Source: an uncultured Lachnospiraceae bacterium (GTDB lineage Bacteria; Bacillota; Clostridia; Lachnospirales; Lachnospiraceae). From it: DNA of 64,000 nt. A model generated the notes under the pieces. It did not search any database and was not told the origin of the DNA. It was given only the letters and a program-made list of their open reading frames with translations. The position numbers and the translations under genes are program-made. Positions 1 to 64,000 of the stretch are shown here, piece after piece; position 1 is the stretch's first letter; every line of letters starts with the position of its first letter. The stretch spans positions 1-64,000 of the forward strand of contig CANPZI010000009.1 in the NCBI GenBank assembly GCA_947588995.1, in the 5' to 3' direction.

Positions 1-270
1 CCGGAGATCATCTTCGCGGACGAGCCCACCGGCAATCTGGATTCCAACACCTCGGTGGAGGTGATGAACCTGATGAAGCGGATCGTGCGGGAGAAGAACC
101 AGACCCTCGTCATGGTGACGCACGACAATTATCTGGCGGGCTTCGCCGATGTGATCCTGCGCATCAGGGACGGCAAAATTATCGAGATAGAGGACAAACG
201 CGGCGGCGCTGCGGCGGATGAGATCATCAGCGTACCGGGGAAGGATCGGGAGAATCATGAGCGGAAATAA
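1..270 (+). CDS. ABC transporter ATP-binding protein, 3' part (5' end outside window)
   Basis: The reading frame is open from base 1 and ends at the stop at 268-270, giving the C-terminal 89 residues. A Walker B motif with D-loop (IIFADEPTGNLD) is followed by the H-loop region (VMVTHD), as in LolD/MacB-type ATPases that drive FtsX-like permeases. The Walker A and signature motifs lie upstream of the window. It overlaps the next gene by 14 bp and is followed by a surface protein and a MacB-type permease, so the three form one exporter operon. The substrate cannot be told. The LolD/MacB subfamily is a confident call from the EPTGNLD motif plus the permease. Confidence 0.9.
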   Translation, partial: PEIIFADEPTGNLDSNTSVEVMNLMKRIVREKNQTLVMVTHDNYLAGFADVILRIRDGKIIEIEDKRGGAAADEIISVPGKDRENHERK

Positions 271-2098
271 AAAAACCGAAGAGGAAAAGAAAGGCAGTCT
301 GTCGAAAATCGGCGGGCTGTTGTTTGGCGTCTGCGCGGGGGCGGTCATGCTGTCCACGGTGCCGGCGGGCAGTTTCGCGGGCGGCTTTCTCCGCGCGGAG
401 GCGACGGAGGGGATGCCGCAGGACGGCAGCATCAGCGCCAACACGACGGAGGAGCGCAAGATCATCAGCCGCACCTCCGACAGCGCGATCACCGATCAGG
501 ACAGAGGGGAAGCGGACGAGCAGATGCTCTACTATATGCAGAGCCTGGAGGTGCGCTATCATCTGGACGAGAAAGTGATGGAGAATCTGCACAAGCTCTT
601 TGACAGCGCGGTGTACTATATCGCCAACACCGAAATGTCCATCACCGAGCTGTGGGCGTATGTCGCGCAGACCGAGTCCAAGATGGAGAGCACCGCCGTG
701 GAGAAAGTCTCCCAGACGACCAGCGAGTTCCTGCAGGTGGGCGACAACTGGGCGACACCCACCGTGAGTTACGGACAGGCGGTGGATATCGTGCTGCCAG
801 TGATCAATTTCGGCACGGAGGAGCTGAACGATCTGGTGGTGGAGCCGGAAGTCTCCGCGGTGGTGACCGAGTGGCCTTTCGCGCCGGATGTGACCAGCTA
901 TCTGCAGACGGAACCCTATATTCCCGGCAACAGCACAAAAGAGCAGGCCATGGCGAACCGGAGGGAATTTACGTTCCACTTTACGGCGAGAAGCGACGTG
1001 ATGACGGGATATTATCCTCTGAAGTTCAAGATTTCCTACACCAAAGCCGGCGTGCGCTGCGAGGAGCCGGCTGAGCTGACGGTGTATGTCAAGACGATAG
1101 GCAAGCCGGGCAGCGGCATCATCGGCGGCAGCGGACAGGAGGAGAGCGGCGCGAAGCCGCGCATCGTGGTGACCGGCTTTGAGACAAATCCTGAGGAAGT
1201 CTACGCGGGGGATACGTTCACGCTGACAATCCATCTGCAGAATACTTCTAAGGATACGGCGGTGACGAACGTGCTTTTCGACATGCAGGCGGCGCAGGAG
1301 GGGGATGACAAGACCAACACCTACTCGGCTTTCCTGCCGACCAGCGGTTCCAGTTCGGTTTACATGGACAGAATCGATCCGGGTACCGATTCGGACATTG
1401 TGATCGAGATGACAGCGAAAGCGGATCTTGCGCAGAAGCCCTATGTGCTGGATGTGAACATGAAGTATGACGCGGGCACGATGTTCGATCTGACGGACAA
1501 GGCCAGCGTGTCGATCCCGATCCTGCAGGAGAGCCGTTTTGACACCAGCATTCCGGAGGTCGTCCCCTCGGACATTGAGGTGGGCTCGCAGGCAAACGTG
1601 ATGTGCAGCATCTACAATACAGGCAAAACCACACTCTACAACGTGCAGGTGAAGTTCCACGCGGATTCCATCGATGAGGCGTCGGCTTTTGTCGGCAACC
1701 TGCAGTCCGGCGCGACCGGCGAGGTGGATGTCATGCTGACAGGCATCGCGGCGACCATGGATGACGGGACGGTCACGATGGAGATCTCCTACGAGGACGA
1801 GGCGGGCAATGTGAGTACGACGGAGAAGACGATCACGCTCTATGTGTCCGAGCCGGTCTATGACGATATGATGATGGAAGACGGCATGATGCCGGAGGAC
1901 GGGATGATGCCGGAGGAGGAGAGCGGCTCCAAAGTCGGACCGGTCATCGCCATCATCGCCGGCGTAATCGCCGCGGCGGGCATAGGACTCGGCGTCTTCC
2001 TGACGATCCGTAAGAAGAAAAAGGCGGCGAAGCTGCTGGCGGACGATCTGCTGGATCTGGAGGCGGATGACGCTGCCGAGAGCAGAGAGCAGGAGTGA
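257..2098 (+). CDS. CARDB/S-layer-like surface protein of an ABC export operon
   Basis: A 613-residue exported, membrane-anchored protein. The start at 257 is preferred over an earlier in-frame codon because a GGGAG sequence precedes it. Residues about 20-40 form a hydrophobic signal or anchor segment. Repeated beta-rich CARDB-like stretches follow (roughly residues 300-530, pattern 'sNTG..t..nv.v'), as in COG1361-type proteins. A methionine-rich tract (residues about 535-560, repeats of MMPEDG) precedes a C-terminal transmembrane helix and a basic tail (TIRKKKKAAK). It sits between an ABC ATPase and a MacB-type permease, where a HlyD-like adaptor would be expected in Gram-negative systems. 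It may be the extracellular partner of the exporter, which is inference from position. Substrate unknown. Confidence 0.8.
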   Translation: MSGNKKTEEEKKGSLSKIGGLLFGVCAGAVMLSTVPAGSFAGGFLRAEATEGMPQDGSISANTTEERKIISRTSDSAITDQDRGEADEQMLYYMQSLEVRYHLDEKVMENLHKLFDSAVYYIANTEMSITELWAYVAQTESKMESTAVEKVSQTTSEFLQVGDNWATPTVSYGQAVDIVLPVINFGTEELNDLVVEPEVSAVVTEWPFAPDVTSYLQTEPYIPGNSTKEQAMANRREFTFHFTARSDVMTGYYPLKFKISYTKAGVRCEEPAELTVYVKTIGKPGSGIIGGSGQEESGAKPRIVVTGFETNPEEVYAGDTFTLTIHLQNTSKDTAVTNVLFDMQAAQEGDDKTNTYSAFLPTSGSSSVYMDRIDPGTDSDIVIEMTAKADLAQKPYVLDVNMKYDAGTMFDLTDKASVSIPILQESRFDTSIPEVVPSDIEVGSQANVMCSIYNTGKTTLYNVQVKFHADSIDEASAFVGNLQSGATGEVDVMLTGIAATMDDGTVTMEISYEDEAGNVSTTEKTITLYVSEPVYDDMMMEDGMMPEDGMMPEEESGSKVGPVIAIIAGVIAAAGIGLGVFLTIRKKKKAAKLLADDLLDLEADDAAESREQE

Positions 2099-2124
2099 TA
2101 TCCTGGGGCAAAGCGGGGCGGACT

Positions 2125-3465
2125 ATGAAATTCCTTGACTTGCTGCGGATGAGCAGCGGTAATCTGTGGAAGAGAAAAGTGCGGACCATCCTGACGGTGT
2201 TGGGCGTCGTGATCGGCGTGGCCTCCATCGTCGTCATGGTCTCCCTCGGGCTGGGCATGAGCCGCACCATGATGGAGCAGTACGAATCCTACGGCAGCCT
2301 GACGCAGATCGAGGTGTACTCATGGAGCGCGGAGAGCGGCGAGGAGATGCATCTGGACGATGAGCTGGTCAGAGAGCTGGAGGGGCTGGAACATGTAAAG
2401 TCCGTATGGCCGTCCCTGGAGATGTCGGCGCTCGCCAAGTACGGCGGCTATGAGGGCTATCTGCAGCTGCGCGCGCTGCCGAAAGAGGCTTTTGCGGAGA
2501 TGAAAGTCGAAGTCGGCGAGGGGAGACTGCCGGGCGAGGACGAGGAACTGACTTTTTTCTACGGCAATCAGGTACTGCAGAATTTCTATAAGGCAAAAGG
2601 CGGAAACGGCGGCATGATGCAGACGGAGACGCCGGATATCGACCTGATGCACGATTCGATCTTTATCATTTTTGATACCAGCGCCTACTATGCGGCGGGC
2701 ACGACGGACGAGAACGGGCAGACGCAGAAGATGCCGAAGAAATACCTGATCCCCGCCTGCGGCGTGGAGGCGGCAAACGAGGGGGTATGGTCGCAGTACA
2801 ACTGGTATACGCAGTGCGACATCGACAGGCTCATCCCGGAACTGAAGAAGATCTTCAAGAACAAGGTCATCCCGGGGCAGCCGACCACCAAGGCGGGCAA
2901 GCCCTACAAGGAGATTTTTTACAATGAACTCTACGTCAACGTGGACGATATGGCCAATGTCATGGAGGTACAGAATTATCTGACCGATCTGGGCTATCAG
3001 ACCTACAGCCAGGCGGAGTGGGTGGAGGCCGAGCAGAAGCAGATGGGAACGGTGCAGCTGGTGCTGGGAGGCATCGGCGCGGTGTCTCTCTTCGTGGCGG
3101 CAATCGGCATCACCAACACGATGATGATGTCCATCTACGAGCGGACCAAAGAGATCGGCGTCATGAAAGTATTGGGATGCGATCTGCGCAATATCAGGAC
3201 GCTCTTTTTGATGGAGGCGGGTTTTATCGGGCTGATCGGCGGCGTGATCGGGCTGATTCTCAGCTTTTCGATCTCGGGCGTGATCAATAAGATCGCGCAG
3301 GCCGCGCAGGGCGCTGAGGGGATGAACGGCGGCATCTCCTATATCCCTGTCTGGCTGGTGTTTCTTGCGATGGTCTTCGCGGTGCTTGTCGGCATGGCGG
3401 CAGGCTTCTTCCCGGCGAGGCGGGCCATGCGCTTAAGCCCTCTGGCTGCGATCCGCAACGAGTAA
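2125..3465 (+). CDS. MacB/FtsX-type ABC transporter permease
   Basis: A 446-residue permease. One N-terminal transmembrane helix (about residues 20-45) follows the family signature 'NLWKRKVRTILTVLGVVIG'. A large extracytoplasmic MacB-PCD-like domain comes next (about 50-305), then three C-terminal helices of the FtsX domain with the conserved 'TNTMMMSIYERTKEIGVMK' segment. It would work as a dimer with the ATPase ending at 270. The start at 2125 has a purine-rich ribosome site (GGGGCGG); a GTG at 2095 that overlaps the previous stop is a possible alternative. The ATPase-surface protein-permease order points to export of a peptide, drug or lipoprotein, but nothing visible selects among these. 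Confidence 0.92.
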   Translation: MKFLDLLRMSSGNLWKRKVRTILTVLGVVIGVASIVVMVSLGLGMSRTMMEQYESYGSLTQIEVYSWSAESGEEMHLDDELVRELEGLEHVKSVWPSLEMSALAKYGGYEGYLQLRALPKEAFAEMKVEVGEGRLPGEDEELTFFYGNQVLQNFYKAKGGNGGMMQTETPDIDLMHDSIFIIFDTSAYYAAGTTDENGQTQKMPKKYLIPACGVEAANEGVWSQYNWYTQCDIDRLIPELKKIFKNKVIPGQPTTKAGKPYKEIFYNELYVNVDDMANVMEVQNYLTDLGYQTYSQAEWVEAEQKQMGTVQLVLGGIGAVSLFVAAIGITNTMMMSIYERTKEIGVMKVLGCDLRNIRTLFLMEAGFIGLIGGVIGLILSFSISGVINKIAQAAQGAEGMNGGISYIPVWLVFLAMVFAVLVGMAAGFFPARRAMRLSPLAAIRNE

Positions 3466-3486
3466 AAACAGGCTTTTCACGTATAA

Positions 3487-4932
<1,446 letters not shown>

Positions 4933-5092
4933 GGCCGCGGTCGGGGAGACGGCAGGTTTTGGAGCCGCTATGGTGTGAAACAGGAAAGGAAAAGAATAGC
5001 CCGATAGACACTTTGCCCGATTTGTAGTAACATGAAAATATCGAGGAAAAACGAGGACTGTCCGGAGCACAGGAAAGGGTACGGTATCGGGC

Positions 5093-6637
5093 GTGCAGAT
5101 TTTGAAGAGCAACAGGGCGCAGTATGAATATGAGATTCACGCACTGGTGAAATCTTTCTATCCGGCGTGGGATCTGAAGATCCTGACGCCGGAGTCAGTG
5201 GTGAAAGACAGAAAAATCCTGGAGATTTTGCCGGTGATGGAGCTGGAATTTCAGGATGCGTGTGTGAAGTTTACCATCCATAATAGTTTACATAACAATT
5301 CCAACACCTACACATGGTGGTGCGGACGCCAATCGGACGCCGCCGCATACAAGAATGAATTCGGACGTTTCCTCTATACGTCGCTGCGGGAGGAGACAGG
5401 CATGTCTCTGCCGTGGGGCAACCTGACGGGCGTGCGGCCGACGAAACTGATCATGAACATGCTTGAGAGCGGGGAGAGCAGGCAGGAGATCGCCGCGTAT
5501 CTGGAGGAGCAGCATTTCGTCAGCGGCGACAAGATTGCGCTGGGCATTGAGATCGCGGAGAGAGAGCGGAAGATTCTCGACACCCTGCACTATCAGGACG
5601 GTTACAGCCTCTACATCGGGATTCCGTTCTGCCCGACCACCTGCCTGTACTGTTCTTTCACTTCCTACCCGATCGGCGTGTGGCGGGAGCGCGTGGGGGC
5701 GTATCTGGACGCCCTGGAGCGTGAGATGGAAGAGACGGCGAAGCTGTGTGAGGGGAAGATCCTGGATACGGTCTACATAGGGGGCGGCACCCCGACCTCC
5801 CTGTCCGAGGAGGAACTGGACAGGCTGCTCGGCAGACTCAAAAGTATTTTTGATTTCCGTACCGTGCAGGAATTCACCGTGGAGGCGGGACGCGCCGACA
5901 GCATCACCGACGGGAAACTGAAAGTGATGAAAAAGCATGGCGTGACGCGAATTTCCGTGAATCCGCAGACCATGCACCAGAAGACGCTTGATTTGATCGG
6001 CAGGCGGCATACCGTGAAACAGGTAAAAGATGCTTTTCTGATGGCCCGCAAGGCCGGCTTCGACAACATCAACATGGATATCATCCTGGGACTGCCGGGC
6101 GAGAGCGAGGAGGAGGTGCGGGCGACGATCGAGCAGATCCTCGTGCTGACACCGGATTCCCTGACCGTGCACTCGCTGGCGGTGAAGCGCGCCTCCGCCC
6201 TGAACAAGTGGATCGAGGAAAACGGTGTCACCGCATGGAACAACACGGAGGAGACCATGCAGATCGCGGCGCTTGGCGCGCAGTCGATGGGGATGTCTCC
6301 TTATTATCTCTACCGCCAGAAGAATATGTCCGGCAACTTCGAGAACGTGGGCTACTGCACCGAGGGGAAGTACGGTATCTACAATATCCTGATCATGGAG
6401 GAAGTGCAGACCATCGTGGCGCTTGGCGCCGGGAGTATCAGCAAGAAAGTCACGAGACAAACGGCGGCGGACGGCAGCGCAGGCACGCTGATCGAGCGGT
6501 GCGAGAACGTGAAAGAAGTAGCGCAGTATATCGAGCGAATCGACGAGATGATCGAGAGGAAACAGAGATTATTTGATGAAAGTCGGGGAAAAGACCTATA
6601 CGGACAAAAAAGAAGTTCAATCAAAAAAATACCCTAA
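5093..6637 (+). CDS. hemZ: Coproporphyrinogen III dehydrogenase-like radical SAM protein HemZ
   Basis: A 514-residue radical SAM protein of the HemN/HemZ family. The cluster motif is PFCPTTCLYCSF (CxxxCxxC), followed by the family's YIGGGTPTSL and the HemN-type NINMDIILGLPGE. HemZ proteins are annotated as oxygen-independent coproporphyrinogen dehydrogenases, although many family members act on other substrates. The N-terminal ~160 residues match the HemZ-type extension, with TGVRPTKL. The start is a GTG at 5093, with AGGAAAGGG about 12 bases upstream. The 3' end of the gene becomes AT-rich just before the compositionally odd gene at 6664. Confidence 0.9.
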   Translation: MQILKSNRAQYEYEIHALVKSFYPAWDLKILTPESVVKDRKILEILPVMELEFQDACVKFTIHNSLHNNSNTYTWWCGRQSDAAAYKNEFGRFLYTSLREETGMSLPWGNLTGVRPTKLIMNMLESGESRQEIAAYLEEQHFVSGDKIALGIEIAERERKILDTLHYQDGYSLYIGIPFCPTTCLYCSFTSYPIGVWRERVGAYLDALEREMEETAKLCEGKILDTVYIGGGTPTSLSEEELDRLLGRLKSIFDFRTVQEFTVEAGRADSITDGKLKVMKKHGVTRISVNPQTMHQKTLDLIGRRHTVKQVKDAFLMARKAGFDNINMDIILGLPGESEEEVRATIEQILVLTPDSLTVHSLAVKRASALNKWIEENGVTAWNNTEETMQIAALGAQSMGMSPYYLYRQKNMSGNFENVGYCTEGKYGIYNILIMEEVQTIVALGAGSISKKVTRQTAADGSAGTLIERCENVKEVAQYIERIDEMIERKQRLFDESRGKDLYGQKRSSIKKIP

Positions 6638-6663
6638 ATAAATTTTGTAAAGGAAAGCGGGAT

Positions 6664-9591
6664 ATGAGTTCAGTCAAAATTAAGTTTTTTCATTTCATAA
6701 GAAATATTGAAAAAAGAACGGTTTTTATTGCAATTGCGCTCGCTTTTGCGATTGCATATTACATTAATCCGCTGACCAATGTTGATTTGACAGAGTGGAA
6801 CAGAACTTTTTGCTCAGCAGCTTTGGCCGGTATATCTATTCATGCAAGAATAGCTAATTTCTATAGGCTGTTCTTTTTGTATCTGCCGATATTGGCGGCT
6901 GCAATCATCGCTGTTTTAACAGTCTTATTCCAATATAGAGAAAACTATAAGGAAATATATTCTAAATTCAGTGTATTTATATTTATCATGACAATCGCAT
7001 CGTATATTTCCCGCTATGCTTCTGATTATGAGGAAGTAAATAATAATCCTATGCTGCGGTGCATCTTGATTTTTATGCTGATGCTCAGCGTCATATCTTT
7101 TATCGATAGAAAACAGAAAATGTGCTTTCAAGATACGGTTTTGCTGTTTATTACTTACGTTACAGTTGTGACTGTTTCAGAAATGCTGTTTCAAGCAGAT
7201 AATACCAGAGCCGCAGCAGTGGTACTTGTTTTGCTCGTGATGCTGTGCTTAAAGACAGGGGATAAAGTATCATCATATTTGAAATCGTTAGTTTGTTTGT
7301 TGCTGTGGCTTCCCGCGGTGATTCGTGCAGCTCTCGAAGGTATCTATATACTTACAGAACATGGGCGCGGAATTGAACGTTATTTCACACATCTTACCAG
7401 AACTTCTTTAGTAGTTATTGTCGCTGCGTTTCTGATTGCATGGCTGATTCAAAAAAAGAACTGGAATATTTCAGCATTCGGCTATATCGGTGCCATTATC
7501 AGTTTTACATCCATCAGCGCTTTGCCATATGGCTATCAATATACGTATTCTTATTCAAGCATGGCGAATATTTATGAATTGGGTAATGCAGCAGTGGCAA
7601 TGGATACCTATCTGTATGGGAAATTGCCAATCATAGATTACTTTTCCGCTCATGCACTGGGAGATGTCTGGACAAGATTAATCTATTGCTTTGTGAATGG
7701 CGACATGAAAGGCATACTTGTCAATCCCTATGGAGGATTAGCCACCATAGTGGCGTTTGTGATACTGTTCTTTATGATCAAGCAGATTTTTGATGAAGAT
7801 ATTGCCGTACTGTATGTGCTTCTTTTTCCGGGATTCTTAACGGGAATTAAATGGGTCAGTGTGTGCAGCATAGCTATTGCAATGCTTATTTATGTTCTAA
7901 AAAAGCCGTCGGCTAAATCTTATCTGGCATTTTGGGTGTGTATACTGATAGGCGCTTTTCATACTTACGATGAAGGGATTTCGTTGGGAGTGGCATGTAT
8001 ATTGGCTTTTGGCATAGGGAACATACTGCAGAAGGAATGGACGAAGATAAGAAACTTTATGCTGACAGGTGCGGCGGTTGGTGCGGCAGTCTTGTTATTA
8101 TATTGCTGCTATGCACTGGTTACCGGACTTCCGGCAGCAGGGAGAATGAGAGAATGGATGTCGGTCAGTGTGGGATCCAGTTCGTCATGGGCGACAGCTG
8201 ATTTTGGAGATCCGACGACGTTTGCTTTCTTATTGTCATATTTTATCGTTCCCATCACGGCGGTTATGATCATGGTTTTTGTGATTGTCAGGTATATTCA
8301 GAACCGGAAAAACTATGAACTGGTCGTATTGACAGCAGCTTTTGCACTTGCAGAAATTCTATATATTACCAGAACGATTGTTTATCATAATTTGGTAACG
8401 CGTGGGGAGTCGGGAGTGCTGTTGAACTTTATCCATTGGACTGTTTCGATATATGTTCTGTATAGGATGACAGAAAAAGAAAAGAGCAGCAGCATAAAAC
8501 TTTTTGCTTTTACCGGAACCATGATGTTGGTCATTTTGGCGGAAGGAACCGCTGTTACGGGGAACTGGCCTTCAGCGAATTCTTCTTTACTTAACAGAGG
8601 CTTAAATGCTGCAGGTTCATGGAATATTACCGATGATGCCGCTTACAATAAAGGCCAGCAGAGGATTGTATATGATGAGGACACATTGCATTTAGTGAAT
8701 TCTTTTAAAAACGTTTTTGATACATTAATGAATGATGATCAAACATTTTTAGATTTTGCGAATATCACATCCATGTATTTGATGACGGGGAGAACAAGAC
8801 CCTGCTATGTAGGGCAGTCGCCGAGTTTACTCACGGATTTGTATTCGCAGGAATGCTTCTTAGAGGAAATTTCTCAGTATGATTGTCCGCTTGCAGTGCT
8901 TGGAACTACGGAGACGTCATATTTGCAGCAGATGGTGGGAATACCGCATAACATCAGATATTACAAGATAGCGGAATACATATTCAATCACTATAGGCCG
9001 TTGCTTAAATTCGGCGAGTTTGCGATTTGGTGCAGGAATGACGTTTATGATGCGTATTTTGAGAAAGCAGCTGGCTGTGGCTTTGCTGAGGCGGGATATA
9101 CATTGGCTGATTTTGGATACGATTTTACAACCTGCCGCACGGACGAGAACGGAAATGTTCAATTTACATATGCTCCATACCACTCATTTAATTTGCAGGA
9201 TATTCCGTATATATGGGCTAATTATGATGATTACAATGCAAGTGATAATGAAGTGCTGTTGGAAATTCCGGTTTCAGAGACCAACAGATATGTGTTCGAC
9301 GGTTCTCAGAAGTATGTAAGTGAAAATGGAAATTATTTGGCATTTGGCATGACTAATGTAACAGAAAATGACATGTCTGTTAATATGGTATTCTATGACT
9401 CTCATAGCGATGAGGGAGGAGGCAGGGCGCAATATCAGTTTAATGTTAAACCGGGAGAAAACAATTATTTGATTAGAATAAGCGCAGACTATTTTTGGGA
9501 TATATTCAATGTAGATACCATACTTTTTGAATGCGATGAAGGTGTAGCGGTTAAGAATGTAAAAATATTGGAAGGAGAGGGAACGCTATAA
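6664..9591 (+). CDS. Large polytopic membrane protein, GT-C glycosyltransferase-like
   Basis: A 975-residue protein with a dozen or more predicted transmembrane helices over about residues 18-620, then a soluble C-terminal domain of about 350 residues rich in aromatic and acidic residues. The stretch GKLPIIDYFSAHALGD (residues about 319-334, after a helix) resembles the 'P-x-x-D-F/Y-x-x-x-H' loop of GT-C polyprenol-phosphate-sugar glycosyltransferases, so a role in decorating a surface polysaccharide is possible. That is inference from a short motif. Base composition and codon use are strikingly AT-rich compared with hemZ before it and the genes after it, a sign of horizontal transfer. It stands alone, without other glycan genes. 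Confidence 0.6.
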   Translation: MSSVKIKFFHFIRNIEKRTVFIAIALAFAIAYYINPLTNVDLTEWNRTFCSAALAGISIHARIANFYRLFFLYLPILAAAIIAVLTVLFQYRENYKEIYSKFSVFIFIMTIASYISRYASDYEEVNNNPMLRCILIFMLMLSVISFIDRKQKMCFQDTVLLFITYVTVVTVSEMLFQADNTRAAAVVLVLLVMLCLKTGDKVSSYLKSLVCLLLWLPAVIRAALEGIYILTEHGRGIERYFTHLTRTSLVVIVAAFLIAWLIQKKNWNISAFGYIGAIISFTSISALPYGYQYTYSYSSMANIYELGNAAVAMDTYLYGKLPIIDYFSAHALGDVWTRLIYCFVNGDMKGILVNPYGGLATIVAFVILFFMIKQIFDEDIAVLYVLLFPGFLTGIKWVSVCSIAIAMLIYVLKKPSAKSYLAFWVCILIGAFHTYDEGISLGVACILAFGIGNILQKEWTKIRNFMLTGAAVGAAVLLLYCCYALVTGLPAAGRMREWMSVSVGSSSSWATADFGDPTTFAFLLSYFIVPITAVMIMVFVIVRYIQNRKNYELVVLTAAFALAEILYITRTIVYHNLVTRGESGVLLNFIHWTVSIYVLYRMTEKEKSSSIKLFAFTGTMMLVILAEGTAVTGNWPSANSSLLNRGLNAAGSWNITDDAAYNKGQQRIVYDEDTLHLVNSFKNVFDTLMNDDQTFLDFANITSMYLMTGRTRPCYVGQSPSLLTDLYSQECFLEEISQYDCPLAVLGTTETSYLQQMVGIPHNIRYYKIAEYIFNHYRPLLKFGEFAIWCRNDVYDAYFEKAAGCGFAEAGYTLADFGYDFTTCRTDENGNVQFTYAPYHSFNLQDIPYIWANYDDYNASDNEVLLEIPVSETNRYVFDGSQKYVSENGNYLAFGMTNVTENDMSVNMVFYDSHSDEGGGRAQYQFNVKPGENNYLIRISADYFWDIFNVDTILFECDEGVAVKNVKILEGEGTL

Positions 9592-9619
9592 AATAAATAC
9601 ATATATAGTCTGCTGAAAG

Positions 9620-9649
9620 TTGCGCTCGCTTATGCTAAAATGATACAAT
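9620..9649 (+). promoter_or_regulatory. Probable sigma-A promoter of the ProX-like gene
   Basis: TTGCGC (9620-9625) and TACAAT (9644-9649) are separated by 18 bases, in an AT-rich gap after the previous stop and about 45 bases before the start at 9694. Seen by eye only. Confidence 0.45.
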
Positions 9650-9693
9650 AATATTTAAGAAAAAGCCGCGGGAGATAAAGGAGTATTTAGACA

Positions 9694-10239
9694 ATGGAAC
9701 TGTATGACGGAAGACCGGAAAACACAGAGGGCAGGCTGTCACGCGAAATCAGGACTTATGATTTTCTGGACAGACTGGGCATCCGCTATCAGCGGACCGA
9801 CCATGAGCCGGCGGACAATATGGCGGCCTGCAATGAGATTGACGCGGTGCTGGATGTGGTGATCTGCAAGAACCTTTTTCTCTGCAATCGGCAGAAAACC
9901 TGCTTTTATCTCCTGATGATGCCGGGAGATAAAAAATTCAAGACCAAAGAATTGTCGGCGCAGATTGATTCCTCCCGACTGTCCTTTGCCGATCCGGAGG
10001 ATATGCTGAAATATCTGGATATTGAACCCGGTGCGGTCAGCATCATGGGGCTGATGAATGACACAGAGGGTGTGGTGCGGCTTTTGATAGACGAGGATGT
10101 GCTGAGTGGAGAATATCTTGGCTGCCATCCGTGTGTGTGTACCTCCAGCCTGAAAATGCGGACAAAAGATGTCATAGAGAAATTCCTGCCGGCGGTGGGG
10201 CATGATTATCGGACTGTCCGTCTGACCGGAGAAGACTGA
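9694..10239 (+). CDS. YbaK/ProX-type aminoacyl-tRNA deacylase (prolyl-tRNA editing domain protein)
   Basis: A 181-residue freestanding editing-domain protein. The pattern 'FLDRLGIRYQRTDHEPA' near the N-terminus, a conserved lysine in VICKNLFL, and 'LGCHPCVCTSSLKM' near the C-terminus fit the ProX/PrdX group, which hydrolyses Ala-tRNA(Pro) mischarged by ProRS. The start follows AAGGAG. It is upstream of the sigma factor but has its own promoter and is separated by a second promoter-like sequence, so it is probably not part of the peptide export operon. Family assignment is fairly secure; the precise tRNA substrate is inferred from the family. Confidence 0.82.
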   Translation: MELYDGRPENTEGRLSREIRTYDFLDRLGIRYQRTDHEPADNMAACNEIDAVLDVVICKNLFLCNRQKTCFYLLMMPGDKKFKTKELSAQIDSSRLSFADPEDMLKYLDIEPGAVSIMGLMNDTEGVVRLLIDEDVLSGEYLGCHPCVCTSSLKMRTKDVIEKFLPAVGHDYRTVRLTGED

Positions 10240-10260
10240 TGCCGGAAGGAAATAACTGAC

Positions 10261-10289
10261 TTGCTATCAAGATAAAAATGTATTAGAAT
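10261..10289 (+). promoter_or_regulatory. Probable sigma-A promoter of the sigma/NHLM export operon
   Basis: TTGCTA (10261-10266) and TAGAAT (10284-10289) with an exact 17-base spacer, about 47 bases before the likely start of the sigma factor gene. It does not contain the TGTAAC/TTGTATA element found in front of the precursor and radical SAM genes. Confidence 0.55.
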
Positions 10290-10336
10290 AGATTGTCAGC
10301 GTGCGACAAACCGAGGCTGTCATGAAGGCGGGGTAT

Positions 10337-10876
10337 ATGGACAGGAATCAGTACTTTGAGGAAATCTACAGCAGCTATCATGATAAGATTTACCATTTTA
10401 TTTACTTCAAAATATACGACGCGCAGATTGCGGAGGATTTGACAAACGATGTCTTCCTGGCGGCATACAAGAATCTGAACAGATATGACGCCGACAAGAG
10501 TTTTATCACGACATGGCTCTATGCGATAGCCTGCAACCGTTTGAAAAATTACTACAAGAGCAGCGGCAGAAAACAGGAGTACAGCATTGAGAACTGGCAT
10601 GAAAAATATGAAGATGCAGACATGGCGAACGACAGTATGCTGGAACGGCAGGAGTGGCGCATCCTGTTATTGGAAGCGCTTTTGCAGCTGCCGGAAAGGA
10701 ACCGAAAAATTGTGTTGATGAAATACTATGACAATATGACGTCGAAAGAGATCGGACAAAAGCTGGATCTTTCGCCCGGCAATGTCAGAATTATTTTAAA
10801 GCGGTCACTGGAACTGATGAAAAAGGAACTGAAAGTCATTGATGACGGAGGGAGACAAAATGGCGGAACTGTTTAG
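10337..10876 (+). CDS. ECF-like RNA polymerase sigma factor heading the NHLM export operon
   Basis: A 179-residue sigma-70 family protein made only of region 2 (DKIYHFIYFKIYDAQIAEDL...TTWLYAIACNRLKNYY) and region 4 (LPERNRKIVLMKYYDNMTSK followed by EIGQKLDLSPGNVRIILKR, a helix-turn-helix), the ECF layout. No anti-sigma gene lies beside it. Upstream in-frame starts exist at 10301 (GTG) and 10322; 10337 is favoured by AAGGCGGGG just before it. The gene overlaps the HlyD-like gene by 17 bp, so sigma factor and exporter are co-expressed. It is the best candidate to read the unusual twin promoters at 18331-18414 (inference). Confidence 0.88.
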   Translation: MDRNQYFEEIYSSYHDKIYHFIYFKIYDAQIAEDLTNDVFLAAYKNLNRYDADKSFITTWLYAIACNRLKNYYKSSGRKQEYSIENWHEKYEDADMANDSMLERQEWRILLLEALLQLPERNRKIVLMKYYDNMTSKEIGQKLDLSPGNVRIILKRSLELMKKELKVIDDGGRQNGGTV

Positions 10877-12779
10877 AAAGTCTTCTTTGGAAAAATTATC
10901 ATCGCCCGAACAGCTGGATAAGATGATCGTGATCACGCCGCCTTCTTTTTGGATGGCGTTGATCGGGGCAGGAGTAATCATTGCCGGCGCGCTGGCGTGG
11001 TCCATTCTGGGGCGGCTGCCGATCAATGTGGAAGCGCAGGGGATCTATGTGAATAACGGGGGCGTGTATTCGGTATACGCTGAGTCGGCCGGCGTGGTTG
11101 AGAGACTGGCGGTGCAGAAGGGGGACGAGATCAAAGAGGGGGAAGTCATAGCCTACCTGAACGCGGACGATCTGGAACAGAAGCTGGGCAATTATGAGAC
11201 GAGAATAGCGAATATAGAGGCGGTTACGATGGATTCTCAGGGCGACGTTGTCACGGCGGACAATGAGAGTCTGATTGAGATTAAAGGGCAGCTTTTGACG
11301 ATCGACCAGAATCTGTGGCAGGATCAGCAGCTCCTGGAGATGTATTCGGAAGATGTGGCCGCGCAGCGGCAGGTGACTGACGAGGCGGAACGGAGTCTGC
11401 AGGAAGCGGAAACCGCTTATTACAACAGCCTGAATACCGGGGACAGTACCGGTGAACAGCTGGCATACACGGAGGCGCAGAACGATCTGGCCAATGCGAG
11501 CGCCTATCTGCAGGAGGCCTATGCCGGCCTCGACCAGGCGAATGTGGCCTACAGTCAGGCGAAAGGGCAGTACCAGAACATAGAGGAGCAGTATGACAAG
11601 CTGGTGGCGCAGGAACAGGCGCTGCAGAAGGTCGCTGATGACGCGTGGGCCGCGTTCGCGGCGAAATATAAGGAGATAAAGCACTCCGAACCGGAACGGA
11701 ATAATGCCTCAGAGACTTACAAATCTGAATCGGATGAACCTCTCAAATCGCTGCTGGAAACCTATGGCACGGCGCAGACCGCCTATGAGAGTTATGTCGA
11801 GGAGGGACGGGAAGCCAAAGCGCAGCTTGCCTCCAGCATGGGGCAGTATGAAGTGGAGATGGATGCGGCGAGAGAGACGCGCGACAACTATCAGGATGAT
11901 GTGAACAGCTATGCCTGGCAGAAAGAAAGCGCGGCGGCGGACTATGAGGGCGCCAAGGACAATTATCTGGCGCGTCTTGCCGCGCTGGGAGCGGCACAGA
12001 CCAGACAGACGCAGCTGTCCAACGACTACTCGAGGGCGCTGAATACATACAGCACGGAGCAGGCGAAGCTCGACAATCTGCTGGATTCCCTCGCCAGAGC
12101 GGAGGTTCAGGTGGAGAGTGACAAGCGGAGCCTGGACGAACAGACGGCGACGATATACAGTCAGTTTGCCGCAACCAAGGCGGCTGCCATCGATCAGCTT
12201 GCGCTGGAATCCGAGCAGTATCAGGACCAGTTGGACAAATGTGTGGTGACTTCGACGGTGAGCGGCAAGGTGACGGACATAGCGGTGGTGCAGGGCAGCG
12301 CCGTCAACCAGGGCAGCGAGCTGCTTAAGGTACAGCAGGTCGGGGAAACGGAGAATGAAGTGATCTGTTATGTGCCGTTAAATGACGGCAAGAAGATCAC
12401 GGAAGGGATGGAAGTGCTGCTCTATCCGTCAACGGTGAACAAGCAGGAATACGGGCACATGAGCGGCACCGTGCTGCATGTGGATCCCTATGTGGCATCG
12501 ACCGAGGATCTGCGCAATAAGCTGGGCAACGACAGTCTGGTGCAGGCTTTCCAGCAGAGCGGCCCTGTGGTGGCCGTGGAGTGCAGGCTGCAGAAGGATG
12601 CTTCCACGAGCAGCGGATATTACTGGTCGAGCGACAAGGGCAGCGATGTGGCGCTGGCGGAAGGCACGATGATGGAGGCCAGCATTGTCCTGGAGGAAAA
12701 AGCGCCGATTACCATGTTAGTGCCATATATCAAGGAAAAGCTGACCATCAAGACCGAGGACAGTCAGGAGAAAGAATAA
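10860..12779 (+). CDS. NHLM-type bacteriocin export membrane-fusion protein (HlyD family)
   Basis: A 639-residue membrane-fusion protein. An N-terminal cytoplasmic segment is followed by a transmembrane helix (about residues 26-50, 'FWMALIGAGVIIAGALAW'), a first lipoyl/barrel half ('GVVERLAVQKGDEIKEGEVI'), a very long Ala/Gln/Glu-rich coiled coil (about 100-455), and the second lipoyl half ('TVSGKVTDIAVVQGSAVNQG'). This is the arrangement of the NHLM bacteriocin system secretion protein family. It pairs with the two following ABC proteins to carry leader-cleaved peptides out of the cell. The start at 10860 follows GGAGGG and overlaps the sigma factor gene. Confidence 0.9.
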   Translation: MAELFRKSSLEKLSSPEQLDKMIVITPPSFWMALIGAGVIIAGALAWSILGRLPINVEAQGIYVNNGGVYSVYAESAGVVERLAVQKGDEIKEGEVIAYLNADDLEQKLGNYETRIANIEAVTMDSQGDVVTADNESLIEIKGQLLTIDQNLWQDQQLLEMYSEDVAAQRQVTDEAERSLQEAETAYYNSLNTGDSTGEQLAYTEAQNDLANASAYLQEAYAGLDQANVAYSQAKGQYQNIEEQYDKLVAQEQALQKVADDAWAAFAAKYKEIKHSEPERNNASETYKSESDEPLKSLLETYGTAQTAYESYVEEGREAKAQLASSMGQYEVEMDAARETRDNYQDDVNSYAWQKESAAADYEGAKDNYLARLAALGAAQTRQTQLSNDYSRALNTYSTEQAKLDNLLDSLARAEVQVESDKRSLDEQTATIYSQFAATKAAAIDQLALESEQYQDQLDKCVVTSTVSGKVTDIAVVQGSAVNQGSELLKVQQVGETENEVICYVPLNDGKKITEGMEVLLYPSTVNKQEYGHMSGTVLHVDPYVASTEDLRNKLGNDSLVQAFQQSGPVVAVECRLQKDASTSSGYYWSSDKGSDVALAEGTMMEASIVLEEKAPITMLVPYIKEKLTIKTEDSQEKE

Positions 12780-12788
12780 GGGAGAGCC

Positions 12789-14933
12789 ATGGATAAAAAA
12801 TATGCAAAAACGCCCACGGTATTTCAGATGGAAGCTACCGAGTGCGGGGCGGCTTCCCTGTCGATGGTGATGGGCTATTACGGACGGCATATGGCCTTAG
12901 AGCAGATGCGCATCGAGACCGGCGTCTCCAGAGACGGCTGCAATGCCAAAAATATCCTGCGCGCCGCCAGAAAATTCGGCATGGAGGCGAAAGGGTACCG
13001 CAAAAGTCTGGAGGGCCTGCTGGAGTGCAAGCCGCCCTGTATTATTCACTGGAATTTCAACCATTTTGTCGTGTGGGAGGGCGTAAAGGGAAACTATGCC
13101 TACATCAACGATCCGGCGATGGGAAGGCGGAAACTCACGCTGGAGGAGATCGATGACTGTTTTACCGGCATTGTGCTTACCTTTGAAGTCGCGGCAGGAT
13201 TTGAAAAACTCCGGCAGAAGAGGACGCTGTTTGCGTTCGCAAGCGCCAGATTAAAGGGGCAGTACGCCGCGCTGATTGCCCTGGTCGTCATCGGCCTTTT
13301 TCTGGTCTTTCCCGGCCTGGTGATCCCGGTGTTTTCGCAGGTGTTTATCGACAATATTCTGCTGGGCGGCAATACCGGGTGGATGAGCGCTTTCCTCGCC
13401 GCGATGTGTTTTACGGTGCTGTTTCAGGCCGCGCTGACTTATTACCGGGGGATGCTGCTGCAGAAACTGCAGAATAAAATGGCGCTGATCTCTGCCCACG
13501 GCTTCCTGACGCATATGTTCCGGCTGCCGATGAGTTTCTTTGACCAGAGATATTCGGGCGATCTGGCAGACCGCGTGAATAATAATAACAACGTGAATAC
13601 GTTTCTGGCGGGCGATCTGGCGGAGACGGTGTTGAATATTCTGGTGGCGGCGTTCTATCTGCTCTTACTCCTGGTGTACAGTCCGCTTCTGACCCTGATC
13701 GGCGTGGCTAGCGTTGCGCTGAATCTGCTGATCGTCAAATTCGGCTCGGATGCGATTTCCAGTTATACCATGAAGCTGCAGCAGGATCAGGGCAAGCTGG
13801 CGGGCGCGGTGTTCGCCGGTCTGAATATCACGAGTACCCTGAAAGCCTCCGGGGTGGAGAATGAGTACATCGGACGGATTCAGGGATATTATGCCAAGAC
13901 CATTCTGCTGGAACAGCAGGTTGGGAAAAAGCAGCAGATGTTGGATGCGATTCCGGAGACGGCGCAGCAGATCGGCAACGTGCTGGTGATGATGGCGGGC
14001 GGCGTGCTGGTGATTCAGGGCAGGATGACGGCAGGTATGTTGGTGGCCTACACGAGTCTCCTTGCCTCCTTTACCGAGCCGATCAACCAGTTGGTCGCTT
14101 TTATCCAGAAGATGCAGACGGCCAAGGCGGATATGAGCCGTGTGGAAGATATCATGAAATATGCGGAGGATGAAAAGTACGCGGAGCATGAGACTGTCCC
14201 CATGACCGCGAAGCTGACGGGCGACATAGAATTGCGGGACATTGCTTTCGGTTACAGTATTCTGGAAAAACCGCTGGTGGAAAATTTCAGTTTTCATCTT
14301 CCCTGCGGCAGTTCCATTGCCTTTGTGGGGGCTTCCGGGTGCGGCAAGTCCACGGTATCCAAGGTGATCAGCGGCTTATATCTGCCGTGGTCCGGGGAGG
14401 TTCTGATGGACGGTGTCGACAGCCGTAAGATCCCGAAGGAGATTCTCTCCTCCAGCGTCTCTACGGTGAGTCAGAGCATCACGCTGTTTTCCGGCACGAT
14501 TCGGGATAATCTCACGATGTGGAACCGCAATATCATGGATGAGGATATGGTGCGGGCGGCCAAGGATGCCTGCATTCATGATGTGATCACCTCCAAACCC
14601 GGCGCGTATGATTTCGTGCTGACAGAGGGAGGCGGCAACCTGTCCGGCGGACAGAGACAGCGGCTGGAAATCGCCAGAGCGCTGGTGACCAATCCCAGTA
14701 TTCTGATTATGGATGAAGCTACCAGCGCCTTAGACCCGATTGTGGAAAAAAAGATTATCGACAATATCAAGCGTCGTGGCTGCACCTGTGTGATCGTGGC
14801 GCACAGACTGTCCGCCATTCGGGACTGCGACGAGATCATCGTGATGGAGCACGGCAAGATCGTCCAGCGGGGGACGCATCAGGAGCTGGCACAGAAGGAA
14901 GGGCACTATCAGAGGTTGATTCAGAACATCTAG
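12789..14933 (+). CDS. NHLM-type peptidase-containing ABC transporter (C39 protease, permease, ATPase)
   Basis: A 714-residue exporter in three parts. The N-terminal C39 peptidase has its catalytic Cys in MEATECGAASL (C19), His in HWNFNHFVVWEG (H92) and Asp in YINDPAMG (D108). A six-helix transmembrane domain covers about residues 155-430. The ATPase has Walker A GASGCGKST, signature LSGGQRQR and Walker B ILIMDEATSALD. C39 peptidases cut leaders after Gly-Gly, matching the two Gly-Gly precursors encoded downstream on the other strand. It matches the NHLM family peptidase/ATP-binding protein and lies 9 bp after the HlyD-like gene. All catalytic residues are present. Confidence 0.95.
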   Translation: MDKKYAKTPTVFQMEATECGAASLSMVMGYYGRHMALEQMRIETGVSRDGCNAKNILRAARKFGMEAKGYRKSLEGLLECKPPCIIHWNFNHFVVWEGVKGNYAYINDPAMGRRKLTLEEIDDCFTGIVLTFEVAAGFEKLRQKRTLFAFASARLKGQYAALIALVVIGLFLVFPGLVIPVFSQVFIDNILLGGNTGWMSAFLAAMCFTVLFQAALTYYRGMLLQKLQNKMALISAHGFLTHMFRLPMSFFDQRYSGDLADRVNNNNNVNTFLAGDLAETVLNILVAAFYLLLLLVYSPLLTLIGVASVALNLLIVKFGSDAISSYTMKLQQDQGKLAGAVFAGLNITSTLKASGVENEYIGRIQGYYAKTILLEQQVGKKQQMLDAIPETAQQIGNVLVMMAGGVLVIQGRMTAGMLVAYTSLLASFTEPINQLVAFIQKMQTAKADMSRVEDIMKYAEDEKYAEHETVPMTAKLTGDIELRDIAFGYSILEKPLVENFSFHLPCGSSIAFVGASGCGKSTVSKVISGLYLPWSGEVLMDGVDSRKIPKEILSSSVSTVSQSITLFSGTIRDNLTMWNRNIMDEDMVRAAKDACIHDVITSKPGAYDFVLTEGGGNLSGGQRQRLEIARALVTNPSILIMDEATSALDPIVEKKIIDNIKRRGCTCVIVAHRLSAIRDCDEIIVMEHGKIVQRGTHQELAQKEGHYQRLIQNI

Positions 14934-14945
14934 GAGGTTATGCAC

Positions 14946-17495
14946 ATGGAGTGTATCAGTATCCAGGGAGGCCAGATGTATGTTACCCCGGATAATACGG
15001 CGGTTTATGAGGTCGCAGAAGGGCATGTGCTGGTGTATCTGTTCCCCTATACAGACCAAAAAGCGGGAAGAAGGCTGTTTTTGGCGGAGATGACCGAGGG
15101 GGAGCAGATCCCCGGTTTCGCGGCTGACGAAGGGCAGCTCGGCGTATGGAGACTCGGCATGGTCGCGCTGGACAAAGCACAGATTCTGGTGCGCGGGGAG
15201 CGGCAGACGGATGAGGACAGAGAGAGATTCGCCGCCCGTGTCGGTGTCAGGCTTGCGGACGTGTCGGAGTATACGGAGCAGCTCATAGAGAAGTACAACA
15301 TCAACATCATCAAGGAAGAGGGCTATATCTACGCCACCGCGAGGGAGCAGAAGAACACTTACGAGAAAAGCCTCGAGATTATCTACCGGCTGTTCCGTTC
15401 CAAAAGAGAGAAGCAGATGACGCCGGAATCCGGAAACCGGGTCTATGACAGTCTGGCCTGGCTGTGCGACCGGATGAATATTTCGATGGCGAGTTACGAC
15501 AAGATTCAGGAGTGCTGCGGTCGCCGCTTCACCGTCGCCGATGTGGCGAGAGTCTCGCATTTTATTCTGCGTGAGGTGGTGCTGGAGCCGCGCTGGTACA
15601 GGCGGGACAGCGGCCCGATCCTGGCTTATCGGCAAAAGGATCACACGCCGGTTCCCTGCGTCCCCGCGGGGCCGGGAAGATACATAGCCTACGATGTGCA
15701 AAAGCGGACGACCTGTCCGGTGGACGACGAGTTCGCACGGCAGCTCGGGGTGAAGGGGGAGATGCTCTACCGCCCTTTCCCGGACAAAAAGATCAATGCG
15801 AAAGACTTGTTTCTCTTTGGCATGAAGCAGGTGCATGGAAGCGATGTGGCGCGGTTTATTCTGCTGGCTCTTGTGGGGACGCTGGTTGGTCTGCTGATGC
15901 CGCTGATGAATGAGCAGCTCTACGACAGATTCATCCCCATGGGCAACCGCTCCGGTCTGATACAGATCTGTCTGGTGCTCTTAGCCTGCACGATCGGCAA
16001 CCTGAGTTTTACGATCGTCAAGAATCTGGCGGCTTTTCGAAGTATGAACGCCATGGAGTACGCGGTGCAGAGCGCGGCCTATGACAGGCTCTTTAATCTG
16101 CCGGAGAGTTTTCTGCGCAAGTATGATTCCGCCGATCTGGGGCAGAGAGTGATGGGAATTTCGGAGATCTACAATATGATTGCTGATGTGGCCATCAAGA
16201 GTCTGCTCAGCGCCGTCTTTTCCGTGATCTATCTGTTTAGAATGTTCGGCTATTCCAAACGGCTGAGCTGGATTTCGCTGCTGATGCTGCTTGCCTGCAG
16301 CGCGGTGATTGTGTGGATTGGCATCGTGCAGACCAAGTATGAGTCGAAGAAGATGGAGATCGACAGCAAGGCGAGCTCCATCATGTTCCAGTTTCTGACC
16401 GGCATCTCCAAGATCAGAATCGCGGGGGTGGAGAACCGGGCGTTATATGAATATCTGAAGCCCTACACGGAATCCCGCCGCATCAACATCCGCAAGGAGA
16501 GAATGTCCGTCGCCGTCAATACGCTGGTGCCGGCCATGAACACCGTGTTTTCCATTGTGCTGTACTATCTGATGATCAGGCACAGCATGTCGCTGTCCAT
16601 AGGTGCTTTTATGGGCTTTAATACGGCGTTCGGCGCTTTCTCCGGCGCGGTGCTGGAGATCGTCTCCGCCCTCCTGCAGCTCAATGATGTGAAGCCGGCC
16701 TATGACAGATGCAAAACCGTGCTGCAGGTTCTGCCGGAACTGGAGGAGGACACGGTGATGCCCGGCGCGCTGACCGGCGAGATTGAAGTAAACAACGTGT
16801 CTTTCTCGTATGACGAGACATCCGGCACGATTCTGCAGGATCTCTCCCTGCATATCCGGGCGGGAGAGTATATCGGCATCGTGGGCTCTTCCGGCAGCGG
16901 CAAATCCACGCTGCTGAAGCTGCTGCTGGGATTTGAGAAGCCGGATGTGGGTAAGATATACTATGACGGCAAAGACATCGACAGCATGGATAAACGTGAG
17001 CTGCGCAAGAAGTTCGGCGTCGTCCTGCAGGACGGCAAACTGATCAGCGGCAGCATCTACGACAACATTACGATCACGGCGCCCGGGGCGAAGATGGAGC
17101 AGGTGAAGCAGGTGGTAAAAGATGTGGGGCTGGAGGACGACATCAACCAGATGCCCATGGGGCTGCACACGGTACTGTCGGAGGGCAGCGGCACCATCTC
17201 CGGCGGCCAGCAGCAGCGTATCCTGATCGCCCGCGCCATCATGGGCAATCCCAGGATCATCTATTTTGACGAGGCCACATCCGCGCTGGACAATGTGACG
17301 CAGGCGATGGTGTGCGAGACCCTGGAGAAGCTGAAAGCGACGAGAGTGGTGATCGCGCACCGGTTGAGCACGGTGATGAACTGCGACAGGATACTGGTAT
17401 TGGAAAAAGGGACGCTGGTGGAGGAGGGCAGTTATCAGGAGCTGATGGACCAAAAAGGCAGATTCTATGAACTGGCGGTCCGGCAGATGGTCTAG
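14946..17495 (+). CDS. NHLM-type ABC transporter without peptidase (second ATPase/permease subunit)
   Basis: An 849-residue ABC protein. Instead of a C39 domain it has a ~290-residue N-terminal region that includes a cyclic-nucleotide-like beta segment (VYEVAEGHVLVYLF). Transmembrane helices follow (about 305-570), then an ATPase with Walker A GSSGSGKST, signature ISGGQQQR and Walker B IIYFDEATSALD. It matches the second ATP-binding protein of NHLM bacteriocin systems, which presumably forms a heterodimer with the peptidase-containing partner. AGGAGG directly after the previous stop lies 8 bases before ATG 14946 but only 2 before ATG 14940, so 14946 is chosen. It is convergent with the precursor genes. 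Confidence 0.92.
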   Translation: MECISIQGGQMYVTPDNTAVYEVAEGHVLVYLFPYTDQKAGRRLFLAEMTEGEQIPGFAADEGQLGVWRLGMVALDKAQILVRGERQTDEDRERFAARVGVRLADVSEYTEQLIEKYNINIIKEEGYIYATAREQKNTYEKSLEIIYRLFRSKREKQMTPESGNRVYDSLAWLCDRMNISMASYDKIQECCGRRFTVADVARVSHFILREVVLEPRWYRRDSGPILAYRQKDHTPVPCVPAGPGRYIAYDVQKRTTCPVDDEFARQLGVKGEMLYRPFPDKKINAKDLFLFGMKQVHGSDVARFILLALVGTLVGLLMPLMNEQLYDRFIPMGNRSGLIQICLVLLACTIGNLSFTIVKNLAAFRSMNAMEYAVQSAAYDRLFNLPESFLRKYDSADLGQRVMGISEIYNMIADVAIKSLLSAVFSVIYLFRMFGYSKRLSWISLLMLLACSAVIVWIGIVQTKYESKKMEIDSKASSIMFQFLTGISKIRIAGVENRALYEYLKPYTESRRINIRKERMSVAVNTLVPAMNTVFSIVLYYLMIRHSMSLSIGAFMGFNTAFGAFSGAVLEIVSALLQLNDVKPAYDRCKTVLQVLPELEEDTVMPGALTGEIEVNNVSFSYDETSGTILQDLSLHIRAGEYIGIVGSSGSGKSTLLKLLLGFEKPDVGKIYYDGKDIDSMDKRELRKKFGVVLQDGKLISGSIYDNITITAPGAKMEQVKQVVKDVGLEDDINQMPMGLHTVLSEGSGTISGGQQQRILIARAIMGNPRIIYFDEATSALDNVTQAMVCETLEKLKATRVVIAHRLSTVMNCDRILVLEKGTLVEEGSYQELMDQKGRFYELAVRQMV

Positions 17496-17515
17496 CCGCC
17501 GCACATGAGCGACAC

Positions 17516-17550
17516 AAAAAGATCCGGCAGCCCAAACGGCGTACCGGATC
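17516..17550 (-). terminator. Terminator of the precursor peptide genes
   Basis: GATCCGG (17521-17527) pairs with CCGGATC (17544-17550). Read on the minus strand the stem is followed by TTTTT (the complement of 17516-17520), so it ends the transcript of the two precursor genes in the convergent gap. The plus strand lacks a T-run here. Confidence 0.75.
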
Positions 17551-17591
17551 TGCTCTGCTGTATCTCTGGTGTGTTATGTACGATGGATGGC

Positions 17592-17903
17592 CTACCACTT
17601 GACACTGAAGATTTTTGCGAAACCCTTAAAGACATCGCCAAATCCATCCAATACATCGGCTATATCGCTGAATACGGAACCGCCCACGACAGCTTCCAGA
17701 TCGTCTTCGTTTAGGGAACCGTCCCCATCGCAGTACATATCCAGACCCTGGTGGAGAGCGGCGATATCCTCCATGTCCAGGTCTACGCCGTTCTCTTTCA
17801 GATATGCCTGCACATCCGTCTCACTCTCCTGCTTGAGCAGCGTTTCGGCAAAATCCTTGTCTGCCAGTAAAGTTTTCAGTTTTTCTTTCTGTTCATTTGT
17901 CAT
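17592..17903 (-). CDS. Nif11-type leader precursor peptide A2 (Gly-Gly cleavage site, Cys-free core)
   Basis: A 103-residue peptide. Residues 1-75 form a Nif11-like helical leader ending in 'NEDDLEAVVGG'. The predicted 28-residue core (76-103) starts SVFSDIADVLDGFGD and ends FAKIFSVKW: amphipathic, with five Phe and one Trp and no Cys. The leader is clearly related to that of A1 (shared 'ENG', 'D.EDI..L', 'DG.G.L..DDLE.V.GG' pattern) while the core is different. AGGAAGGTGACTTATC precedes the ATG. It lies 38 bp after A1 on the same strand, upstream of a minus-strand terminator and beside the NHLM exporter with its C39 protease. Unmodified bacteriocin or radical-SAM-modified RiPP are both possible. 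Confidence 0.85.
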   Translation of the reverse strand: MTNEQKEKLKTLLADKDFAETLLKQESETDVQAYLKENGVDLDMEDIAALHQGLDMYCDGDGSLNEDDLEAVVGGSVFSDIADVLDGFGDVFKGFAKIFSVKW

Positions 17904-17941
17904 GATAAGTCACCTTCCTTTATTTATTATATTATATGGTA

Positions 17942-18244
17942 TTAAGATAGATACACACGCCCGGCAGGACCGTGCCGAAGTGCTTCCCGTAATTTGAAGA
18001 GAGCCTCGCCCAGAGCGGGAGACACAGACGCGCCGCCGATCACGCTCTCCAGATCGTCGTCGGAGAGGTCGCCTTCACCGTCGTCGGTTTTCAGCGCGCT
18101 TTGGATGTCGGTGATCTCCACCGGACTTAATGTCAGCCCGTTTTCCATAAACAGTTTCTGCAACTCCTCCGGACTGTCTGCCTGCATCATTGCCTGGACA
18201 AAAGACTCTTCCGCAAACAGTTCCGCAATCTTCCCGTCGTCCAT
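17942..18244 (-). CDS. Nif11-type leader precursor peptide A1 (Gly-Gly cleavage site, Cys-free core)
   Basis: A 100-residue peptide. The leader (1-71) ends 'SDDDLESVIGG'. The predicted 29-residue core starts ASVSPALGEALFKLRE and ends RVYLS; it could form an amphipathic helix, has no Cys and little Ser/Thr. GAGGAGTGATACC before the ATG at 18244 fixes the start; an upstream in-frame extension falls inside the promoter -10. It would be transcribed from the minus-strand promoter at 18331-18359 with a leader of about 80 nt, together with A2. The Nif11 leader class is a family recognition from sequence pattern; export and cleavage by the nearby NHLM/C39 system is inferred. Confidence 0.82.
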   Translation of the reverse strand: MDDGKIAELFAEESFVQAMMQADSPEELQKLFMENGLTLSPVEITDIQSALKTDDGEGDLSDDDLESVIGGASVSPALGEALFKLREALRHGPAGRVYLS

Positions 18245-18330
18245 GGTATCACTCCTCTCTTCCTCTGATACGGGGTCGGCGGATGCCTGCGCCACACACC
18301 ACAGCGCCGCTGCCGCCGTTCTTATCTGTT

Positions 18331-18359
18331 TATACAACCCTGAGAGGTAAAGTGTTACA
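18331..18359 (-). promoter_or_regulatory. Minus-strand promoter of the precursor genes (TGTAAC-N16-TTGTATA)
   Basis: On the minus strand TGTAAC (complement of 18354-18359), 16 bases, then TTGTATA (complement of 18331-18337). The divergent promoter at 18386-18414 has the same two blocks with the same spacer. The -35 block carries the AAC typical of ECF promoters, and an AAATTTG block precedes it. Confidence 0.65.
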
Positions 18360-18385
18360 ACAAATTTGAAAAATTCCGAAAAATT

Positions 18386-18414
18386 TGTAACAAAAAGGCG
18401 GCGCGGCTTGTATA
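18386..18414 (+). promoter_or_regulatory. Plus-strand promoter of the radical SAM gene (TGTAAC-N16-TTGTATA)
   Basis: TGTAAC (18386-18391), 16 bases, then TTGTATA (18408-18414), about 22 bases before the annotated ATG. With its mirror copy it forms an inverted repeat (GTTAC...AAATTT / AAATTTGTAAC, 18354-18391) around an AT-rich centre that could serve both promoters as an UP element or regulator site. Confidence 0.65.
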
Positions 18415-18436
18415 TGTATATAAGAACAGATACAGC

Positions 18437-19525
18437 ATGAGCGGAGAGGACGGTAGGACAGGTATGGCGGACACGGCGAGGGAAGGCGGGACAGGATCCG
18501 GAGGAATGGGAAGAGAAAGGCAGGTCACAGACAGCCGCCGCAGGGCATATGATTCGCCGCGCCTACTCAATCTGGAGCTGACGACCAGATGCCCGCTGCG
18601 GTGTCCCCAGTGTTACTGTGAACTGGCAGGAGGCAGGGATATGCCGCTTGACACGGCGCTGTACTGGCTGGAGGAGGCTGCCCGAAACCACGTTGAGGAC
18701 ATCAGCTTAAGCGGCGGCGAAACCATGCTCTATGCGGATCTGGAGAAACTGATAGAGACCTGCAGCCGCCTGGGCATGGAGTCGAACATCGCCATCTCCG
18801 GCTACGGGGCGTCCGAGGAGAGACTGCGGCGATTGATAGACTGCGGTGTATCCCGTATCTTTGTTTCCTTAAACGGCAGCACGGAGGAGATAAACAGGCG
18901 CAGCAGAGACGGCTATGGACTGGCGCTGGAGGCTCTTAGGACGCTGCGGGAGATGCATTACGGGCAGACCTATATCAACTGGGTCATGCACTCTCATAAT
19001 ACGGCCGATTTCCCGAACCTCATTCGATTGGCGGAAACATGCGGCGCGGCGGCGGTCGTTGTGATGGTATTTAAGCCGGACGCGGCGCATCAGCGTTCGA
19101 GTATGCCGGGGACGGAGCAGATCAGGTGGATGGCGGAATATATCAGGGCATATCAGGGATCGGTAGAGATCAGGGTGGAATCGTGTTTCTCGCAGCTGTG
19201 CGCCCTGCTGGGGGACAGTTATTTTGTGAATCCCAACAGGGGGATCGCGAAAGGCTGCGGCGCAGGGCGTGACGGCATCAGCGTCAGCGTGGACGGGAAG
19301 CCCACCCCCTGCAGGCATTTGATGATAGAAGAGTCCTATCGGACGATCAGGGAGTATTGGGAGTCGTCGGCGGTATTAAGACAGCTCAGGGAGACGGAGG
19401 ACAGGATGGAAGAACCGTGCCGCAGCTGCAGGCTGCAGCGCTTCTGCCGCCCCTGCGTGGCGGTCTCCTGGCAGATGCGGGGCAGACTTTCCATGGGAGA
19501 GGAGAGTTGCGGTTTGTGGAAATAG
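18437..19525 (+). CDS. Radical SAM/SPASM protein, candidate precursor peptide maturase
   Basis: A 362-residue protein. The radical SAM cluster motif RCPLRCPQCYC (C52, C56, C59) is followed by SLSGGETML and a TIM-barrel-like middle. The C-terminal SPASM-type Cys set (GCGAGRDG..., PTPCRH, CRSCRLQRFCRPC) would hold auxiliary Fe-S clusters. Such proteins modify ribosomal peptides by epimerisation, thioether or C-C links, or residue excision. It is divergent from two Nif11-leader precursors and shares their promoter type, making it their likely maturase. Starts at 18464 or 18506 (GGAGG just before it) are possible, as the 18437 ATG has no clear ribosome site. Chemistry unknown: the cores lack Cys, so a thioether within the core is excluded. 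Confidence 0.85.
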   Translation: MSGEDGRTGMADTAREGGTGSGGMGRERQVTDSRRRAYDSPRLLNLELTTRCPLRCPQCYCELAGGRDMPLDTALYWLEEAARNHVEDISLSGGETMLYADLEKLIETCSRLGMESNIAISGYGASEERLRRLIDCGVSRIFVSLNGSTEEINRRSRDGYGLALEALRTLREMHYGQTYINWVMHSHNTADFPNLIRLAETCGAAAVVVMVFKPDAAHQRSSMPGTEQIRWMAEYIRAYQGSVEIRVESCFSQLCALLGDSYFVNPNRGIAKGCGAGRDGISVSVDGKPTPCRHLMIEESYRTIREYWESSAVLRQLRETEDRMEEPCRSCRLQRFCRPCVAVSWQMRGRLSMGEESCGLWK

Positions 19526-19588
19526 GACGGCGCTGATTTACAGGCGGGAGAATATGGGGCCGGTTACAGCCGATCATAAAATGTAAAT

Positions 19589-19627
19589 AAGACCGGAGCG
19601 GTGTCAACAGACATCCTCCGGTCTTTT
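19589..19627. terminator. Terminator between the radical SAM gene and kduD (convergent)
   Basis: AAGACCGGAG (19589-19598) pairs perfectly with CTCCGGTCTT (19616-19625), followed by T residues on the plus strand. On the minus strand the T-run is weaker but present (ATTTACATTTT). Confidence 0.85.
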
Positions 19628-19668
19628 TGGCGGCAGGTCTGCCGCGGTTCGCGCTTAGGTAACAAGCC

Positions 19669-20439
19669 CTACCTCGCCAGCCACCCGCCGTCCACGGCGA
19701 TCGTGAAGCCGTGGACATATGCCGCGGCGTCGGAGGCGAGGAAGACGGCGGCGCCCGCCACGTCCTCAGGCGTGCCCCAGCGCCCCGCGGGGATGCGTCC
19801 CAGAATCTCAGCGCTGCGCTGGTCGTCGCTTCGCAGATTGCTGGTGTTGTTGGTCGCCATGTAGCCGGGGGCGATCGCGTTCACGTTGATGTTGTGGGAG
19901 GCCCACTCGTTGGCCAGCGCTCTGGTGAGCCCCAGGACGGCGCTCTTGCTGGATGTGTAGGCGGGCACCCTGATGCCGCCCTGATAGCTGAGCATGGAGG
20001 CGATATTGATGATCTTGCCGCCTCTGCCGTCGGCAATCCACTTTTTGGCAAAAGTCTGCGAGAGGAAGAAAACCATCTTCTCATTCAGGTCGATCACGGC
20101 GTCCCAGTCCTCCTCGGTGACGTCCGCGGCGTCGCATCTCTTGATGATGCCGGCATTGTTCACGAGGATGTCCACCCGGCCCGACACTTTTTCGGCTTCC
20201 TCGACGATGCGGGGGATGACCCCGGTGTCCGACAGATCAGCGATCAGTTCCGTGAAAGAGCCCGAGAAAGCGGCGATCTTGTCCGCCGTCTCCGCACAGC
20301 TTCTTCTCGCCACGCCGATCACGCTGGCGCCCGCCCTGGCGAACGCCACACAGATGCCCTGGCCGAGGCCGGTGTTGGCGCCGGTCACGAGAGCGGTCCT
20401 GCCCTCCAGGGAAAACATACTCAGATTCGTTTCAAACAT
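19669..20439 (-). CDS. kduD: SDR oxidoreductase, 2-deoxy-D-gluconate 3-dehydrogenase-like
   Basis: A 256-residue classical short-chain dehydrogenase. It has the Rossmann motif TGANTGLGQG near the N-terminus, NNAG, catalytic Ser (NIASMLSYQGG), Tyr and Lys in YTSSK, and the C-terminal VDGGWLAR. The combination MFSLEGRTALVTGANTGLGQ and GIIKRCDAADVTEEDWD is characteristic of KduD, which interconverts 2-deoxy-3-keto-D-gluconate and 2-keto-3-deoxygluconate in pectin or hexuronate breakdown. ATG 20439 is preferred because AGGTG lies 9 bases upstream. No kduI or hexuronate genes are nearby, so its in vivo substrate is not supported by context. A minus-strand TATAAT (20497-20502) lies upstream. Confidence 0.85.
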   Translation of the reverse strand: MFETNLSMFSLEGRTALVTGANTGLGQGICVAFARAGASVIGVARRSCAETADKIAAFSGSFTELIADLSDTGVIPRIVEEAEKVSGRVDILVNNAGIIKRCDAADVTEEDWDAVIDLNEKMVFFLSQTFAKKWIADGRGGKIINIASMLSYQGGIRVPAYTSSKSAVLGLTRALANEWASHNINVNAIAPGYMATNNTSNLRSDDQRSAEILGRIPAGRWGTPEDVAGAAVFLASDAAAYVHGFTIAVDGGWLAR

Positions 20440-20665
20440 AATAAAATTCACCTGTCTTTCCTATAAAATCTGGCGTCTTGTACTGACGACATTTTTATTA
20501 TACTAAAAATTGGGACGGAAAGAAAGTGCAAGGGCTTTCTTTTTTTTGCGCGCCGCTCTGACAAAGATTTCAGATACGTTCTTGAAAAACGCCGTGAAAC
20601 AGTGTAGAATCGTAGCAGTGAAGCAGACGAGGATGAAAGAGCGCAGAAGGAGAACGGAGAAAATT

Positions 20666-21925
20666 ATGGCACTGAGCAAAAAGCCTGTGACGGGCATGAA
20701 AGATATTCTTCCCGAGGAGATGGAAATCCGCGACTACGTGATCCGGATCATCAAGGAAACCTACGGGAAATTCGGCTTTACGTCGATTGAGACGCCCTGT
20801 GTGGAGAATCTGGCGAACTTAAACTGCAAGGCGGGCGGTGAGAATGAGAAGCTGATCTTCAAGATCTTAAAGCGCGGCGAGAAGCTGAAACTCGATGAGG
20901 CGCAGACGGAGGATGACCTGACGGACGGCGGGCTTCGCTACGATCTGACCGTGCCGCTTGTGCGCTATTATGCCAATCATGCGTCGGAACTGCCGTCTCC
21001 ATTCAAAGCGCTGCAGATGGGCAATGTGTGGCGGGCGGACAGGCCCCAGAGAGGGCGCTACAGGCAGTTTATGCAATGCGATATCGACATCCTGGGCGAG
21101 GCTTCCAATCTGGCGGAGATTGAGCTGATCCTCGCCACGACGACGACGCTTGGCAAGATCGGCTTTAAGGATTTTCAGGTTCGCATCAATGACCGGCGGA
21201 TCCTGAAAGCGATGGCGGCGTACTGCGGCTTCGCTGAGGAGGAGTGGGAGACGGTGTTCATCGCGCTGGACAAGATGGACAAGATCGGCATCGACGGCGT
21301 GGAGGAGGAACTGGTGACGGCAGGTTTCGCCGGGGAAGTGGTGGACAGATATCTGGCGCTTTTCGGGGAGATGGAACAGGCCGGCGACGCGGCAGGCTAC
21401 CTGTTTGACAAGCTGGGAGAGAGTCTGGACGGGGAGGTCAAGGCCGGGTTTCGGGAGATTCTGGCGAGCGTGGAGGCGGTCAAGGGCGATTTCTTCGATT
21501 TGGTGTTCGATCCGACGCTGGTGCGCGGTATGTCCTATTATACGGGGACAATCTTCGAGATTGCCATGCCGCAGTTCGGCGGCAGCTGCGGCGGCGGCGG
21601 CAGATACGACGGCATGGTGGGACGCTTCACGGGACACGATGTGCCGGCCTGCGGTTTTTCGATCGGTTTTGAGCGGATCATTCTCCTGCTCATGGAGAGC
21701 GGTTTTAAGGTGCCCTCCGCCGGCAGGAAGTGCGCTTATCTGATCGAGAAAGGAATCGAGGGCGAGCGCATGTCCGATATTATGGCCGAGGCGCAGGTGC
21801 AGAGAGAGCAGGGCGATCAGGTGCTTGTGGCGCGGATGAACAAGAATAAGAAGTTCCAGAAAGAGCAGCTGGCGGCGCAGGGGTACGAGGAGTTTAAGGA
21901 GTTCTATAAGGAGCCTTTGAAGTAG
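20666..21925 (+). CDS. hisS: Histidyl-tRNA synthetase
   Basis: A 419-residue class II synthetase charging tRNA-His. Visible: motif 2 region (QMGNVWRADRPQRGRYRQF), the HisA-like 'RGMSYYTGTIFEI', a glycine-rich GGGGRYDGM, and motif 3 (ACGFSIGFERIILLL). ATG 20666 is chosen because AAGGAGAACGGAG precedes it and the family N-terminus (ALSKKPVTGMKDILPEE) starts there. The leader from about 20505 holds a small A/T-rich hairpin (20521-20540) but no T-box consensus. aspS follows after 72 bp; adjacency of the two is common in Firmicutes. Confidence 0.96.
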   Translation: MALSKKPVTGMKDILPEEMEIRDYVIRIIKETYGKFGFTSIETPCVENLANLNCKAGGENEKLIFKILKRGEKLKLDEAQTEDDLTDGGLRYDLTVPLVRYYANHASELPSPFKALQMGNVWRADRPQRGRYRQFMQCDIDILGEASNLAEIELILATTTTLGKIGFKDFQVRINDRRILKAMAAYCGFAEEEWETVFIALDKMDKIGIDGVEEELVTAGFAGEVVDRYLALFGEMEQAGDAAGYLFDKLGESLDGEVKAGFREILASVEAVKGDFFDLVFDPTLVRGMSYYTGTIFEIAMPQFGGSCGGGGRYDGMVGRFTGHDVPACGFSIGFERIILLLMESGFKVPSAGRKCAYLIEKGIEGERMSDIMAEAQVQREQGDQVLVARMNKNKKFQKEQLAAQGYEEFKEFYKEPLK

Positions 21926-21997
21926 GATATGGTATTGTGAAATCCACACAATCAGACAGTATATTATATACATCAAAATCGCGAGGAGGACAGAAAA

Positions 21998-23794
21998 ATG
22001 GCGGAATCTATGCAAGGCTGGAAGAGAACCTGCCGGTGCGCGGAACTCTCCCTGAACCATGTCGGGGAAGAGGTTACCGTGATGGGCTGGGTGCAGAAGC
22101 AGAGAAATAAAGGCGGTATTATCTTCGTGGATCTGCGTGACCGTTCCGGCATCTTACAGATCATCTTTGAGGAGGCAGACTGCGGTGCGGAGGCTTTTGC
22201 CAAGGCGGAGCGGATGCGCAGCGAGTTTGTCATCGCCGTCGTCGGCAGAGTGGAGCGGCGTTCCGGTGCGGTGAACGAGAACCTAAAGACGGGTGAGATC
22301 GAGATCCGTGCCCGGCAGGTGCGCATCCTGTCCGAGGCGGAGACCCCTCCTTTTCCGGTGGAGAATGACTCTAAGACGAAAGAGGAGATCCGCCTGAAAT
22401 ACCGTTATCTGGATCTGCGGCGGCCTGACCTGCAGGAGAAGCTGATGCTGCGCAGCAGGATTGCCGCCGAGATGCGTTCTTTTATGGACAAAGAGGGCTT
22501 TCTGGAGATTGAGACGCCGATTTTATGCAAATCCACGCCGGAGGGGGCGCGCGACTATCTTGTGCCCAGCCGCGTGCATCCGGGCAGTTTCTATGCGCTG
22601 CCGCAGTCGCCGCAGCTCTACAAACAGCTGTTGATGTGTTCCGGTTACGACCGCTATTTCCAGATCGCCAGATGTTTCCGTGACGAGGATCTGCGCGCCG
22701 ACAGGCAGCCGGAGTTCACGCAGGCGGATATGGAGCTTTCTTTCGTGGATGTGGACGACGTGATCGATGTCAACGAGAGGCTGATACAGCATATCTGCAG
22801 GGAGGCGGTCGGGCTGGAGGTACAGCTGCCGCTGCCGCGCCTGAAATGGCAGGAGGCGATGGACAGATACGGTTCGGACAAGCCGGACACGCGCTTTGGC
22901 ATGGAACTGACGGATGTCTCCGACGTGGTGGCCGGCTGCGGATTTGGCGTGTTTACGTCGGCGCTGGCAGGCGGCGGCTCGGTGCGCGGCCTGAACGTGA
23001 AAGGGCAGGCGGCCATGCCGCGCAAGAAGATCGACGCGCTGGTGGATTTTGCCAGGGGTTACGGCGCGAAAGGACTCGCGTATTTAAGTGTGCAGGAGGA
23101 CGGCAGTTACAAGTCCTCTTTTGCCAAGTTTATGACAGAGGAGGAACTGAACCGGCTGGTGCAGGCCATGCAGGGCGAGCGCGGCGATCTGCTGCTCTTC
23201 GCCGCGGATAAGAAGAATATTGTCTACAGCGTGCTCGGCGCGCTGCGTGTGGAACTGGGAAAACAGCTCGGCCTGATCGATGAGTCGAAGTTCAATTTTC
23301 TCTGGGTGGTGGAGTTCCCGCTGCTTGAGTGGAGCGACGAGGAGAACCGCTACATGGCGATGCACCATCCTTTCACCATGCCGATGGAGGAGGACTGGCA
23401 GTACATCGACTCTGATCCCGGCCGTGTGCGCGCCAAGGCTTATGATATTGTCTTGAACGGCGTGGAGCTCGGCGGCGGTTCCGTCAGGATTCATCAGAAC
23501 GATATTCAGGAGAAGATGTTCGAGGTGCTGGGCTTCACGAAAGAGCAGGCGTGGGAGAGATTCGGTTTCCTGCTGAACGCGTTCAAGTACGGCGTTCCGC
23601 CTCACGCGGGGCTGGCCTACGGGCTGGACCGCTTCGTGATGCTTCTGGTCGGCGCGGAGAATATCAGGGAGGTTATCGCGTTCCCGAAAGTCAAGGACGC
23701 CTCCTGCCTGATGACAGAGGCGCCGGGCACGGTGGACAAAGAGCAGCTTGACGAACTGCATATCGCTGTTCTTTCGGAAGAAGAGGCAGAATGA
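21998..23794 (+). CDS. aspS: Aspartyl-tRNA synthetase
   Basis: A 598-residue class IIb synthetase of the long bacterial type. An N-terminal OB fold (VGEEVTVMGWVQKQRNKGGI) is followed by the catalytic core with motif 2 (FQIARCFRDEDLRADRQPEF), a bacterial GAD insertion (about residues 290-420) and motif 3 (HAGLAYGLDRFVMLL). GAGGAGG precedes the ATG. The stop overlaps the start of the EamA transporter gene (ATGA). Confidence 0.97.
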   Translation: MAESMQGWKRTCRCAELSLNHVGEEVTVMGWVQKQRNKGGIIFVDLRDRSGILQIIFEEADCGAEAFAKAERMRSEFVIAVVGRVERRSGAVNENLKTGEIEIRARQVRILSEAETPPFPVENDSKTKEEIRLKYRYLDLRRPDLQEKLMLRSRIAAEMRSFMDKEGFLEIETPILCKSTPEGARDYLVPSRVHPGSFYALPQSPQLYKQLLMCSGYDRYFQIARCFRDEDLRADRQPEFTQADMELSFVDVDDVIDVNERLIQHICREAVGLEVQLPLPRLKWQEAMDRYGSDKPDTRFGMELTDVSDVVAGCGFGVFTSALAGGGSVRGLNVKGQAAMPRKKIDALVDFARGYGAKGLAYLSVQEDGSYKSSFAKFMTEEELNRLVQAMQGERGDLLLFAADKKNIVYSVLGALRVELGKQLGLIDESKFNFLWVVEFPLLEWSDEENRYMAMHHPFTMPMEEDWQYIDSDPGRVRAKAYDIVLNGVELGGGSVRIHQNDIQEKMFEVLGFTKEQAWERFGFLLNAFKYGVPPHAGLAYGLDRFVMLLVGAENIREVIAFPKVKDASCLMTEAPGTVDKEQLDELHIAVLSEEEAE

Positions 23795-24702
23795 ACCGGT
23801 TTGTGCTGCGCCAGTCGTTTCTTTTGTTCCTGACGGCGCTGATCTGGGGTGTGGCCTTTGCGGCGCAGAGCGCAGGCATGGACTATGTAGGGCCGTTTAC
23901 CTACAACGGCGTCCGGTGCATCCTGGGCGGGCTCGTGCTGCTGCCTTGCATCGCGCTGTTAGACAGGATCCGGGATCGCAGAGCCGCCGACGGGGAGGAG
24001 GCTGCCGCGCCTGTGGAGCGTCGCGGCAAAAGGCTGCTTGCGGGCGGTCTGTGCTGCGGTCTGCTGCTCTTTTCGGCCAGCAGTTTCCAGCAGATCGGCA
24101 TCCAGTACACGACGGTGGGAAAGGCAGGTTTTCTCACGGCGATGTATATTCTGCTGGTGCCGCTATTAGGTTTGTTTGTCCATAAGAGAGTCGGGCTTCA
24201 GGTGTGGATCGGCGTCCTGTTCGCCGTCTGCGGCTTGTATCTGCTGTGCATGAAAGAGGGCTTTTTCCTGGGCAGAGGAGATGCGCTGATGCTTGTCTGT
24301 GCCGCCATCTTTTCTCTGCATATTCTGGTGGTCGATCACTTCTCGCCGATGGTGGACGGTGTCAGGATGTCCTGTATCCAGTTCTGGGTGTGCGGCATTT
24401 TGTCGCTGATTTGCAGTTTCCTGTTCGAGGAGCCTGCGATTCCCGATATTCTCGCCGCATGGCTGCCCGTCTGCTACGGGGGAATCATGTCCTGCGGTGT
24501 CGCGTACACGCTGCAGATCGTGGGGCAGAGGGGGATGAACCCTACGGTGGCCTCCCTGATCCTGAGCCTGGAATCCGTGGTGAGCGTGGTGGCGGGTTTC
24601 CTGCTTCTGCACCAGACGATGAGCGGCAGGGAAGTGGCGGGCTGTTTTATGATGGCCATGGCGATTGTGCTGGCACAGCTGCCGAATCGAAACAAAGCTT
24701 GA
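23791..24702 (+). CDS. EamA/DMT-family transporter
   Basis: A 303-residue membrane protein with ten predicted helices in two EamA repeats. It starts with 'FLLFLTALIWGVAFAAQSAG', typical of drug/metabolite transporters, and its second repeat ends in 'PTVASLILSLESVVSVVAGF', the family signature. Substrate unknown. It overlaps the aspS stop by 4 bp and ends 13 bp before the acyltransferase gene, so it is translated from the same message. Confidence 0.9.
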   Translation: MNRFVLRQSFLLFLTALIWGVAFAAQSAGMDYVGPFTYNGVRCILGGLVLLPCIALLDRIRDRRAADGEEAAAPVERRGKRLLAGGLCCGLLLFSASSFQQIGIQYTTVGKAGFLTAMYILLVPLLGLFVHKRVGLQVWIGVLFAVCGLYLLCMKEGFFLGRGDALMLVCAAIFSLHILVVDHFSPMVDGVRMSCIQFWVCGILSLICSFLFEEPAIPDILAAWLPVCYGGIMSCGVAYTLQIVGQRGMNPTVASLILSLESVVSVVAGFLLLHQTMSGREVAGCFMMAMAIVLAQLPNRNKA

Positions 24703-24715
24703 GGGGAGAGGCATT

Positions 24716-25861
24716 ATGGCGAAAGAATACTTTTTTATCTTTTACAGTGCGCTGGCGGTGCTTCTGCTGACCGGCGTCAGGCCGACGGCAAAAGGGCTGT
24801 GGCATGAGGAGGCGCTGTCTCTGAAGAGTTCCAAGGCGCTTCTGGGGTTCTGCGCGGTGGCGATCATGCTGCACCACATGTCCCAGACGATCTATTTCGC
24901 GAACGAAGATCCGGGGATTCTGATTTTTATGGTGGATATCGGTGTCTGCTTTGTGGGGCTGTTCTTCTTTTTCTCCGGATACGGTCTGTACAGCAGCCTG
25001 CGGGACAAGCCCGACTATCTGAAAGGGTTCCTCTTACACAGGCTTCCGGCGGTCCTGATTCCCTTTTATCTCTGCAATTTTGTGTTTATCGCAGGTTCCT
25101 GTCTGTGGGGATATCAGATGAAAGCGCAGGAGATTCTTCCCTATCTGACGGGCGTGGTCCTGATGAACAATCAGATGTGGTACGTCGTGGAGATTTTTTT
25201 CCTGTATCTGCTGTTCTGGCTCGTGTTTGGCTTCATCAGAAACAGGGACGCGGCCTGTCTCGTGTACGGTGTCTGCGTGGTGCTTATGATCGCGTTCAGC
25301 CTGTATCTCGGACATGACACGACGACGCCCACGCAGGGGCTGTGGTTCCATGGGGAATGGTGGTACAACACGACTTTTCTGATGTTTGTCGGTGTGCTTT
25401 TCGCCAGATGGGAGAAGCAGATTCTCGGCTTTATCCGGAAATTCTACGGGATTTCGCTGATCGTTTCGGTGCTCCTTGTGGCTTTCTTCTACAGCAGAAC
25501 CATGTACATGCTGCAGACTACAGGCTACTGGTATGAATGGCCCGGCCATCCCGGTTATCGGGAAAAATGGCAGACCCTGGCCGTGCAGACGGCCTTTGTA
25601 TTCTTCGTGGTGCTCACGGTCATCCTCGTGACGCAGAAGATCAGGCTCGGCAACAAGGTCCTGGATTTTCTGGGGAGCATCGCGCTGGAGCTGTACCTGA
25701 TCCACAATCTGTTCCTGCTGTACATGCCGGTCAAAAACCGATTCGGCTATATTCTGGCGTGCTATGCGGCGGCCATTGTCCTGGCGGTGCCGTTACACCG
25801 GATCGACAGGAAGCTGATCGGGTTTGTCGGCCGTATCGGCACGAAGAGGCGGGCGGTCTGA
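24716..25861 (+). CDS. Acyltransferase family 3 membrane protein
   Basis: A 381-residue polytopic protein of the OafA-like acyltransferase 3 family. It has about ten helices, with the family pattern 'SSKALLGFCAVAIMLHHMSQ' (residues about 36-55, containing the paired His), 'FFFSGYGLYSSL', and the C-terminal 'ALELYLIHNLFLLY'. Family members O-acetylate surface sugars or lipids. The start at 24716 is fixed by GAGGGGAGAG. The acceptor cannot be inferred from neighbours. Confidence 0.85.
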   Translation: MAKEYFFIFYSALAVLLLTGVRPTAKGLWHEEALSLKSSKALLGFCAVAIMLHHMSQTIYFANEDPGILIFMVDIGVCFVGLFFFFSGYGLYSSLRDKPDYLKGFLLHRLPAVLIPFYLCNFVFIAGSCLWGYQMKAQEILPYLTGVVLMNNQMWYVVEIFFLYLLFWLVFGFIRNRDAACLVYGVCVVLMIAFSLYLGHDTTTPTQGLWFHGEWWYNTTFLMFVGVLFARWEKQILGFIRKFYGISLIVSVLLVAFFYSRTMYMLQTTGYWYEWPGHPGYREKWQTLAVQTAFVFFVVLTVILVTQKIRLGNKVLDFLGSIALELYLIHNLFLLYMPVKNRFGYILACYAAAIVLAVPLHRIDRKLIGFVGRIGTKRRAV

Positions 25862-25887
25862 ATTTGAGAAGGAGATGGATCTGAGTC

Positions 25888-26838
25888 ATGGCAGAGCAGA
25901 AGTTGGATAACGCGCGTCTGGAGACGCTGGCGGAAGAATTTGCAAAAGACAGGCAGAAAGAGAAGTATGCCGAAGTCATGGAAGCACTGGAGAAATCGAC
26001 GGTTCTCATGCCGGTTATGCCGCCTCAGGGCCTGGATGAGGAGACACAGCGGGCGATGAAAGCCGGAAAGCCGGTGCGGCTGCCGAAGAATGCGTCGATC
26101 ACGCCTTGTCTGCTGCGCAGAGAATCGGGAGAGCAGCTGCTGCCGGTCTTTACTTCCGGCGCGCAGGTTCCGCCGGAGAAGAAAAGTCCCGCCATGCTCG
26201 CCATGCCTTTTCAGGTGTGCCTCTCCATGGTGATGGCAAACAGCGGGCAGGTGTCCGCGATGGTGCTGAATCCGTTTACGCACAATATCGCGATGCCGAA
26301 AGAAATCCTGGAGGTGGCGCGCAGACGTTCGGAGGCGATGAAACAGACGCAGACCGTGCGGGTGACGGAGAAGCAGTTTGCGAAGATGGCGCATGACAGG
26401 GTGGCTTTCCGGCTGCTGCCGCAGTATCTCTTCGGAAAGCGCGAGGAAGGGCTGCAGCGGCTGCAGCGCGAGGAGGGTGCTTTCCTGCTGGAACTGTACA
26501 GGGAGTGCTATCCCGAGGAGCGCAGGTCGGCCGTCGCGGTCACGGAGGAGGATTTTTCGGTGATGACGATGAATGTCACCGACGACATGCAGATCACCCG
26601 GGTGGATATGCCGGAGGAAAAGGAGAAAGCCGGCACATGTTACCGAGTCTACGCGGTCCGTCTGCAGGAAGCGCAGGAACTGCGATATTATACTCTGGAA
26701 AAAACGGAGCAGGGCAATCGGATCGGCAGGATCCTGCCTGACGGCGGACATGAGGCGATCGAGCCCGCGCCGGACAACGGGGCGGAGATCGAGGCCGTGA
26801 TGGCGTTGGCCGCCGGCCGTGCGCACGCAGGAGAATAA
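25888..26838 (+). CDS. SseB N-terminal domain protein
   Basis: A 316-residue soluble protein. The N-terminal half contains 'STVLMPVMPP', 'LLPVFTSGAQV' and 'LNPFTHNIAMPKEIL', the SseB domain pattern found in many Firmicutes and in enhanced serine sensitivity proteins. The C-terminal half is charged and has no recognisable domain. Function is unknown. It is 3 bp upstream of a hybrid histidine kinase and probably co-translated with it, which could mean a shared regulatory role (inference). Confidence 0.8.
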   Translation: MAEQKLDNARLETLAEEFAKDRQKEKYAEVMEALEKSTVLMPVMPPQGLDEETQRAMKAGKPVRLPKNASITPCLLRRESGEQLLPVFTSGAQVPPEKKSPAMLAMPFQVCLSMVMANSGQVSAMVLNPFTHNIAMPKEILEVARRRSEAMKQTQTVRVTEKQFAKMAHDRVAFRLLPQYLFGKREEGLQRLQREEGAFLLELYRECYPEERRSAVAVTEEDFSVMTMNVTDDMQITRVDMPEEKEKAGTCYRVYAVRLQEAQELRYYTLEKTEQGNRIGRILPDGGHEAIEPAPDNGAEIEAVMALAAGRAHAGE

Positions 26839-26841
26839 CCT

Positions 26842-29067
26842 ATGAAAGAATTTCTGTTTTATCTGATATTTGGCCTGTCTGCCATCACGTATTTTGTCGG
26901 GCTCGGTTCCCTGCGCAAGACCAGCAGGAAAGGCGTGATCGACAGGCTGTATTTTCTCTCCGCCATGTGCAGTGCGGGCTGGGGATTATTCATCGGTCTT
27001 GTGCTGATGCAGACCGACGAGAATCTGGCGGCGCTGTTTCGGGCCATCGGTATGCTGCACATCTTCGGGCTGCTGATCTGTTTTACCTACATGCTGGTTT
27101 TCTGGTCGAACATACAGGGGAGGATGAAACGGTGGACGTCCGGCTTCGTGTGGCTGAGCGCTCTGCTCTATCCCTTTGTGATACGGCGGGAGAATGTGGA
27201 GTTTGAGATGACGGCCTACGGGATGTCCTATCGGATCAGGCCCGGCATCTTCAGCGTGGTCTATGTGGTGTTCTGCGCGGTGGTGGCGGTCAATCTGTTC
27301 TGCCTGAACCTCCATATGCTCCGCAGGTCCGTCAGGAGAAGAGAGCGGGATATCGCCTACTCGCTGCTCCTGTGCGTGATTATCGTCGGCTTCGGGTGCG
27401 CGCTGGATACGCTGCTGCAGATGATCGGCTTCTCCGCTTTTCCTGTGAGCACGCTGGGACAGTTCGTCGCGCAGATGGTGCTGTGCCAGACCTACCTGTT
27501 CTACAACGGTTCCCGGGTGACGCTGGAGAATATGTCCAAGTTCGTCTATTATTCCGTGGATGAGCCGGTCTTCCTCTTCGACGAGACGGAGAGGCTCTGC
27601 ATCGTGAACAACGGGGCGACGATCTTCTTAGGCCTGAGCGCGGAGGAGTGCTGCAAGCTGCGCCTGGAGGATATCTTTGTGCTGGAGCGGGACGCTTTCA
27701 AATTCCGCGGGAACAAGAACCGCGTCGAGGCGCGCTGCTGGCAGAGGAACAATATCTGCAGCATCAGCATTGACAAGATCTACGACGACTATCAGGATAT
27801 CATCGGTTATATCGTGATCGTGCACGACGTGACGGAGCGCGTGCGTATGCTGGAACGCCTGGAGCGGGAGAAGCAGCGCGCGGACAAAGCGAACGAGGCA
27901 AAGAGCGCTTTTCTGGCAAACATGTCGCACGAAATCCGGACGCCCATCAACGCGATCATGGGGATGAACGAGATGATCCTGCGGGAGAGCGCGGAACAGT
28001 CCACGCTGGAGTATGCCGGCAATATCCAGAATGCCAGCAAGACGCTTCTGGTGATCATCAACGATATTCTGGATTTCTCAAAGATTGAGTCGGGCATGAT
28101 GGAGGTGGTGGAGGAGCCGTACTCTCTCAGGACGCTTCTGCAGGATCTCAGGACGGAGTGTATCATGCGCGCCGAGGAGAAAGGGCTTGCGCTTCGCTTT
28201 ATCGTGCCGGAAGAGACGCCGAGCGCGCTTCTGGGCGACGAGGTGCGGGTCAGACAGGTCATTCTCAACATCCTGACCAATGCGATCAAGTACACGATGA
28301 AAGGCGGCGTGACCATGACCGTCACCTATGAGCGGCAGACGCCGGACAGCGTGAAGCTGTTCTTTGCGGTGGCGGATACGGGCATAGGCATCAAGAAAGA
28401 AAATATCGGCAGGCTGTTCGGCAAGTTTGACCGGATCAACGAGGAGCAGGTACATGCCATAGAGGGCACCGGGCTGGGCTTAAGTATTGTGGACAGGCTG
28501 GTGCATCTGATGGACGGTAAGGTGACGGTGGAGAGCGAGTACGGCAAGGGCTCCGTGTTCACCGTCGAACTGCGGCAGAAAGTGGCCGGGGAGGAGACTG
28601 TCGGTTCGATTCGGGAACAGCCCAGACAGCAGGAGAGACAGGAGGCGGGCGGGCCATTGTTTACCGCGCCGGATGCCCGTATTCTGGCGGTGGACGACAA
28701 CAAGGTCAATCTGGCTGTGATCAGAGGTCTCCTTCGCAAGACGAAAGCGCAGGTCACCTGCGCCACAAGCGGCGGAGAATGTCTGGAAGCCGCGGCGAAA
28801 GAGCGGTATGATGTGATCCTGCTCGACCACATGATGCCCGGCATGGACGGTATCGAGACGCTTGAGAAGTTCAGGGCGCTGGAAGAGAATGCAAGCAGAG
28901 ATGCGAAAGTGATCGTGCTGACCGCCAACGCGATGGCCGGGGTCCGCGAGATGTATCTGGAAAAAGGCTTTGACGACTATCTGTCCAAACCCATCGAGGG
29001 AAAGGCGCTGGAGAAACTTCTGCTGAAGTATCTGCCGTCTGCGCTGGTGACGGAGAACGAAGAGTGA
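26842..29067 (+). CDS. Membrane hybrid histidine kinase/response regulator with 7-TM N-terminus
   Basis: A 741-residue sensor. Seven predicted helices (about residues 3-220) replace a classical extracellular sensor. A PAS domain (about 230-340) follows, then HisKA with H363 (ANMSHEIRTPINAIMG), an HATPase (DTGIGIKKENIG; GTGLGLSIVDRL), and a C-terminal receiver with acceptor D662 (VILLDHMMPGMDG) and conserved Lys in YLSKPIEG. No HPt or DNA-binding domain is present, so phosphate must be passed to an unseen partner. It is a paralogue of the kinase at 56164, with the same domain order and closely similar receiver. Confidence 0.93.
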   Translation: MKEFLFYLIFGLSAITYFVGLGSLRKTSRKGVIDRLYFLSAMCSAGWGLFIGLVLMQTDENLAALFRAIGMLHIFGLLICFTYMLVFWSNIQGRMKRWTSGFVWLSALLYPFVIRRENVEFEMTAYGMSYRIRPGIFSVVYVVFCAVVAVNLFCLNLHMLRRSVRRRERDIAYSLLLCVIIVGFGCALDTLLQMIGFSAFPVSTLGQFVAQMVLCQTYLFYNGSRVTLENMSKFVYYSVDEPVFLFDETERLCIVNNGATIFLGLSAEECCKLRLEDIFVLERDAFKFRGNKNRVEARCWQRNNICSISIDKIYDDYQDIIGYIVIVHDVTERVRMLERLEREKQRADKANEAKSAFLANMSHEIRTPINAIMGMNEMILRESAEQSTLEYAGNIQNASKTLLVIINDILDFSKIESGMMEVVEEPYSLRTLLQDLRTECIMRAEEKGLALRFIVPEETPSALLGDEVRVRQVILNILTNAIKYTMKGGVTMTVTYERQTPDSVKLFFAVADTGIGIKKENIGRLFGKFDRINEEQVHAIEGTGLGLSIVDRLVHLMDGKVTVESEYGKGSVFTVELRQKVAGEETVGSIREQPRQQERQEAGGPLFTAPDARILAVDDNKVNLAVIRGLLRKTKAQVTCATSGGECLEAAAKERYDVILLDHMMPGMDGIETLEKFRALEENASRDAKVIVLTANAMAGVREMYLEKGFDDYLSKPIEGKALEKLLLKYLPSALVTENEE

Positions 29068-29098
29068 AAGGAAAGAACGGATCCGAAATAGAAAAAAG

Positions 29099-29137
29099 AC
29101 TCCCGCAGAGCCCGTTATGGTTCTGCGGGAGTTTCTT
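29099..29137. terminator. Bidirectional terminator between the hybrid kinase and the CorC-like gene
   Basis: ACTCCCGCAGA (29099-29109) pairs with TCTGCGGGAGT (29122-29132). T-rich runs follow on both strands (TTCTTCTT on plus, CTTTTTTC on minus). The stop codon of the minus-strand gene (29115-29117) sits in the loop. Confidence 0.85.
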
Positions 29138-30404
29138 CTTCGGGGGCTTCGGCGGCCGGCAGTGTGATCAACACCCTGACGACGCGATTGTCCTGCACAC
29201 CCTTGGCCTGCAGCCGGATGCCGCTGTCCAGTTCGATGCTCTCCTCGTCCTGCGGCAGGCGTTCCAGTTTCTCGATCATGAGTCCGCCGACGGAATCGTA
29301 GTCCTCGGAGTCCAGCTCAATATCCAGCGCATCGTTGATGTCGCTCAGTTTCATCTGAGCCTCCACGAGGTAGGCGCCCTCGTCCACTTCCTGGATCAGT
29401 TCCTCCTCGTCGGCGTCGTATTCGTCCCGGATCTCGCCCACCAGTTCCTCGATCATGTCCTCCATGGTGATCATGCCCACTGTGGCGCCATACTCGCTCA
29501 GCACGAAAGCGATGCTTAAGGATTTCTCGCGAATCTCCATCAGCAGGTCGGACACGCGCTTGTACTCGTAGGTGTAGTAGGCCTCGCGCAGGATTTTCTT
29601 GAGCTGGAATTTCTCTTTGTCTTTCACCAGAATAAAGTCCTTGATGTTGACCACGCCGATGATGTGATCAGGGTCGTCGTCGTACACAGGGATTCTGGTG
29701 AACATCGAATCCTGGAAAGTGGAGAGAAGTTCCTGATAGGTCGCGTCGATGGACACCGTGGTCATCTGGATACGGGGGATCATGATGTCTTTGGCCACCG
29801 TGTCGCCAAAATCGAAGACGTTGTAGATCAGCTCCCGCTCCTCGGATTCGATGACGCCGTCCTCGTGGCTGACATCCACGTAGGTCCTCAGTTCTTTCTC
29901 GGTGATGCTGAACGTATTGCCGTCAGAACTGATATGTAAGAAGCGCAGGATCCAGTTGGAGAGTTTGTCAATGATAAAGATCACCGGCGTCAGCACGATC
30001 ATCAGCGCGCGGATGATGCCGCCGTACAGGAGCGTGATCCTCTCGGCGCGCTGCATCGCCCAGGTCTTCGGTATGATCTCGCCAAACATGAGGATGATGA
30101 AAGTCAGGATGCCGGTCGCGGCACCGACGGCGTAATTGCCCCAGAGTCTGATGACGAACGCGGTCATGAGGGAGGAGGCCGAGAGGTTGACGATATTGTT
30201 GCCGATCAGGATGGCGCTGAGCATCTTGCCGTAGTGATCCAGTATGTTCTGCACACGAAGCGCTTTTGCGTTTGCCTCCTGGACGAGCGTGCGTATCCGC
30301 ACACGGCTGACCGTCGAGAACGCCGTCTCGGCGGATGAGAAGAATCCCGATAAAAAGACGAGAATCACCAGTGTGATAATCTGTATGACACCTGCGGTAT
30401 CCAA
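29115..30404 (-). CDS. HlyC/CorC (CNNM) family membrane protein with CBS domains
   Basis: A 429-residue protein. An N-terminal DUF21/CNNM transmembrane domain (VFLSGFFSSAETAF; IGNNIVNLSASSLMTAF; GEIIPKTWA) precedes two CBS domains (about 205-330, 'DIMIPRIQMTTVSID', 'RIPVYDDDPDHIIGVVNIKD') and a C-terminal CorC_HlyC domain. Homologues handle Mg2+/Co2+ efflux. The start is probably the TTG at 30404: AAGGAG sits about ten bases before it, while the in-frame GTG at 30416 touches that ribosome site. The product then begins MDTAGVIQ, as is usual in the family. The last codons form the arm of a terminator. Confidence 0.9.
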   Translation of the reverse strand: MDTAGVIQIITLVILVFLSGFFSSAETAFSTVSRVRIRTLVQEANAKALRVQNILDHYGKMLSAILIGNNIVNLSASSLMTAFVIRLWGNYAVGAATGILTFIILMFGEIIPKTWAMQRAERITLLYGGIIRALMIVLTPVIFIIDKLSNWILRFLHISSDGNTFSITEKELRTYVDVSHEDGVIESEERELIYNVFDFGDTVAKDIMIPRIQMTTVSIDATYQELLSTFQDSMFTRIPVYDDDPDHIIGVVNIKDFILVKDKEKFQLKKILREAYYTYEYKRVSDLLMEIREKSLSIAFVLSEYGATVGMITMEDMIEELVGEIRDEYDADEEELIQEVDEGAYLVEAQMKLSDINDALDIELDSEDYDSVGGLMIEKLERLPQDEESIELDSGIRLQAKGVQDNRVVRVLITLPAAEAPEEETPAEP

Positions 30405-30482
30405 TGAAAAGTTCACTCCTTATTTGCGTGATGGTGTATGCCCGCTCTGTCCCGATGAGACAGGGAGAGGACAGATACAAAA

Positions 30483-30512
30483 ATATTACTATGGAATAGA
30501 GGAAAGTGTCAA
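30483..30512 (-). promoter_or_regulatory. Sigma-A promoter of the CorC-like gene
   Basis: On the minus strand TTGACA (complement of 30507-30512), an 18-base spacer, then TAATAT (complement of 30483-30488), about 80 bases before the start. Confidence 0.65.
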
Positions 30513-30616
30513 GTTTTTCGGACAGGGGGAATATACATGGGTAATAGAGAAGCGGGTTTTGCGGAGAAAACCGCCGTATGCGGTTCGCGAAATCCGGCGA
30601 AGGAGGAACGGGAAAT

Positions 30617-30991
30617 ATGGGGAAAAGGGAGATTTGTCTGGAGAAAGTGATCTTTGCCGCCAAGTGTATGCTGGCGGCGTACATCCTGACGGCAGGGCTT
30701 CTTCTGCTGCTCGCGTTTCTGCTGTATCGGTTCGGTCTGTCTGAGAAAGCGGTGTCTTTAGGCATTATCGGCATCTACATAGCGGTCACTTTTGCGGCGG
30801 GATTTCTCGCGGGCAGGCGCGCGGGAAAGCGGAAATTCCTGTGGGGGCTGGCCATGGGCGTCCTGTACTATGCGATTCTTGTGATGGTTTCACTCATTGT
30901 CAACCGCGGTCTGCAGGATGTGTCCGAAAACCTGATGACAGTATTTTTCCTGTGTGCGGGAAGCGGTATGCTGGGCGGCATGGTGAGCTAG
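30617..30991 (+). CDS. TIGR04086-type small membrane protein
   Basis: A 124-residue protein with four predicted helices. The pattern matches the TIGR04086 family of Clostridia ('GIYIAVTFAAGFLAGRRAGKRKFLWGL' region, ending 'GSGMLGGMVS'). The ATG at 30617 follows AGGAGG by ten bases; an upstream in-frame start is less likely. It is next to the SCIFF peptide gene, a neighbourhood recurrent in Clostridia. Function unknown; a link to SCIFF or SecDF is only suggested by synteny. Confidence 0.8.
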   Translation: MGKREICLEKVIFAAKCMLAAYILTAGLLLLLAFLLYRFGLSEKAVSLGIIGIYIAVTFAAGFLAGRRAGKRKFLWGLAMGVLYYAILVMVSLIVNRGLQDVSENLMTVFFLCAGSGMLGGMVS

Positions 30992-31011
30992 AAAGACAAA
31001 AAATTGCAAAA

Positions 31012-31044
31012 ACACTTTTCCTATTGTGAAAAGTGTGTTACAAT
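31012..31044 (+). promoter_or_regulatory. Promoter region of scfA with an overlapping dyad
   Basis: TACAAT (31039-31044) is a good -10; 17 bases upstream only a poor -35 (TTTTCC, 31016-31021) is found. The perfect dyad ACACTTTTC (31012-31020)/GAAAAGTGT (31028-31036), with a 7-base loop, covers the -35 and spacer and may be an operator compensating for the weak -35. Confidence 0.5.
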
Positions 31045-31097
31045 AGGCGAAAAGCAAGGCAAATAAGCGATGAGCGATAAACGGAGGATACGGGATC

Positions 31098-31241
31098 ATG
31101 AAACATATCAAGACACTGAACACGAGAGACTTAAAAGAGTCCATGAAGAAAGGCGGCTGCGGCGAGTGCCAGACTTCCTGCCAGTCCGCATGCAAGACGT
31201 CCTGCACGGTGGGCAATCAGACCTGCGAGAAAGCAAGATAA
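31098..31241 (+). CDS. scfA: SCIFF (six-cysteine) ranthipeptide precursor
   Basis: A 47-residue peptide starting MKHIKTLNTRDLKESMKKGG. Six cysteines follow at positions 21, 24, 28, 32, 36 and 43, the invariant SCIFF spacing. SCIFF peptides are nearly universal in Clostridia and are cross-linked by the neighbouring radical SAM enzyme into thioethers (ranthipeptide class). The gene lies directly upstream of the maturase. GGAGGATACGGGATC precedes the ATG. Physiological role is unsettled in the family; quorum-like signalling has been proposed. Confidence 0.97.
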   Translation: MKHIKTLNTRDLKESMKKGGCGECQTSCQSACKTSCTVGNQTCEKAR

Positions 31242-31289
31242 GAGTCCGGCGGGATGCAGTGAAAAAGATAGGAATTGTATATACGAAGC

Positions 31290-31318
31290 ATAAGCAGCGA
31301 TCGCGTGTCGCTGCTTAT
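31290..31318 (+). promoter_or_regulatory. Hairpin between scfA and scfB
   Basis: ATAAGCAGCGA (31290-31300) pairs perfectly over 11 bp with TCGCTGCTTAT (31308-31318), loop 7 nt. No strong T-run follows. It lies in the 111-bp gap between peptide and maturase genes and could be a partial attenuator or processing/stability element that keeps peptide message above enzyme message. Confidence 0.65.
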
Positions 31319-31352
31319 TATGCGTTTATCTATCGGGTTTGGGAGAACAGAA

Positions 31353-32753
31353 GTGATACATCAATACATCAATAACGGATATCATATTGTACTGGATGTC
31401 AACAGCGGCAGCGTGCACGTGGTGGACGAGGCGGCGTATCGTCTGATCCCTGTGGCGGAGCAGGCGCTTGACGCCGGATGCAGGACGGCGGAGGAGATTG
31501 CGGCCTATGCGTCCGGCAGGCTTTCCGACATGCCGACGGAGGAGCTGACGGAGACGGCGGAAGAGATTCTCGCGCTGCGGGATGCGGGGACGCTTTTTGC
31601 GGAGGACGGCTACGAGGAGTATATCGACAGTTTTAAGAATCGGGAGACGGTGGTGAAAGCGCTCTGCCTCCACATTGCGCACGACTGCAATCTCGCCTGC
31701 AGATACTGCTTCGCGGGAAAGGGAGAATACCATGGGGAGCGCGCGCTCATGAGCTATGAGGTGGGGAAGAAAGCGCTGGATTTTCTCGTGGCGAATTCGG
31801 GGAACAGGGTCAACCTGGAGGTGGATTTCTTCGGCGGTGAGCCGCTGATGAACTGGCAGGTGGTGAAAGACCTGGTGGCTTACGGCAGGAGTCTGGAGGA
31901 GCCGCACCACAAGAAGTTCCGCTTTACCCTGACGACCAACGGCGTGCTGCTTGACGACGAGGTGATGGCGTTTGCCAACCGGGAGATGGCGAATCTTGTC
32001 CTGAGCATTGACGGGCGAAAAGAAGTCCATGACCGGATGAGGCCGCACAGAGGCGGACAGGGCAGCTATGACGAGGTGCTGCCAAAATATAAGAAAGCGG
32101 CCGAGAGCAGGAACCAGATGAACTATTACGTGCGCGGCACTTTTACAAGATACAACCTCGACTTCGCCGAGGATGTGAAGCATCTGGCGGACGAGGGATT
32201 TGAACAGATCTCCATGGAGCCGGTGGTGGCGGCTCCCGCGGAAGACTATGCGATCCGCGAGGAAGATGTTCCGGCGCTGCTTTTGGAGTACGATAAACTG
32301 GCGCTTGAGTATATCCGCAGAAAAAAAGCAGGAAAAGGTTTCAATTTTTTCCATTTTATGATAGATTTAGAGGGTGGCCCCTGCGTGGCCAAGAGACTGT
32401 CGGGCTGCGGGTCGGGAACGGAGTATCTGTCCGTCACTCCCTGGGGAGACTTATATCCGTGCCACCAGTTCGTCGGGCAGGAGGAATTCCTGATGGGCAA
32501 TGTGGACGACGGTGTTGTCCGGACGGACTTAAGGGACACTTTCAAGTCGTGTAATGTCTATGCCAAGGAGAAGTGCAGGGACTGTTTCGCGAAATATTAC
32601 TGCAGCGGCGGCTGCGCCGCCAATGCCTACAATTTCAGCGGCAGCATCACCGGCGCCTACGACATCGGGTGTAAACTGCAGAGGAAACGCGTCGAGTGCG
32701 CGATCATGATAAAGGCGGCACTGGCCGATGAGGAAAAGGAGAAAATAGGATGA
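31353..32753 (+). CDS. scfB: SCIFF peptide maturase (radical SAM/SPASM thioether-forming)
   Basis: A 466-residue enzyme installing Cys-to-alpha-carbon thioether links in the SCIFF peptide. An N-terminal RiPP-recognition-like segment (IHQYINNGYHIVLDVNSGSV) is followed by the radical SAM motif DCNLACRYCFAGKG and FFGGEPLMN. The C-terminal SPASM cysteines (CVAKRLSGCGSG, YPCHQFVGQEEF, CRDCFAKYYCSGGC) hold auxiliary clusters. The GTG at 31353 is the likely start: GGGAG lies upstream and the family N-terminus begins there. It overlaps secDF by 4 bp. Confidence 0.96.
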   Translation: MIHQYINNGYHIVLDVNSGSVHVVDEAAYRLIPVAEQALDAGCRTAEEIAAYASGRLSDMPTEELTETAEEILALRDAGTLFAEDGYEEYIDSFKNRETVVKALCLHIAHDCNLACRYCFAGKGEYHGERALMSYEVGKKALDFLVANSGNRVNLEVDFFGGEPLMNWQVVKDLVAYGRSLEEPHHKKFRFTLTTNGVLLDDEVMAFANREMANLVLSIDGRKEVHDRMRPHRGGQGSYDEVLPKYKKAAESRNQMNYYVRGTFTRYNLDFAEDVKHLADEGFEQISMEPVVAAPAEDYAIREEDVPALLLEYDKLALEYIRRKKAGKGFNFFHFMIDLEGGPCVAKRLSGCGSGTEYLSVTPWGDLYPCHQFVGQEEFLMGNVDDGVVRTDLRDTFKSCNVYAKEKCRDCFAKYYCSGGCAANAYNFSGSITGAYDIGCKLQRKRVECAIMIKAALADEEKEKIG

Positions 32754-35020
32754 AAAAGAGCAGAGCGGTTATAAAGTTGATAGTGTATGCGCTGATACTC
32801 GGACTGCTTGGTTACACAGCCGTCTTCGGCGTCGGCGCGGACAGGTCCGGCTCGGCTTCCAGCATCAAGCTGGGACTTGACCTGGCGGGCGGTGTCAGCA
32901 TCACCTATCAGGTGGTGGGAGACGAAAACCCCAGCGCCGAGGATATGAACGATACGATCTACAAGCTGCAGCAGCGTGTGCAGAACTACAGCACGGAGGC
33001 GCAGGTGTACCAGGAGGGAGCTGACCGGATCAACATCGAGATTCCCGGCGTGACGGACGCCAACGCGATCCTGGAGGAGCTCGGCAAGCCTGGCAGCCTG
33101 TATTTTATCTCGCAGACGGACAGCGAGGGCAACCAGAACTACACAGGCGGCCTCACGATTGACGCGGACGGCAATCTCGTCACGCAGTATGCGCTCAACA
33201 AGACCATCGACGAGCTTCTTGCGGACGGTTCCGTGATCATCACCGGCACGGAAGTGGTGGACGCGCAGGCGAGGGCGCAGCAGGATCAGCAGATGGGCAA
33301 TGTGGAGAACGTGGTGACCCTGACGTTGAACGATACCGGCGCGGCGGCTTTCGCGGAGGCTACCGAGAAAGCGTACAACAGCGGCGAGTCGATCGCCATT
33401 TACTATGACGATGCCATTGTCAGCGCGCCCAATGTCAATGCCGTGATCACGGACGGCAATGCCGTCATCACGATGGGGCAGGGCGGCGCGGAGGAGGCGC
33501 AGCAGCTGGCGTCTACCATCCGCATCGGCGGCCTGAAGCTGGAACTGGAGGAGCTGCGCTCCAATGTGGTCGGCGCACAGCTCGGCTCGGAGGCGATCCG
33601 CACAAGCCTGATCGCGGCGGCAGTCGGTTTCGCGCTGGTGGTTGTCTTCATGATCGCGGCCTATTATATCGCCGGTTTTGCGGCATCCTTAGCGCTCTGC
33701 CTGTATGCGGAGCTGATGGTGATTCTGCTGTACGCTTTTGAGGCGACGCTGACATTGCCCGGCATCGCGGGTATTATCCTCTCCGTCGGCATGGCGGTGG
33801 ATGCCAACGTCATTATCTTTGCGCGTATCAGAGAGGAGCTGGCCACGGGCAAGACGGTGCAGTCCTCCATCAAGATCGGCTTCAACAAGGCGCTGTCCGC
33901 GATTCTGGACGGCAATATCACGACCCTGATTGCCGCCGTCGTACTCTACTTTATGGGCAGCGGTACGATCAGAGGCTTCTCCATCACGTTGATGTTAGGT
34001 ATTATCATCTCCATGTTCACGGCGCTGTTTGTGACCAAATTCCTGATCAACGCACTGTACGCGGCGGGAATCCAGAGCGAGAAAGCTTACGGTGTCGGCA
34101 AGGAGAGAAAGACCATCAATTTCCTCTCGAAGAAGACTCTGTTCTTCGGCCTCTCGGCGGCGGTTATCGTGATCGGTTTCGTGGTGATGGGCATCAACAA
34201 GGCACAGACGGGTATGCCTCTCAACTACAGCCTTGACTTTGTGGGCGGCACGTCCACAACCATGACGCTGAACGAGGATATGAGCATCGAGGATATCGAC
34301 GCGCAGATTGTCCCGTACATCGAGGAGATCACCGGCGATGCCAACGTGCAGACCACCAAGGTGGCGGGATCCAATCAGGTCATCATCAAGACGAGGACAT
34401 TGAATGTGGAGGAGAGAGAAAAATTCGCGGACACGATGGCGGAGAATTTCGGTGTGGACAAGAACAGCATCACCGCGGAGACGATCAGCGCGACGATCAG
34501 TTCCGAGATGCAGGCTGATGCCGTCAAGGCGATCATTGTATCTACGATCCTCATGCTGTTATATATCTGGTTCCGCTTCAAAGATATCCGCTTCGGCGCA
34601 AGCAGCGTGCTGGCACTGGTGCACGACGTACTTGTGGTGCTGGCGTTCTACGCGGTGGCAAAAGTGTCCGTGGGCAATACATTCATCGCGTGCATGCTGA
34701 CCATCGTGGGTTACTCCATCAACGCGACGATCGTCATCTTCGACCGTATCCGTGAGAATCTGCGGGACAGGCGCGGCAGCGAGGATCTGCAGGAACTGGT
34801 GAACAGAAGTATCTCGCAGACGCTGTCGAGAAGTATTTTCACTTCACTGACCACATTCTTTATGGTGGCGGCGCTGGAGGTGTTCGGCGTCTCCCCGATC
34901 AGAGAGTTTGCGCTGCCGCTGATCGCGGGTATCATATGCGGCACGTACTCCTCCATCTGCCTGACGGGTGCGATGTGGTTTGTGTTCCGCACGAAGTTTG
35001 TGAAGAAAGCGGCGAAATAG
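32750..35020 (+). CDS. secDF: SecDF protein translocase fusion
   Basis: A 756-residue fusion of SecD (about residues 1-430) and SecF (about 460-756). The SecD half shows 'KLGLDLAGGVSITYQV' after the first helix, and 'GMAVDANVIIFARIREEL' in the transmembrane part. The SecF half has 'NYSLDFVGGTSTTMTL' and 'GYSINATIVIFDRIRENLRD'. Twelve helices in total are expected. SecDF uses proton motive force to assist Sec-dependent export. It overlaps scfB by ATGA. Fused SecDF after the SCIFF maturase is typical of many Clostridia. Confidence 0.96.
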   Translation: MKKSRAVIKLIVYALILGLLGYTAVFGVGADRSGSASSIKLGLDLAGGVSITYQVVGDENPSAEDMNDTIYKLQQRVQNYSTEAQVYQEGADRINIEIPGVTDANAILEELGKPGSLYFISQTDSEGNQNYTGGLTIDADGNLVTQYALNKTIDELLADGSVIITGTEVVDAQARAQQDQQMGNVENVVTLTLNDTGAAAFAEATEKAYNSGESIAIYYDDAIVSAPNVNAVITDGNAVITMGQGGAEEAQQLASTIRIGGLKLELEELRSNVVGAQLGSEAIRTSLIAAAVGFALVVVFMIAAYYIAGFAASLALCLYAELMVILLYAFEATLTLPGIAGIILSVGMAVDANVIIFARIREELATGKTVQSSIKIGFNKALSAILDGNITTLIAAVVLYFMGSGTIRGFSITLMLGIIISMFTALFVTKFLINALYAAGIQSEKAYGVGKERKTINFLSKKTLFFGLSAAVIVIGFVVMGINKAQTGMPLNYSLDFVGGTSTTMTLNEDMSIEDIDAQIVPYIEEITGDANVQTTKVAGSNQVIIKTRTLNVEEREKFADTMAENFGVDKNSITAETISATISSEMQADAVKAIIVSTILMLLYIWFRFKDIRFGASSVLALVHDVLVVLAFYAVAKVSVGNTFIACMLTIVGYSINATIVIFDRIRENLRDRRGSEDLQELVNRSISQTLSRSIFTSLTTFFMVAALEVFGVSPIREFALPLIAGIICGTYSSICLTGAMWFVFRTKFVKKAAK

Positions 35021-35068
35021 TTTCTGTGTGCCTGCGGCATACAGGGACGGTAGAGACGATAGGAAAAG

Positions 35069-35096
35069 GGCGTTCTGTCACAGGCAGAACGCCTTT
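35069..35096 (+). terminator. Terminator after secDF
   Basis: GGCGTTCTG (35069-35077) pairs with CAGAACGCC (35085-35093), loop TCACAGG; flanking AAA/TTT extends the stem and a short T-run follows. recJ starts 35 bp later. Confidence 0.75.
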
Positions 35097-35130
35097 CTGA
35101 GGATAAAAAGCTGTTTGGGGCGAGAGTGTT

Positions 35131-36903
35131 ATGGCGAATTGGCGGGTGTCCGCGAAGAGGGCGGATTTTGCGGCGATCGCGGAAAAATTTCATATTGATC
35201 CGGTCATTGCCAGGATCATCCGCAACCGGGATATCACGGGGGATGAGGCGATCGAGCGCTTCCTGCACGGCACGCTGGCCAATCTGCACGATCCGCGGCT
35301 TCTGAAAGATGCAGAGCGGGCGGCGGGGATTCTGGAAGAGAAGATCAGGGACGGGAAACGAATCCGCGTGATCGGCGATTATGACATCGACGGCGTCTGC
35401 GCTTCCTATATTCTGTATACCGGCCTGCGGGTCTTGGGCGCGGACGTCGATGTGGAGATTCCGCATCGGATACACGACGGTTACGGCATGAACGACCACA
35501 TGATCGAGGCGGCGCACGAAGCGGGCGTCGATACGATCCTGACCTGCGACAACGGGATCGCCGCGGGCGCACAGATCGACTATGCCAAATCTTTCGGGAT
35601 GACGGTGATTGTGACGGATCACCATGAGGTGCCCTATGAGGAGGGGGAGGACGGCGCGAGAAGAGAGCTTGTGCCGGCGGCGGACGCGGTCGTCGATCCG
35701 AAGCAGGCGGACTGTCCCTATCCTTTTGACGGAATCTGCGGCGCGGTGGTGGCCTATAAGCTGATGCAGGTGATGCTGGGTGCCGGGGCGGACCAAGAGG
35801 CGCTGTTGGAGGAACTGCTCGCTTTTGCGGCTTTTGCCACGGTGGGCGACGTGATGGAACTGCGCGATGAGAATCGGATTATTGTCAGGTATGGACTGAG
35901 GCTGATTGCACAGTCCCCCAATCCGGGTATGCAGGCGCTTTTGACTGTGTGCGGGCTGCGGGACAAACCGCTGTCCGCCTATCATATCGGCTTTGTTCTG
36001 GGCCCCTGCCTCAACGCTACGGGCAGGCTGGACACGGCGCGGCGTGCGCTTCGGATGTTTGTCACGGACGACGGGGCGGAGGCCGCGACGATCGCCGGAG
36101 AGCTGAAAGAGCTGAACGACAGCAGAAAGAATATGACGCTGCAGGGCACGAAGCGGGCCGTCAGCATGATCGAGGAGAGCGATATGCGAAATGACAGGGT
36201 GCTGGTCGTGTATCTGCCGGACTGCCACGAGAGCCTGGCGGGAATCATCGCCGGACGCATCAGAGAGCGCTACAGCCGCCCGGTCTTCGTGCTGACGGAC
36301 GCGGAGGACGGCGTCAAGGGATCGGGACGCTCCATAGAGGCGTATCACATGTTTGACAGGATGAGCGAGTGCAGGGAACTGTACACGAAGTACGGCGGGC
36401 ACAGGATGGCGGCGGGCGTCTCCATGCCCGCGGAGAACGTGGAGGCTTTCCGCCGTTATCTGAATGAACACTGTGGCCTGTCCGATGAGGATCTGGAGGA
36501 GAAAATCCTGATTGATGTGCCCATGCCCATGTCCTATGCGACGCCGGATTTTGTGCGGCAGCTTGCCGTGCTGGAACCTTTCGGCAACGGCAACCCGAAG
36601 CCGGTGTTTGCCCAGAAAAACATCCGCCTCGTGAAAGGCAGGATACTCGGGAGAAACGGCAATGTGGCGAAGTACACCGTGGAGGACGAAGCCGGCGGGC
36701 AGTTCGAGATGATGTATTTCGGCGATCTGGAGAGCTGGCATGATTTCCTGCGGCAGAATTTCGGGGACGAGGCCTGCGACGGCCTGTACCGCGGCGTCAG
36801 ATGCGAGGGGCGGATCCATGTGATCTACTATCCGGAACTGGACGTCTATCAGGGCAGGGAACGGCTGCAGATGATTATGCAGGATTACTGCAGAGGAGAT
36901 TAA
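35131..36903 (+). CDS. recJ: Single-stranded-DNA-specific exonuclease RecJ
   Basis: A 590-residue DHH/DHHA1 nuclease acting 5'-3' on single-stranded DNA in repair and recombination. Motifs: GDYDIDGVCASYILY, TCDNGIAAG, VTDHHEVPYEEG, DPKQADCPYPF, GICGAVVAYKLMQ, and the DHHA1 region 'SGRSIEAYHMFDRM' with YGGHRMAAGVSM. A C-terminal OB fold is present (about residues 470-585). The length is typical of short Firmicute RecJ. The closing segment leads directly into the sugar kinase gene 4 bp downstream. Confidence 0.95.
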   Translation: MANWRVSAKRADFAAIAEKFHIDPVIARIIRNRDITGDEAIERFLHGTLANLHDPRLLKDAERAAGILEEKIRDGKRIRVIGDYDIDGVCASYILYTGLRVLGADVDVEIPHRIHDGYGMNDHMIEAAHEAGVDTILTCDNGIAAGAQIDYAKSFGMTVIVTDHHEVPYEEGEDGARRELVPAADAVVDPKQADCPYPFDGICGAVVAYKLMQVMLGAGADQEALLEELLAFAAFATVGDVMELRDENRIIVRYGLRLIAQSPNPGMQALLTVCGLRDKPLSAYHIGFVLGPCLNATGRLDTARRALRMFVTDDGAEAATIAGELKELNDSRKNMTLQGTKRAVSMIEESDMRNDRVLVVYLPDCHESLAGIIAGRIRERYSRPVFVLTDAEDGVKGSGRSIEAYHMFDRMSECRELYTKYGGHRMAAGVSMPAENVEAFRRYLNEHCGLSDEDLEEKILIDVPMPMSYATPDFVRQLAVLEPFGNGNPKPVFAQKNIRLVKGRILGRNGNVAKYTVEDEAGGQFEMMYFGDLESWHDFLRQNFGDEACDGLYRGVRCEGRIHVIYYPELDVYQGRERLQMIMQDYCRGD

Positions 36904-36907
36904 GATC

Positions 36908-37849
36908 ATGCAAAAGATCATGACCGTTACACTGAATCCGGCGGTGGACAAAACCTATACGGCCCAGACGCTCATCGCGGGACAGGTGAACAGGATGCGC
37001 ACCGTCACGAAGATTGCGGGCGGCAAGGGCGTCAACGTGACCAAGATACTCAGACAGTACGGCTATGAGGTTGCGGCCACGGGTTTTCTGGGCGGCTACA
37101 GCGGCAGATTCATCGAGGAAGAGCTCACGAAGCGCGGCGCACAGTGCCGTTTCGTACACGTGGCGGGAGAGACCAGAAGCAACATGAATATTCTGGCGGA
37201 CGACGGCTATGTCACGGAGATTCTGGAGCCGGGCCCGGCGATCACGCGGCGGGAAAAAGAGGACTTCTTTGTGCAGTACGGCGGGCTGCTTGCGGAGTGC
37301 GGCCTGGTGATCCTGTCCGGTTCCGTGGCGCGGGGACTTGACGACGATATCTACGCGGGGCTGATTCTGCGGGCAAAAGAAGCGGGCGTCCCTGTCTGGC
37401 TGGATTCCAGCGGGGAGGGGCTTCGCGCCGGTCTGCGGGCGAAGCCGCAGCTGATCAAACCCAACTGGAAAGAGATGGAGTATGTCATGGGACATCGGAT
37501 CGCGGACAGGGACTCTCTGATCGAGGCCGGGCGGTTTCTGCGCGGACAGGGGATCGGCAGAGTGATTGTCTCCATGGGACACAGAGGGCTGTTGAGCGTC
37601 ACCGGGGAGGGCGTGCTGTACGCGAATGCGCGGGGAATATCGCCGGTCAATACGGTGGGCTGCGGGGACAGTGTGGTGGCTTCCTACGCCATGTCCTACC
37701 TGGAGGGGGAGACGGAGGAGGAAGCCTTAAGACGCGCCTGCGCCGTCTCGGCGGCCAACGCGACCACAGAAGAGAGCGCGAGCATTCCGATGGAAACCGC
37801 CGCGGAACTGATGAATAGAATAGTGGTGGAGAAAGCGGAGGGCAGATAG
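36908..37849 (+). CDS. PfkB-family hexose-phosphate kinase (1-phosphofructokinase-like)
   Basis: A 313-residue kinase. The N-terminal 'VTLNPAVDKTY', 'KIAGGKGVNVTKILRQYG' and C-terminal 'NTVGCGDSVVASYAMSYLEG' (PfkB signature 2 with the catalytic Asp) place it with FruK/LacC-type kinases that phosphorylate fructose-1-phosphate or tagatose-6-phosphate. No PTS or fruR-type gene is beside it, so the substrate is open. It is 4 bp after recJ and is followed by a terminator. Confidence 0.88.
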   Translation: MQKIMTVTLNPAVDKTYTAQTLIAGQVNRMRTVTKIAGGKGVNVTKILRQYGYEVAATGFLGGYSGRFIEEELTKRGAQCRFVHVAGETRSNMNILADDGYVTEILEPGPAITRREKEDFFVQYGGLLAECGLVILSGSVARGLDDDIYAGLILRAKEAGVPVWLDSSGEGLRAGLRAKPQLIKPNWKEMEYVMGHRIADRDSLIEAGRFLRGQGIGRVIVSMGHRGLLSVTGEGVLYANARGISPVNTVGCGDSVVASYAMSYLEGETEEEALRRACAVSAANATTEESASIPMETAAELMNRIVVEKAEGR

Positions 37850-37858
37850 AGAAGACAC

Positions 37859-37887
37859 AAAAAAGCCCGGTCAGACCGAGCTTTTTT
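37859..37887 (+). terminator. Terminator after the sugar kinase
   Basis: AAAAAAGC (37859-37866) pairs with GCTTTTTT (37880-37887), with an inner CGG/CCG stem. A-run and T-run flank it, so it can work on both strands. Confidence 0.8.
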
Positions 37888-38052
37888 GCCTTTCTTATGA
37901 GGGGGGGGGAGATAGTGAGCATTCAACTATCTTGGTTTTTACTATAAAGGCAAAATGTGTCCAAAATGTGTTTACTTTCTTTAATATTTATAAAATAATT
38001 CGGAACGGCTTGTGAAAACGGCCTGAAATCTGGTACAAAAGTACCGCATAAG
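37888..38052. other. Non-coding region before murE with G9 tract, tandem 11-bp repeat and small dyad
   Basis: No gene is seen. It contains a run of nine G (37901-37909), a tandem repeat CAAAATGTGT at 37951-37960 and 37962-37971 (11-bp period), an AT-rich stretch, and the dyad GGTAC-AAAA-GTACC (38032-38045) eight bases before the murE -35. Confidence 0.6.
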
Positions 38053-38081
38053 TTGAAAAACGGCAGGTTTCGTGCTATGGT
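38053..38081 (+). promoter_or_regulatory. Sigma-A promoter of the murE operon
   Basis: TTGAAA (38053-38058), a 17-base spacer and TATGGT (38076-38081), about 28 bases before the start of murE. Confidence 0.6.
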
Positions 38082-38109
38082 AGTTAGATAAGAAAGATCG
38101 CAGGGGGTA

Positions 38110-39579
38110 ATGATGGCGGCGCTGAAAAATTTGTTGGAACATGTGGAGTGCGAGTGTGTCCGGGGCACGCCGGACAGAGAGGTGACGGACATTGTGTATG
38201 ATTCCCGAAAGGTCGTGCCGGGCTGTATGTTTATCTGCATCGCGGGCGCGGTGACGGACGGCCATGCTTTTGCCGCGGATGCGGTTTTGGCCGGGGCGTC
38301 TGTCATTGTGGAAGAGAGGGAGACAGAGCTGCCGGCAGAGGCCGATGTGACGGTGATCAGAGTGCCGGATACGCACTATGCCATGGCGTTTCTGTCCGCC
38401 AATTTCTTCGGCAATCCCGCGAAAGAGATGAAGATCATCGGCATCACGGGGACGAAAGGCAAGACGACCACGACTTATCTTGTGAAGTCCATTCTGGAGC
38501 ATGCCGGGCACAGAGTCGGTCTGATCGGCACGATTGAAATCATTATCGGCGGGACGCGCATTCACGCCGACCACACCACGCCGGAGTCCTATCTGGTGCA
38601 AAAGTATTTCAGGCAGATGGCGGACGCCGGCTGCGACACGGTAGTGATGGAGGTGTCCTCCCAGGGGCTGATGCTCCACAGGACGCAGGGCTTTGTGTTT
38701 GACTACGGCATTTTCACGAATATAGAACCGGACCACATCGGCAGGGGGGAACACAGAGACTTCGACGACTATCTGCACTGCAAAGGACTTCTCTTCAGAC
38801 AGTGCAGAGTCGGGATTGTCAATCATGACGACGCTCACTGGGAGGCGGTCACGGAGGGCCACACCTGTGAACTGGAGACTTACGGCATCGATACGGCAGC
38901 TGATCTTCGGGCACAGAATATCACGTTTCTGCGGGAGGCCGGCAGCCTCGGCATGGCTTTCGATGTGACCGGGCTTGTGAATATGCGCGTGCAGATCGCG
39001 ACACCAGGCAAATTCAGCGTCTACAACGCCCTGACCGCAATCGCCATCTGCAGGCATTTCGGCGTCGGCGAAGAGGACATACGGGCCGCGCTGCTCGCCG
39101 CCAGGGTAAAAGGCAGAATCGAGCCCGTCAAAGTATCCGACGAGTTCACGCTGTTAATCGACTATGCTCACAATGCGATGGCCTTAAAGAGTCTGCTCAC
39201 CACGCTGCGGGAGTATGAACCCCACAGGCTGATCTGTCTCTTTGGGTGCGGCGGCAACCGCGCGAAGTCCCGGCGATATGAGATGGGAGAGGTGAGCGGC
39301 AGGCTGGCGGATCTCACGATCATCACCTCAGACAATCCGCGCACCGAGGAGCCGCAGGCGATCATCGACGACATTAAGACCGGCATCGGCAGGACGGACG
39401 GCAGATACGTGGAAATCTGTGACAGAAAAGAGGCTATTGCCTACGCCATCGCCCACGGCGAGCCGGGGGACATCATTGTGCTGGCAGGCAAGGGACACGA
39501 GGATTACCAGGAGATCAACGGCGTGAAATATCCGATGGATGAGAGGGTGCTGATCCGGGAGATTCTCGAAGGAAGGTAG
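38110..39579 (+). CDS. murE: UDP-MurNAc-L-Ala-D-Glu:meso-diaminopimelate ligase
   Basis: A 489-residue Mur ligase adding the third residue to the peptidoglycan stem. Motifs: the ATP loop GITGTKGKTTTTYLVK, 'HTTPESYLVQKYFRQM', 'EVSSQGLMLHRTQGF', 'IDYAHNAMALKSLL', and SDNPRTEEP. The DNPR motif is associated with meso-diaminopimelate rather than lysine. ATG 38110 and ATG 38113 are adjacent; GGGGG precedes both. First gene of a long co-directional run to rlmN. Confidence 0.95.
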   Translation: MMAALKNLLEHVECECVRGTPDREVTDIVYDSRKVVPGCMFICIAGAVTDGHAFAADAVLAGASVIVEERETELPAEADVTVIRVPDTHYAMAFLSANFFGNPAKEMKIIGITGTKGKTTTTYLVKSILEHAGHRVGLIGTIEIIIGGTRIHADHTTPESYLVQKYFRQMADAGCDTVVMEVSSQGLMLHRTQGFVFDYGIFTNIEPDHIGRGEHRDFDDYLHCKGLLFRQCRVGIVNHDDAHWEAVTEGHTCELETYGIDTAADLRAQNITFLREAGSLGMAFDVTGLVNMRVQIATPGKFSVYNALTAIAICRHFGVGEEDIRAALLAARVKGRIEPVKVSDEFTLLIDYAHNAMALKSLLTTLREYEPHRLICLFGCGGNRAKSRRYEMGEVSGRLADLTIITSDNPRTEEPQAIIDDIKTGIGRTDGRYVEICDRKEAIAYAIAHGEPGDIIVLAGKGHEDYQEINGVKYPMDERVLIREILEGR

Positions 39580-39585
39580 TGCGGC

Positions 39586-41835
39586 ATGGCGGAGAGATAC
39601 GCGGATATCATCGTGGATATTTCCCATGAAAAAGTAGACCGTCCGTTTCAGTACAGGATTCCCCCCGAATTGTCCGCGGCCGTATATCCGGGTGTGCGCG
39701 TGCATGTGCCTTTCGGCATCGGCAACCGGGACAAGGTCGGTTATGTGGTGGATGTCTCGGACAGGGCTGCCTACCCGGCAGAGAAGATCAAGGATATCGC
39801 CGCGGTGGACGATAAAGCCGTCTCGGTGCAGAGCAGACAGATCCGGATCGCCTACTGGCTGAAGAGACAGTATGGCTCTACCATGATCGCGGCGTTGAAA
39901 ACTGTTCTGCCGGTAAAGCAGAAACTGCGCCAGCTGGAGCAGAAGAAAGTCACCGCCTGTCTTACGGCGGAGGAACTGCTGGAGGCTGCGCGGGAGTGCG
40001 GGGAGAGGCGCCAGACGGCGAAAGCGAGGGTGCTTTGCGCGCTGTCGGAGGATGGGACGCTGCCCTATGAGCTGATCCGGCGCAAGCTGAATGTTGCGCC
40101 TGCGACCATGCAGGCGTTGGAAAAGCAGGGATTTTTGCGGATCGAGACGGAGAGTATCTACAGAAATCCCGTGAAACCCATGGCGGGGACGGAGAAAAAA
40201 ATCGTACTGAGCGAGGCGCAGCGCACTGTCATAGAGGATGTTCTGCGCGACTATCGGGCGGGGAAACCGCAGACTTATCTGCTGCACGGCGTCACCGGCA
40301 GCGGTAAGACAGAGGTGTATCTGGGGATCATAGAGCAGATGATCGCCATGGGAAAACAGGCTATCGTGCTGATCCCGGAGATTGCCCTTACCTATCAGAC
40401 GCTGCTTCGCTTCTACAGGCGCTTCGGCGACCGGGTATCCGTGATGAATTCCACCCTGTCCCAGGGAGAAAAATATGATCAGATGCGGCGGGCGGCGGCA
40501 GGGGATATCGATGTGATCATCGGCCCGCGCTCGGCGCTTTTTACCCCCTTTCCCGCGCTGGGGGTGATCGTGGTGGATGAGGAACACGAGGGAAGCTATA
40601 AGAGCGAATCCGCGCCGAAGTACCATGCCAGAGAGACGGCGATACAGATTGCGTCCATGCACGGCGCGGCCGTGGTGCTGGGATCGGCGACTCCCTCAAT
40701 GGAGGCGTACTGGCGCGCGCAGCAAGGCGAGTATCGGCTGTATGAGATGCGCGCCAGGCATGGTTCAAGCAGGCTGCCGGACGTCCATATCGTCGATCTG
40801 CGGGAGGAGTTACGGCACGGCAACCGATCCGTGTTCAGCGGCATGCTGCGGGAACTGATGAAGCGGCGCCTGGCGGCGGGGGAGCAGACGATGCTCTTTT
40901 TGAACCGGCGGGGCTATGCGGGCTTCGTCTCCTGCAGAGCCTGCGGGCATGTGATGAAGTGTCCCCACTGTGACGTATCGCTCTCCGAGCACGGCAACGG
41001 TATGCTGGTGTGCCACTACTGCGGCTATGAGGAGAGAAGACGGGCAAACTGCCCCGTCTGCGGCTCCAAGTACCTGCTGGGCTTTAAGGCGGGTACGGAG
41101 CAGATCGTGGAGGCGCTTCGCGGGGAATTTCCGGAGGCGCGTGTGCTGCGCATGGATGCCGATACCACCCGCACCAGGGAGAGCTATGAGAAGATCCTGG
41201 CGGCTTTTGCCGACGGGCGGGCGGATATCCTGGTAGGCACGCAGATGATCGTCAAGGGGCACGATTTTCCCAATGTCACGCTGGTGGGGATTCTGGCGGC
41301 GGATCTGTCCCTCAACCGGAGCGATTACCGCGCGAGTGAGCGGACATTTCAGCTCCTGACTCAGGCGGCAGGCCGGGCCGGCAGGGGCGATAAGCCGGGG
41401 GAGGTCGTCATCCAGACCTATCAGCCGGAGCACTACAGCATCGTACATGCGGCTATGCAGGATTATCAGGGTTTCTATGAGGAGGAGATTCTCTACCGGG
41501 AACTGATGCAGTATCCGCCCATCGCCCACATGCTGGCGGTGCTTGTCACCTCCGCGGATGACGCGGCGGGCGCGGCGCTGTGTGCGCAGCTGGCGGCGCT
41601 GGTGAAAGACAGGACGGACGAGGATGGACGCGGCGGGCAAAAGTCTCAGGTGATCGGGCCTGTGCCGGCGTCGATCGCCAAAATCAATGATCTGTACCGC
41701 CATGTACTCTATGTGAAAGATGCGGATTATGAAAGACTGGTGGAGATCAAGGATATGCTGGAGCTTTACAGCAGAGAAAAAGAGCGGAAAAACCTGACGG
41801 TACAGTATGATTTCGACCCGATGAATACATATTAA
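39586..41835 (+). CDS. priA: Primosomal replication restart helicase PriA
   Basis: A 749-residue superfamily 2 helicase. An N-terminal 3'-end-binding domain (FQYRIP...VYPGVRVHVPFG) is followed by Walker A GVTGSGKTEVYL, the VVDEEHEGSYKSE box and two zinc-binding CxxC groups (CRACGHVMKCPHCD, CHYCGYEERRRANCPVCG). The C-terminal helicase half contains GTQMIVKGHDFPNVTLVG and QAAGRAGR. It restarts stalled replication forks. It is 6 bp after murE. Confidence 0.96.
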   Translation: MAERYADIIVDISHEKVDRPFQYRIPPELSAAVYPGVRVHVPFGIGNRDKVGYVVDVSDRAAYPAEKIKDIAAVDDKAVSVQSRQIRIAYWLKRQYGSTMIAALKTVLPVKQKLRQLEQKKVTACLTAEELLEAARECGERRQTAKARVLCALSEDGTLPYELIRRKLNVAPATMQALEKQGFLRIETESIYRNPVKPMAGTEKKIVLSEAQRTVIEDVLRDYRAGKPQTYLLHGVTGSGKTEVYLGIIEQMIAMGKQAIVLIPEIALTYQTLLRFYRRFGDRVSVMNSTLSQGEKYDQMRRAAAGDIDVIIGPRSALFTPFPALGVIVVDEEHEGSYKSESAPKYHARETAIQIASMHGAAVVLGSATPSMEAYWRAQQGEYRLYEMRARHGSSRLPDVHIVDLREELRHGNRSVFSGMLRELMKRRLAAGEQTMLFLNRRGYAGFVSCRACGHVMKCPHCDVSLSEHGNGMLVCHYCGYEERRRANCPVCGSKYLLGFKAGTEQIVEALRGEFPEARVLRMDADTTRTRESYEKILAAFADGRADILVGTQMIVKGHDFPNVTLVGILAADLSLNRSDYRASERTFQLLTQAAGRAGRGDKPGEVVIQTYQPEHYSIVHAAMQDYQGFYEEEILYRELMQYPPIAHMLAVLVTSADDAAGAALCAQLAALVKDRTDEDGRGGQKSQVIGPVPASIAKINDLYRHVLYVKDADYERLVEIKDMLELYSREKERKNLTVQYDFDPMNTY

Positions 41836-41864
41836 CAACAGAGGAAGAAAAAGGGAGGAGCAGT

Positions 41865-42347
41865 ATGGCAATCAGAAAGATCAGGGAGATGGGTGATCCG
41901 GTCCTGGAGAAAAAGTGCAAGGAAGTGACGGAGATCACGCCTAGGGTACAGGAACTGATAGACGATATGTTCGAGACGCTGTATGAAGCCGAAGGCGTAG
42001 GGCTGGCCGCGCCGCAGGTGGGAATTCTGAAGAGGATCGTTGTGATCGATGTCACGGGGGAGGATCCGCTTCTGCTCATCAATCCGAAAATTCTGGAAAC
42101 CAGCGGAGAGCAGGAGGGATACGAGGGCTGCCTGAGCGTGCCCGGCAAGAGCGGGATTGTGACGAGGCCCAACTATGTCAAGGTGCTCGCCTGTGACGAG
42201 AACATGAAGCCTTTTGAACTGGAGGGGACGGAGCTTCTGGCGAGAGCGCTCTGCCATGAGCTGGATCATCTGGACGGCCACCTGTATGTGGAGAAAGTGG
42301 CGGGCCCGCTTGTGAACACGGCGGATCTGGCGGAGACCGAAGAGTAG
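41865..42347 (+). CDS. def: Peptide deformylase
   Basis: A 160-residue metalloenzyme removing the formyl group from nascent N-terminal methionine. Motif 1 GVGLAAPQVG, motif 2 EGCLSVPG with metal-binding Cys, and motif 3 HELDHLDG with the HExxH pair are all present. GGGAGGAG precedes the ATG. It is followed by fmt, the partner enzyme of the formylation cycle. Confidence 0.97.
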   Translation: MAIRKIREMGDPVLEKKCKEVTEITPRVQELIDDMFETLYEAEGVGLAAPQVGILKRIVVIDVTGEDPLLLINPKILETSGEQEGYEGCLSVPGKSGIVTRPNYVKVLACDENMKPFELEGTELLARALCHELDHLDGHLYVEKVAGPLVNTADLAETEE

Positions 42348-42374
42348 CCAGAAAGCTTCGGAACGGAGGAAGAC

Positions 42375-43337
42375 ATGAAGATCGTATTTATGGGAACGCC
42401 CGATTTCGCGGTCAGCGCGCTGCAGGCCATCATAGAGGCGGGGCACGAAGTGGCCGCCGTGGTGACGCAGCCGGATAAGCCGCGGGGAAGAGGCAGGGAA
42501 ATGCAGGCGACGCCGGTGAAAGTATGTGCGCTGGCTCACGATATTCCGGTGTTCCAGCCGGTGAAGATCAGGGAGCCGGAAGCGGTGGGGACGCTGCGCG
42601 CATACGGAGCGGATATCTTTGTGGTGGCTGCTTTCGGGCAGATCCTGACGGAGGAGATTCTGACCATGCCCAGATACGGCTGCGTAAACATCCATGCCTC
42701 CCTGCTGCCAAAGTACAGAGGGGCGGCGCCGATTCAGCAGGCTGTCATCGACGGGGAGAAAGTCAGCGGTGTCACCATCATGCAGATGGACAGGGGAATC
42801 GACACGGGAGACATACTCATGAAAGCGGAGGTCCCCATCGCCGACAGAGAGACCGGCGACAGTCTCCATGACAAGCTGGCGGCGGCCGGCGCAAGGCTGA
42901 TTACGGAGGCGCTTCCCCTGATTGAGCGGGGTGAGGTGACGCCGGTGAAGCAGAACGACGAGGAGGCTTCTTATGTCAGAACACTGCGGAAGAATATGGG
43001 CAGGATCGACTGGCAGCAGGATGCCGTCACCCTGGACCGGCTGATCCGCGGTCTGCTCTCCTGGCCGGGGGCTTTCACGGTCCGCGGCGGCAGGATACTC
43101 AAAATCTGGGAGGCTGAGCCGGTGACGGCGGAAGAGATGCGCCCAAAGGCTAAAATTCTGCCGGAGGAGGCAGAGCCGGGCACGGTGGCCCTCGTGGAGC
43201 GGGACGCTTTCTATGTGCGGACGGGGAACGGCTTTATGAAGATTCTGGCCGTGCAGCCGGAAGGAAAGAAGCGCATGGCGGTGTCAGATTTTCTGCGGGG
43301 CTATCCGGTAGAGGCGGGGGAGCTGTTGGGAGCATAA
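42375..43337 (+). CDS. fmt: Methionyl-tRNA formyltransferase
   Basis: A 320-residue enzyme formylating initiator Met-tRNA with 10-formyl-tetrahydrofolate. It has KIVFMGTPDFAVSALQAI at the N-terminus, VNIHASLLPKYRGAAPIQQA (Asn-His active-site segment), GVTIMQMDRGIDTGDIL, and a C-terminal OB-like domain (about residues 205-315). ACGGAGGAAG precedes the ATG. Downstream of def, as in many bacteria. Confidence 0.97.
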   Translation: MKIVFMGTPDFAVSALQAIIEAGHEVAAVVTQPDKPRGRGREMQATPVKVCALAHDIPVFQPVKIREPEAVGTLRAYGADIFVVAAFGQILTEEILTMPRYGCVNIHASLLPKYRGAAPIQQAVIDGEKVSGVTIMQMDRGIDTGDILMKAEVPIADRETGDSLHDKLAAAGARLITEALPLIERGEVTPVKQNDEEASYVRTLRKNMGRIDWQQDAVTLDRLIRGLLSWPGAFTVRGGRILKIWEAEPVTAEEMRPKAKILPEEAEPGTVALVERDAFYVRTGNGFMKILAVQPEGKKRMAVSDFLRGYPVEAGELLGA

Positions 43338-43356
43338 GAGGAAAGGAAGGATAAAC

Positions 43357-44091
43357 ATGGGTTATTATGGTGGTTATTATGGTCTTTATCACAGTCCGTT
43401 TTATTTCGATCCGACCTATATTCTGGTGCTGATCGGGGCGGTACTGTGCATCTGGGCGCAGGCGCGCGTCACCTCCACTTACGGGAAGTATTCCCGCGTC
43501 AGGAGCAGGAGCGGCATGACGGGCGCGCAGGCGGCGCAGAGAATTTTGCAGATGTCGGGCATCCATGATGTGCGCATCGAGCATGTGAGAGGCAGCCTGA
43601 CAGATCACTACGACCCCTCGGCCAAGGTGCTTCGCCTGTCGGATACCGTGTACGCCTCCGATTCCGTGGCTGCCATCGGGGTGGCGGCGCACGAGTGCGG
43701 ACATGCGCTGCAGCACCACAGGGGCTATGCGCCTCTGACATTCCGAACGGCGCTCGTGCCGGTGGCGAACATCGGCTCTATGGCGGGCGTGCCGCTCATT
43801 CTGCTGGGTGTGATTCTCGGCATGAGCCAGACGCTGATCCAGATCGGTATCTGGGTGTTCGCGCTGTCGGTGCTTTTCCAGGTGGTGACGCTTCCCGTAG
43901 AGTTTAACGCCTCCTCCAGGGCGCTGGCGATGCTCGGCGACTATGGCATGATGGAGCCTGGCGAGGTCAAGGGCTGCCGCAAGGTGCTGTCTGCCGCGGC
44001 GCTCACCTATGTGGCTGCCGCAGCGACGGCCATTCTGCAGCTTCTCAGGCTGATTCTGCTGTTTGGCGGCAGGGGCAGCCGGGACGACTGA
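43357..44091 (+). CDS. Zinc-dependent membrane metallopeptidase, YugP family
   Basis: A 244-residue protein with a Tyr-Gly-rich N-terminus, a helix at about 25-42, the zinc motif AAHECGHALQHH (HExxH) near residue 113, and further helices around 130-180 and 215-238. This is the DUF1751/YugP-type neutral zinc metallopeptidase family. Substrates are not known. The gene is embedded between fmt and rsmB, a common Firmicute order. Confidence 0.92.
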   Translation: MGYYGGYYGLYHSPFYFDPTYILVLIGAVLCIWAQARVTSTYGKYSRVRSRSGMTGAQAAQRILQMSGIHDVRIEHVRGSLTDHYDPSAKVLRLSDTVYASDSVAAIGVAAHECGHALQHHRGYAPLTFRTALVPVANIGSMAGVPLILLGVILGMSQTLIQIGIWVFALSVLFQVVTLPVEFNASSRALAMLGDYGMMEPGEVKGCRKVLSAAALTYVAAAATAILQLLRLILLFGGRGSRDD

Positions 44092-44146
44092 ACAGGCGGT
44101 GCAGGGACCGCGGGGCACTGCAGCGGTGTGAAAATGTGGTGAAGAG

Positions 44147-45499
44147 ATGAATGTACGGGAGATTGTTCTGGATATTCTGCTGGAACTGTCGCGGGAAAAT
44201 GAATACAGCAATGTCCTGATTGCCGTTGTCCTGGAAAAGTACGATTATCTGGACGGCAGAGAGAAATCGTTTATCAAGAGGGTCGCGGCGGGAACCGTCG
44301 AGCGCAGGATTCAGATCGACTATGTGCTCGGCCGGTTCTCCAAAGTGCCCGTGGAGAAGATGAAGCCGCTCATTCGCGAGCTGCTTCGCATGAGCTGCTA
44401 CCAGATTCTTTTTATGGACAATATCCCCGATGCGGCTGTCTGCAACGAGGCGGTGAAGCTTGCGAAAAAACGGCATTTTCAGTCTCTGCAGGGCTATGTC
44501 AACGGTGTGCTGCGCGCGGTCGCAAGAGGCAGGGAGCAGATTGTCTATCCGGACAGACGGACGGCCTGCCGGGAGTACCTGTCGGTATGCTGTTCCATGC
44601 CGCCATGGCTCGTTGCGCACTTCTGCGATGCTTACGGCGAGGAACGGTGCGGGCAGATCCTGCAGGCTTTTTTGCAGCCCGGTGCAGTCGGCATCAGGTT
44701 TCAGGACGCGGTGGATGAGGAGGAGCGAAAACGTCTGCTGGCGGCGTGGCGCAGACAGGGCGTCAGCGCGCGGATGAATCCGTATCTGCCCTATGCGGCC
44801 TCTGTGGAGAAAGCGGAGGGAATCCGCAGTCTGGAGGGCTATGCGGAGGGCGCTTTTGCGGTACAGGATGTAAGTTCCATGCTGGTGATCGAGGCGGCGG
44901 GTATCAGGGCGGGGGACACGGTGATCGACGTCTGCGCTTCCCCGGGCGGCAAGGCGCTGCACGCGGCCTCCAGGCTGGCGGGGACAGGAGAGGTCATCGC
45001 CTGTGATCTGACGCCGCGCAAGACCGAGAGAATCGAGGAGAATATGAGGCGGCTGCGCATGACGAATGTGTCCGTCAGGGTGCGCGACGCCCGCGTCCCC
45101 GATGAGGAACTGATCGGCCGGGCGGATGTGCTGATTGCGGATGTGCCCTGTTCGGGGCTCGGTGTGATCGGCCGGAAGCAGGATATCAGATACCGGGTGA
45201 CGCCCGATTCCATACAGGAACTCATAGGGCTGCAGAAAGATATTCTGCGGAACGCGGTGCGGTATCTGAAGCCGGACGGCATCATGATGTATAGCACATG
45301 TACCATGAATCCTGCCGAGAATGAAGAGACGGTGTCGTGGCTTGGCAGCGAGTGCGGCATGGAGACCGTGAGCATGGCGGGCGAGCTGCCGGAGCCTTTC
45401 CGCGAGGGCGCGGAGCGGGGGTATGTACAGCTTCTGCCGGGCATACACGGCACGGACGGTTTCTTTATCGCGAAGCTGCGCAGGAGAGGACAGAGATGA
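44147..45499 (+). CDS. rsmB: 16S rRNA (cytosine-967-C5)-methyltransferase
   Basis: A 450-residue RsmB/Sun-family enzyme. The N-terminal NusB-like domain (residues 1-~140, 'REIVLDILLELSRENEYSN') binds RNA. The methyltransferase half has the SAM loop VIDVCASPGGKALHAA, DVPCSGLGVIGRKQDIRY with one catalytic Cys, and YSTCTMNPAENEE with the other. The stop overlaps rlmN by ATGA. Confidence 0.95.
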   Translation: MNVREIVLDILLELSRENEYSNVLIAVVLEKYDYLDGREKSFIKRVAAGTVERRIQIDYVLGRFSKVPVEKMKPLIRELLRMSCYQILFMDNIPDAAVCNEAVKLAKKRHFQSLQGYVNGVLRAVARGREQIVYPDRRTACREYLSVCCSMPPWLVAHFCDAYGEERCGQILQAFLQPGAVGIRFQDAVDEEERKRLLAAWRRQGVSARMNPYLPYAASVEKAEGIRSLEGYAEGAFAVQDVSSMLVIEAAGIRAGDTVIDVCASPGGKALHAASRLAGTGEVIACDLTPRKTERIEENMRRLRMTNVSVRVRDARVPDEELIGRADVLIADVPCSGLGVIGRKQDIRYRVTPDSIQELIGLQKDILRNAVRYLKPDGIMMYSTCTMNPAENEETVSWLGSECGMETVSMAGELPEPFREGAERGYVQLLPGIHGTDGFFIAKLRRRGQR

Positions 45500-46527
45500 C
45501 GGATCTGAAATCACTTACCCTGGATGAACTGACGGCAGAGATGCAAAAGATGGGCGAGAAGTCTTTTCGGGCGAAGCAGCTGTACGGGTGGATGCACGGC
45601 AGGCAGGCCGTCTGCTATGAGGAGATGACGAATCTGCCGAGGACGCTTGCGGACAAGTGCCGGGAACGGTATGATTACATCGTGCTGAAACCGGTGCGCG
45701 TGCAGGAGTCCGCCATAGACGGCACGAGAAAGTATCTCTTTGCGCTGCCGGACGGCAATACGGTGGAGAGCGTGCTGATGCGCTATAAGCACGGCAGCTG
45801 CGTCTGCGTATCTTCCCAGGTGGGCTGCCGTATGGGGTGCCGTTTCTGTGCCTCCACGCTGGACGGTCTGGAGCGGAATCTGCTTCCCTCGGAGATGCTG
45901 GAGCAGGTGTATGCCGTCACACGGCATACCGGCGAGAGGGTGTCGAACGTGGTGGTGATGGGGAGCGGCGAGCCGTTAGACAACTACGACAATCTCCTGC
46001 GTTTCCTCGAACTGCTGACAGACGAAAACGGGCTGCATATCAGTCAGCGCAATGTCACGGTATCCACCTGCGGGATCGTGCCCAGGATGCGGCAGCTGGC
46101 GGACAGGCAGCTGCAGATCACGCTGGCGCTGTCGCTCCATGCGGCGACGGACGACAGGAGGCGGAAGCTGATGCCGGTTGCGGAGAGGTACTCCCTGAAC
46201 GAGTTGATGGAGGCGTGCGCCTACTATTTTGAACGGACAGGCAGACGGATCACTTTCGAGTACAGTCTGGTGCGGGGCGTCAACGACTCCGCGGAGGACG
46301 CCGCGCTCTTAGCCTCCCTCATCGGGCACCTCAACTGTCATGTGAATCTGATCCCGGTCAATCCGATACGGGAGAGGGACTATGTGCAGTCAGAGCGGTA
46401 TGCGGTGAACGCGTTTCGCGACAGACTGCGGGATAGAGGCTTAAATGTCACGGTAAGGCGGGAGATGGGCAGGGATATCGACGGCGCCTGCGGCCAGCTT
46501 CGGCGCAGATATATGCGGGGAGAGTAG
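45496..46527 (+). CDS. rlmN: 23S rRNA (adenine-2503-C2)-methyltransferase
   Basis: A 343-residue radical SAM methyltransferase that methylates A2503 of 23S rRNA and A37 of some tRNAs. The cluster motif is GCRMGCRFCASTLDG (CxxxCxxC); NVVVMGSGEPLDNYDN, ALSLHAATDDRRRKLMP and the C-terminal Cys (DIDGACGQLRRRY) complete the family pattern. The start overlaps the rsmB stop (ATGA), which fixes it over longer in-frame extensions. Confidence 0.96.
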   Translation: MTDLKSLTLDELTAEMQKMGEKSFRAKQLYGWMHGRQAVCYEEMTNLPRTLADKCRERYDYIVLKPVRVQESAIDGTRKYLFALPDGNTVESVLMRYKHGSCVCVSSQVGCRMGCRFCASTLDGLERNLLPSEMLEQVYAVTRHTGERVSNVVVMGSGEPLDNYDNLLRFLELLTDENGLHISQRNVTVSTCGIVPRMRQLADRQLQITLALSLHAATDDRRRKLMPVAERYSLNELMEACAYYFERTGRRITFEYSLVRGVNDSAEDAALLASLIGHLNCHVNLIPVNPIRERDYVQSERYAVNAFRDRLRDRGLNVTVRREMGRDIDGACGQLRRRYMRGE

Positions 46528-46540
46528 GCTTTTTTATTTT

Positions 46541-46569
46541 TTGACCTTTTGGCTGCAGTGTGTTAAAAT
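46541..46569 (+). promoter_or_regulatory. Sigma-A promoter of stp-stk-rsgA
   Basis: TTGACC (46541-46546), a 17-base spacer, TAAAAT (46564-46569), right after the rlmN stop. One of the best promoter matches in the window. Confidence 0.7.
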
Positions 46570-46628
46570 ATTGAAGATTATGGATATATATGGTAAGTGC
46601 GGGAAGCGACAATCAGGAGGAAGTTACG

Positions 46629-47375
46629 GTGCTTAGATCCTATGCGGTAACGGACATCGGACGGAAGAGACAATTGAATCAGGATTTTATCTATCATTCG
46701 GAGACTCCTGTGGGTAATCTGCCGAATCTGTTTATCGTGGCGGACGGCATGGGCGGACACAAGGCAGGGGACTATGCTTCCCGCTGTGCGGTGGAATGTG
46801 TGGTGGAGGAGATCGGCGCGTCGCTTGAGAAGAGTCCTGTCAGGATCATGGGGATGGCGATCGGCAAGGCGAATGCGCTCATACGCAGGCAGGCGCGGGA
46901 AAATGCGGCTTACAGCGGTATGGGCACTACGATGGTGGCCGCCACATGTATCGGGCAGTATCTTGAAGTGGCTAATGTGGGAGACAGCAGGCTGTATGTC
47001 ATAGGAGACGAAATAGAGCAGATTACAGAGGATCACTCCCTGGTGGAGGAGATGGTGCGCATGGGCGGGCTGGACCGCGCGGCTGCCAGAAACCATCCGG
47101 ACAAGAACATCATCACACGGGCGATTGGCGCGAGGGACTACGTCGACACCGATTTTTTCAGCAGGGAGATGAAGCCCGGCGAGCTGGTGATGCTGTGCTC
47201 CGACGGTCTGACCAATATGGTGGAGGACGAGGAGATATGGAAGATCCTGACAGGGGAAGGGACGCTGGAGAACAGGGTGGATCGGTTGGTGGAGACGGCC
47301 AATCGAAACGGCGGCAAGGATAATATTTCCGTGATTGTGATCGAGCCGTTAGCAGATGAGGTGGAACATGGTTAA
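46629..47375 (+). CDS. stp: PP2C-type serine/threonine phosphatase (Stp/PrpC)
   Basis: A 248-residue metal-dependent phosphatase that reverses phosphorylation by the adjacent PASTA kinase. Motifs: YAVTDIGRKRQLNQDF, VADGMGGHKAGDYAS, ANVGDSRLYVIG, LCSDGLTNMVEDEE and NGGKDNISVIVIE hold the metal-binding acids. The GTG at 46629 is chosen: AGGAGG lies about eight bases upstream and the family N-terminus starts there; an ATG at 46590 is less likely. It overlaps the kinase gene by 8 bp. Confidence 0.95.
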   Translation: MLRSYAVTDIGRKRQLNQDFIYHSETPVGNLPNLFIVADGMGGHKAGDYASRCAVECVVEEIGASLEKSPVRIMGMAIGKANALIRRQARENAAYSGMGTTMVAATCIGQYLEVANVGDSRLYVIGDEIEQITEDHSLVEEMVRMGGLDRAAARNHPDKNIITRAIGARDYVDTDFFSREMKPGELVMLCSDGLTNMVEDEEIWKILTGEGTLENRVDRLVETANRNGGKDNISVIVIEPLADEVEHG

Positions 47376-49479
47376 GATAGGAATGATGATAGGCGACAGG
47401 TACGAGATCCTGGAAAAGATCGGCACCGGCGGGATGTCGGATGTATATAAGGCCAAGGACCACAAGCTGAACCGGTTTGTGGCAGTCAAGGTGCTGAAGC
47501 AGGAGTTTGGGGAGAACGCGAACTTCGTCTCCAAGTTCAGGATCGAGGCACAGGCGGCCGCGGGACTGATGCACCCCAATATCGTCAACGTGTATGACGT
47601 GGGCGAGGAGAGCGGGATCCACTATATTGTGATGGAACTGGTGGAAGGCATCACCCTGAAGAAATATATCGAGAAGAAAGCACGGCTGTCCGTCAAGGAA
47701 GCGGTCAGCATTGCGATTCAGGTGTCCATGGGCATTGAGGCGGCGCACAATAACCACATTATCCACAGGGACATCAAACCGCAGAATATCATCATCTCCA
47801 AGGAGGGCAAGGTGAAAGTGACGGATTTTGGTATCGCCAAAGCCGCCACCAGCAACACGATCACCTCCAATGTCATGGGATCGGTACACTACACTTCGCC
47901 GGAGCAGGCCAGAGGAGGCTACAGTGACGAGAAGAGCGATATCTACTCGCTGGGCATCACCATGTTCGAGATGCTGACGGGCAGGGTGCCTTTTAACGGG
48001 GAGACGACGGTGGCGATCGCCATCAAGCATATCCAGGAGGAGATGCCCTCGCCGCGGGAGTATGTCTCGGAGATCCCTGTCAGTGTGGAGCAGATTGTGC
48101 TGAAGTGCTGCCAGAAGAGCCCTGACAGAAGATATCAGTCGATGGGCGAGTTGATTGCCGATCTGAAACAGTCGCTGATCAATCCGGACGAGGATTTCGT
48201 CAAGGTGGTCGATCCCGATGAGGAAGCGTCCACGCGCATGATCACGGACCGTGACATGGTGCGGATCAAAAAACAGTCCGACAGGCGGGATTCCATGGAC
48301 GAGGCAATGCGTCTGAAAAAGGACAGCAGACGCGCCTATGAGGAAGACGAAGAGGACGATGAGGAGGAGGACGAGGATTGGGAGGACGAGGACGATGAGG
48401 ACTACGATCCCAAGATGGAGAAGATAACGACCATTCTTGCGGTGGTGGCTGCGCTGTTGATCGGCTGTATCGTGATCTTCCTCGTGGGCAGAGCTTTCGG
48501 CGTGTTCAGCTTTGGAGAGAAAGCGGACGGAGAGACGCAAGAGGCGGAGTCCGAACAGGTGGAGATGATCCGTGTCGTCGGCATGAATGTGGATGACGCG
48601 AAGCGCGCGCTGCTGGAGCTGGGGCTGACGCCGGAGATCCAGTATGAGGTGAACACCAGCTATGACGAGGGGACGGTTCTGCGCGCAAGCGTGCAGGACG
48701 GTCTGATGATAGACAAAAATACGGTGATTGTACTCACTGTGGCACAGGGCGAGGAAGGCGTGACGGTTCCCGCGGTGACGGGCAAGTCCGAGGCGGAGGC
48801 TGTCTCTGTGCTGGAAAAAGAGGGCTTTGTGGTCAGTGTGACCGAGAGTTACGATTCCTCCGTGGAGAGCGGCTATGTCATCTCTCAGTCGCCCGAGGCG
48901 GACACTACGGCGCCCAAGGGATCTTCCGTCACACTCCGCGTCAGCCAGGGAGCGGAGGACGATAAGATCCGTGTGCCGAATGTGGTCGGTTTGACGGAGG
49001 AGGACGCCACGGTCACGCTGGTGGAGAGCGGCCTGGGTGTCGGTACGGTGACGACCGTCAGTAACGAGGACGCCTCTCTGGTTGACAAGGTATGCTACCA
49101 GAGCTATTCCGTCGGCTCCTATGTCGATAAGGGCACGGCGGTGGACTTAAAGGTGAGCACCGGCCCGGAGGATGTGACGTACCGTTATTCCGAGGGCATC
49201 GAGGCGCCCACGGAGGATCCCGAGTACCGCGGCGGCATGCCGGTGAACGTCACGGTGACGACGGCGGACGGCACACAGCTGCTCAGCACGCAGACATCCA
49301 ACTTTCCTGTGGTGGTCAACTATACGGGAATCAAGTCTCCGAACGGCACGATCACTTTCCGCTTCACGGTGGAGCGCGAGGCGGAGAGCACGACGGACGA
49401 GAACGGGAATGTGATCACCGGGGAGGCGGTTACGGAGGAGAAGACCGTGACGCGGGAAGTCAATTTTGTGCAGGAATAG
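47368..49479 (+). CDS. stk: Stk/PrkC-type membrane serine/threonine kinase with three PASTA domains
   Basis: A 703-residue kinase. The cytoplasmic kinase domain (about residues 8-270) shows KIGTGGMSDVYKAKD, VAVKVLK, IIHRDIKPQNIII and VTDFGIAKA. A juxtamembrane linker with an almost uninterrupted acidic run (about 325-350) comes before the single helix (ILAVVAALLIGCIVIFLVG). Three PASTA repeats follow (about 390-455, 460-530, 530-600), then a ~100-residue Thr-rich extracellular tail. PASTA kinases sense muropeptides or lipid II and regulate growth and spore germination. It is co-translated with the phosphatase. Confidence 0.96.
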   Translation: MVKIGMMIGDRYEILEKIGTGGMSDVYKAKDHKLNRFVAVKVLKQEFGENANFVSKFRIEAQAAAGLMHPNIVNVYDVGEESGIHYIVMELVEGITLKKYIEKKARLSVKEAVSIAIQVSMGIEAAHNNHIIHRDIKPQNIIISKEGKVKVTDFGIAKAATSNTITSNVMGSVHYTSPEQARGGYSDEKSDIYSLGITMFEMLTGRVPFNGETTVAIAIKHIQEEMPSPREYVSEIPVSVEQIVLKCCQKSPDRRYQSMGELIADLKQSLINPDEDFVKVVDPDEEASTRMITDRDMVRIKKQSDRRDSMDEAMRLKKDSRRAYEEDEEDDEEEDEDWEDEDDEDYDPKMEKITTILAVVAALLIGCIVIFLVGRAFGVFSFGEKADGETQEAESEQVEMIRVVGMNVDDAKRALLELGLTPEIQYEVNTSYDEGTVLRASVQDGLMIDKNTVIVLTVAQGEEGVTVPAVTGKSEAEAVSVLEKEGFVVSVTESYDSSVESGYVISQSPEADTTAPKGSSVTLRVSQGAEDDKIRVPNVVGLTEEDATVTLVESGLGVGTVTTVSNEDASLVDKVCYQSYSVGSYVDKGTAVDLKVSTGPEDVTYRYSEGIEAPTEDPEYRGGMPVNVTVTTADGTQLLSTQTSNFPVVVNYTGIKSPNGTITFRFTVEREAESTTDENGNVITGEAVTEEKTVTREVNFVQE

Positions 49480-49504
49480 AGACGAAAACCGATACGGAGG
49501 ATAG

Positions 49505-50383
49505 ATGACAGGGAAAATTATCAAGGGGATCGCGGGTTTCTACTATGTCTATGCGGAGGGCAGGGGCGTCTACGCGTGCCGTGCCAAGGGGATTTTCCGC
49601 AACGAGAAAATCAAGCCCCTGGTGGGGGACGATGTGGAGATGGAAGTGCTTGACGAGAAAGACAGGGAGGGTACCATCCTGAAGATCTATCCGCGAAAGA
49701 GCGCTCTGATCCGCCCGGCGGTGGCGAATGTGGATCAGGCGCTCATCATTTTTGCGATCGTGAAGCCCAATCCCAATTTTAACCTGTTAGACAGGTTCCT
49801 GATCCGCATGGAACGGCAGAATCTGCCCACCGTCATCTGTTTTAACAAGCAGGATATCGCCTCGGAGGAGGAGAAAGAGGCGCTGCGCAGGGCCTATGAG
49901 ACTTGCGGGTACCGCGTGCTGTTCGTAAGCGCCCTGGAGAATGAGGGGTTAGAGCAGGTGCGGGAGGTTCTGGAGGGCAGGACTACCACCGTGGCGGGGC
50001 CGAGCGGCGTGGGCAAATCTTCCCTGATCAACCGCCTCGCGCCCACGGCGCACATGGAGACGGGAGAGATCAGCAGAAAAATCGACAGGGGCAGGCATAC
50101 CACCCGCCACTCGGAGATGATCGCTCTCGGAAACGGTACATACATCATGGATACGCCGGGGTTTACGTCGTTAGATATCTCTGAGATCACCAAGGAGGAG
50201 CTGGGACATTACTATCCCGAATTTGTGCAGTATGAGCCGTACTGCAAATTCAGCGGCTGTTCCCATATCAGCGAGCCCTCCTGCGGCGTCAAGGAGGCCG
50301 TGGAGGCGGGAAAGATCAGCAGAGTGCGCTATGAAAACTATCAGGCGCTGTACCGGGAACTGAAAGAAGTCAGGCGGTATTAA
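49505..50383 (+). CDS. rsgA: Ribosome small-subunit-dependent GTPase A
   Basis: A 292-residue circularly permuted GTPase aiding late 30S assembly. The N-terminal OB fold (about 1-65) is followed by G4 (FNKQD) placed before G1 (GPSGVGKSSLINRL), G2 (GRHTTRHSEM) and G3 (DTPGFTSLD). The C-terminal zinc knuckle is CKFSGCSHISEPSCGVKEAV, with Cys/Cys/His/Cys ligands. ACGGAGG precedes the ATG. Placement after the PASTA kinase is usual in Firmicutes. Confidence 0.97.
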   Translation: MTGKIIKGIAGFYYVYAEGRGVYACRAKGIFRNEKIKPLVGDDVEMEVLDEKDREGTILKIYPRKSALIRPAVANVDQALIIFAIVKPNPNFNLLDRFLIRMERQNLPTVICFNKQDIASEEEKEALRRAYETCGYRVLFVSALENEGLEQVREVLEGRTTTVAGPSGVGKSSLINRLAPTAHMETGEISRKIDRGRHTTRHSEMIALGNGTYIMDTPGFTSLDISEITKEELGHYYPEFVQYEPYCKFSGCSHISEPSCGVKEAVEAGKISRVRYENYQALYRELKEVRRY

Positions 50384-50401
50384 GAGGCGTAAAAGAAACA
50401 G

Positions 50402-50431
50402 AAGGACAGGTCGTGAGCGGCCTGTCCTTTT
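50402..50431. terminator. Terminator between rsgA and the double-SBP kinase (convergent)
   Basis: AAGGACAGG (50402-50410) pairs with CCTGTCCTT (50421-50429), with a T-run on plus and a weaker T-rich run on minus. Confidence 0.8.
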
Positions 50432-50459
50432 CGATGTTTTGAGACGGGAAAAGCGGCTT

Positions 50460-53400
50460 TTAAGTATGATCCGGGCTGCTGTCTGCGCCGAACAGCTCCC
50501 GCAGCAGCGCGAACATCCTGTCCGGATCGATCGGTTTGGCCAGATGGCCGTTCATGCCCGCCGCAAGAGCCTGCTCCCTGTCTTCCGCGAAAGCGTTGGC
50601 GGTCATGGCGATGATGGGGATTCCGGCGAGCGCCGGATCTTCCATGGCCCGGATCGTCTGCGTGGCGGCGTAACCGTCCATGACAGGCATCTGGATATCC
50701 ATCAGGATCAGATCGTAATATCCCGGCCGGGACGAGAGGAGCATGTCGCAGGCTTCCCTGCCGTTCTCGGCGCATTCCACCGTGAACCCGGCTTCTCTGA
50801 GAATTTCCGCGGCGATCTCGCGGTTGAGTTCGTTGTCTTCGGTCAGGAGGATGCGCCTGCCTGTAAAGTCTTCTTCGCTTGGAAGCGAAGCTGCCTGCAG
50901 ATCTGCCCCGGACTTAGACTCCGGTTCCCCCTCACTCTGTCCCAGACTGTGTTCCAGTGTGTGATGAAGGTCTGAGGCGAAGAGAGGCTTGCTGATGAAA
51001 CCGGTGACGCCGGCCTGACGGGCCTCAGACTCGATATCCGCCCAGTCGTAGGCGGACATGAGGATGATGGGGGAGTCCTCCCCGACGATCCTGCGGATCT
51101 CACGGACGGTCTCGATGCCGCTGAGTTCGGGCATGGACCAGTCCACGATGTAAACCTCGAAAGGATCGGCCATCTCCACGGCCTCCGCGGTGCGCGCGAT
51201 CGCCTCGCGCCCGGACAGGGCCCACTCAGCCCGCATGCCGATCTGCCTGAGCATCTTGGATACGCTTTGGCAGCAGACCATATCGTCGTCGATTACCAGG
51301 CCGCGGAAATCTTTTAACGCCGCGATAGGGCTGATCTCCTGATGCGCGGCGCTGAAGCGCAGCTTAAGAGTCACGGTGAAAGTGCTTCCTCTGCCGTGCT
51401 CGCTCTCCACGCTGATCGTGCCGCCCATCATGTCTACGATATTCTTGGTGATGGCCATGCCCAGGCCGGTTCCCTGGATACCGCTGACCGTGGAGGTCTG
51501 CTCTCTGGTGAAAGGGTCGAACACGGTTTCCAGAAATTCCGGCTTCATGCCGATGCCGGTGTCGCTGACTTTGAATTCATAGAGGCCGCAGCCCTCGGAA
51601 GCGGCGGATTTTTGTGTGACGCGGATGGCGACCGTGCCACCGGCGGGAGTGAACTTGATGGCGTTGGAGGTCAGATTTAAGAGGATCTGGTTCAGCCGCA
51701 GCTTGTCACAGCAGATCTCCTCGTCTGTCACGTCCACGGTATCAATGAAGAGTTCCTGTCGTTTGGCATGAACGTCGGACTGGATGATATTCCGAAGTCC
51801 CTGCAGGATATCCGCCAGGTTTTCCGGCCGCTCATTGATCGTGACCTTGCCCGATTCGATGCGGCTCATGTCCAGCACGTCGTTGATCAGCGAGAGAAGA
51901 TGCTCGGAAGCCTGGGAGATCTTGGCCAGATAATCCTGCGTCTGCTCGCGGTTGTCCAGATGCGCGGCGGTCAGAGTGGTGTAGCCGATGATGGCGTTCA
52001 TGGGTGTGCGGATGTCGTGGGACATATTGTTGAGGAAAGTGGTTTTGGCCCGGTTGGCGGCATCGGCGTCCTGGAGCGCTTTTGTCAGTTCATTCGTCTT
52101 TTGTTCCAGTTCGCCGGTGGCCAGCGCGATTTTCTGCTGCAGCTGCCGCTGGTTGCGGGTCCGCACCGCCAGCATGATCAGGGTGAAGAGGAGCAGCAGG
52201 ACGAAAGCGACCGCCAGCACACTGTAGAGCGGGTTTCGGTAGAGAAAAGCGGTCAGGCTGACGTTACGCTCCCTGCCCTCATCGATCTCCCGCGCCATGA
52301 CGCTGTCCAGTTCCGCGTCTGTGAAGCTGTCTGCGCCCTTATCCAGAAGCGAGAGCAGATAGCGGCCGCCGGGGACGCTGCTGCCAACGGCGTAGGACAG
52401 AGAGGTGTCCCCGAAGACGGTGGAGGCGAGACGGTTGCGGGAATCCTGCCGGACATACATCTCCGCGTTGTAGGAGTAGAGGACGGCGGCGTCGGCCTGA
52501 CCGTCCAGTACCGCCTGCACACAGGAGCGTGTGTCCGGATATCGGGTGACGGAAGCATCCGAATACCAGCTGGTAACCAGATCGTCAATGGCATCGGCGC
52601 GATTCGGTATCGCCAGCCGTTTGGGCGTGCCGGAGAAGCCGTCCAGCGTCAGGCGGGCAAAATTGGTTCTGAAGTAGGGAACGGTGATCTTGTACCCCTC
52701 CTCCTCCGCCAGATAGTAGTCGCCGGTGAAATCCAGCACGATGTCCGCCGCGCCAGATGCGCGCAGCGCGTAGTATTCTTCCCGGTCCCTGACCGGAATA
52801 TACTCGTAATGCAGTCCGAGCCGGTCGGCCAGAACAGCGAAGAGGGAGGGCAGGATTCCCTGTGCCTCTCCGTCTCTGAAATAGCAGTAAGGACTGCGGT
52901 CCGGATTGACGAGCAGTTTTAAGGGGACGCCGGAGGCCTGATGCTCCTCCAGAAAGGCGCGTTCGCCCGCGTTCAGGATAACGGAGTCATCCTGATCGGT
53001 GGCATAGTAGATTTCGTGCAGGGCGTTGCGCCAGTTGGGATCGTGCAGATCCATCTCGTTGATGGCGGCGTTGATCCGCGCCATCAGATCGGGGCGGTCT
53101 TTGCGGGTGCAGATATAGAAAGGACTGGCGTCGAAAGATTCCAACAGCCATTCATTCTCGAGAAGCCGCAGGCTGCCCGTGACGGCGGCGTCTACCCGCC
53201 CCTCCTGCAGCGCTTCGCTGAGTTCCTCCTGCATGGAGAAATAGACCGGTCGGAAAGAAAAGCCATGCTCTTTCGCAAACTTTTCAAAGTTGGCATTCTT
53301 GGAGTTGCCCTCCAGCATGCCGACGCTGATACCTTCGTAGGTGGTATAGTCCCCTTCTATGATGTCCTGATTCCCGGATTTGACGGTGAAGATGGTGGAA

Positions 53401-53762
53401 TTGACGCCGATGTTCTGATCGGAGAACAGGAATTGCTCCTCCCGTTCCGGCGTCCTGGAGACGGAGGTGACGATATCCACCTCGCCGTTTTGCAGCATGG
53501 TAAGGGCGTCGGCATAGGAACTGTCGTAGCCAATATACTCGTAGGACCAGCCGCCGTGGATGGCCAGCCTCTGCAGAAATTCGTAGCCATAGCCGCTGCG
53601 GCGGCCGTTTTCATCTATTGTGTGATAGCCGGAGAAAGCGAAGAAACCGACCCGAAGGATTTCAGGCTGATTCGCCGCAGAGGGCGCGGCGTGCGCGGGG
53701 AGGCAGGACTGCAGCAGAAGCAGCAGGCTGATCAGGAAAGACAGTGGGCGTATTTTTTTCAT
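50460..53762 (-). CDS. Hybrid histidine kinase with two periplasmic-binding-type sensor domains and two receivers
   Basis: An 1100-residue BvgS-like kinase. A signal peptide (1-~26, 'SFLISLLLLLQSCLPAHA') is followed by two SBP_bac_3 (amino-acid-binding-like) domains (about 32-260 and 270-500), one transmembrane helix (about 514-534) and a coiled coil. HisKA carries H582 (NMSHDIRTPMNAIIGY), then an HATPase (GTGLGMAITKNIVDMMGG). Receiver 1 has D874 (YIVDWSMPELSG) and receiver 2 has D1022 (LILMDIQMPVMDG). There is no HPt or output domain, so a separate phosphotransfer partner is needed. Tandem SBP modules suggest sensing of a small polar ligand, identity unknown. It is monocistronic with its own promoter. 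Confidence 0.93.
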   Translation of the reverse strand: MKKIRPLSFLISLLLLLQSCLPAHAAPSAANQPEILRVGFFAFSGYHTIDENGRRSGYGYEFLQRLAIHGGWSYEYIGYDSSYADALTMLQNGEVDIVTSVSRTPEREEQFLFSDQNIGVNSTIFTVKSGNQDIIEGDYTTYEGISVGMLEGNSKNANFEKFAKEHGFSFRPVYFSMQEELSEALQEGRVDAAVTGSLRLLENEWLLESFDASPFYICTRKDRPDLMARINAAINEMDLHDPNWRNALHEIYYATDQDDSVILNAGERAFLEEHQASGVPLKLLVNPDRSPYCYFRDGEAQGILPSLFAVLADRLGLHYEYIPVRDREEYYALRASGAADIVLDFTGDYYLAEEEGYKITVPYFRTNFARLTLDGFSGTPKRLAIPNRADAIDDLVTSWYSDASVTRYPDTRSCVQAVLDGQADAAVLYSYNAEMYVRQDSRNRLASTVFGDTSLSYAVGSSVPGGRYLLSLLDKGADSFTDAELDSVMAREIDEGRERNVSLTAFLYRNPLYSVLAVAFVLLLLFTLIMLAVRTRNQRQLQQKIALATGELEQKTNELTKALQDADAANRAKTTFLNNMSHDIRTPMNAIIGYTTLTAAHLDNREQTQDYLAKISQASEHLLSLINDVLDMSRIESGKVTINERPENLADILQGLRNIIQSDVHAKRQELFIDTVDVTDEEICCDKLRLNQILLNLTSNAIKFTPAGGTVAIRVTQKSAASEGCGLYEFKVSDTGIGMKPEFLETVFDPFTREQTSTVSGIQGTGLGMAITKNIVDMMGGTISVESEHGRGSTFTVTLKLRFSAAHQEISPIAALKDFRGLVIDDDMVCCQSVSKMLRQIGMRAEWALSGREAIARTAEAVEMADPFEVYIVDWSMPELSGIETVREIRRIVGEDSPIILMSAYDWADIESEARQAGVTGFISKPLFASDLHHTLEHSLGQSEGEPESKSGADLQAASLPSEEDFTGRRILLTEDNELNREIAAEILREAGFTVECAENGREACDMLLSSRPGYYDLILMDIQMPVMDGYAATQTIRAMEDPALAGIPIIAMTANAFAEDREQALAAGMNGHLAKPIDPDRMFALLRELFGADSSPDHT

Positions 53763-53848
53763 AGCGCAGGTTCTCCTTTGTTTGACCGGAAGATGATTCC
53801 GGCGCCGCCTGCAGGCATGGCGGCCGATACAGGCGTGCGATCACATAT

Positions 53849-53877
53849 ATTATACGGAAAAAAGTGCGGGGATTCAA
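53849..53877 (-). promoter_or_regulatory. Sigma-A promoter of the double-SBP kinase
   Basis: On the minus strand TTGAAT (complement of 53872-53877), 17 bases, TATAAT (complement of 53849-53854). The leader to the start at 53762 is about 80 nt. Confidence 0.7.
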
Positions 53878-53898
53878 GTAATAAACTGACATCCCCAA

Positions 53899-53927
53899 TT
53901 TACTTTTGCGCCCTGATGTGCTATACT
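53899..53927 (+). promoter_or_regulatory. Sigma-A promoter of ychF
   Basis: TTTACT (53899-53904), 17 bases, TATACT (53922-53927). It is back-to-back with the kinase promoter, with -35 boxes only about 22 bases apart, so the two may influence each other. Confidence 0.65.
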
Positions 53928-54036
53928 GTCATCGGTTTTGTGGGTCTCGGAAGAGGCGCAGACCGCATCACCGTTTGGATCTGTATCCATGTGAGACAGA
54001 AAATGCGAAAGAGAATGCGAAGGAGATTACAATAAA

Positions 54037-55134
54037 ATGAAACTGGGAATCGTCGGTCTTCCCAACGTGGGGAAGAGTACACTGTTTAATTCACTGACCA
54101 GGGCGGGAGCGGAGTCCGCCAACTATCCGTTCTGCACCATCGATCCGAATATCGGCATCGTGTCCGTGCCGGACGAGCGGCTGAAGCTTCTCGGCGATAT
54201 GTATCACTCTAAGAAAGTGACACCTGCGACCATCGAGTTTGTAGATATCGCGGGACTGGTGAAAGGCGCCTCCAAAGGAGAGGGGCTGGGCAACCAGTTT
54301 TTGAGCAACATCCGCGAGGTGGACGCCGTCGTGCATGTGGTGCGCTGCTTTGAGGACAGCAATATCGTCCACGTGGACGGTTCCATTGATCCGATGCGGG
54401 ATATCGAGACAATCAATCTGGAACTGATCTTTTCCGATATCGAGATTCTGGAACGCCGCATCGCCAAGACGGGCAAGGCGGCCAAGATGGACAAAAGCCT
54501 GGCGAAAGAGGCTGCACTTTTGGAACGCCTGAAGACACATCTGGAGGAGGGAAAGCTGGCGCGGAGCTTTGCGGCGCAGGACGAGGATGAGGAAGCTCTC
54601 CTTGTCTCCTACAATCTGCTCACCTATAAGCCTGTGATTTTTGCGGCGAATGTGGCGGAGGATGATCTGGCGGACGACGGCGCCTCCAATGAGGGGGTTG
54701 TGAAAGTGAGAGAGTTCGCGGCCAGGACAGGCAGCGAAGTGTTTGTGATCTGCGCGCAGATCGAGCAGGAAATCGCGGAGCTGGACGAGGAGGAGACAGC
54801 CATGTTCCTGGAGGACCTGGGCCTAAAAGAATCCGGCCTGCAGAAGCTGATCAAAGCCAGTTACCGTATCCTCGGCCTGATGAGTTTCCTGACGGCGGGA
54901 GAGGACGAGACGAGGGCCTGGACCATTAAGATCGGCACGAAAGCGCCGCAGGCGGCCGGCAAGATACACACCGATTTCGAGAGAGGATTTATCAAGGCCG
55001 AGGTTGTCAATTACAAAGATCTGCTGGAGCAGGGTTCCCTCGCGGCGGCCAGAGAGAAAGGTCTGGTCGGCATGGAGGGCAAGGACTACGTGGTGCAGGA
55101 CGGCGATGTGATCCTTTTCAGATTTAACGTTTAA
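54037..55134 (+). CDS. ychF: Ribosome-associated ATPase YchF/OLA1
   Basis: A 365-residue Obg-family P-loop protein. G1 [12 protein letters not shown]3 [20 protein letters not shown], and the altered G4 'ANVAEDD' (NxxE type), which in this family favours ATP over GTP. A coiled coil (about 130-200) and a C-terminal TGS domain ('[20 protein letters not shown]', about 280-362) complete the fold. GAAGGAG precedes the ATG. It is linked to stress response and translation in the family. lgt follows after 20 bp. Confidence 0.97.
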
Positions 55135-55154
55135 ACCACACGGAGGGAAGTGTC

Positions 55155-56036
55155 ATGCAGGAAATGATGAATGCGGGAGACATAGCGTTCCCGCACCTGG
55201 GAATCTATCTGCACAACCTGCCGAAAGGCTTTAGTATTTTCGGCTTCCAGATCGCTTTCTACGGCGTGATTATCGGCATCGGCGTGCTGTGCGGCGTGCT
55301 GATGGCAGCGCACGTGGCGAAGCGGGAGAATATGGATCCGGACGTCGTCTGGGATTTCGCGATCTATGCGATTATCTTCTCCATCATAGGCGCGAGGCTC
55401 TACTATGTGATTTTCCGCTGGGATGTCTACCGGAATAATCTGCCGGAGGTGTTCAACCTGCGAAACGGCGGCCTGGCCATCTACGGGGCGGTCATCGCGG
55501 CGTTTCTCACGCTGTTTATCTACACGCGGCTGAAGAAACAGAGTTTCCTGCAGATGGTGGATGTCTGTGTGCCGGGACTGATTCTGGGGCAGGCCATCGG
55601 CAGATGGGGCAATTTCATGAACCGTGAGGTGTTCGGCGGCTACAGCGACAATCTCGTGGCGATGCGCCTTCCCATCGACGCGGTCAGGAGCAGGGACATC
55701 ACGGAGAGCGTGGCGATGCACATCGCGGAGGGGACGAACTATATTCAGGTGCATCCGACTTTTCTGTACGAGAGTCTCTGGAATCTGCTGATTCTGATCC
55801 TGATGCTTCTCTGTCGGAAACATAAGAGATTTCGGGGTGAGATATGGCTTCTCTATCTGGGCGGATACGGGCTGGGCAGATTCTGGATTGAGGGGATCCG
55901 CACGGATCAGCTCTACCTGACGGGCACGACGATCCCCGTATCGCAGCTTCTCGCAGCCCTGTGCGTGGCGGCGGCTGTGATTGCGGATATTGTCGTCAGG
56001 ATACGGCTGCGCGGAAAGACCAAAACGGCGGCATAG
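55155..56036 (+). CDS. lgt: Prolipoprotein diacylglyceryl transferase
   Basis: A 293-residue membrane enzyme that attaches diacylglycerol to the lipobox cysteine of prolipoproteins, the first step of lipoprotein maturation. About seven helices and the signature 'GQAIGRWGNFMNREVFGG' (conserved Arg, Asn, Glu) are visible, with 'HPTFLYESLWNL' and 'GYGLGRFWIEGIRTDQL' toward the C-terminus. ACGGAGGG precedes the ATG. Confidence 0.96.
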   Translation: MQEMMNAGDIAFPHLGIYLHNLPKGFSIFGFQIAFYGVIIGIGVLCGVLMAAHVAKRENMDPDVVWDFAIYAIIFSIIGARLYYVIFRWDVYRNNLPEVFNLRNGGLAIYGAVIAAFLTLFIYTRLKKQSFLQMVDVCVPGLILGQAIGRWGNFMNREVFGGYSDNLVAMRLPIDAVRSRDITESVAMHIAEGTNYIQVHPTFLYESLWNLLILILMLLCRKHKRFRGEIWLLYLGGYGLGRFWIEGIRTDQLYLTGTTIPVSQLLAALCVAAAVIADIVVRIRLRGKTKTAA

Positions 56037-56163
56037 ACAGTTGGGGCGGGTATGAGACGATCGGATTTTTACGGACGGCACCAGCCCGCATATTCGGGCG
56101 GACGCCGTCTGCGGGCGGAAACAGCAGGCGGATGCATGGCATAGGAGGAAAAGGCAAAGGAAG

Positions 56164-58446
56164 ATGAATCTGTATACTTGCGTACTTTTGTTCTCGGTCA
56201 GTTTCCTTGTGCTGATACAGGGAATCCAGGTAAAATGGTTCAATAACAGGCACAGCAAGCATAACAGCGCTTATTTCGGCATGTGCCTGTCTACCTATGT
56301 GTGGGCGAGTTCGCTGGCCATCATGATGTTCTGCCCCAGACAGCACAGTTTTTTCTATGCGAATGTCAGCGTGCTGGGAGCGGTCAGCTTCGTCATGTTT
56401 GTGCTGGTGTTCATGCTGACGTTCTACGAGGAATCCCGCACTTATAAGCTGCTGCATGTTCTCTGCCCGATTCTGGGCGTGGCGATCTGGCTGCTTCGCC
56501 TGGCGGGGAACGGTTATATCATGGTCGAGACGGAATTCGGCCTGTTCTATCAGGATCGCGTCTGTGCGGCCAACTACCTGTTTTATATCTGCATCTTTGT
56601 CATGTGTTTCATCGGCATTATTCTGCTCGCTTATCACCGCAAAAAAACGCAGCTTAAGAGGGAACGGATCTGCCTGGATCTGTGGATCGTCCTGATCATC
56701 GTCTACAGCGTCGGCGTCAACGGCCTCAGTATGATCAATATGGGGCGGGGCATTGCGACGACACCCTACGAGGGGGCGGTCGGCTGTCTCGCGAACCTGA
56801 GTTTCTATTTTATTGCCAGCTATCTGGATATGCTGGAACTGCCGAAAGCGAAAGTGGATTCCTACATCACCACTTATCTGACTACGCCGGTTGTGTTTGT
56901 GGACTATACGGGGCGGATCATTTACTATAATGAGAGTTTCCGCAAATTCTTTCATCTGGAGGGGAAGGAGATTCTCGGCACAAGGCAGTTCTACAGCAAC
57001 ATCCTAACGGAGCGCACGGTGGATGAGGCTATCGATCTGGTGAACAGTGAGAAGATGTATGAGGGCGCTTTTCCGGCCAAGACACTGGACGGCTCTCGGG
57101 TGTTAGATATCCGCTATACGGTCATCCTGGATCACTTTGGCGAGACGCGCTGCGTCATGAACGTCATCAACGATGTGACGGAGGCGCAGAAACTTCTGGT
57201 GAGCCTGGAGGAGCAGACCGCGCTGGCGGAGGAGAACCGTCTGGAGGCGGAGCGGGCCAATCAGGCGAAAGGAGATTTCCTCGCCAATATGAGCCACGAG
57301 ATCAGGACGCCGATGAACGCCATTATCGGCATGAACGAGATGGTCATGCGCGAGGAAATCTCCCCTAAGGCGGCGCAGTACTCGCAGGATATCTATAACG
57401 CCGGGCAGACGCTTCTCGCGATCATCAACGATATTCTGGATTTTTCAAAGATTGAGTCGGGCAAGATGGAGATCGTGCCTGTGAGCTATGAACTGAGTTC
57501 GATGCTCAACGATGTGCTGAATATGGTCAACAAGAAAGTGCACGATAAAGGTCTGGAACTGGTGGCGGACATCTCCCCGGCTATCCCGCACCAGCTGTTC
57601 GGCGATGAAATCCGCATCCGCCAGATCGTCCTGAATCTGGTGAACAATGCGGTCAAGTATACGGACAAGGGCAAGGTCACGCTCCGGGTGGAACACCGTG
57701 AGCGCGAGGAGGGAATCGACCTGCTTGTCTCCGTCACGGATACCGGTATCGGCATCCGCGAGGAAGATATGGATAAGCTGTTCAACAGCTTCCAGCGCGT
57801 GGATATGTCGGTCAACCGCAAAGTCGAGGGCACGGGACTGGGGCTTTCCATCGCCAAGCAGCTCGTGGAGCAGATGAACGGCTCCATACAGGTGGACAGC
57901 ACCTATGGGCAGGGTTCCACGTTCAGCATATCTCTGCCGCAGCAGGTTGAGGATAGATCGCCAATCGGTGATTTCGCCGCGGCGGTGGCGAAGATGTACA
58001 AGGACAGAAAGGCGGAGGAGATCGTCTTTACGGCGCCGGATGCCAGAATTCTCGTGGTGGATGACAACAAGGTCAATCTCGTGGTGGCCAAGGGCCTGAT
58101 CAGGGAGACAAAGATACAGGTGGATTCCGTGCTGAGCGGCGCGGAGGCGCTGGAGAAGATCCGGACACAGAAGTACCACATCATTCTGCTCGACCACATG
58201 ATGCCGGTGATGGACGGCATGGAGACGTTAAAGCGAATGCGCGCACAGGAGGAAAATCAGAGCCGCGACGCGGCGGTGATCGCCCTCACGGCAAACGCTA
58301 TTTCCGGTTCGAGAGAGATGTATCTCGCCGCAGGCTTCGACGATTATCTCTCCAAGCCGATCAACGCGGCGCGATACAAGGAGATGATTTGCAGGTATCT
58401 GCCGCCGGAACTGATACACGTACAGGAAGAGGCGCGAGAAACGTAA
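56164..58446 (+). CDS. Membrane hybrid histidine kinase/response regulator with multi-TM N-terminus
   Basis: A 760-residue kinase. Seven predicted helices (about residues 3-220) are followed by a PAS domain (about 240-350), a short coiled coil, HisKA with H378 (LANMSHEIRTPMNAIIGM), an HATPase (DTGIGIREEDMD; GTGLGLSIAKQLVEQMNG) and one receiver with D677 (IILLDHMMPVMDG) and Lys in YLSKPINA. Its architecture and receiver closely match the kinase at 26842, so the two are paralogues. No HPt or DNA-binding partner is adjacent. It follows lgt after a 127-bp gap in which no gene is seen. Confidence 0.93.
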   Translation: MNLYTCVLLFSVSFLVLIQGIQVKWFNNRHSKHNSAYFGMCLSTYVWASSLAIMMFCPRQHSFFYANVSVLGAVSFVMFVLVFMLTFYEESRTYKLLHVLCPILGVAIWLLRLAGNGYIMVETEFGLFYQDRVCAANYLFYICIFVMCFIGIILLAYHRKKTQLKRERICLDLWIVLIIVYSVGVNGLSMINMGRGIATTPYEGAVGCLANLSFYFIASYLDMLELPKAKVDSYITTYLTTPVVFVDYTGRIIYYNESFRKFFHLEGKEILGTRQFYSNILTERTVDEAIDLVNSEKMYEGAFPAKTLDGSRVLDIRYTVILDHFGETRCVMNVINDVTEAQKLLVSLEEQTALAEENRLEAERANQAKGDFLANMSHEIRTPMNAIIGMNEMVMREEISPKAAQYSQDIYNAGQTLLAIINDILDFSKIESGKMEIVPVSYELSSMLNDVLNMVNKKVHDKGLELVADISPAIPHQLFGDEIRIRQIVLNLVNNAVKYTDKGKVTLRVEHREREEGIDLLVSVTDTGIGIREEDMDKLFNSFQRVDMSVNRKVEGTGLGLSIAKQLVEQMNGSIQVDSTYGQGSTFSISLPQQVEDRSPIGDFAAAVAKMYKDRKAEEIVFTAPDARILVVDDNKVNLVVAKGLIRETKIQVDSVLSGAEALEKIRTQKYHIILLDHMMPVMDGMETLKRMRAQEENQSRDAAVIALTANAISGSREMYLAAGFDDYLSKPINAARYKEMICRYLPPELIHVQEEARET

Positions 58447-58504
58447 CATTCCCGATACACCGGGACGGGACGGAACAGACAAAGAGAAGAAAAGAGAAAG
58501 GGCG

Positions 58505-58539
58505 GACGCTGTTATCGAGAGATAGCGGCGTTCTTTTTG
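58505..58539 (+). terminator. Terminator after the hybrid kinase
   Basis: GACGCTGTTATC (58505-58516) pairs, with G-T pairs, to GATAGCGGCGTT (58521-58532), loop GAGA, followed by a CTTTTTG run. Confidence 0.75.
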
Positions 58540-58561
58540 TACAAAAAAAATCCGATTTGGC

Positions 58562-58590
58562 TTGCAATATCCCCTGTTTTAGTATAAAAT
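58562..58590 (+). promoter_or_regulatory. Sigma-A promoter of the mraZ/dcw cluster
   Basis: TTGCAA (58562-58567), 17 bases, TAAAAT (58585-58590), directly upstream of the MraZ operator so that bound MraZ would cover the start region. Confidence 0.65.
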
Positions 58591-58600
58591 AGGTATCAGA

Positions 58601-58640
58601 GTGGTGGAAAGTGGTGATAAATGGTTCAAAGTGGTAAATT
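58601..58640 (+). promoter_or_regulatory. MraZ operator: four 10-bp phased repeats
   Basis: Four decamers stand head to tail: GTGGTGGAAA, GTGGTGATAA, ATGGTTCAAA and GTGGTAAATT (58601-58640). MraZ is known to bind direct repeats of a GTGG-type core with 10-bp period upstream of its own gene and repress the dcw cluster. The third repeat is degenerate (ATGG). Confidence 0.88.
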
Positions 58641-58743
58641 AAGAGCCGATGGCAAGGCACCGCTGACCGTGGCAGACCACTCGTGTGTCTGGGAAGTGTA
58701 CCAGGGACGCCGTGAGGCGGACCGGCATGCGGCAGGGTGATCG

Positions 58744-59178
58744 ATGATGTTTATGGGAGAGTACAACCACACGATCGACGCAAAAGGCAGGCTGATCATC
58801 CCTTCGAAATTCCGGGAAGCGTTGGGAGACACTTTCGTGGTGACCAAGGGATTGGACGGCTGCCTGTTCGTCTATGACAACGAAGAGTGGAATGTATTTG
58901 AAGAGAAACTGAAATCCCTGCCGATCACCAATAAGGATGCCAGAAAATTCGTGCGTTTCTTCCTGGCGGGTGCGGCGGAAGCGGAAGTCGACAGGCAGGG
59001 CAGAATTCTGGTGCCGGGCGTGCTGCGGGAGTTCGCCGATCTGCAGAAAGACGTGGTGTTGATCGGCGTCGCCAGCAGGATAGAGATCTGGAGCAGGGAA
59101 CGCTTCGACGGCATAGAGACTTACGAGGATATGGACGACATCGCGGCGCATATGGAAGAATTGGGGCTTGGCATATAG
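58744..59178 (+). CDS. mraZ: Transcriptional regulator MraZ
   Basis: A 144-residue protein with two AbrB-like/SpoVT DNA-binding repeats: '[20 protein letters not shown]' near the N-terminus and '[20 protein letters not shown]' near residue 80. The conserved DxKGR and DRQGR motifs bind the phased operator upstream. First gene of the division and cell wall cluster. Adjacent ATGs at 58744 and 58747 leave the exact start open by one residue. Confidence 0.97.
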
Positions 59179-59214
59179 CCGTGTACAGAAGCCGAAAAGG
59201 ATACGGAAACCGGC

Positions 59215-60153
59215 ATGGAATTTAAGCATATATCGGTTCTATTGGAAGAGGCAGTGGAAGCCCTGCGGATTAAACCGGAAGGAATTTACGTGGACGGCAC
59301 GCTGGGCGGCGGCGGACATGCCGCCAGGATCGCTTCTAAGCTGACGGGAGCGGGACGGCTGATCGGCATCGATCAGGACGGAGACGCCATAGAGGCGGCA
59401 GGTGAGAGACTCAAAGCATACGGAGAGCGGGTCACACTGATCCGCGACAATTACCGCAATGTCTCGCAGGTGCTGAAAAGTCTCGGCATAGAGCGGGTGG
59501 ACGGTATTCTGCTGGATCTGGGGGTGTCCTCCTATCAGCTGGACAATGCGGAGAGAGGTTTTTCCTATCAGTACGATACGCCTCTGGACATGCGGATGGA
59601 TGTGAGGCAGCCGCTCACGGCGGCGGATATCCTGAACGGCTACAGCGAAGCGGAGCTGTACCGCGTCATCAGGGATTACGGGGAAGAACAGTTCGCCAAA
59701 AATATCGCCAGACATATCGTGCGGGCAAGGGCGGACAAGCCCATAGAGACGACAGGCGAACTGAATGAGGTGATAAAGGCGGCAATTCCCGCAAAGATGC
59801 GGGCGGCGGGAGGACATCCCTCCAAGCGGACGTTTCAGGCCGTCAGGATAGAGTGCAACAGGGAACTTGAAGTGCTTCGGGAATCGCTCGACGGATTCAT
59901 CGACATGCTGCATCCGGGCGGAAGACTCTGCGTGATCACATTTCATTCGCTGGAAGACCGGATCGTCAAGACGGCTTTCCGCAGGAACGAAAATCCCTGT
60001 ACCTGTCCGCCGGACTTTCCGGTGTGCGTGTGCGGACAAGTCTCCAGAGGCCGGGTCGTTACGAAGAAGCCGATTCTGCCGACAGAAGAGGAGATTGCGG
60101 CAAACAGGAGAGCGAAGAGCGCGAAATTGAGAGTGTTTGAGAGGGGAATGTAG
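59215..60153 (+). CDS. rsmH: 16S rRNA (cytosine-1402-N4)-methyltransferase
   Basis: A 312-residue SAM-dependent enzyme (formerly MraW). Motifs: '[19 protein letters not shown]', [15 protein letters not shown] (SAM loop), [35 protein letters not shown], and the C-terminal '[14 protein letters not shown]'. It has its usual place after mraZ. Confidence 0.97.
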
Positions 60154-60159
60154 AAAACT

Positions 60160-60645
60160 ATGGCAGCAGCACAGGGGAGAGCGGGAAAGAGAAGAGCGGC
60201 GGATGGCCGGGGACAGATCTATGTGTACGGCAATGCCGTCAGAAAATACGACGAAGTGCCGCGGATTACAGAGAGGCCGGCGCGCAGGATCAGCAATACG
60301 GCGCGCAGGAACAGGGAGAAAGCGAAGCACATGAGTGCGGGATATGTTCTGTTTCTGTCCCTGGCGCTCGCGGTGACGGGATTCATCCTGACGGGGTATG
60401 TCGGCCTGCAATCCGATATTACGAATAGTGTGCAGCACATTTCCGTCCTGGAGAAGCAGCTGAATGATTTAAAACTTGCAAATGATGAGGAATATAGTAG
60501 AATAACAAGTAGTGTAAACTTGGAAGAGATTAAGAGAGTCGCGATTCAGGAACTCGGTATGCAGTACGCGGGGGAGGGTCAGGTCGTCTCTTTCACCAGC
60601 GAGAGCAACGACTATGTAAAGCAGATGGCTGACATTCCGCAGTAG
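60160..60645 (+). CDS. ftsL: FtsL-like cell division protein
   Basis: A 161-residue bitopic protein. A basic cytoplasmic N-terminus (1-~63) precedes one helix (about 64-88, 'YVLFLSLALAVTGFILTGYV') and a short extracellular coiled coil with a leucine/valine heptad ('SVQHISVLEKQLNDLKLAN'). Sequence identity in this family is very low; the call rests on size, topology and position between rsmH and the PBP gene. Firmicute FtsL is an unstable divisome component that partners DivIC. The N-terminal extension is longer than in Bacillus. Confidence 0.8.
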   Translation: MAAAQGRAGKRRAADGRGQIYVYGNAVRKYDEVPRITERPARRISNTARRNREKAKHMSAGYVLFLSLALAVTGFILTGYVGLQSDITNSVQHISVLEKQLNDLKLANDEEYSRITSSVNLEEIKRVAIQELGMQYAGEGQVVSFTSESNDYVKQMADIPQ

Positions 60646-60677
60646 AGGGAGAGAAAGCGGCGCGGACGGGTGAAGCG

Positions 60678-63002
60678 TTGAGCGGTCGGACGGGAATCAG
60701 AAATTCGGTGATGAGATTTACGGTCAGGATGCAGAAGAAGCTGTTGATTTTGTTCCTCATAATGATGGCAGCTTTTGCGGGACTCAGTGCCCGTCTGTAC
60801 CTGATCACGAGGGATAACGGAGAAGAGTACAAAAAACAGGTATTGTCGCAGCAGGAGTATGACTCTGTGACAATACCTTTTAAGCGTGGGGAGATCGTCG
60901 ACGCCAACGGGACCATTCTGGCGGTCAGCAACAAGGTCTACAATGTCATACTGGACACGAAGCTCTTAACGAGGAATGAGGAGAGCGTGGAGCCTACGCT
61001 GAACGCGCTCAGGCAGTGCTTTAATATTGATACGGGCGATGTGAGGAGCTATATCGCGGCGCATCCCGAATCCGCCTACTATGTGATGGCGAAGCGCCAG
61101 GAGTATGAGAAAGTCAGCGCTTTTCAGGAGATGGATACCGACCCGGAGACGGGAAAGTCGATCAGCGGCGGCGGTGTGTGGTTTGAGAGCGAGTACAAGC
61201 GGGAGTACCCCAACAATACGCTGGCCTGCGATGTGATCGGTTTCACGACCAACGACAATCAGGGCACCTACGGGCTGGAGGAGTTCTACAACGATACGCT
61301 CAGCGGTATCAACGGCAGAGAGTACGGTTACTTAAACGACGATTCCAACCTGGAGCGGACGACCATAGCGGCGCAGGACGGCTGCAATCTGCAGCTTAGT
61401 ATCGATGCCAATATCCAGAGTATCGTGGAGAAATATCTGCAGGAATTCAACGAGGAGTATAAGGATAACGTCAGGCCGGGCAACGGCGCGGAGAATGTGG
61501 GCTGTATCATAATGGAAGTGGATACCGGCAGGATTCTGGCGATGGCAAGCTATCCGAATTTCGATCTGAATGATCCGCGCAATACCGAGTATCTGCTCGG
61601 CATGCCGCTCGTGGACGACAAGGGAAGCCGGACGGGAGAGAGCGTGACGAAAGAACTGCTGGACGATATGGACGATGCGGCCATGTATCAGCAGCTCAAC
61701 GCACTCTGGAAGAATTACTGTATCGTGGAGCCCTACGAGCCGGGATCCGTGGCGAAGCCCTTTACGGTGGCCGCGGCTATCGACAGCGGTTCGATCAACG
61801 GAGACGAATCGTTCTACTGCGACGGCGGCCTGGTGGTAGTGGAGGGCGAGAAGCCGATCAAGTGCCATCAGACCTACGGCGACGGGATGCTGACCGTGCA
61901 GCAGGGCATCGAGCGTTCCTGCAACGTCGTGCTGATGAATGTCGCTTTCAAGCTCGGCAAAAACAATATGGTGGATTATCAGCATTTGTTCAATTTCGGC
62001 CTGAAGACGAATATCGATCTGGCGGGCGAGGCGCGGACAGCCACCATGGTCTACAACAAGGACACCATGCGGATCACGGAACTGGCGACCAACTCTTTCG
62101 GACAGGGTTTTAACGCGACGATGATCCAGATGATCACGGGTTTCTGCTCACTGGTCAACGGCGGTTACTATTATGAACCGCACATCGTCGATAAGATCAC
62201 GACGGCGGACGGCGCGACGCTGGAGAACATTCAGCCGAGAATCTTAAAACAGACGATATCCCACTCTACCAGCGACACGATCATAGAGTTCTGCAATACG
62301 GTCGTGACCGGCGAGAACGGAACCGGTAAGACGGCGCGGCCGGCGGGCTATATGATCGGCGGCAAGACGGGAACGGCGGAGACGCTGCCCCGCGGCAATA
62401 ATGAGTATGTGGTATCTTTCATGGGTTACGCGCCGGCGGACGACCCGCAGATCGTCATCTATGTGGTGGTGGACAGACCCAACGTGTGGCCGCAGGATGA
62501 CGCGAAGCATGCCACCAGGATCGTCAAAAAAGTGCTCACCGAGGTATTGCCGTATCTGAATATTTTCATGACGGAAGAACTCAGCGAGGATGAGAAAGAA
62601 GAGCTGGAGGCACTGCAGATTCAGCTGAAAATGCCGGAAAGAACAAATGAAGAACAGGCGCTGGATGAGGAGGGCAATCCGATCGATCCCGACGCCGTGG
62701 AAGCAAACGGCGGAGACGGCGAAGAAGAAAACGCGGAGGAAGAAGAGGGAGAGAGCGAGGAAGAGCGGGAACAGCGCGAGATCTGGAAGACATTCCCGAC
62801 AGATCCCGAAACCGGTTATCTGAAAGATCCGGACACCGGTTATCTGTACGATCCCGAGACGGGGACGCAGGTGTACGGCGGCAGTATGATGGAAGAAGAG
62901 GAAGAGGAACAGGAAGGGGACGAAGAAAACGGCTCCGCGGATGGTGGAGACGGCGGGGAAGAGAAAGACAGCGAAAAAGACGCCGACGGCCGGACGGAAT
63001 AA
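60678..63002 (+). CDS. Class B penicillin-binding protein (FtsI/PBP2-like) with acidic C-terminal tail
   Basis: A 774-residue septal transpeptidase. An N-terminal helix (about 22-42) and dimerisation domain precede the catalytic domain with S357-V-A-K360 in YEPGSVAKPF, S414-C-N416, and K563-T-G in GGKTGTAET. After about residue 640 there is a highly acidic tail containing three near-repeats 'DPETGYL/DPDTGYL/DPETGTQ' and Glu runs, unusual for this family. It starts with a TTG at 60678 (GGGTG upstream); ATG 60711 is an alternative. It is followed by a second PBP gene. Confidence 0.93.
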   Translation: MSGRTGIRNSVMRFTVRMQKKLLILFLIMMAAFAGLSARLYLITRDNGEEYKKQVLSQQEYDSVTIPFKRGEIVDANGTILAVSNKVYNVILDTKLLTRNEESVEPTLNALRQCFNIDTGDVRSYIAAHPESAYYVMAKRQEYEKVSAFQEMDTDPETGKSISGGGVWFESEYKREYPNNTLACDVIGFTTNDNQGTYGLEEFYNDTLSGINGREYGYLNDDSNLERTTIAAQDGCNLQLSIDANIQSIVEKYLQEFNEEYKDNVRPGNGAENVGCIIMEVDTGRILAMASYPNFDLNDPRNTEYLLGMPLVDDKGSRTGESVTKELLDDMDDAAMYQQLNALWKNYCIVEPYEPGSVAKPFTVAAAIDSGSINGDESFYCDGGLVVVEGEKPIKCHQTYGDGMLTVQQGIERSCNVVLMNVAFKLGKNNMVDYQHLFNFGLKTNIDLAGEARTATMVYNKDTMRITELATNSFGQGFNATMIQMITGFCSLVNGGYYYEPHIVDKITTADGATLENIQPRILKQTISHSTSDTIIEFCNTVVTGENGTGKTARPAGYMIGGKTGTAETLPRGNNEYVVSFMGYAPADDPQIVIYVVVDRPNVWPQDDAKHATRIVKKVLTEVLPYLNIFMTEELSEDEKEELEALQIQLKMPERTNEEQALDEEGNPIDPDAVEANGGDGEEENAEEEEGESEEEREQREIWKTFPTDPETGYLKDPDTGYLYDPETGTQVYGGSMMEEEEEEQEGDEENGSADGGDGGEEKDSEKDADGRTE

Positions 63003-63019
63003 GGGCAAATGAAGCATAA

Positions 63020-63070
63020 CCTCATCAAAAGGGTAATAGATTATATCAATCCCTTTTGATGAGGTTTTTT
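63020..63070 (+). terminator. Strong hairpin with T-run between the two PBP genes, overlapping the next ribosome site
   Basis: CCTCATCAAAAGGG (63020-63033) pairs perfectly over 14 bp with CCCTTTTGATGAGG (63051-63064), followed by six T. It is a textbook intrinsic terminator, yet the GAGG at its 3' foot is the only ribosome-site-like sequence for the next gene, whose start codon is 6-9 bases later. Confidence 0.88.
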
Positions 63071-63073
63071 GTG

Positions 63074-64000
63074 ATGGAGGAGATACCGCAGTACAAGACC
63101 TGCCACAGAAACAAGACGGTGACGGTCATGTTTCTTATTCTGCTTGTGTTCGCCGTGCTGATGGGAAGACTGGTCTATCTGATGGTTTTTCGGTCGGCAT
63201 ATTACACGATGAAAGCAAAAGAGCTGCATGAGCGGGAGCGGAGTATCAAGGCGGCCAGAGGACGTATCATAGATGCCAATGGAAAGATACTGGCCGACAA
63301 CAGGACGGTGTGCACGATCTCGGTGATTCACAGCCAGATCACAGACGCGGAGAAAGTGATCCGTGTGCTGTGCCGGGAACTGGGCCTGTCGGAAGAGTAT
63401 GTCAGAAAGCGGGTGGAGAAGTATTCGTCCATCGAAAAGATCAAAAGCAATGTGGACAAAAGCGTCGGTGATGCCGTCAGGGCATATGATCTGGCCGGTG
63501 TGAAAGTGGACGAGGACTATAAGCGCTACTACCCGTACGACTCGCTGGGGTCCAAGGTGCTGGGATTTACCGGCGGCGACAATCAGGGCATTATCGGGCT
63601 GGAAGTGATCTATGAGGACTATCTGAAAGGGGAAGCGGGAACTATCCTGACGGTCACGGACGCCAAGGGTGTGGAGGTGGAAGAGGCCGGGGAAGAGCGG
63701 ATCGAGCCGGTCGCGGGCAAGGACCTGTATATCAGTATGGATATGAATATCCAGAGTTACGCGACGCAGCTGGCCCTGCAGACCATGGAGACGAAAGAGG
63801 CGGACAGCGTCTCCATCCTCGTGATGAATCCGCAGAACGGCGAGATTCTGGCGATGGTGAATGTGCCGGAATTTCCTCTGAACGATCCCTACACGCTGCC
63901 GGATGGTGTGGACGGCGCCGGCCTGAGTGAAGAGCGCAGACAGGAACTCTTAAACGCTATGTGGCGAAACGGCTGTATCAACGATACTTATGAGCCGGGC
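63074..64000 (+). CDS. Second class B penicillin-binding protein, 5' part (runs off the window)
   Basis: The frame is open from GTG 63071/ATG 63074 to the last base, giving 309 residues. An N-terminal helix (about 16-37, 'VMFLILLVFAVLMGRLVYLM') precedes the PBP dimerisation domain: AARGRIIDANGKILADNRT, YKRYYPYDSLGSKVLGFTGG, and 'SILVMNPQNGEILAMVNVP'. The last residues are YEPG, exactly where the SxxK active site would follow (compare YEPGSVAKPF in the previous gene). Likely a SpoVD or FtsI-type transpeptidase; which one cannot be decided here. Confidence 0.92.
   Translation, partial: MEEIPQYKTCHRNKTVTVMFLILLVFAVLMGRLVYLMVFRSAYYTMKAKELHERERSIKAARGRIIDANGKILADNRTVCTISVIHSQITDAEKVIRVLCRELGLSEEYVRKRVEKYSSIEKIKSNVDKSVGDAVRAYDLAGVKVDEDYKRYYPYDSLGSKVLGFTGGDNQGIIGLEVIYEDYLKGEAGTILTVTDAKGVEVEEAGEERIEPVAGKDLYISMDMNIQSYATQLALQTMETKEADSVSILVMNPQNGEILAMVNVPEFPLNDPYTLPDGVDGAGLSEERRQELLNAMWRNGCINDTYEPG

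Follow-up and report, generated by a model that had tools for sequence, protein, structure and literature searches.

Gene content of the locus

In the window, a stretch of 64,000 nucleotides from an uncultured Lachnospiraceae bacterium, open frames were found between positions 10337 and 19525 for every gene given below. An ECF-type sigma-70 factor (10337..10876, +; alternative in-frame starts at 10322 and 10301) contains the Sigma70_r2 and r4_2 domains and scores 104.1 bits with the sigma70-ECF model (cut-off 42.9). The stop of its gene is overlapped by the start of the gene for the NHLM HlyD-type secretion protein (10860..12779, +; TIGR03794, 258.3 bits, cut-off 156.2). The exporter continues with the C39 peptidase/permease/ATPase ABC1 (12789..14933, +; TIGR03796, 1027.3 bits, cut-off 853.3) and the permease/ATPase ABC2 (14940..17495, +; TIGR03797, 856.4 bits, cut-off 709.4), and all three proteins exceed their curated cut-offs. 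ABC1 matched the Peptidase_C39 domain (PF03412), and the Cys, His and Asp triad that a preliminary description had assigned to one ABC protein was recognised by eye in the sequence.

Two precursor genes lie on the reverse strand. P2 (17942..18244, −) has a Nif11-like leader ending in VIGG and a 29-residue core, which lacks a C-terminal Trp and carries one Arg among its last seven residues. P1 (17592..17903, −) has a 75-residue Nif11-like leader ending in VVGG and a 28-residue core with a C-terminal Trp, and 3′ of it a hairpin with a T-run, seen by eye, forms a likely terminator (17515..17552, −). Both leaders end in GG and appear alignable to the Nif11-like type. Since P1 and P2 score 26.7 and 24.0 bits with TIGR03798, below its cut-off of 32.3, the Nif11 label denotes likeness only. 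Both cores are free of Cys, as had been claimed, and so differ from the Cys-rich cores of the SCIFF/ranthipeptide type.

The radical SAM/SPASM maturase (18437..19525, +; PF04055) is PqqE-like and has the CX3CX2C motif. Of the positions that 90% or more of 41 relatives conserve, it keeps all but one (Ala for Pro at 100), and these include eight conserved C-terminal Cys residues, enough for two auxiliary clusters. The PqqE model (TIGR02109) gives 116.9 bits (cut-off 381.35) and the MftC model (TIGR03962) 65.9 bits (cut-off 265). Since the enzyme stays under the cut-offs of the PqqE, MftC, AhbD and NirJ models, none of the four settles its reaction. Its predicted structure, in which the first 34 residues are disordered, lies near the SuiB and PqqE folds and is closest to peptide maturases.

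The preliminary description had placed these components, namely the ECF sigma factor, HlyD, the NHLM ABC pair, two Nif11-like Gly-Gly precursors and the radical SAM/SPASM protein, within about 9 kb. All are present, the sigma factor and exporter above the model cut-offs and the precursors and the PqqE match below them. Its statement that no lanthionine synthetase, cyclodehydratase or epimerase partner is visible agrees with an inspection by eye of the ORFs of the window, which showed no LanM, YcaO or epimerase gene. Nor did it show a GNAT acyltransferase gene, the mark of selidamide clusters, in which Orn or Lys is acylated.

Putative promoter motif and related loci

The sequence TGTAAC-N18-GTATA, first spotted by eye, marks two putative ECF promoters, one for P2-P1 (18331..18359, −) and one for the radical SAM gene (18386..18414, +). 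Across the 3.2 Mb genome the motif matches exactly at these two divergent sites and nowhere else, and the reversed pattern used as a control has no match. The same sites before P2-P1 and the radical SAM gene are present in loci L073 and L081, and the motif lies upstream of precursor and/or radical SAM genes in L073, L076, L077 and L081. It also precedes a precursor in L075 and L091, with no sigma gene seen on the available stretch of either. Ten other loci with a sigma gene (L078, L084, L088, L095, L096, L101, L109, L110, L112 and L113) have no copy ahead of their known cluster genes; the sigma factors of these loci are 28-36% identical. The sigma gene of the window has no exact copy upstream, and orphan Nif11-like precursors on C11 and C13 have neither the motif nor a Trp end. 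From its two sites in the genome and its recurrence in close relatives, the motif is likely the target of the cluster sigma factor.

Forty-two related loci, mostly from Bacillota, were gathered through the radical SAM enzyme, and the present cluster is a minimal member of the family found in them. ABC1 or ABC2 was matched in 27 loci (at just 28-29% identity in L103 and L104), precursors with strong leaders in 27 and an ECF sigma gene in 15; these counts take related loci as separate, including the near copies L088 and L110 as well as L080, which is the contig of L035. Several of the loci that lack one or other of these genes are short contigs, but the 15 without a strong-leader precursor include contigs longer than 9 kb (L083, L087, L093, L095, L103, L104, L106, L107 and L114). 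Such absences are soft, since most of the relatives are MAGs for which no completeness is given.

Among 397 family genomes, two had leader matches of at least 50 bits, and these are also the two that have radical SAM matches beyond E 1e-100; the leader profile included rows from both genomes, and at most 14 candidates were scored per genome. TIGR03796 was matched at E ≤ 1e-150 in 38 of 200 family genomes, in 23 above the cut-off, and a close match to the radical SAM protein of the window is missing from most of the family genomes that have NHLM ABC1. The genus mate G060 has no TIGR03796 match at E ≤ 1e-150, and neither G060 nor G370 has a radical SAM match at E ≤ 1e-40. The preliminary description had proposed a single self-contained system, with a dedicated sigma factor and maturase, that matched no RiPP class it could name, and for which co-occurrence in other genomes was to be searched. 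The co-occurrence found here and a motif unique to the two cluster promoters argue for this proposal.

A C-terminal Trp ends 76 of the 81 strong-leader precursors in the radical SAM loci (five lack it), with the strong/weak split at 50 bits chosen after the scores had been seen; weak-leader precursors have it in 4 of 26 cases, and picked ORFs of at least 200 residues in these loci in 1 of 361. In G158, four of seven strong-leader precursors have the Trp end and three do not. By comparison, it was found in 0 of 20 strong-leader precursors from 28 NHLM loci not selected by radical SAM, an imperfect control in which L055 and L056 carry a distant prenyltransferase-radical SAM fusion, several loci come from one genome, the leaders are mostly of another subtype and L035 was excluded since it bears the radical SAM gene. 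On this count, the idea that the Trp end is there for export was rejected.

Larger relatives carry an additional domain with a Trp prenyltransferase-like fold, often fused to the radical SAM protein, sometimes an IPP isomerase, and a peptide arginase. The domain has no Pfam match, its stand-alone copies have no NCBIfam match, and sequence searches gave one PHROG of unknown function (E 0.042) and PDB matches only at E ≥ 0.34. This N-terminal domain was taken as one of unknown kind until a fold search gave an ABBA prenyltransferase-like fold; a fold in common does not establish function, and the domain may prenylate Trp. Computational searches found none of these extra enzymes in the window genome. 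Seven further genomes with Trp ends (L073, L076, L077, L084, L085, L092 and L096) have no prenyltransferase match in a search whose controls L080 and L082 both matched, and four of the seven have no arginase match either. In the radical SAM tree, the window and L073 adjoin the prenyltransferase-fused L081 (support 100/99). Since the window protein groups beside a fused one, its lineage probably lost the N-terminal domain. Neither this probable loss nor the terminal-Trp rule was part of the preliminary description.

The arginase (UPF0489) is present in 19 of the 42 loci; the L035 gene scores 48 bits with PF12640 (cut-off 27) and 199.5 bits with NF052474 (cut-off 350). Arg lies near the Trp in 37 of 40 precursors with an arginase and in 0 of 14 without one, the latter from four loci with searched genomes, L073, L084, L085 and L092 (Fisher p 2e-10, kinship ignored). 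This count excluded P1 and P2 of the window and ten loci without a listed arginase, several of them cut by contig ends, which hold 27 precursors, 12 with Arg. Separately, 12 loci share a conserved protein that resembled GNAT by eye; it had no Pfam or NCBIfam match.

Proposed pathway and alternative readings

We consider that the cluster is quite probably a compact RiPP system, in which a secreted Nif11-type peptide is modified at its C-terminal Trp by the PqqE-like radical SAM enzyme. The ECF sigma factor would read TGTAAC-N18-GTATA and switch on the divergent P2-P1 and radical SAM units. The radical SAM/SPASM enzyme would then recognise the Nif11-type leader and modify the C-terminal Trp of P1, and ABC1 would cleave after GG, so that ABC1, ABC2 and HlyD could export a 28-residue peptide, probably bacteriocin-like or signalling. 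We infer the action on Trp, as well as the reading of the motif and the chemistry. The favoured guess for the latter is an oxidative decarboxylation by analogy with MftC, which we regard as possible yet rather doubtful; otherwise the enzyme would perform other chemistry at or near Trp. The mycofactocin system is not known to have a Nif11 leader or NHLM export.

In the larger relatives, the prenyltransferase-like domain would act on Trp, in some with an IPP isomerase, and the arginase is expected to turn the nearby Arg into Orn; the window lineage probably lost all three. Tentatively, the cluster may be a reduced form of a RiPP class not yet described, in which a dedicated PqqE-like radical SAM enzyme processes the C-terminal Trp, perhaps decarboxylating it oxidatively to an indolyl-vinyl amide. 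Fuller members would couple indole prenylation in one polypeptide, with IPP isomerase and Arg-to-Orn conversion, and the window member would have its private ECF sigma factor.

The maturase is unlikely to form a carbon-carbon crosslink between the terminal Trp and another core residue, as in the Lys-Trp cyclisation made by SuiB or the Glu-Tyr crosslink of PqqE. Twelve residue types precede the Trp in 77 cores, and therefore no fixed partner exists at that place; each of five places further upstream holds 16-19 types, and no conserved partner was found. The Trp could also be a recognition handle rather than the modified residue. In a further reading, the enzyme would be an epimerase or other backbone modifier, and the Trp only a docking or prenylation handle from fused ancestors. 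The prenyltransferase-like domain of many relatives could alone explain the Trp, but Trp ends also occur in the seven genomes without a prenyltransferase match and the C-terminal Cys residues suffice for two auxiliary clusters, and we regard this explanation as similarly improbable.

The cluster might instead be a decaying remnant that lost the prenyltransferase and arginase and makes no product, as suggested by the probable domain loss, the absence of radical SAM matches in the two genus mates, and P2, which lacks the Trp and has a dN/dS of 0.85 against its L073 orthologue. However, in the same comparison the sigma factor (0.18), exporter, P1 (0.28) and radical SAM gene (0.27) span only 0.085-0.28, and both promoters are kept. 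The high P2 ratio results from an unusually low dS (0.14 vs 0.34-0.96 in other genes), while its dN (0.118) is lower than the P1 value of 0.268; decay of P2 is therefore only a possibility, and decay of the whole cluster seems quite improbable. A chance adjacency of an exporter for unmodified Nif11 peptides and an unrelated radical SAM gene would fit the many family genomes that have NHLM ABC1 without a close radical SAM match. We find it hardly credible, given that the leader type and the radical SAM protein co-occur and share a motif unique to the cluster in this genome.

If modification of the terminal Trp by the radical SAM enzyme is true, an uncharacterised radical SAM family gains a precise substrate residue, and fused radical SAM-prenyltransferase(-IPP isomerase) maturases join RiPP chemistry. 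The loci would also trace, as a natural series, how enzymes disappear together with their target residues, and would link an NHLM exporter cluster to a defined promoter and a candidate sigma factor of its own.

Comparison with known systems

NHLM exporters reportedly go with Nif11 leaders. The NHLM/Nif11 systems of Haft 2010 (PMC2887384) have the same HlyD, ABC1 and ABC2 families and Nif11-like GG leaders, whereas the window precursors fall below the TIGR03798 cut-off. Cyclodehydratase and LanM-type partners are described there, and that text mentions neither 'sigma factor' nor 'radical SAM'.

The nearest fold to the window enzyme in the structural prediction is that of SuiB (PDB 5v1q, 5v1s, 5v1t), which acts on Trp in a reaction listed as a K_W cyclase (PMC5682303). 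The two proteins share 16-17% identity, and the cores of the present family show no conserved partner residue. MftC is a SPASM-type radical SAM enzyme whose peptide substrate is altered at its C-terminal aromatic residue (PMC5682303), and chemistry at such a residue by a SPASM enzyme therefore has a precedent, but its target is Tyr rather than Trp and the window enzyme scores far under its model.

PalQ, a C-terminal Trp prenyltransferase that requires the terminal Trp (review PMC13290415), parallels the extra domain of the larger relatives; PalQ is trans-IDS-like, whereas that domain is ABBA-like and often fused to radical SAM, and the window cluster has neither. MppC, a Trp prenyltransferase guided by a Nif11-like leader, belongs to a lanthipeptide pathway, with no fused radical SAM protein named in the portion of PMC12715784 considered. 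Peptide arginases belong to UPF0489, and for some of them an association with Nif11-type (N11P) precursors is described (PMC12703449); related loci carry such a gene, and the window genome has no match.

Among the papers listed in searches of the open-licence PMC literature, we found no description of a terminal-Trp Nif11 family with this radical SAM protein. The preliminary description had held NHLM exporters and Nif11 leaders to be known separately, which needs correction, since anaerobe clusters already combine peptidase transporters, NHLP/Nif11 precursors and several radical SAM genes (PMC4289311). The main text of that paper does not contain 'sigma', and its passages on these clusters name no terminal-Trp rule. 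Like the present cluster, they have a transporter with an N-terminal peptidase and NHLP/Nif11 precursors, and they hold several radical SAM proteins.

Gene content of the cluster and its genomic surroundings

The locus, on one of the 71 contigs (G000:C9) of a 3.2-Mb genome, is a real RiPP cluster. It begins with an ECF sigma factor gene (10337‒10876), followed by the NHLM exporter genes HlyD (10860‒12779), ABC1 with its C39 peptidase (12789‒14933), and ABC2 (14940‒17495), all three of which pass their curated cut-offs. The Nif11-like Gly-Gly precursors P1 (17592‒17903) and P2 (17942‒18244) are encoded on the minus strand and score below the cut-off of the Nif11 leader model TIGR03798, and the PqqE-like radical SAM/SPASM protein (hereafter rSAM, 18437‒19525) is encoded divergently from them. 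Among the best 25 of the 50 NCBIfam models listed for the window rSAM, none passed its cut-off.

The nearest relative, L073, encodes an rSAM with 81% identity and has the same gene order as the window. Comparison with the L073 orthologues gave dN/dS values of 0.085 (ABC1), 0.13 (ABC2), 0.23 (HlyD), 0.18 (sigma factor), 0.27 (rSAM), and 0.28 (P1), and the core genes of the cluster are under purifying selection. The value for P2 was 0.85. Relaxed constraint on P2, which lacks the C-terminal Trp of P1, is possible; we put it no more firmly because the estimate covers 100 codons with an unusually low dS of 0.14, and dN is lower for P2 than for P1.

Two further Nif11-like precursors are encoded elsewhere in the genome (G000:C11:190‒483 and G000:C13:69034‒69324), both with cores lacking a terminal Trp, and one 16-residue core of this pair is nearly identical to one near the NHLM exporter of genome G012 (L041:5872‒6051). 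The window ABC1 is the sole match to its model, TIGR03796, in the genome at E ≤ 1e-150, and these orphan precursors may use the exporter of the window cluster. The window also contains a Cys-rich SCIFF-like peptide, recognized by eye (31098‒31241), and its maturase (31275‒32753; TIGR03974, 773.3 bits against a cut-off of 425). A 975-residue hydrophobic protein without a Pfam or NCBIfam match (6664‒9591) lies in a stretch with a GC content of 0.42‒0.43, against 0.51‒0.61 in the remaining 2-kb steps.

Relatives and the C-terminal Trp of the precursors

Searching genome contigs in one pass for matches to the window rSAM and to that of L035, a locus in another genome, yielded 42 loci. Most are from Bacillota, and Synergistaceae and Riflebacteria contribute a single record each. 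With thresholds that we set, and with many contigs stopping within the cluster, BLAST found ABC1 or ABC2 in 27 of the 42 loci (at just 28‒29% identity in L103 and L104), the ECF sigma factor in 15, a putative peptide arginase of the UPF0489 family in 19, and an IPP isomerase in eight. The N-terminal prenyltransferase-like domain of larger relatives, often fused to the rSAM, was detected in 18 loci by BLAST and in 19 by profile. Stand-alone prenyltransferase-like proteins (L088:6763‒8082, L089, L102, L109, and L110) carry a C-terminal tail that resembles, by eye, a nitrile-hydratase-type leader. More distant prenyltransferase-rSAM fusions (L055:15634‒17544 and L056:4163‒5821) lie near NHLM exporters, and the precursors found there have no terminal Trp. 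Another protein is conserved in 16 of the 42 loci (e.g., L112:5466‒6602), and its three scanned members match DUF7005.

A profile of the leader alone, run over the 42 loci, retrieved 107 precursor-like ORFs. A terminal Trp is present in 76 of the 81 precursors scoring at least 50 bits (27 loci) and in 4 of the 26 scoring less. The same residue ends none of the 20 precursors from 28 family NHLM loci not selected through rSAM, and one of 361 picked ORFs of at least 200 residues in the rSAM loci. Across 397 family genomes, leader matches of at least 50 bits occurred only in G000, the window genome, and G158, both of which had contributed rows to the profile, and terminal Trp is found in four of the seven such precursors of G158. 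The same two genomes gave the only rSAM matches beyond 1e-100, with four others at 2e-56 to 6e-42. We infer that Trp is the modified residue; the chemistry of the rSAM and the role of the product are likewise putative.

An Arg residue occurs within the last seven positions in 37 of 40 precursors from loci with UPF0489 and in none of the 14 from the four loci for which a genome-wide PF12640 search found nothing. Ten other loci, several of them truncated, also lack a listed arginase; there, 12 of 27 precursors have such an Arg. The search of the window genome for an arginase gave no match; the last seven residues of P1 contain no Arg, and those of P2 contain one.

A putative ECF sigma promoter

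The motif TGTAAC-N18-GTATA, first spotted by eye in both divergent promoters of the window, has exactly two matches across the genome, and its reversed control has none. The same pair is present in L073 and L081. Versions with N17 lie upstream of precursor genes in L076 and L077 and, in L077, also upstream of the rSAM gene. A looser pattern gave 16 matches over the 42 loci versus four for its reverse. The motif was not found upstream of known cluster genes in ten loci with more distant sigma factors (28‒36% identity); in L085 (33%), it lies upstream of a precursor gene. L075 and L091 carry the motif, and the sigma gene is absent from their available stretches. The ECF sigma factor probably pairs with the motif-bearing promoters.

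In seven loci, small Gly-Gly-bearing proteins are encoded directly 3′ of the ECF sigma gene or overlap its end (L095:5039‒5353, L088:1852‒2193, L096:4284‒4526, L109:4866‒5156, L110:1725‒2018, L112:7138‒7425, and L113:3687‒3938). They are possibly anti-sigma factors that could be cut by the C39 peptidase of the exporter; the one scanned, from L095, has no Pfam or NCBIfam match. Downstream of the rSAM gene, L073 has a partner-switching set of STAS, SpoIIE-type phosphatase, and HATPase genes (11133‒11465 and 15819‒18044). Similar genes were seen by eye near the NHLM loci L036 and L037, and none was seen by eye in the window.

Position of the cluster within its family

We did not find this family named in the literature searched. 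Within it, the window cluster is a minimal member, in which the extra enzymes of the larger relatives are absent. It is probably also a reduced one, its lineage seemingly having lost the enzymes that those relatives encode.
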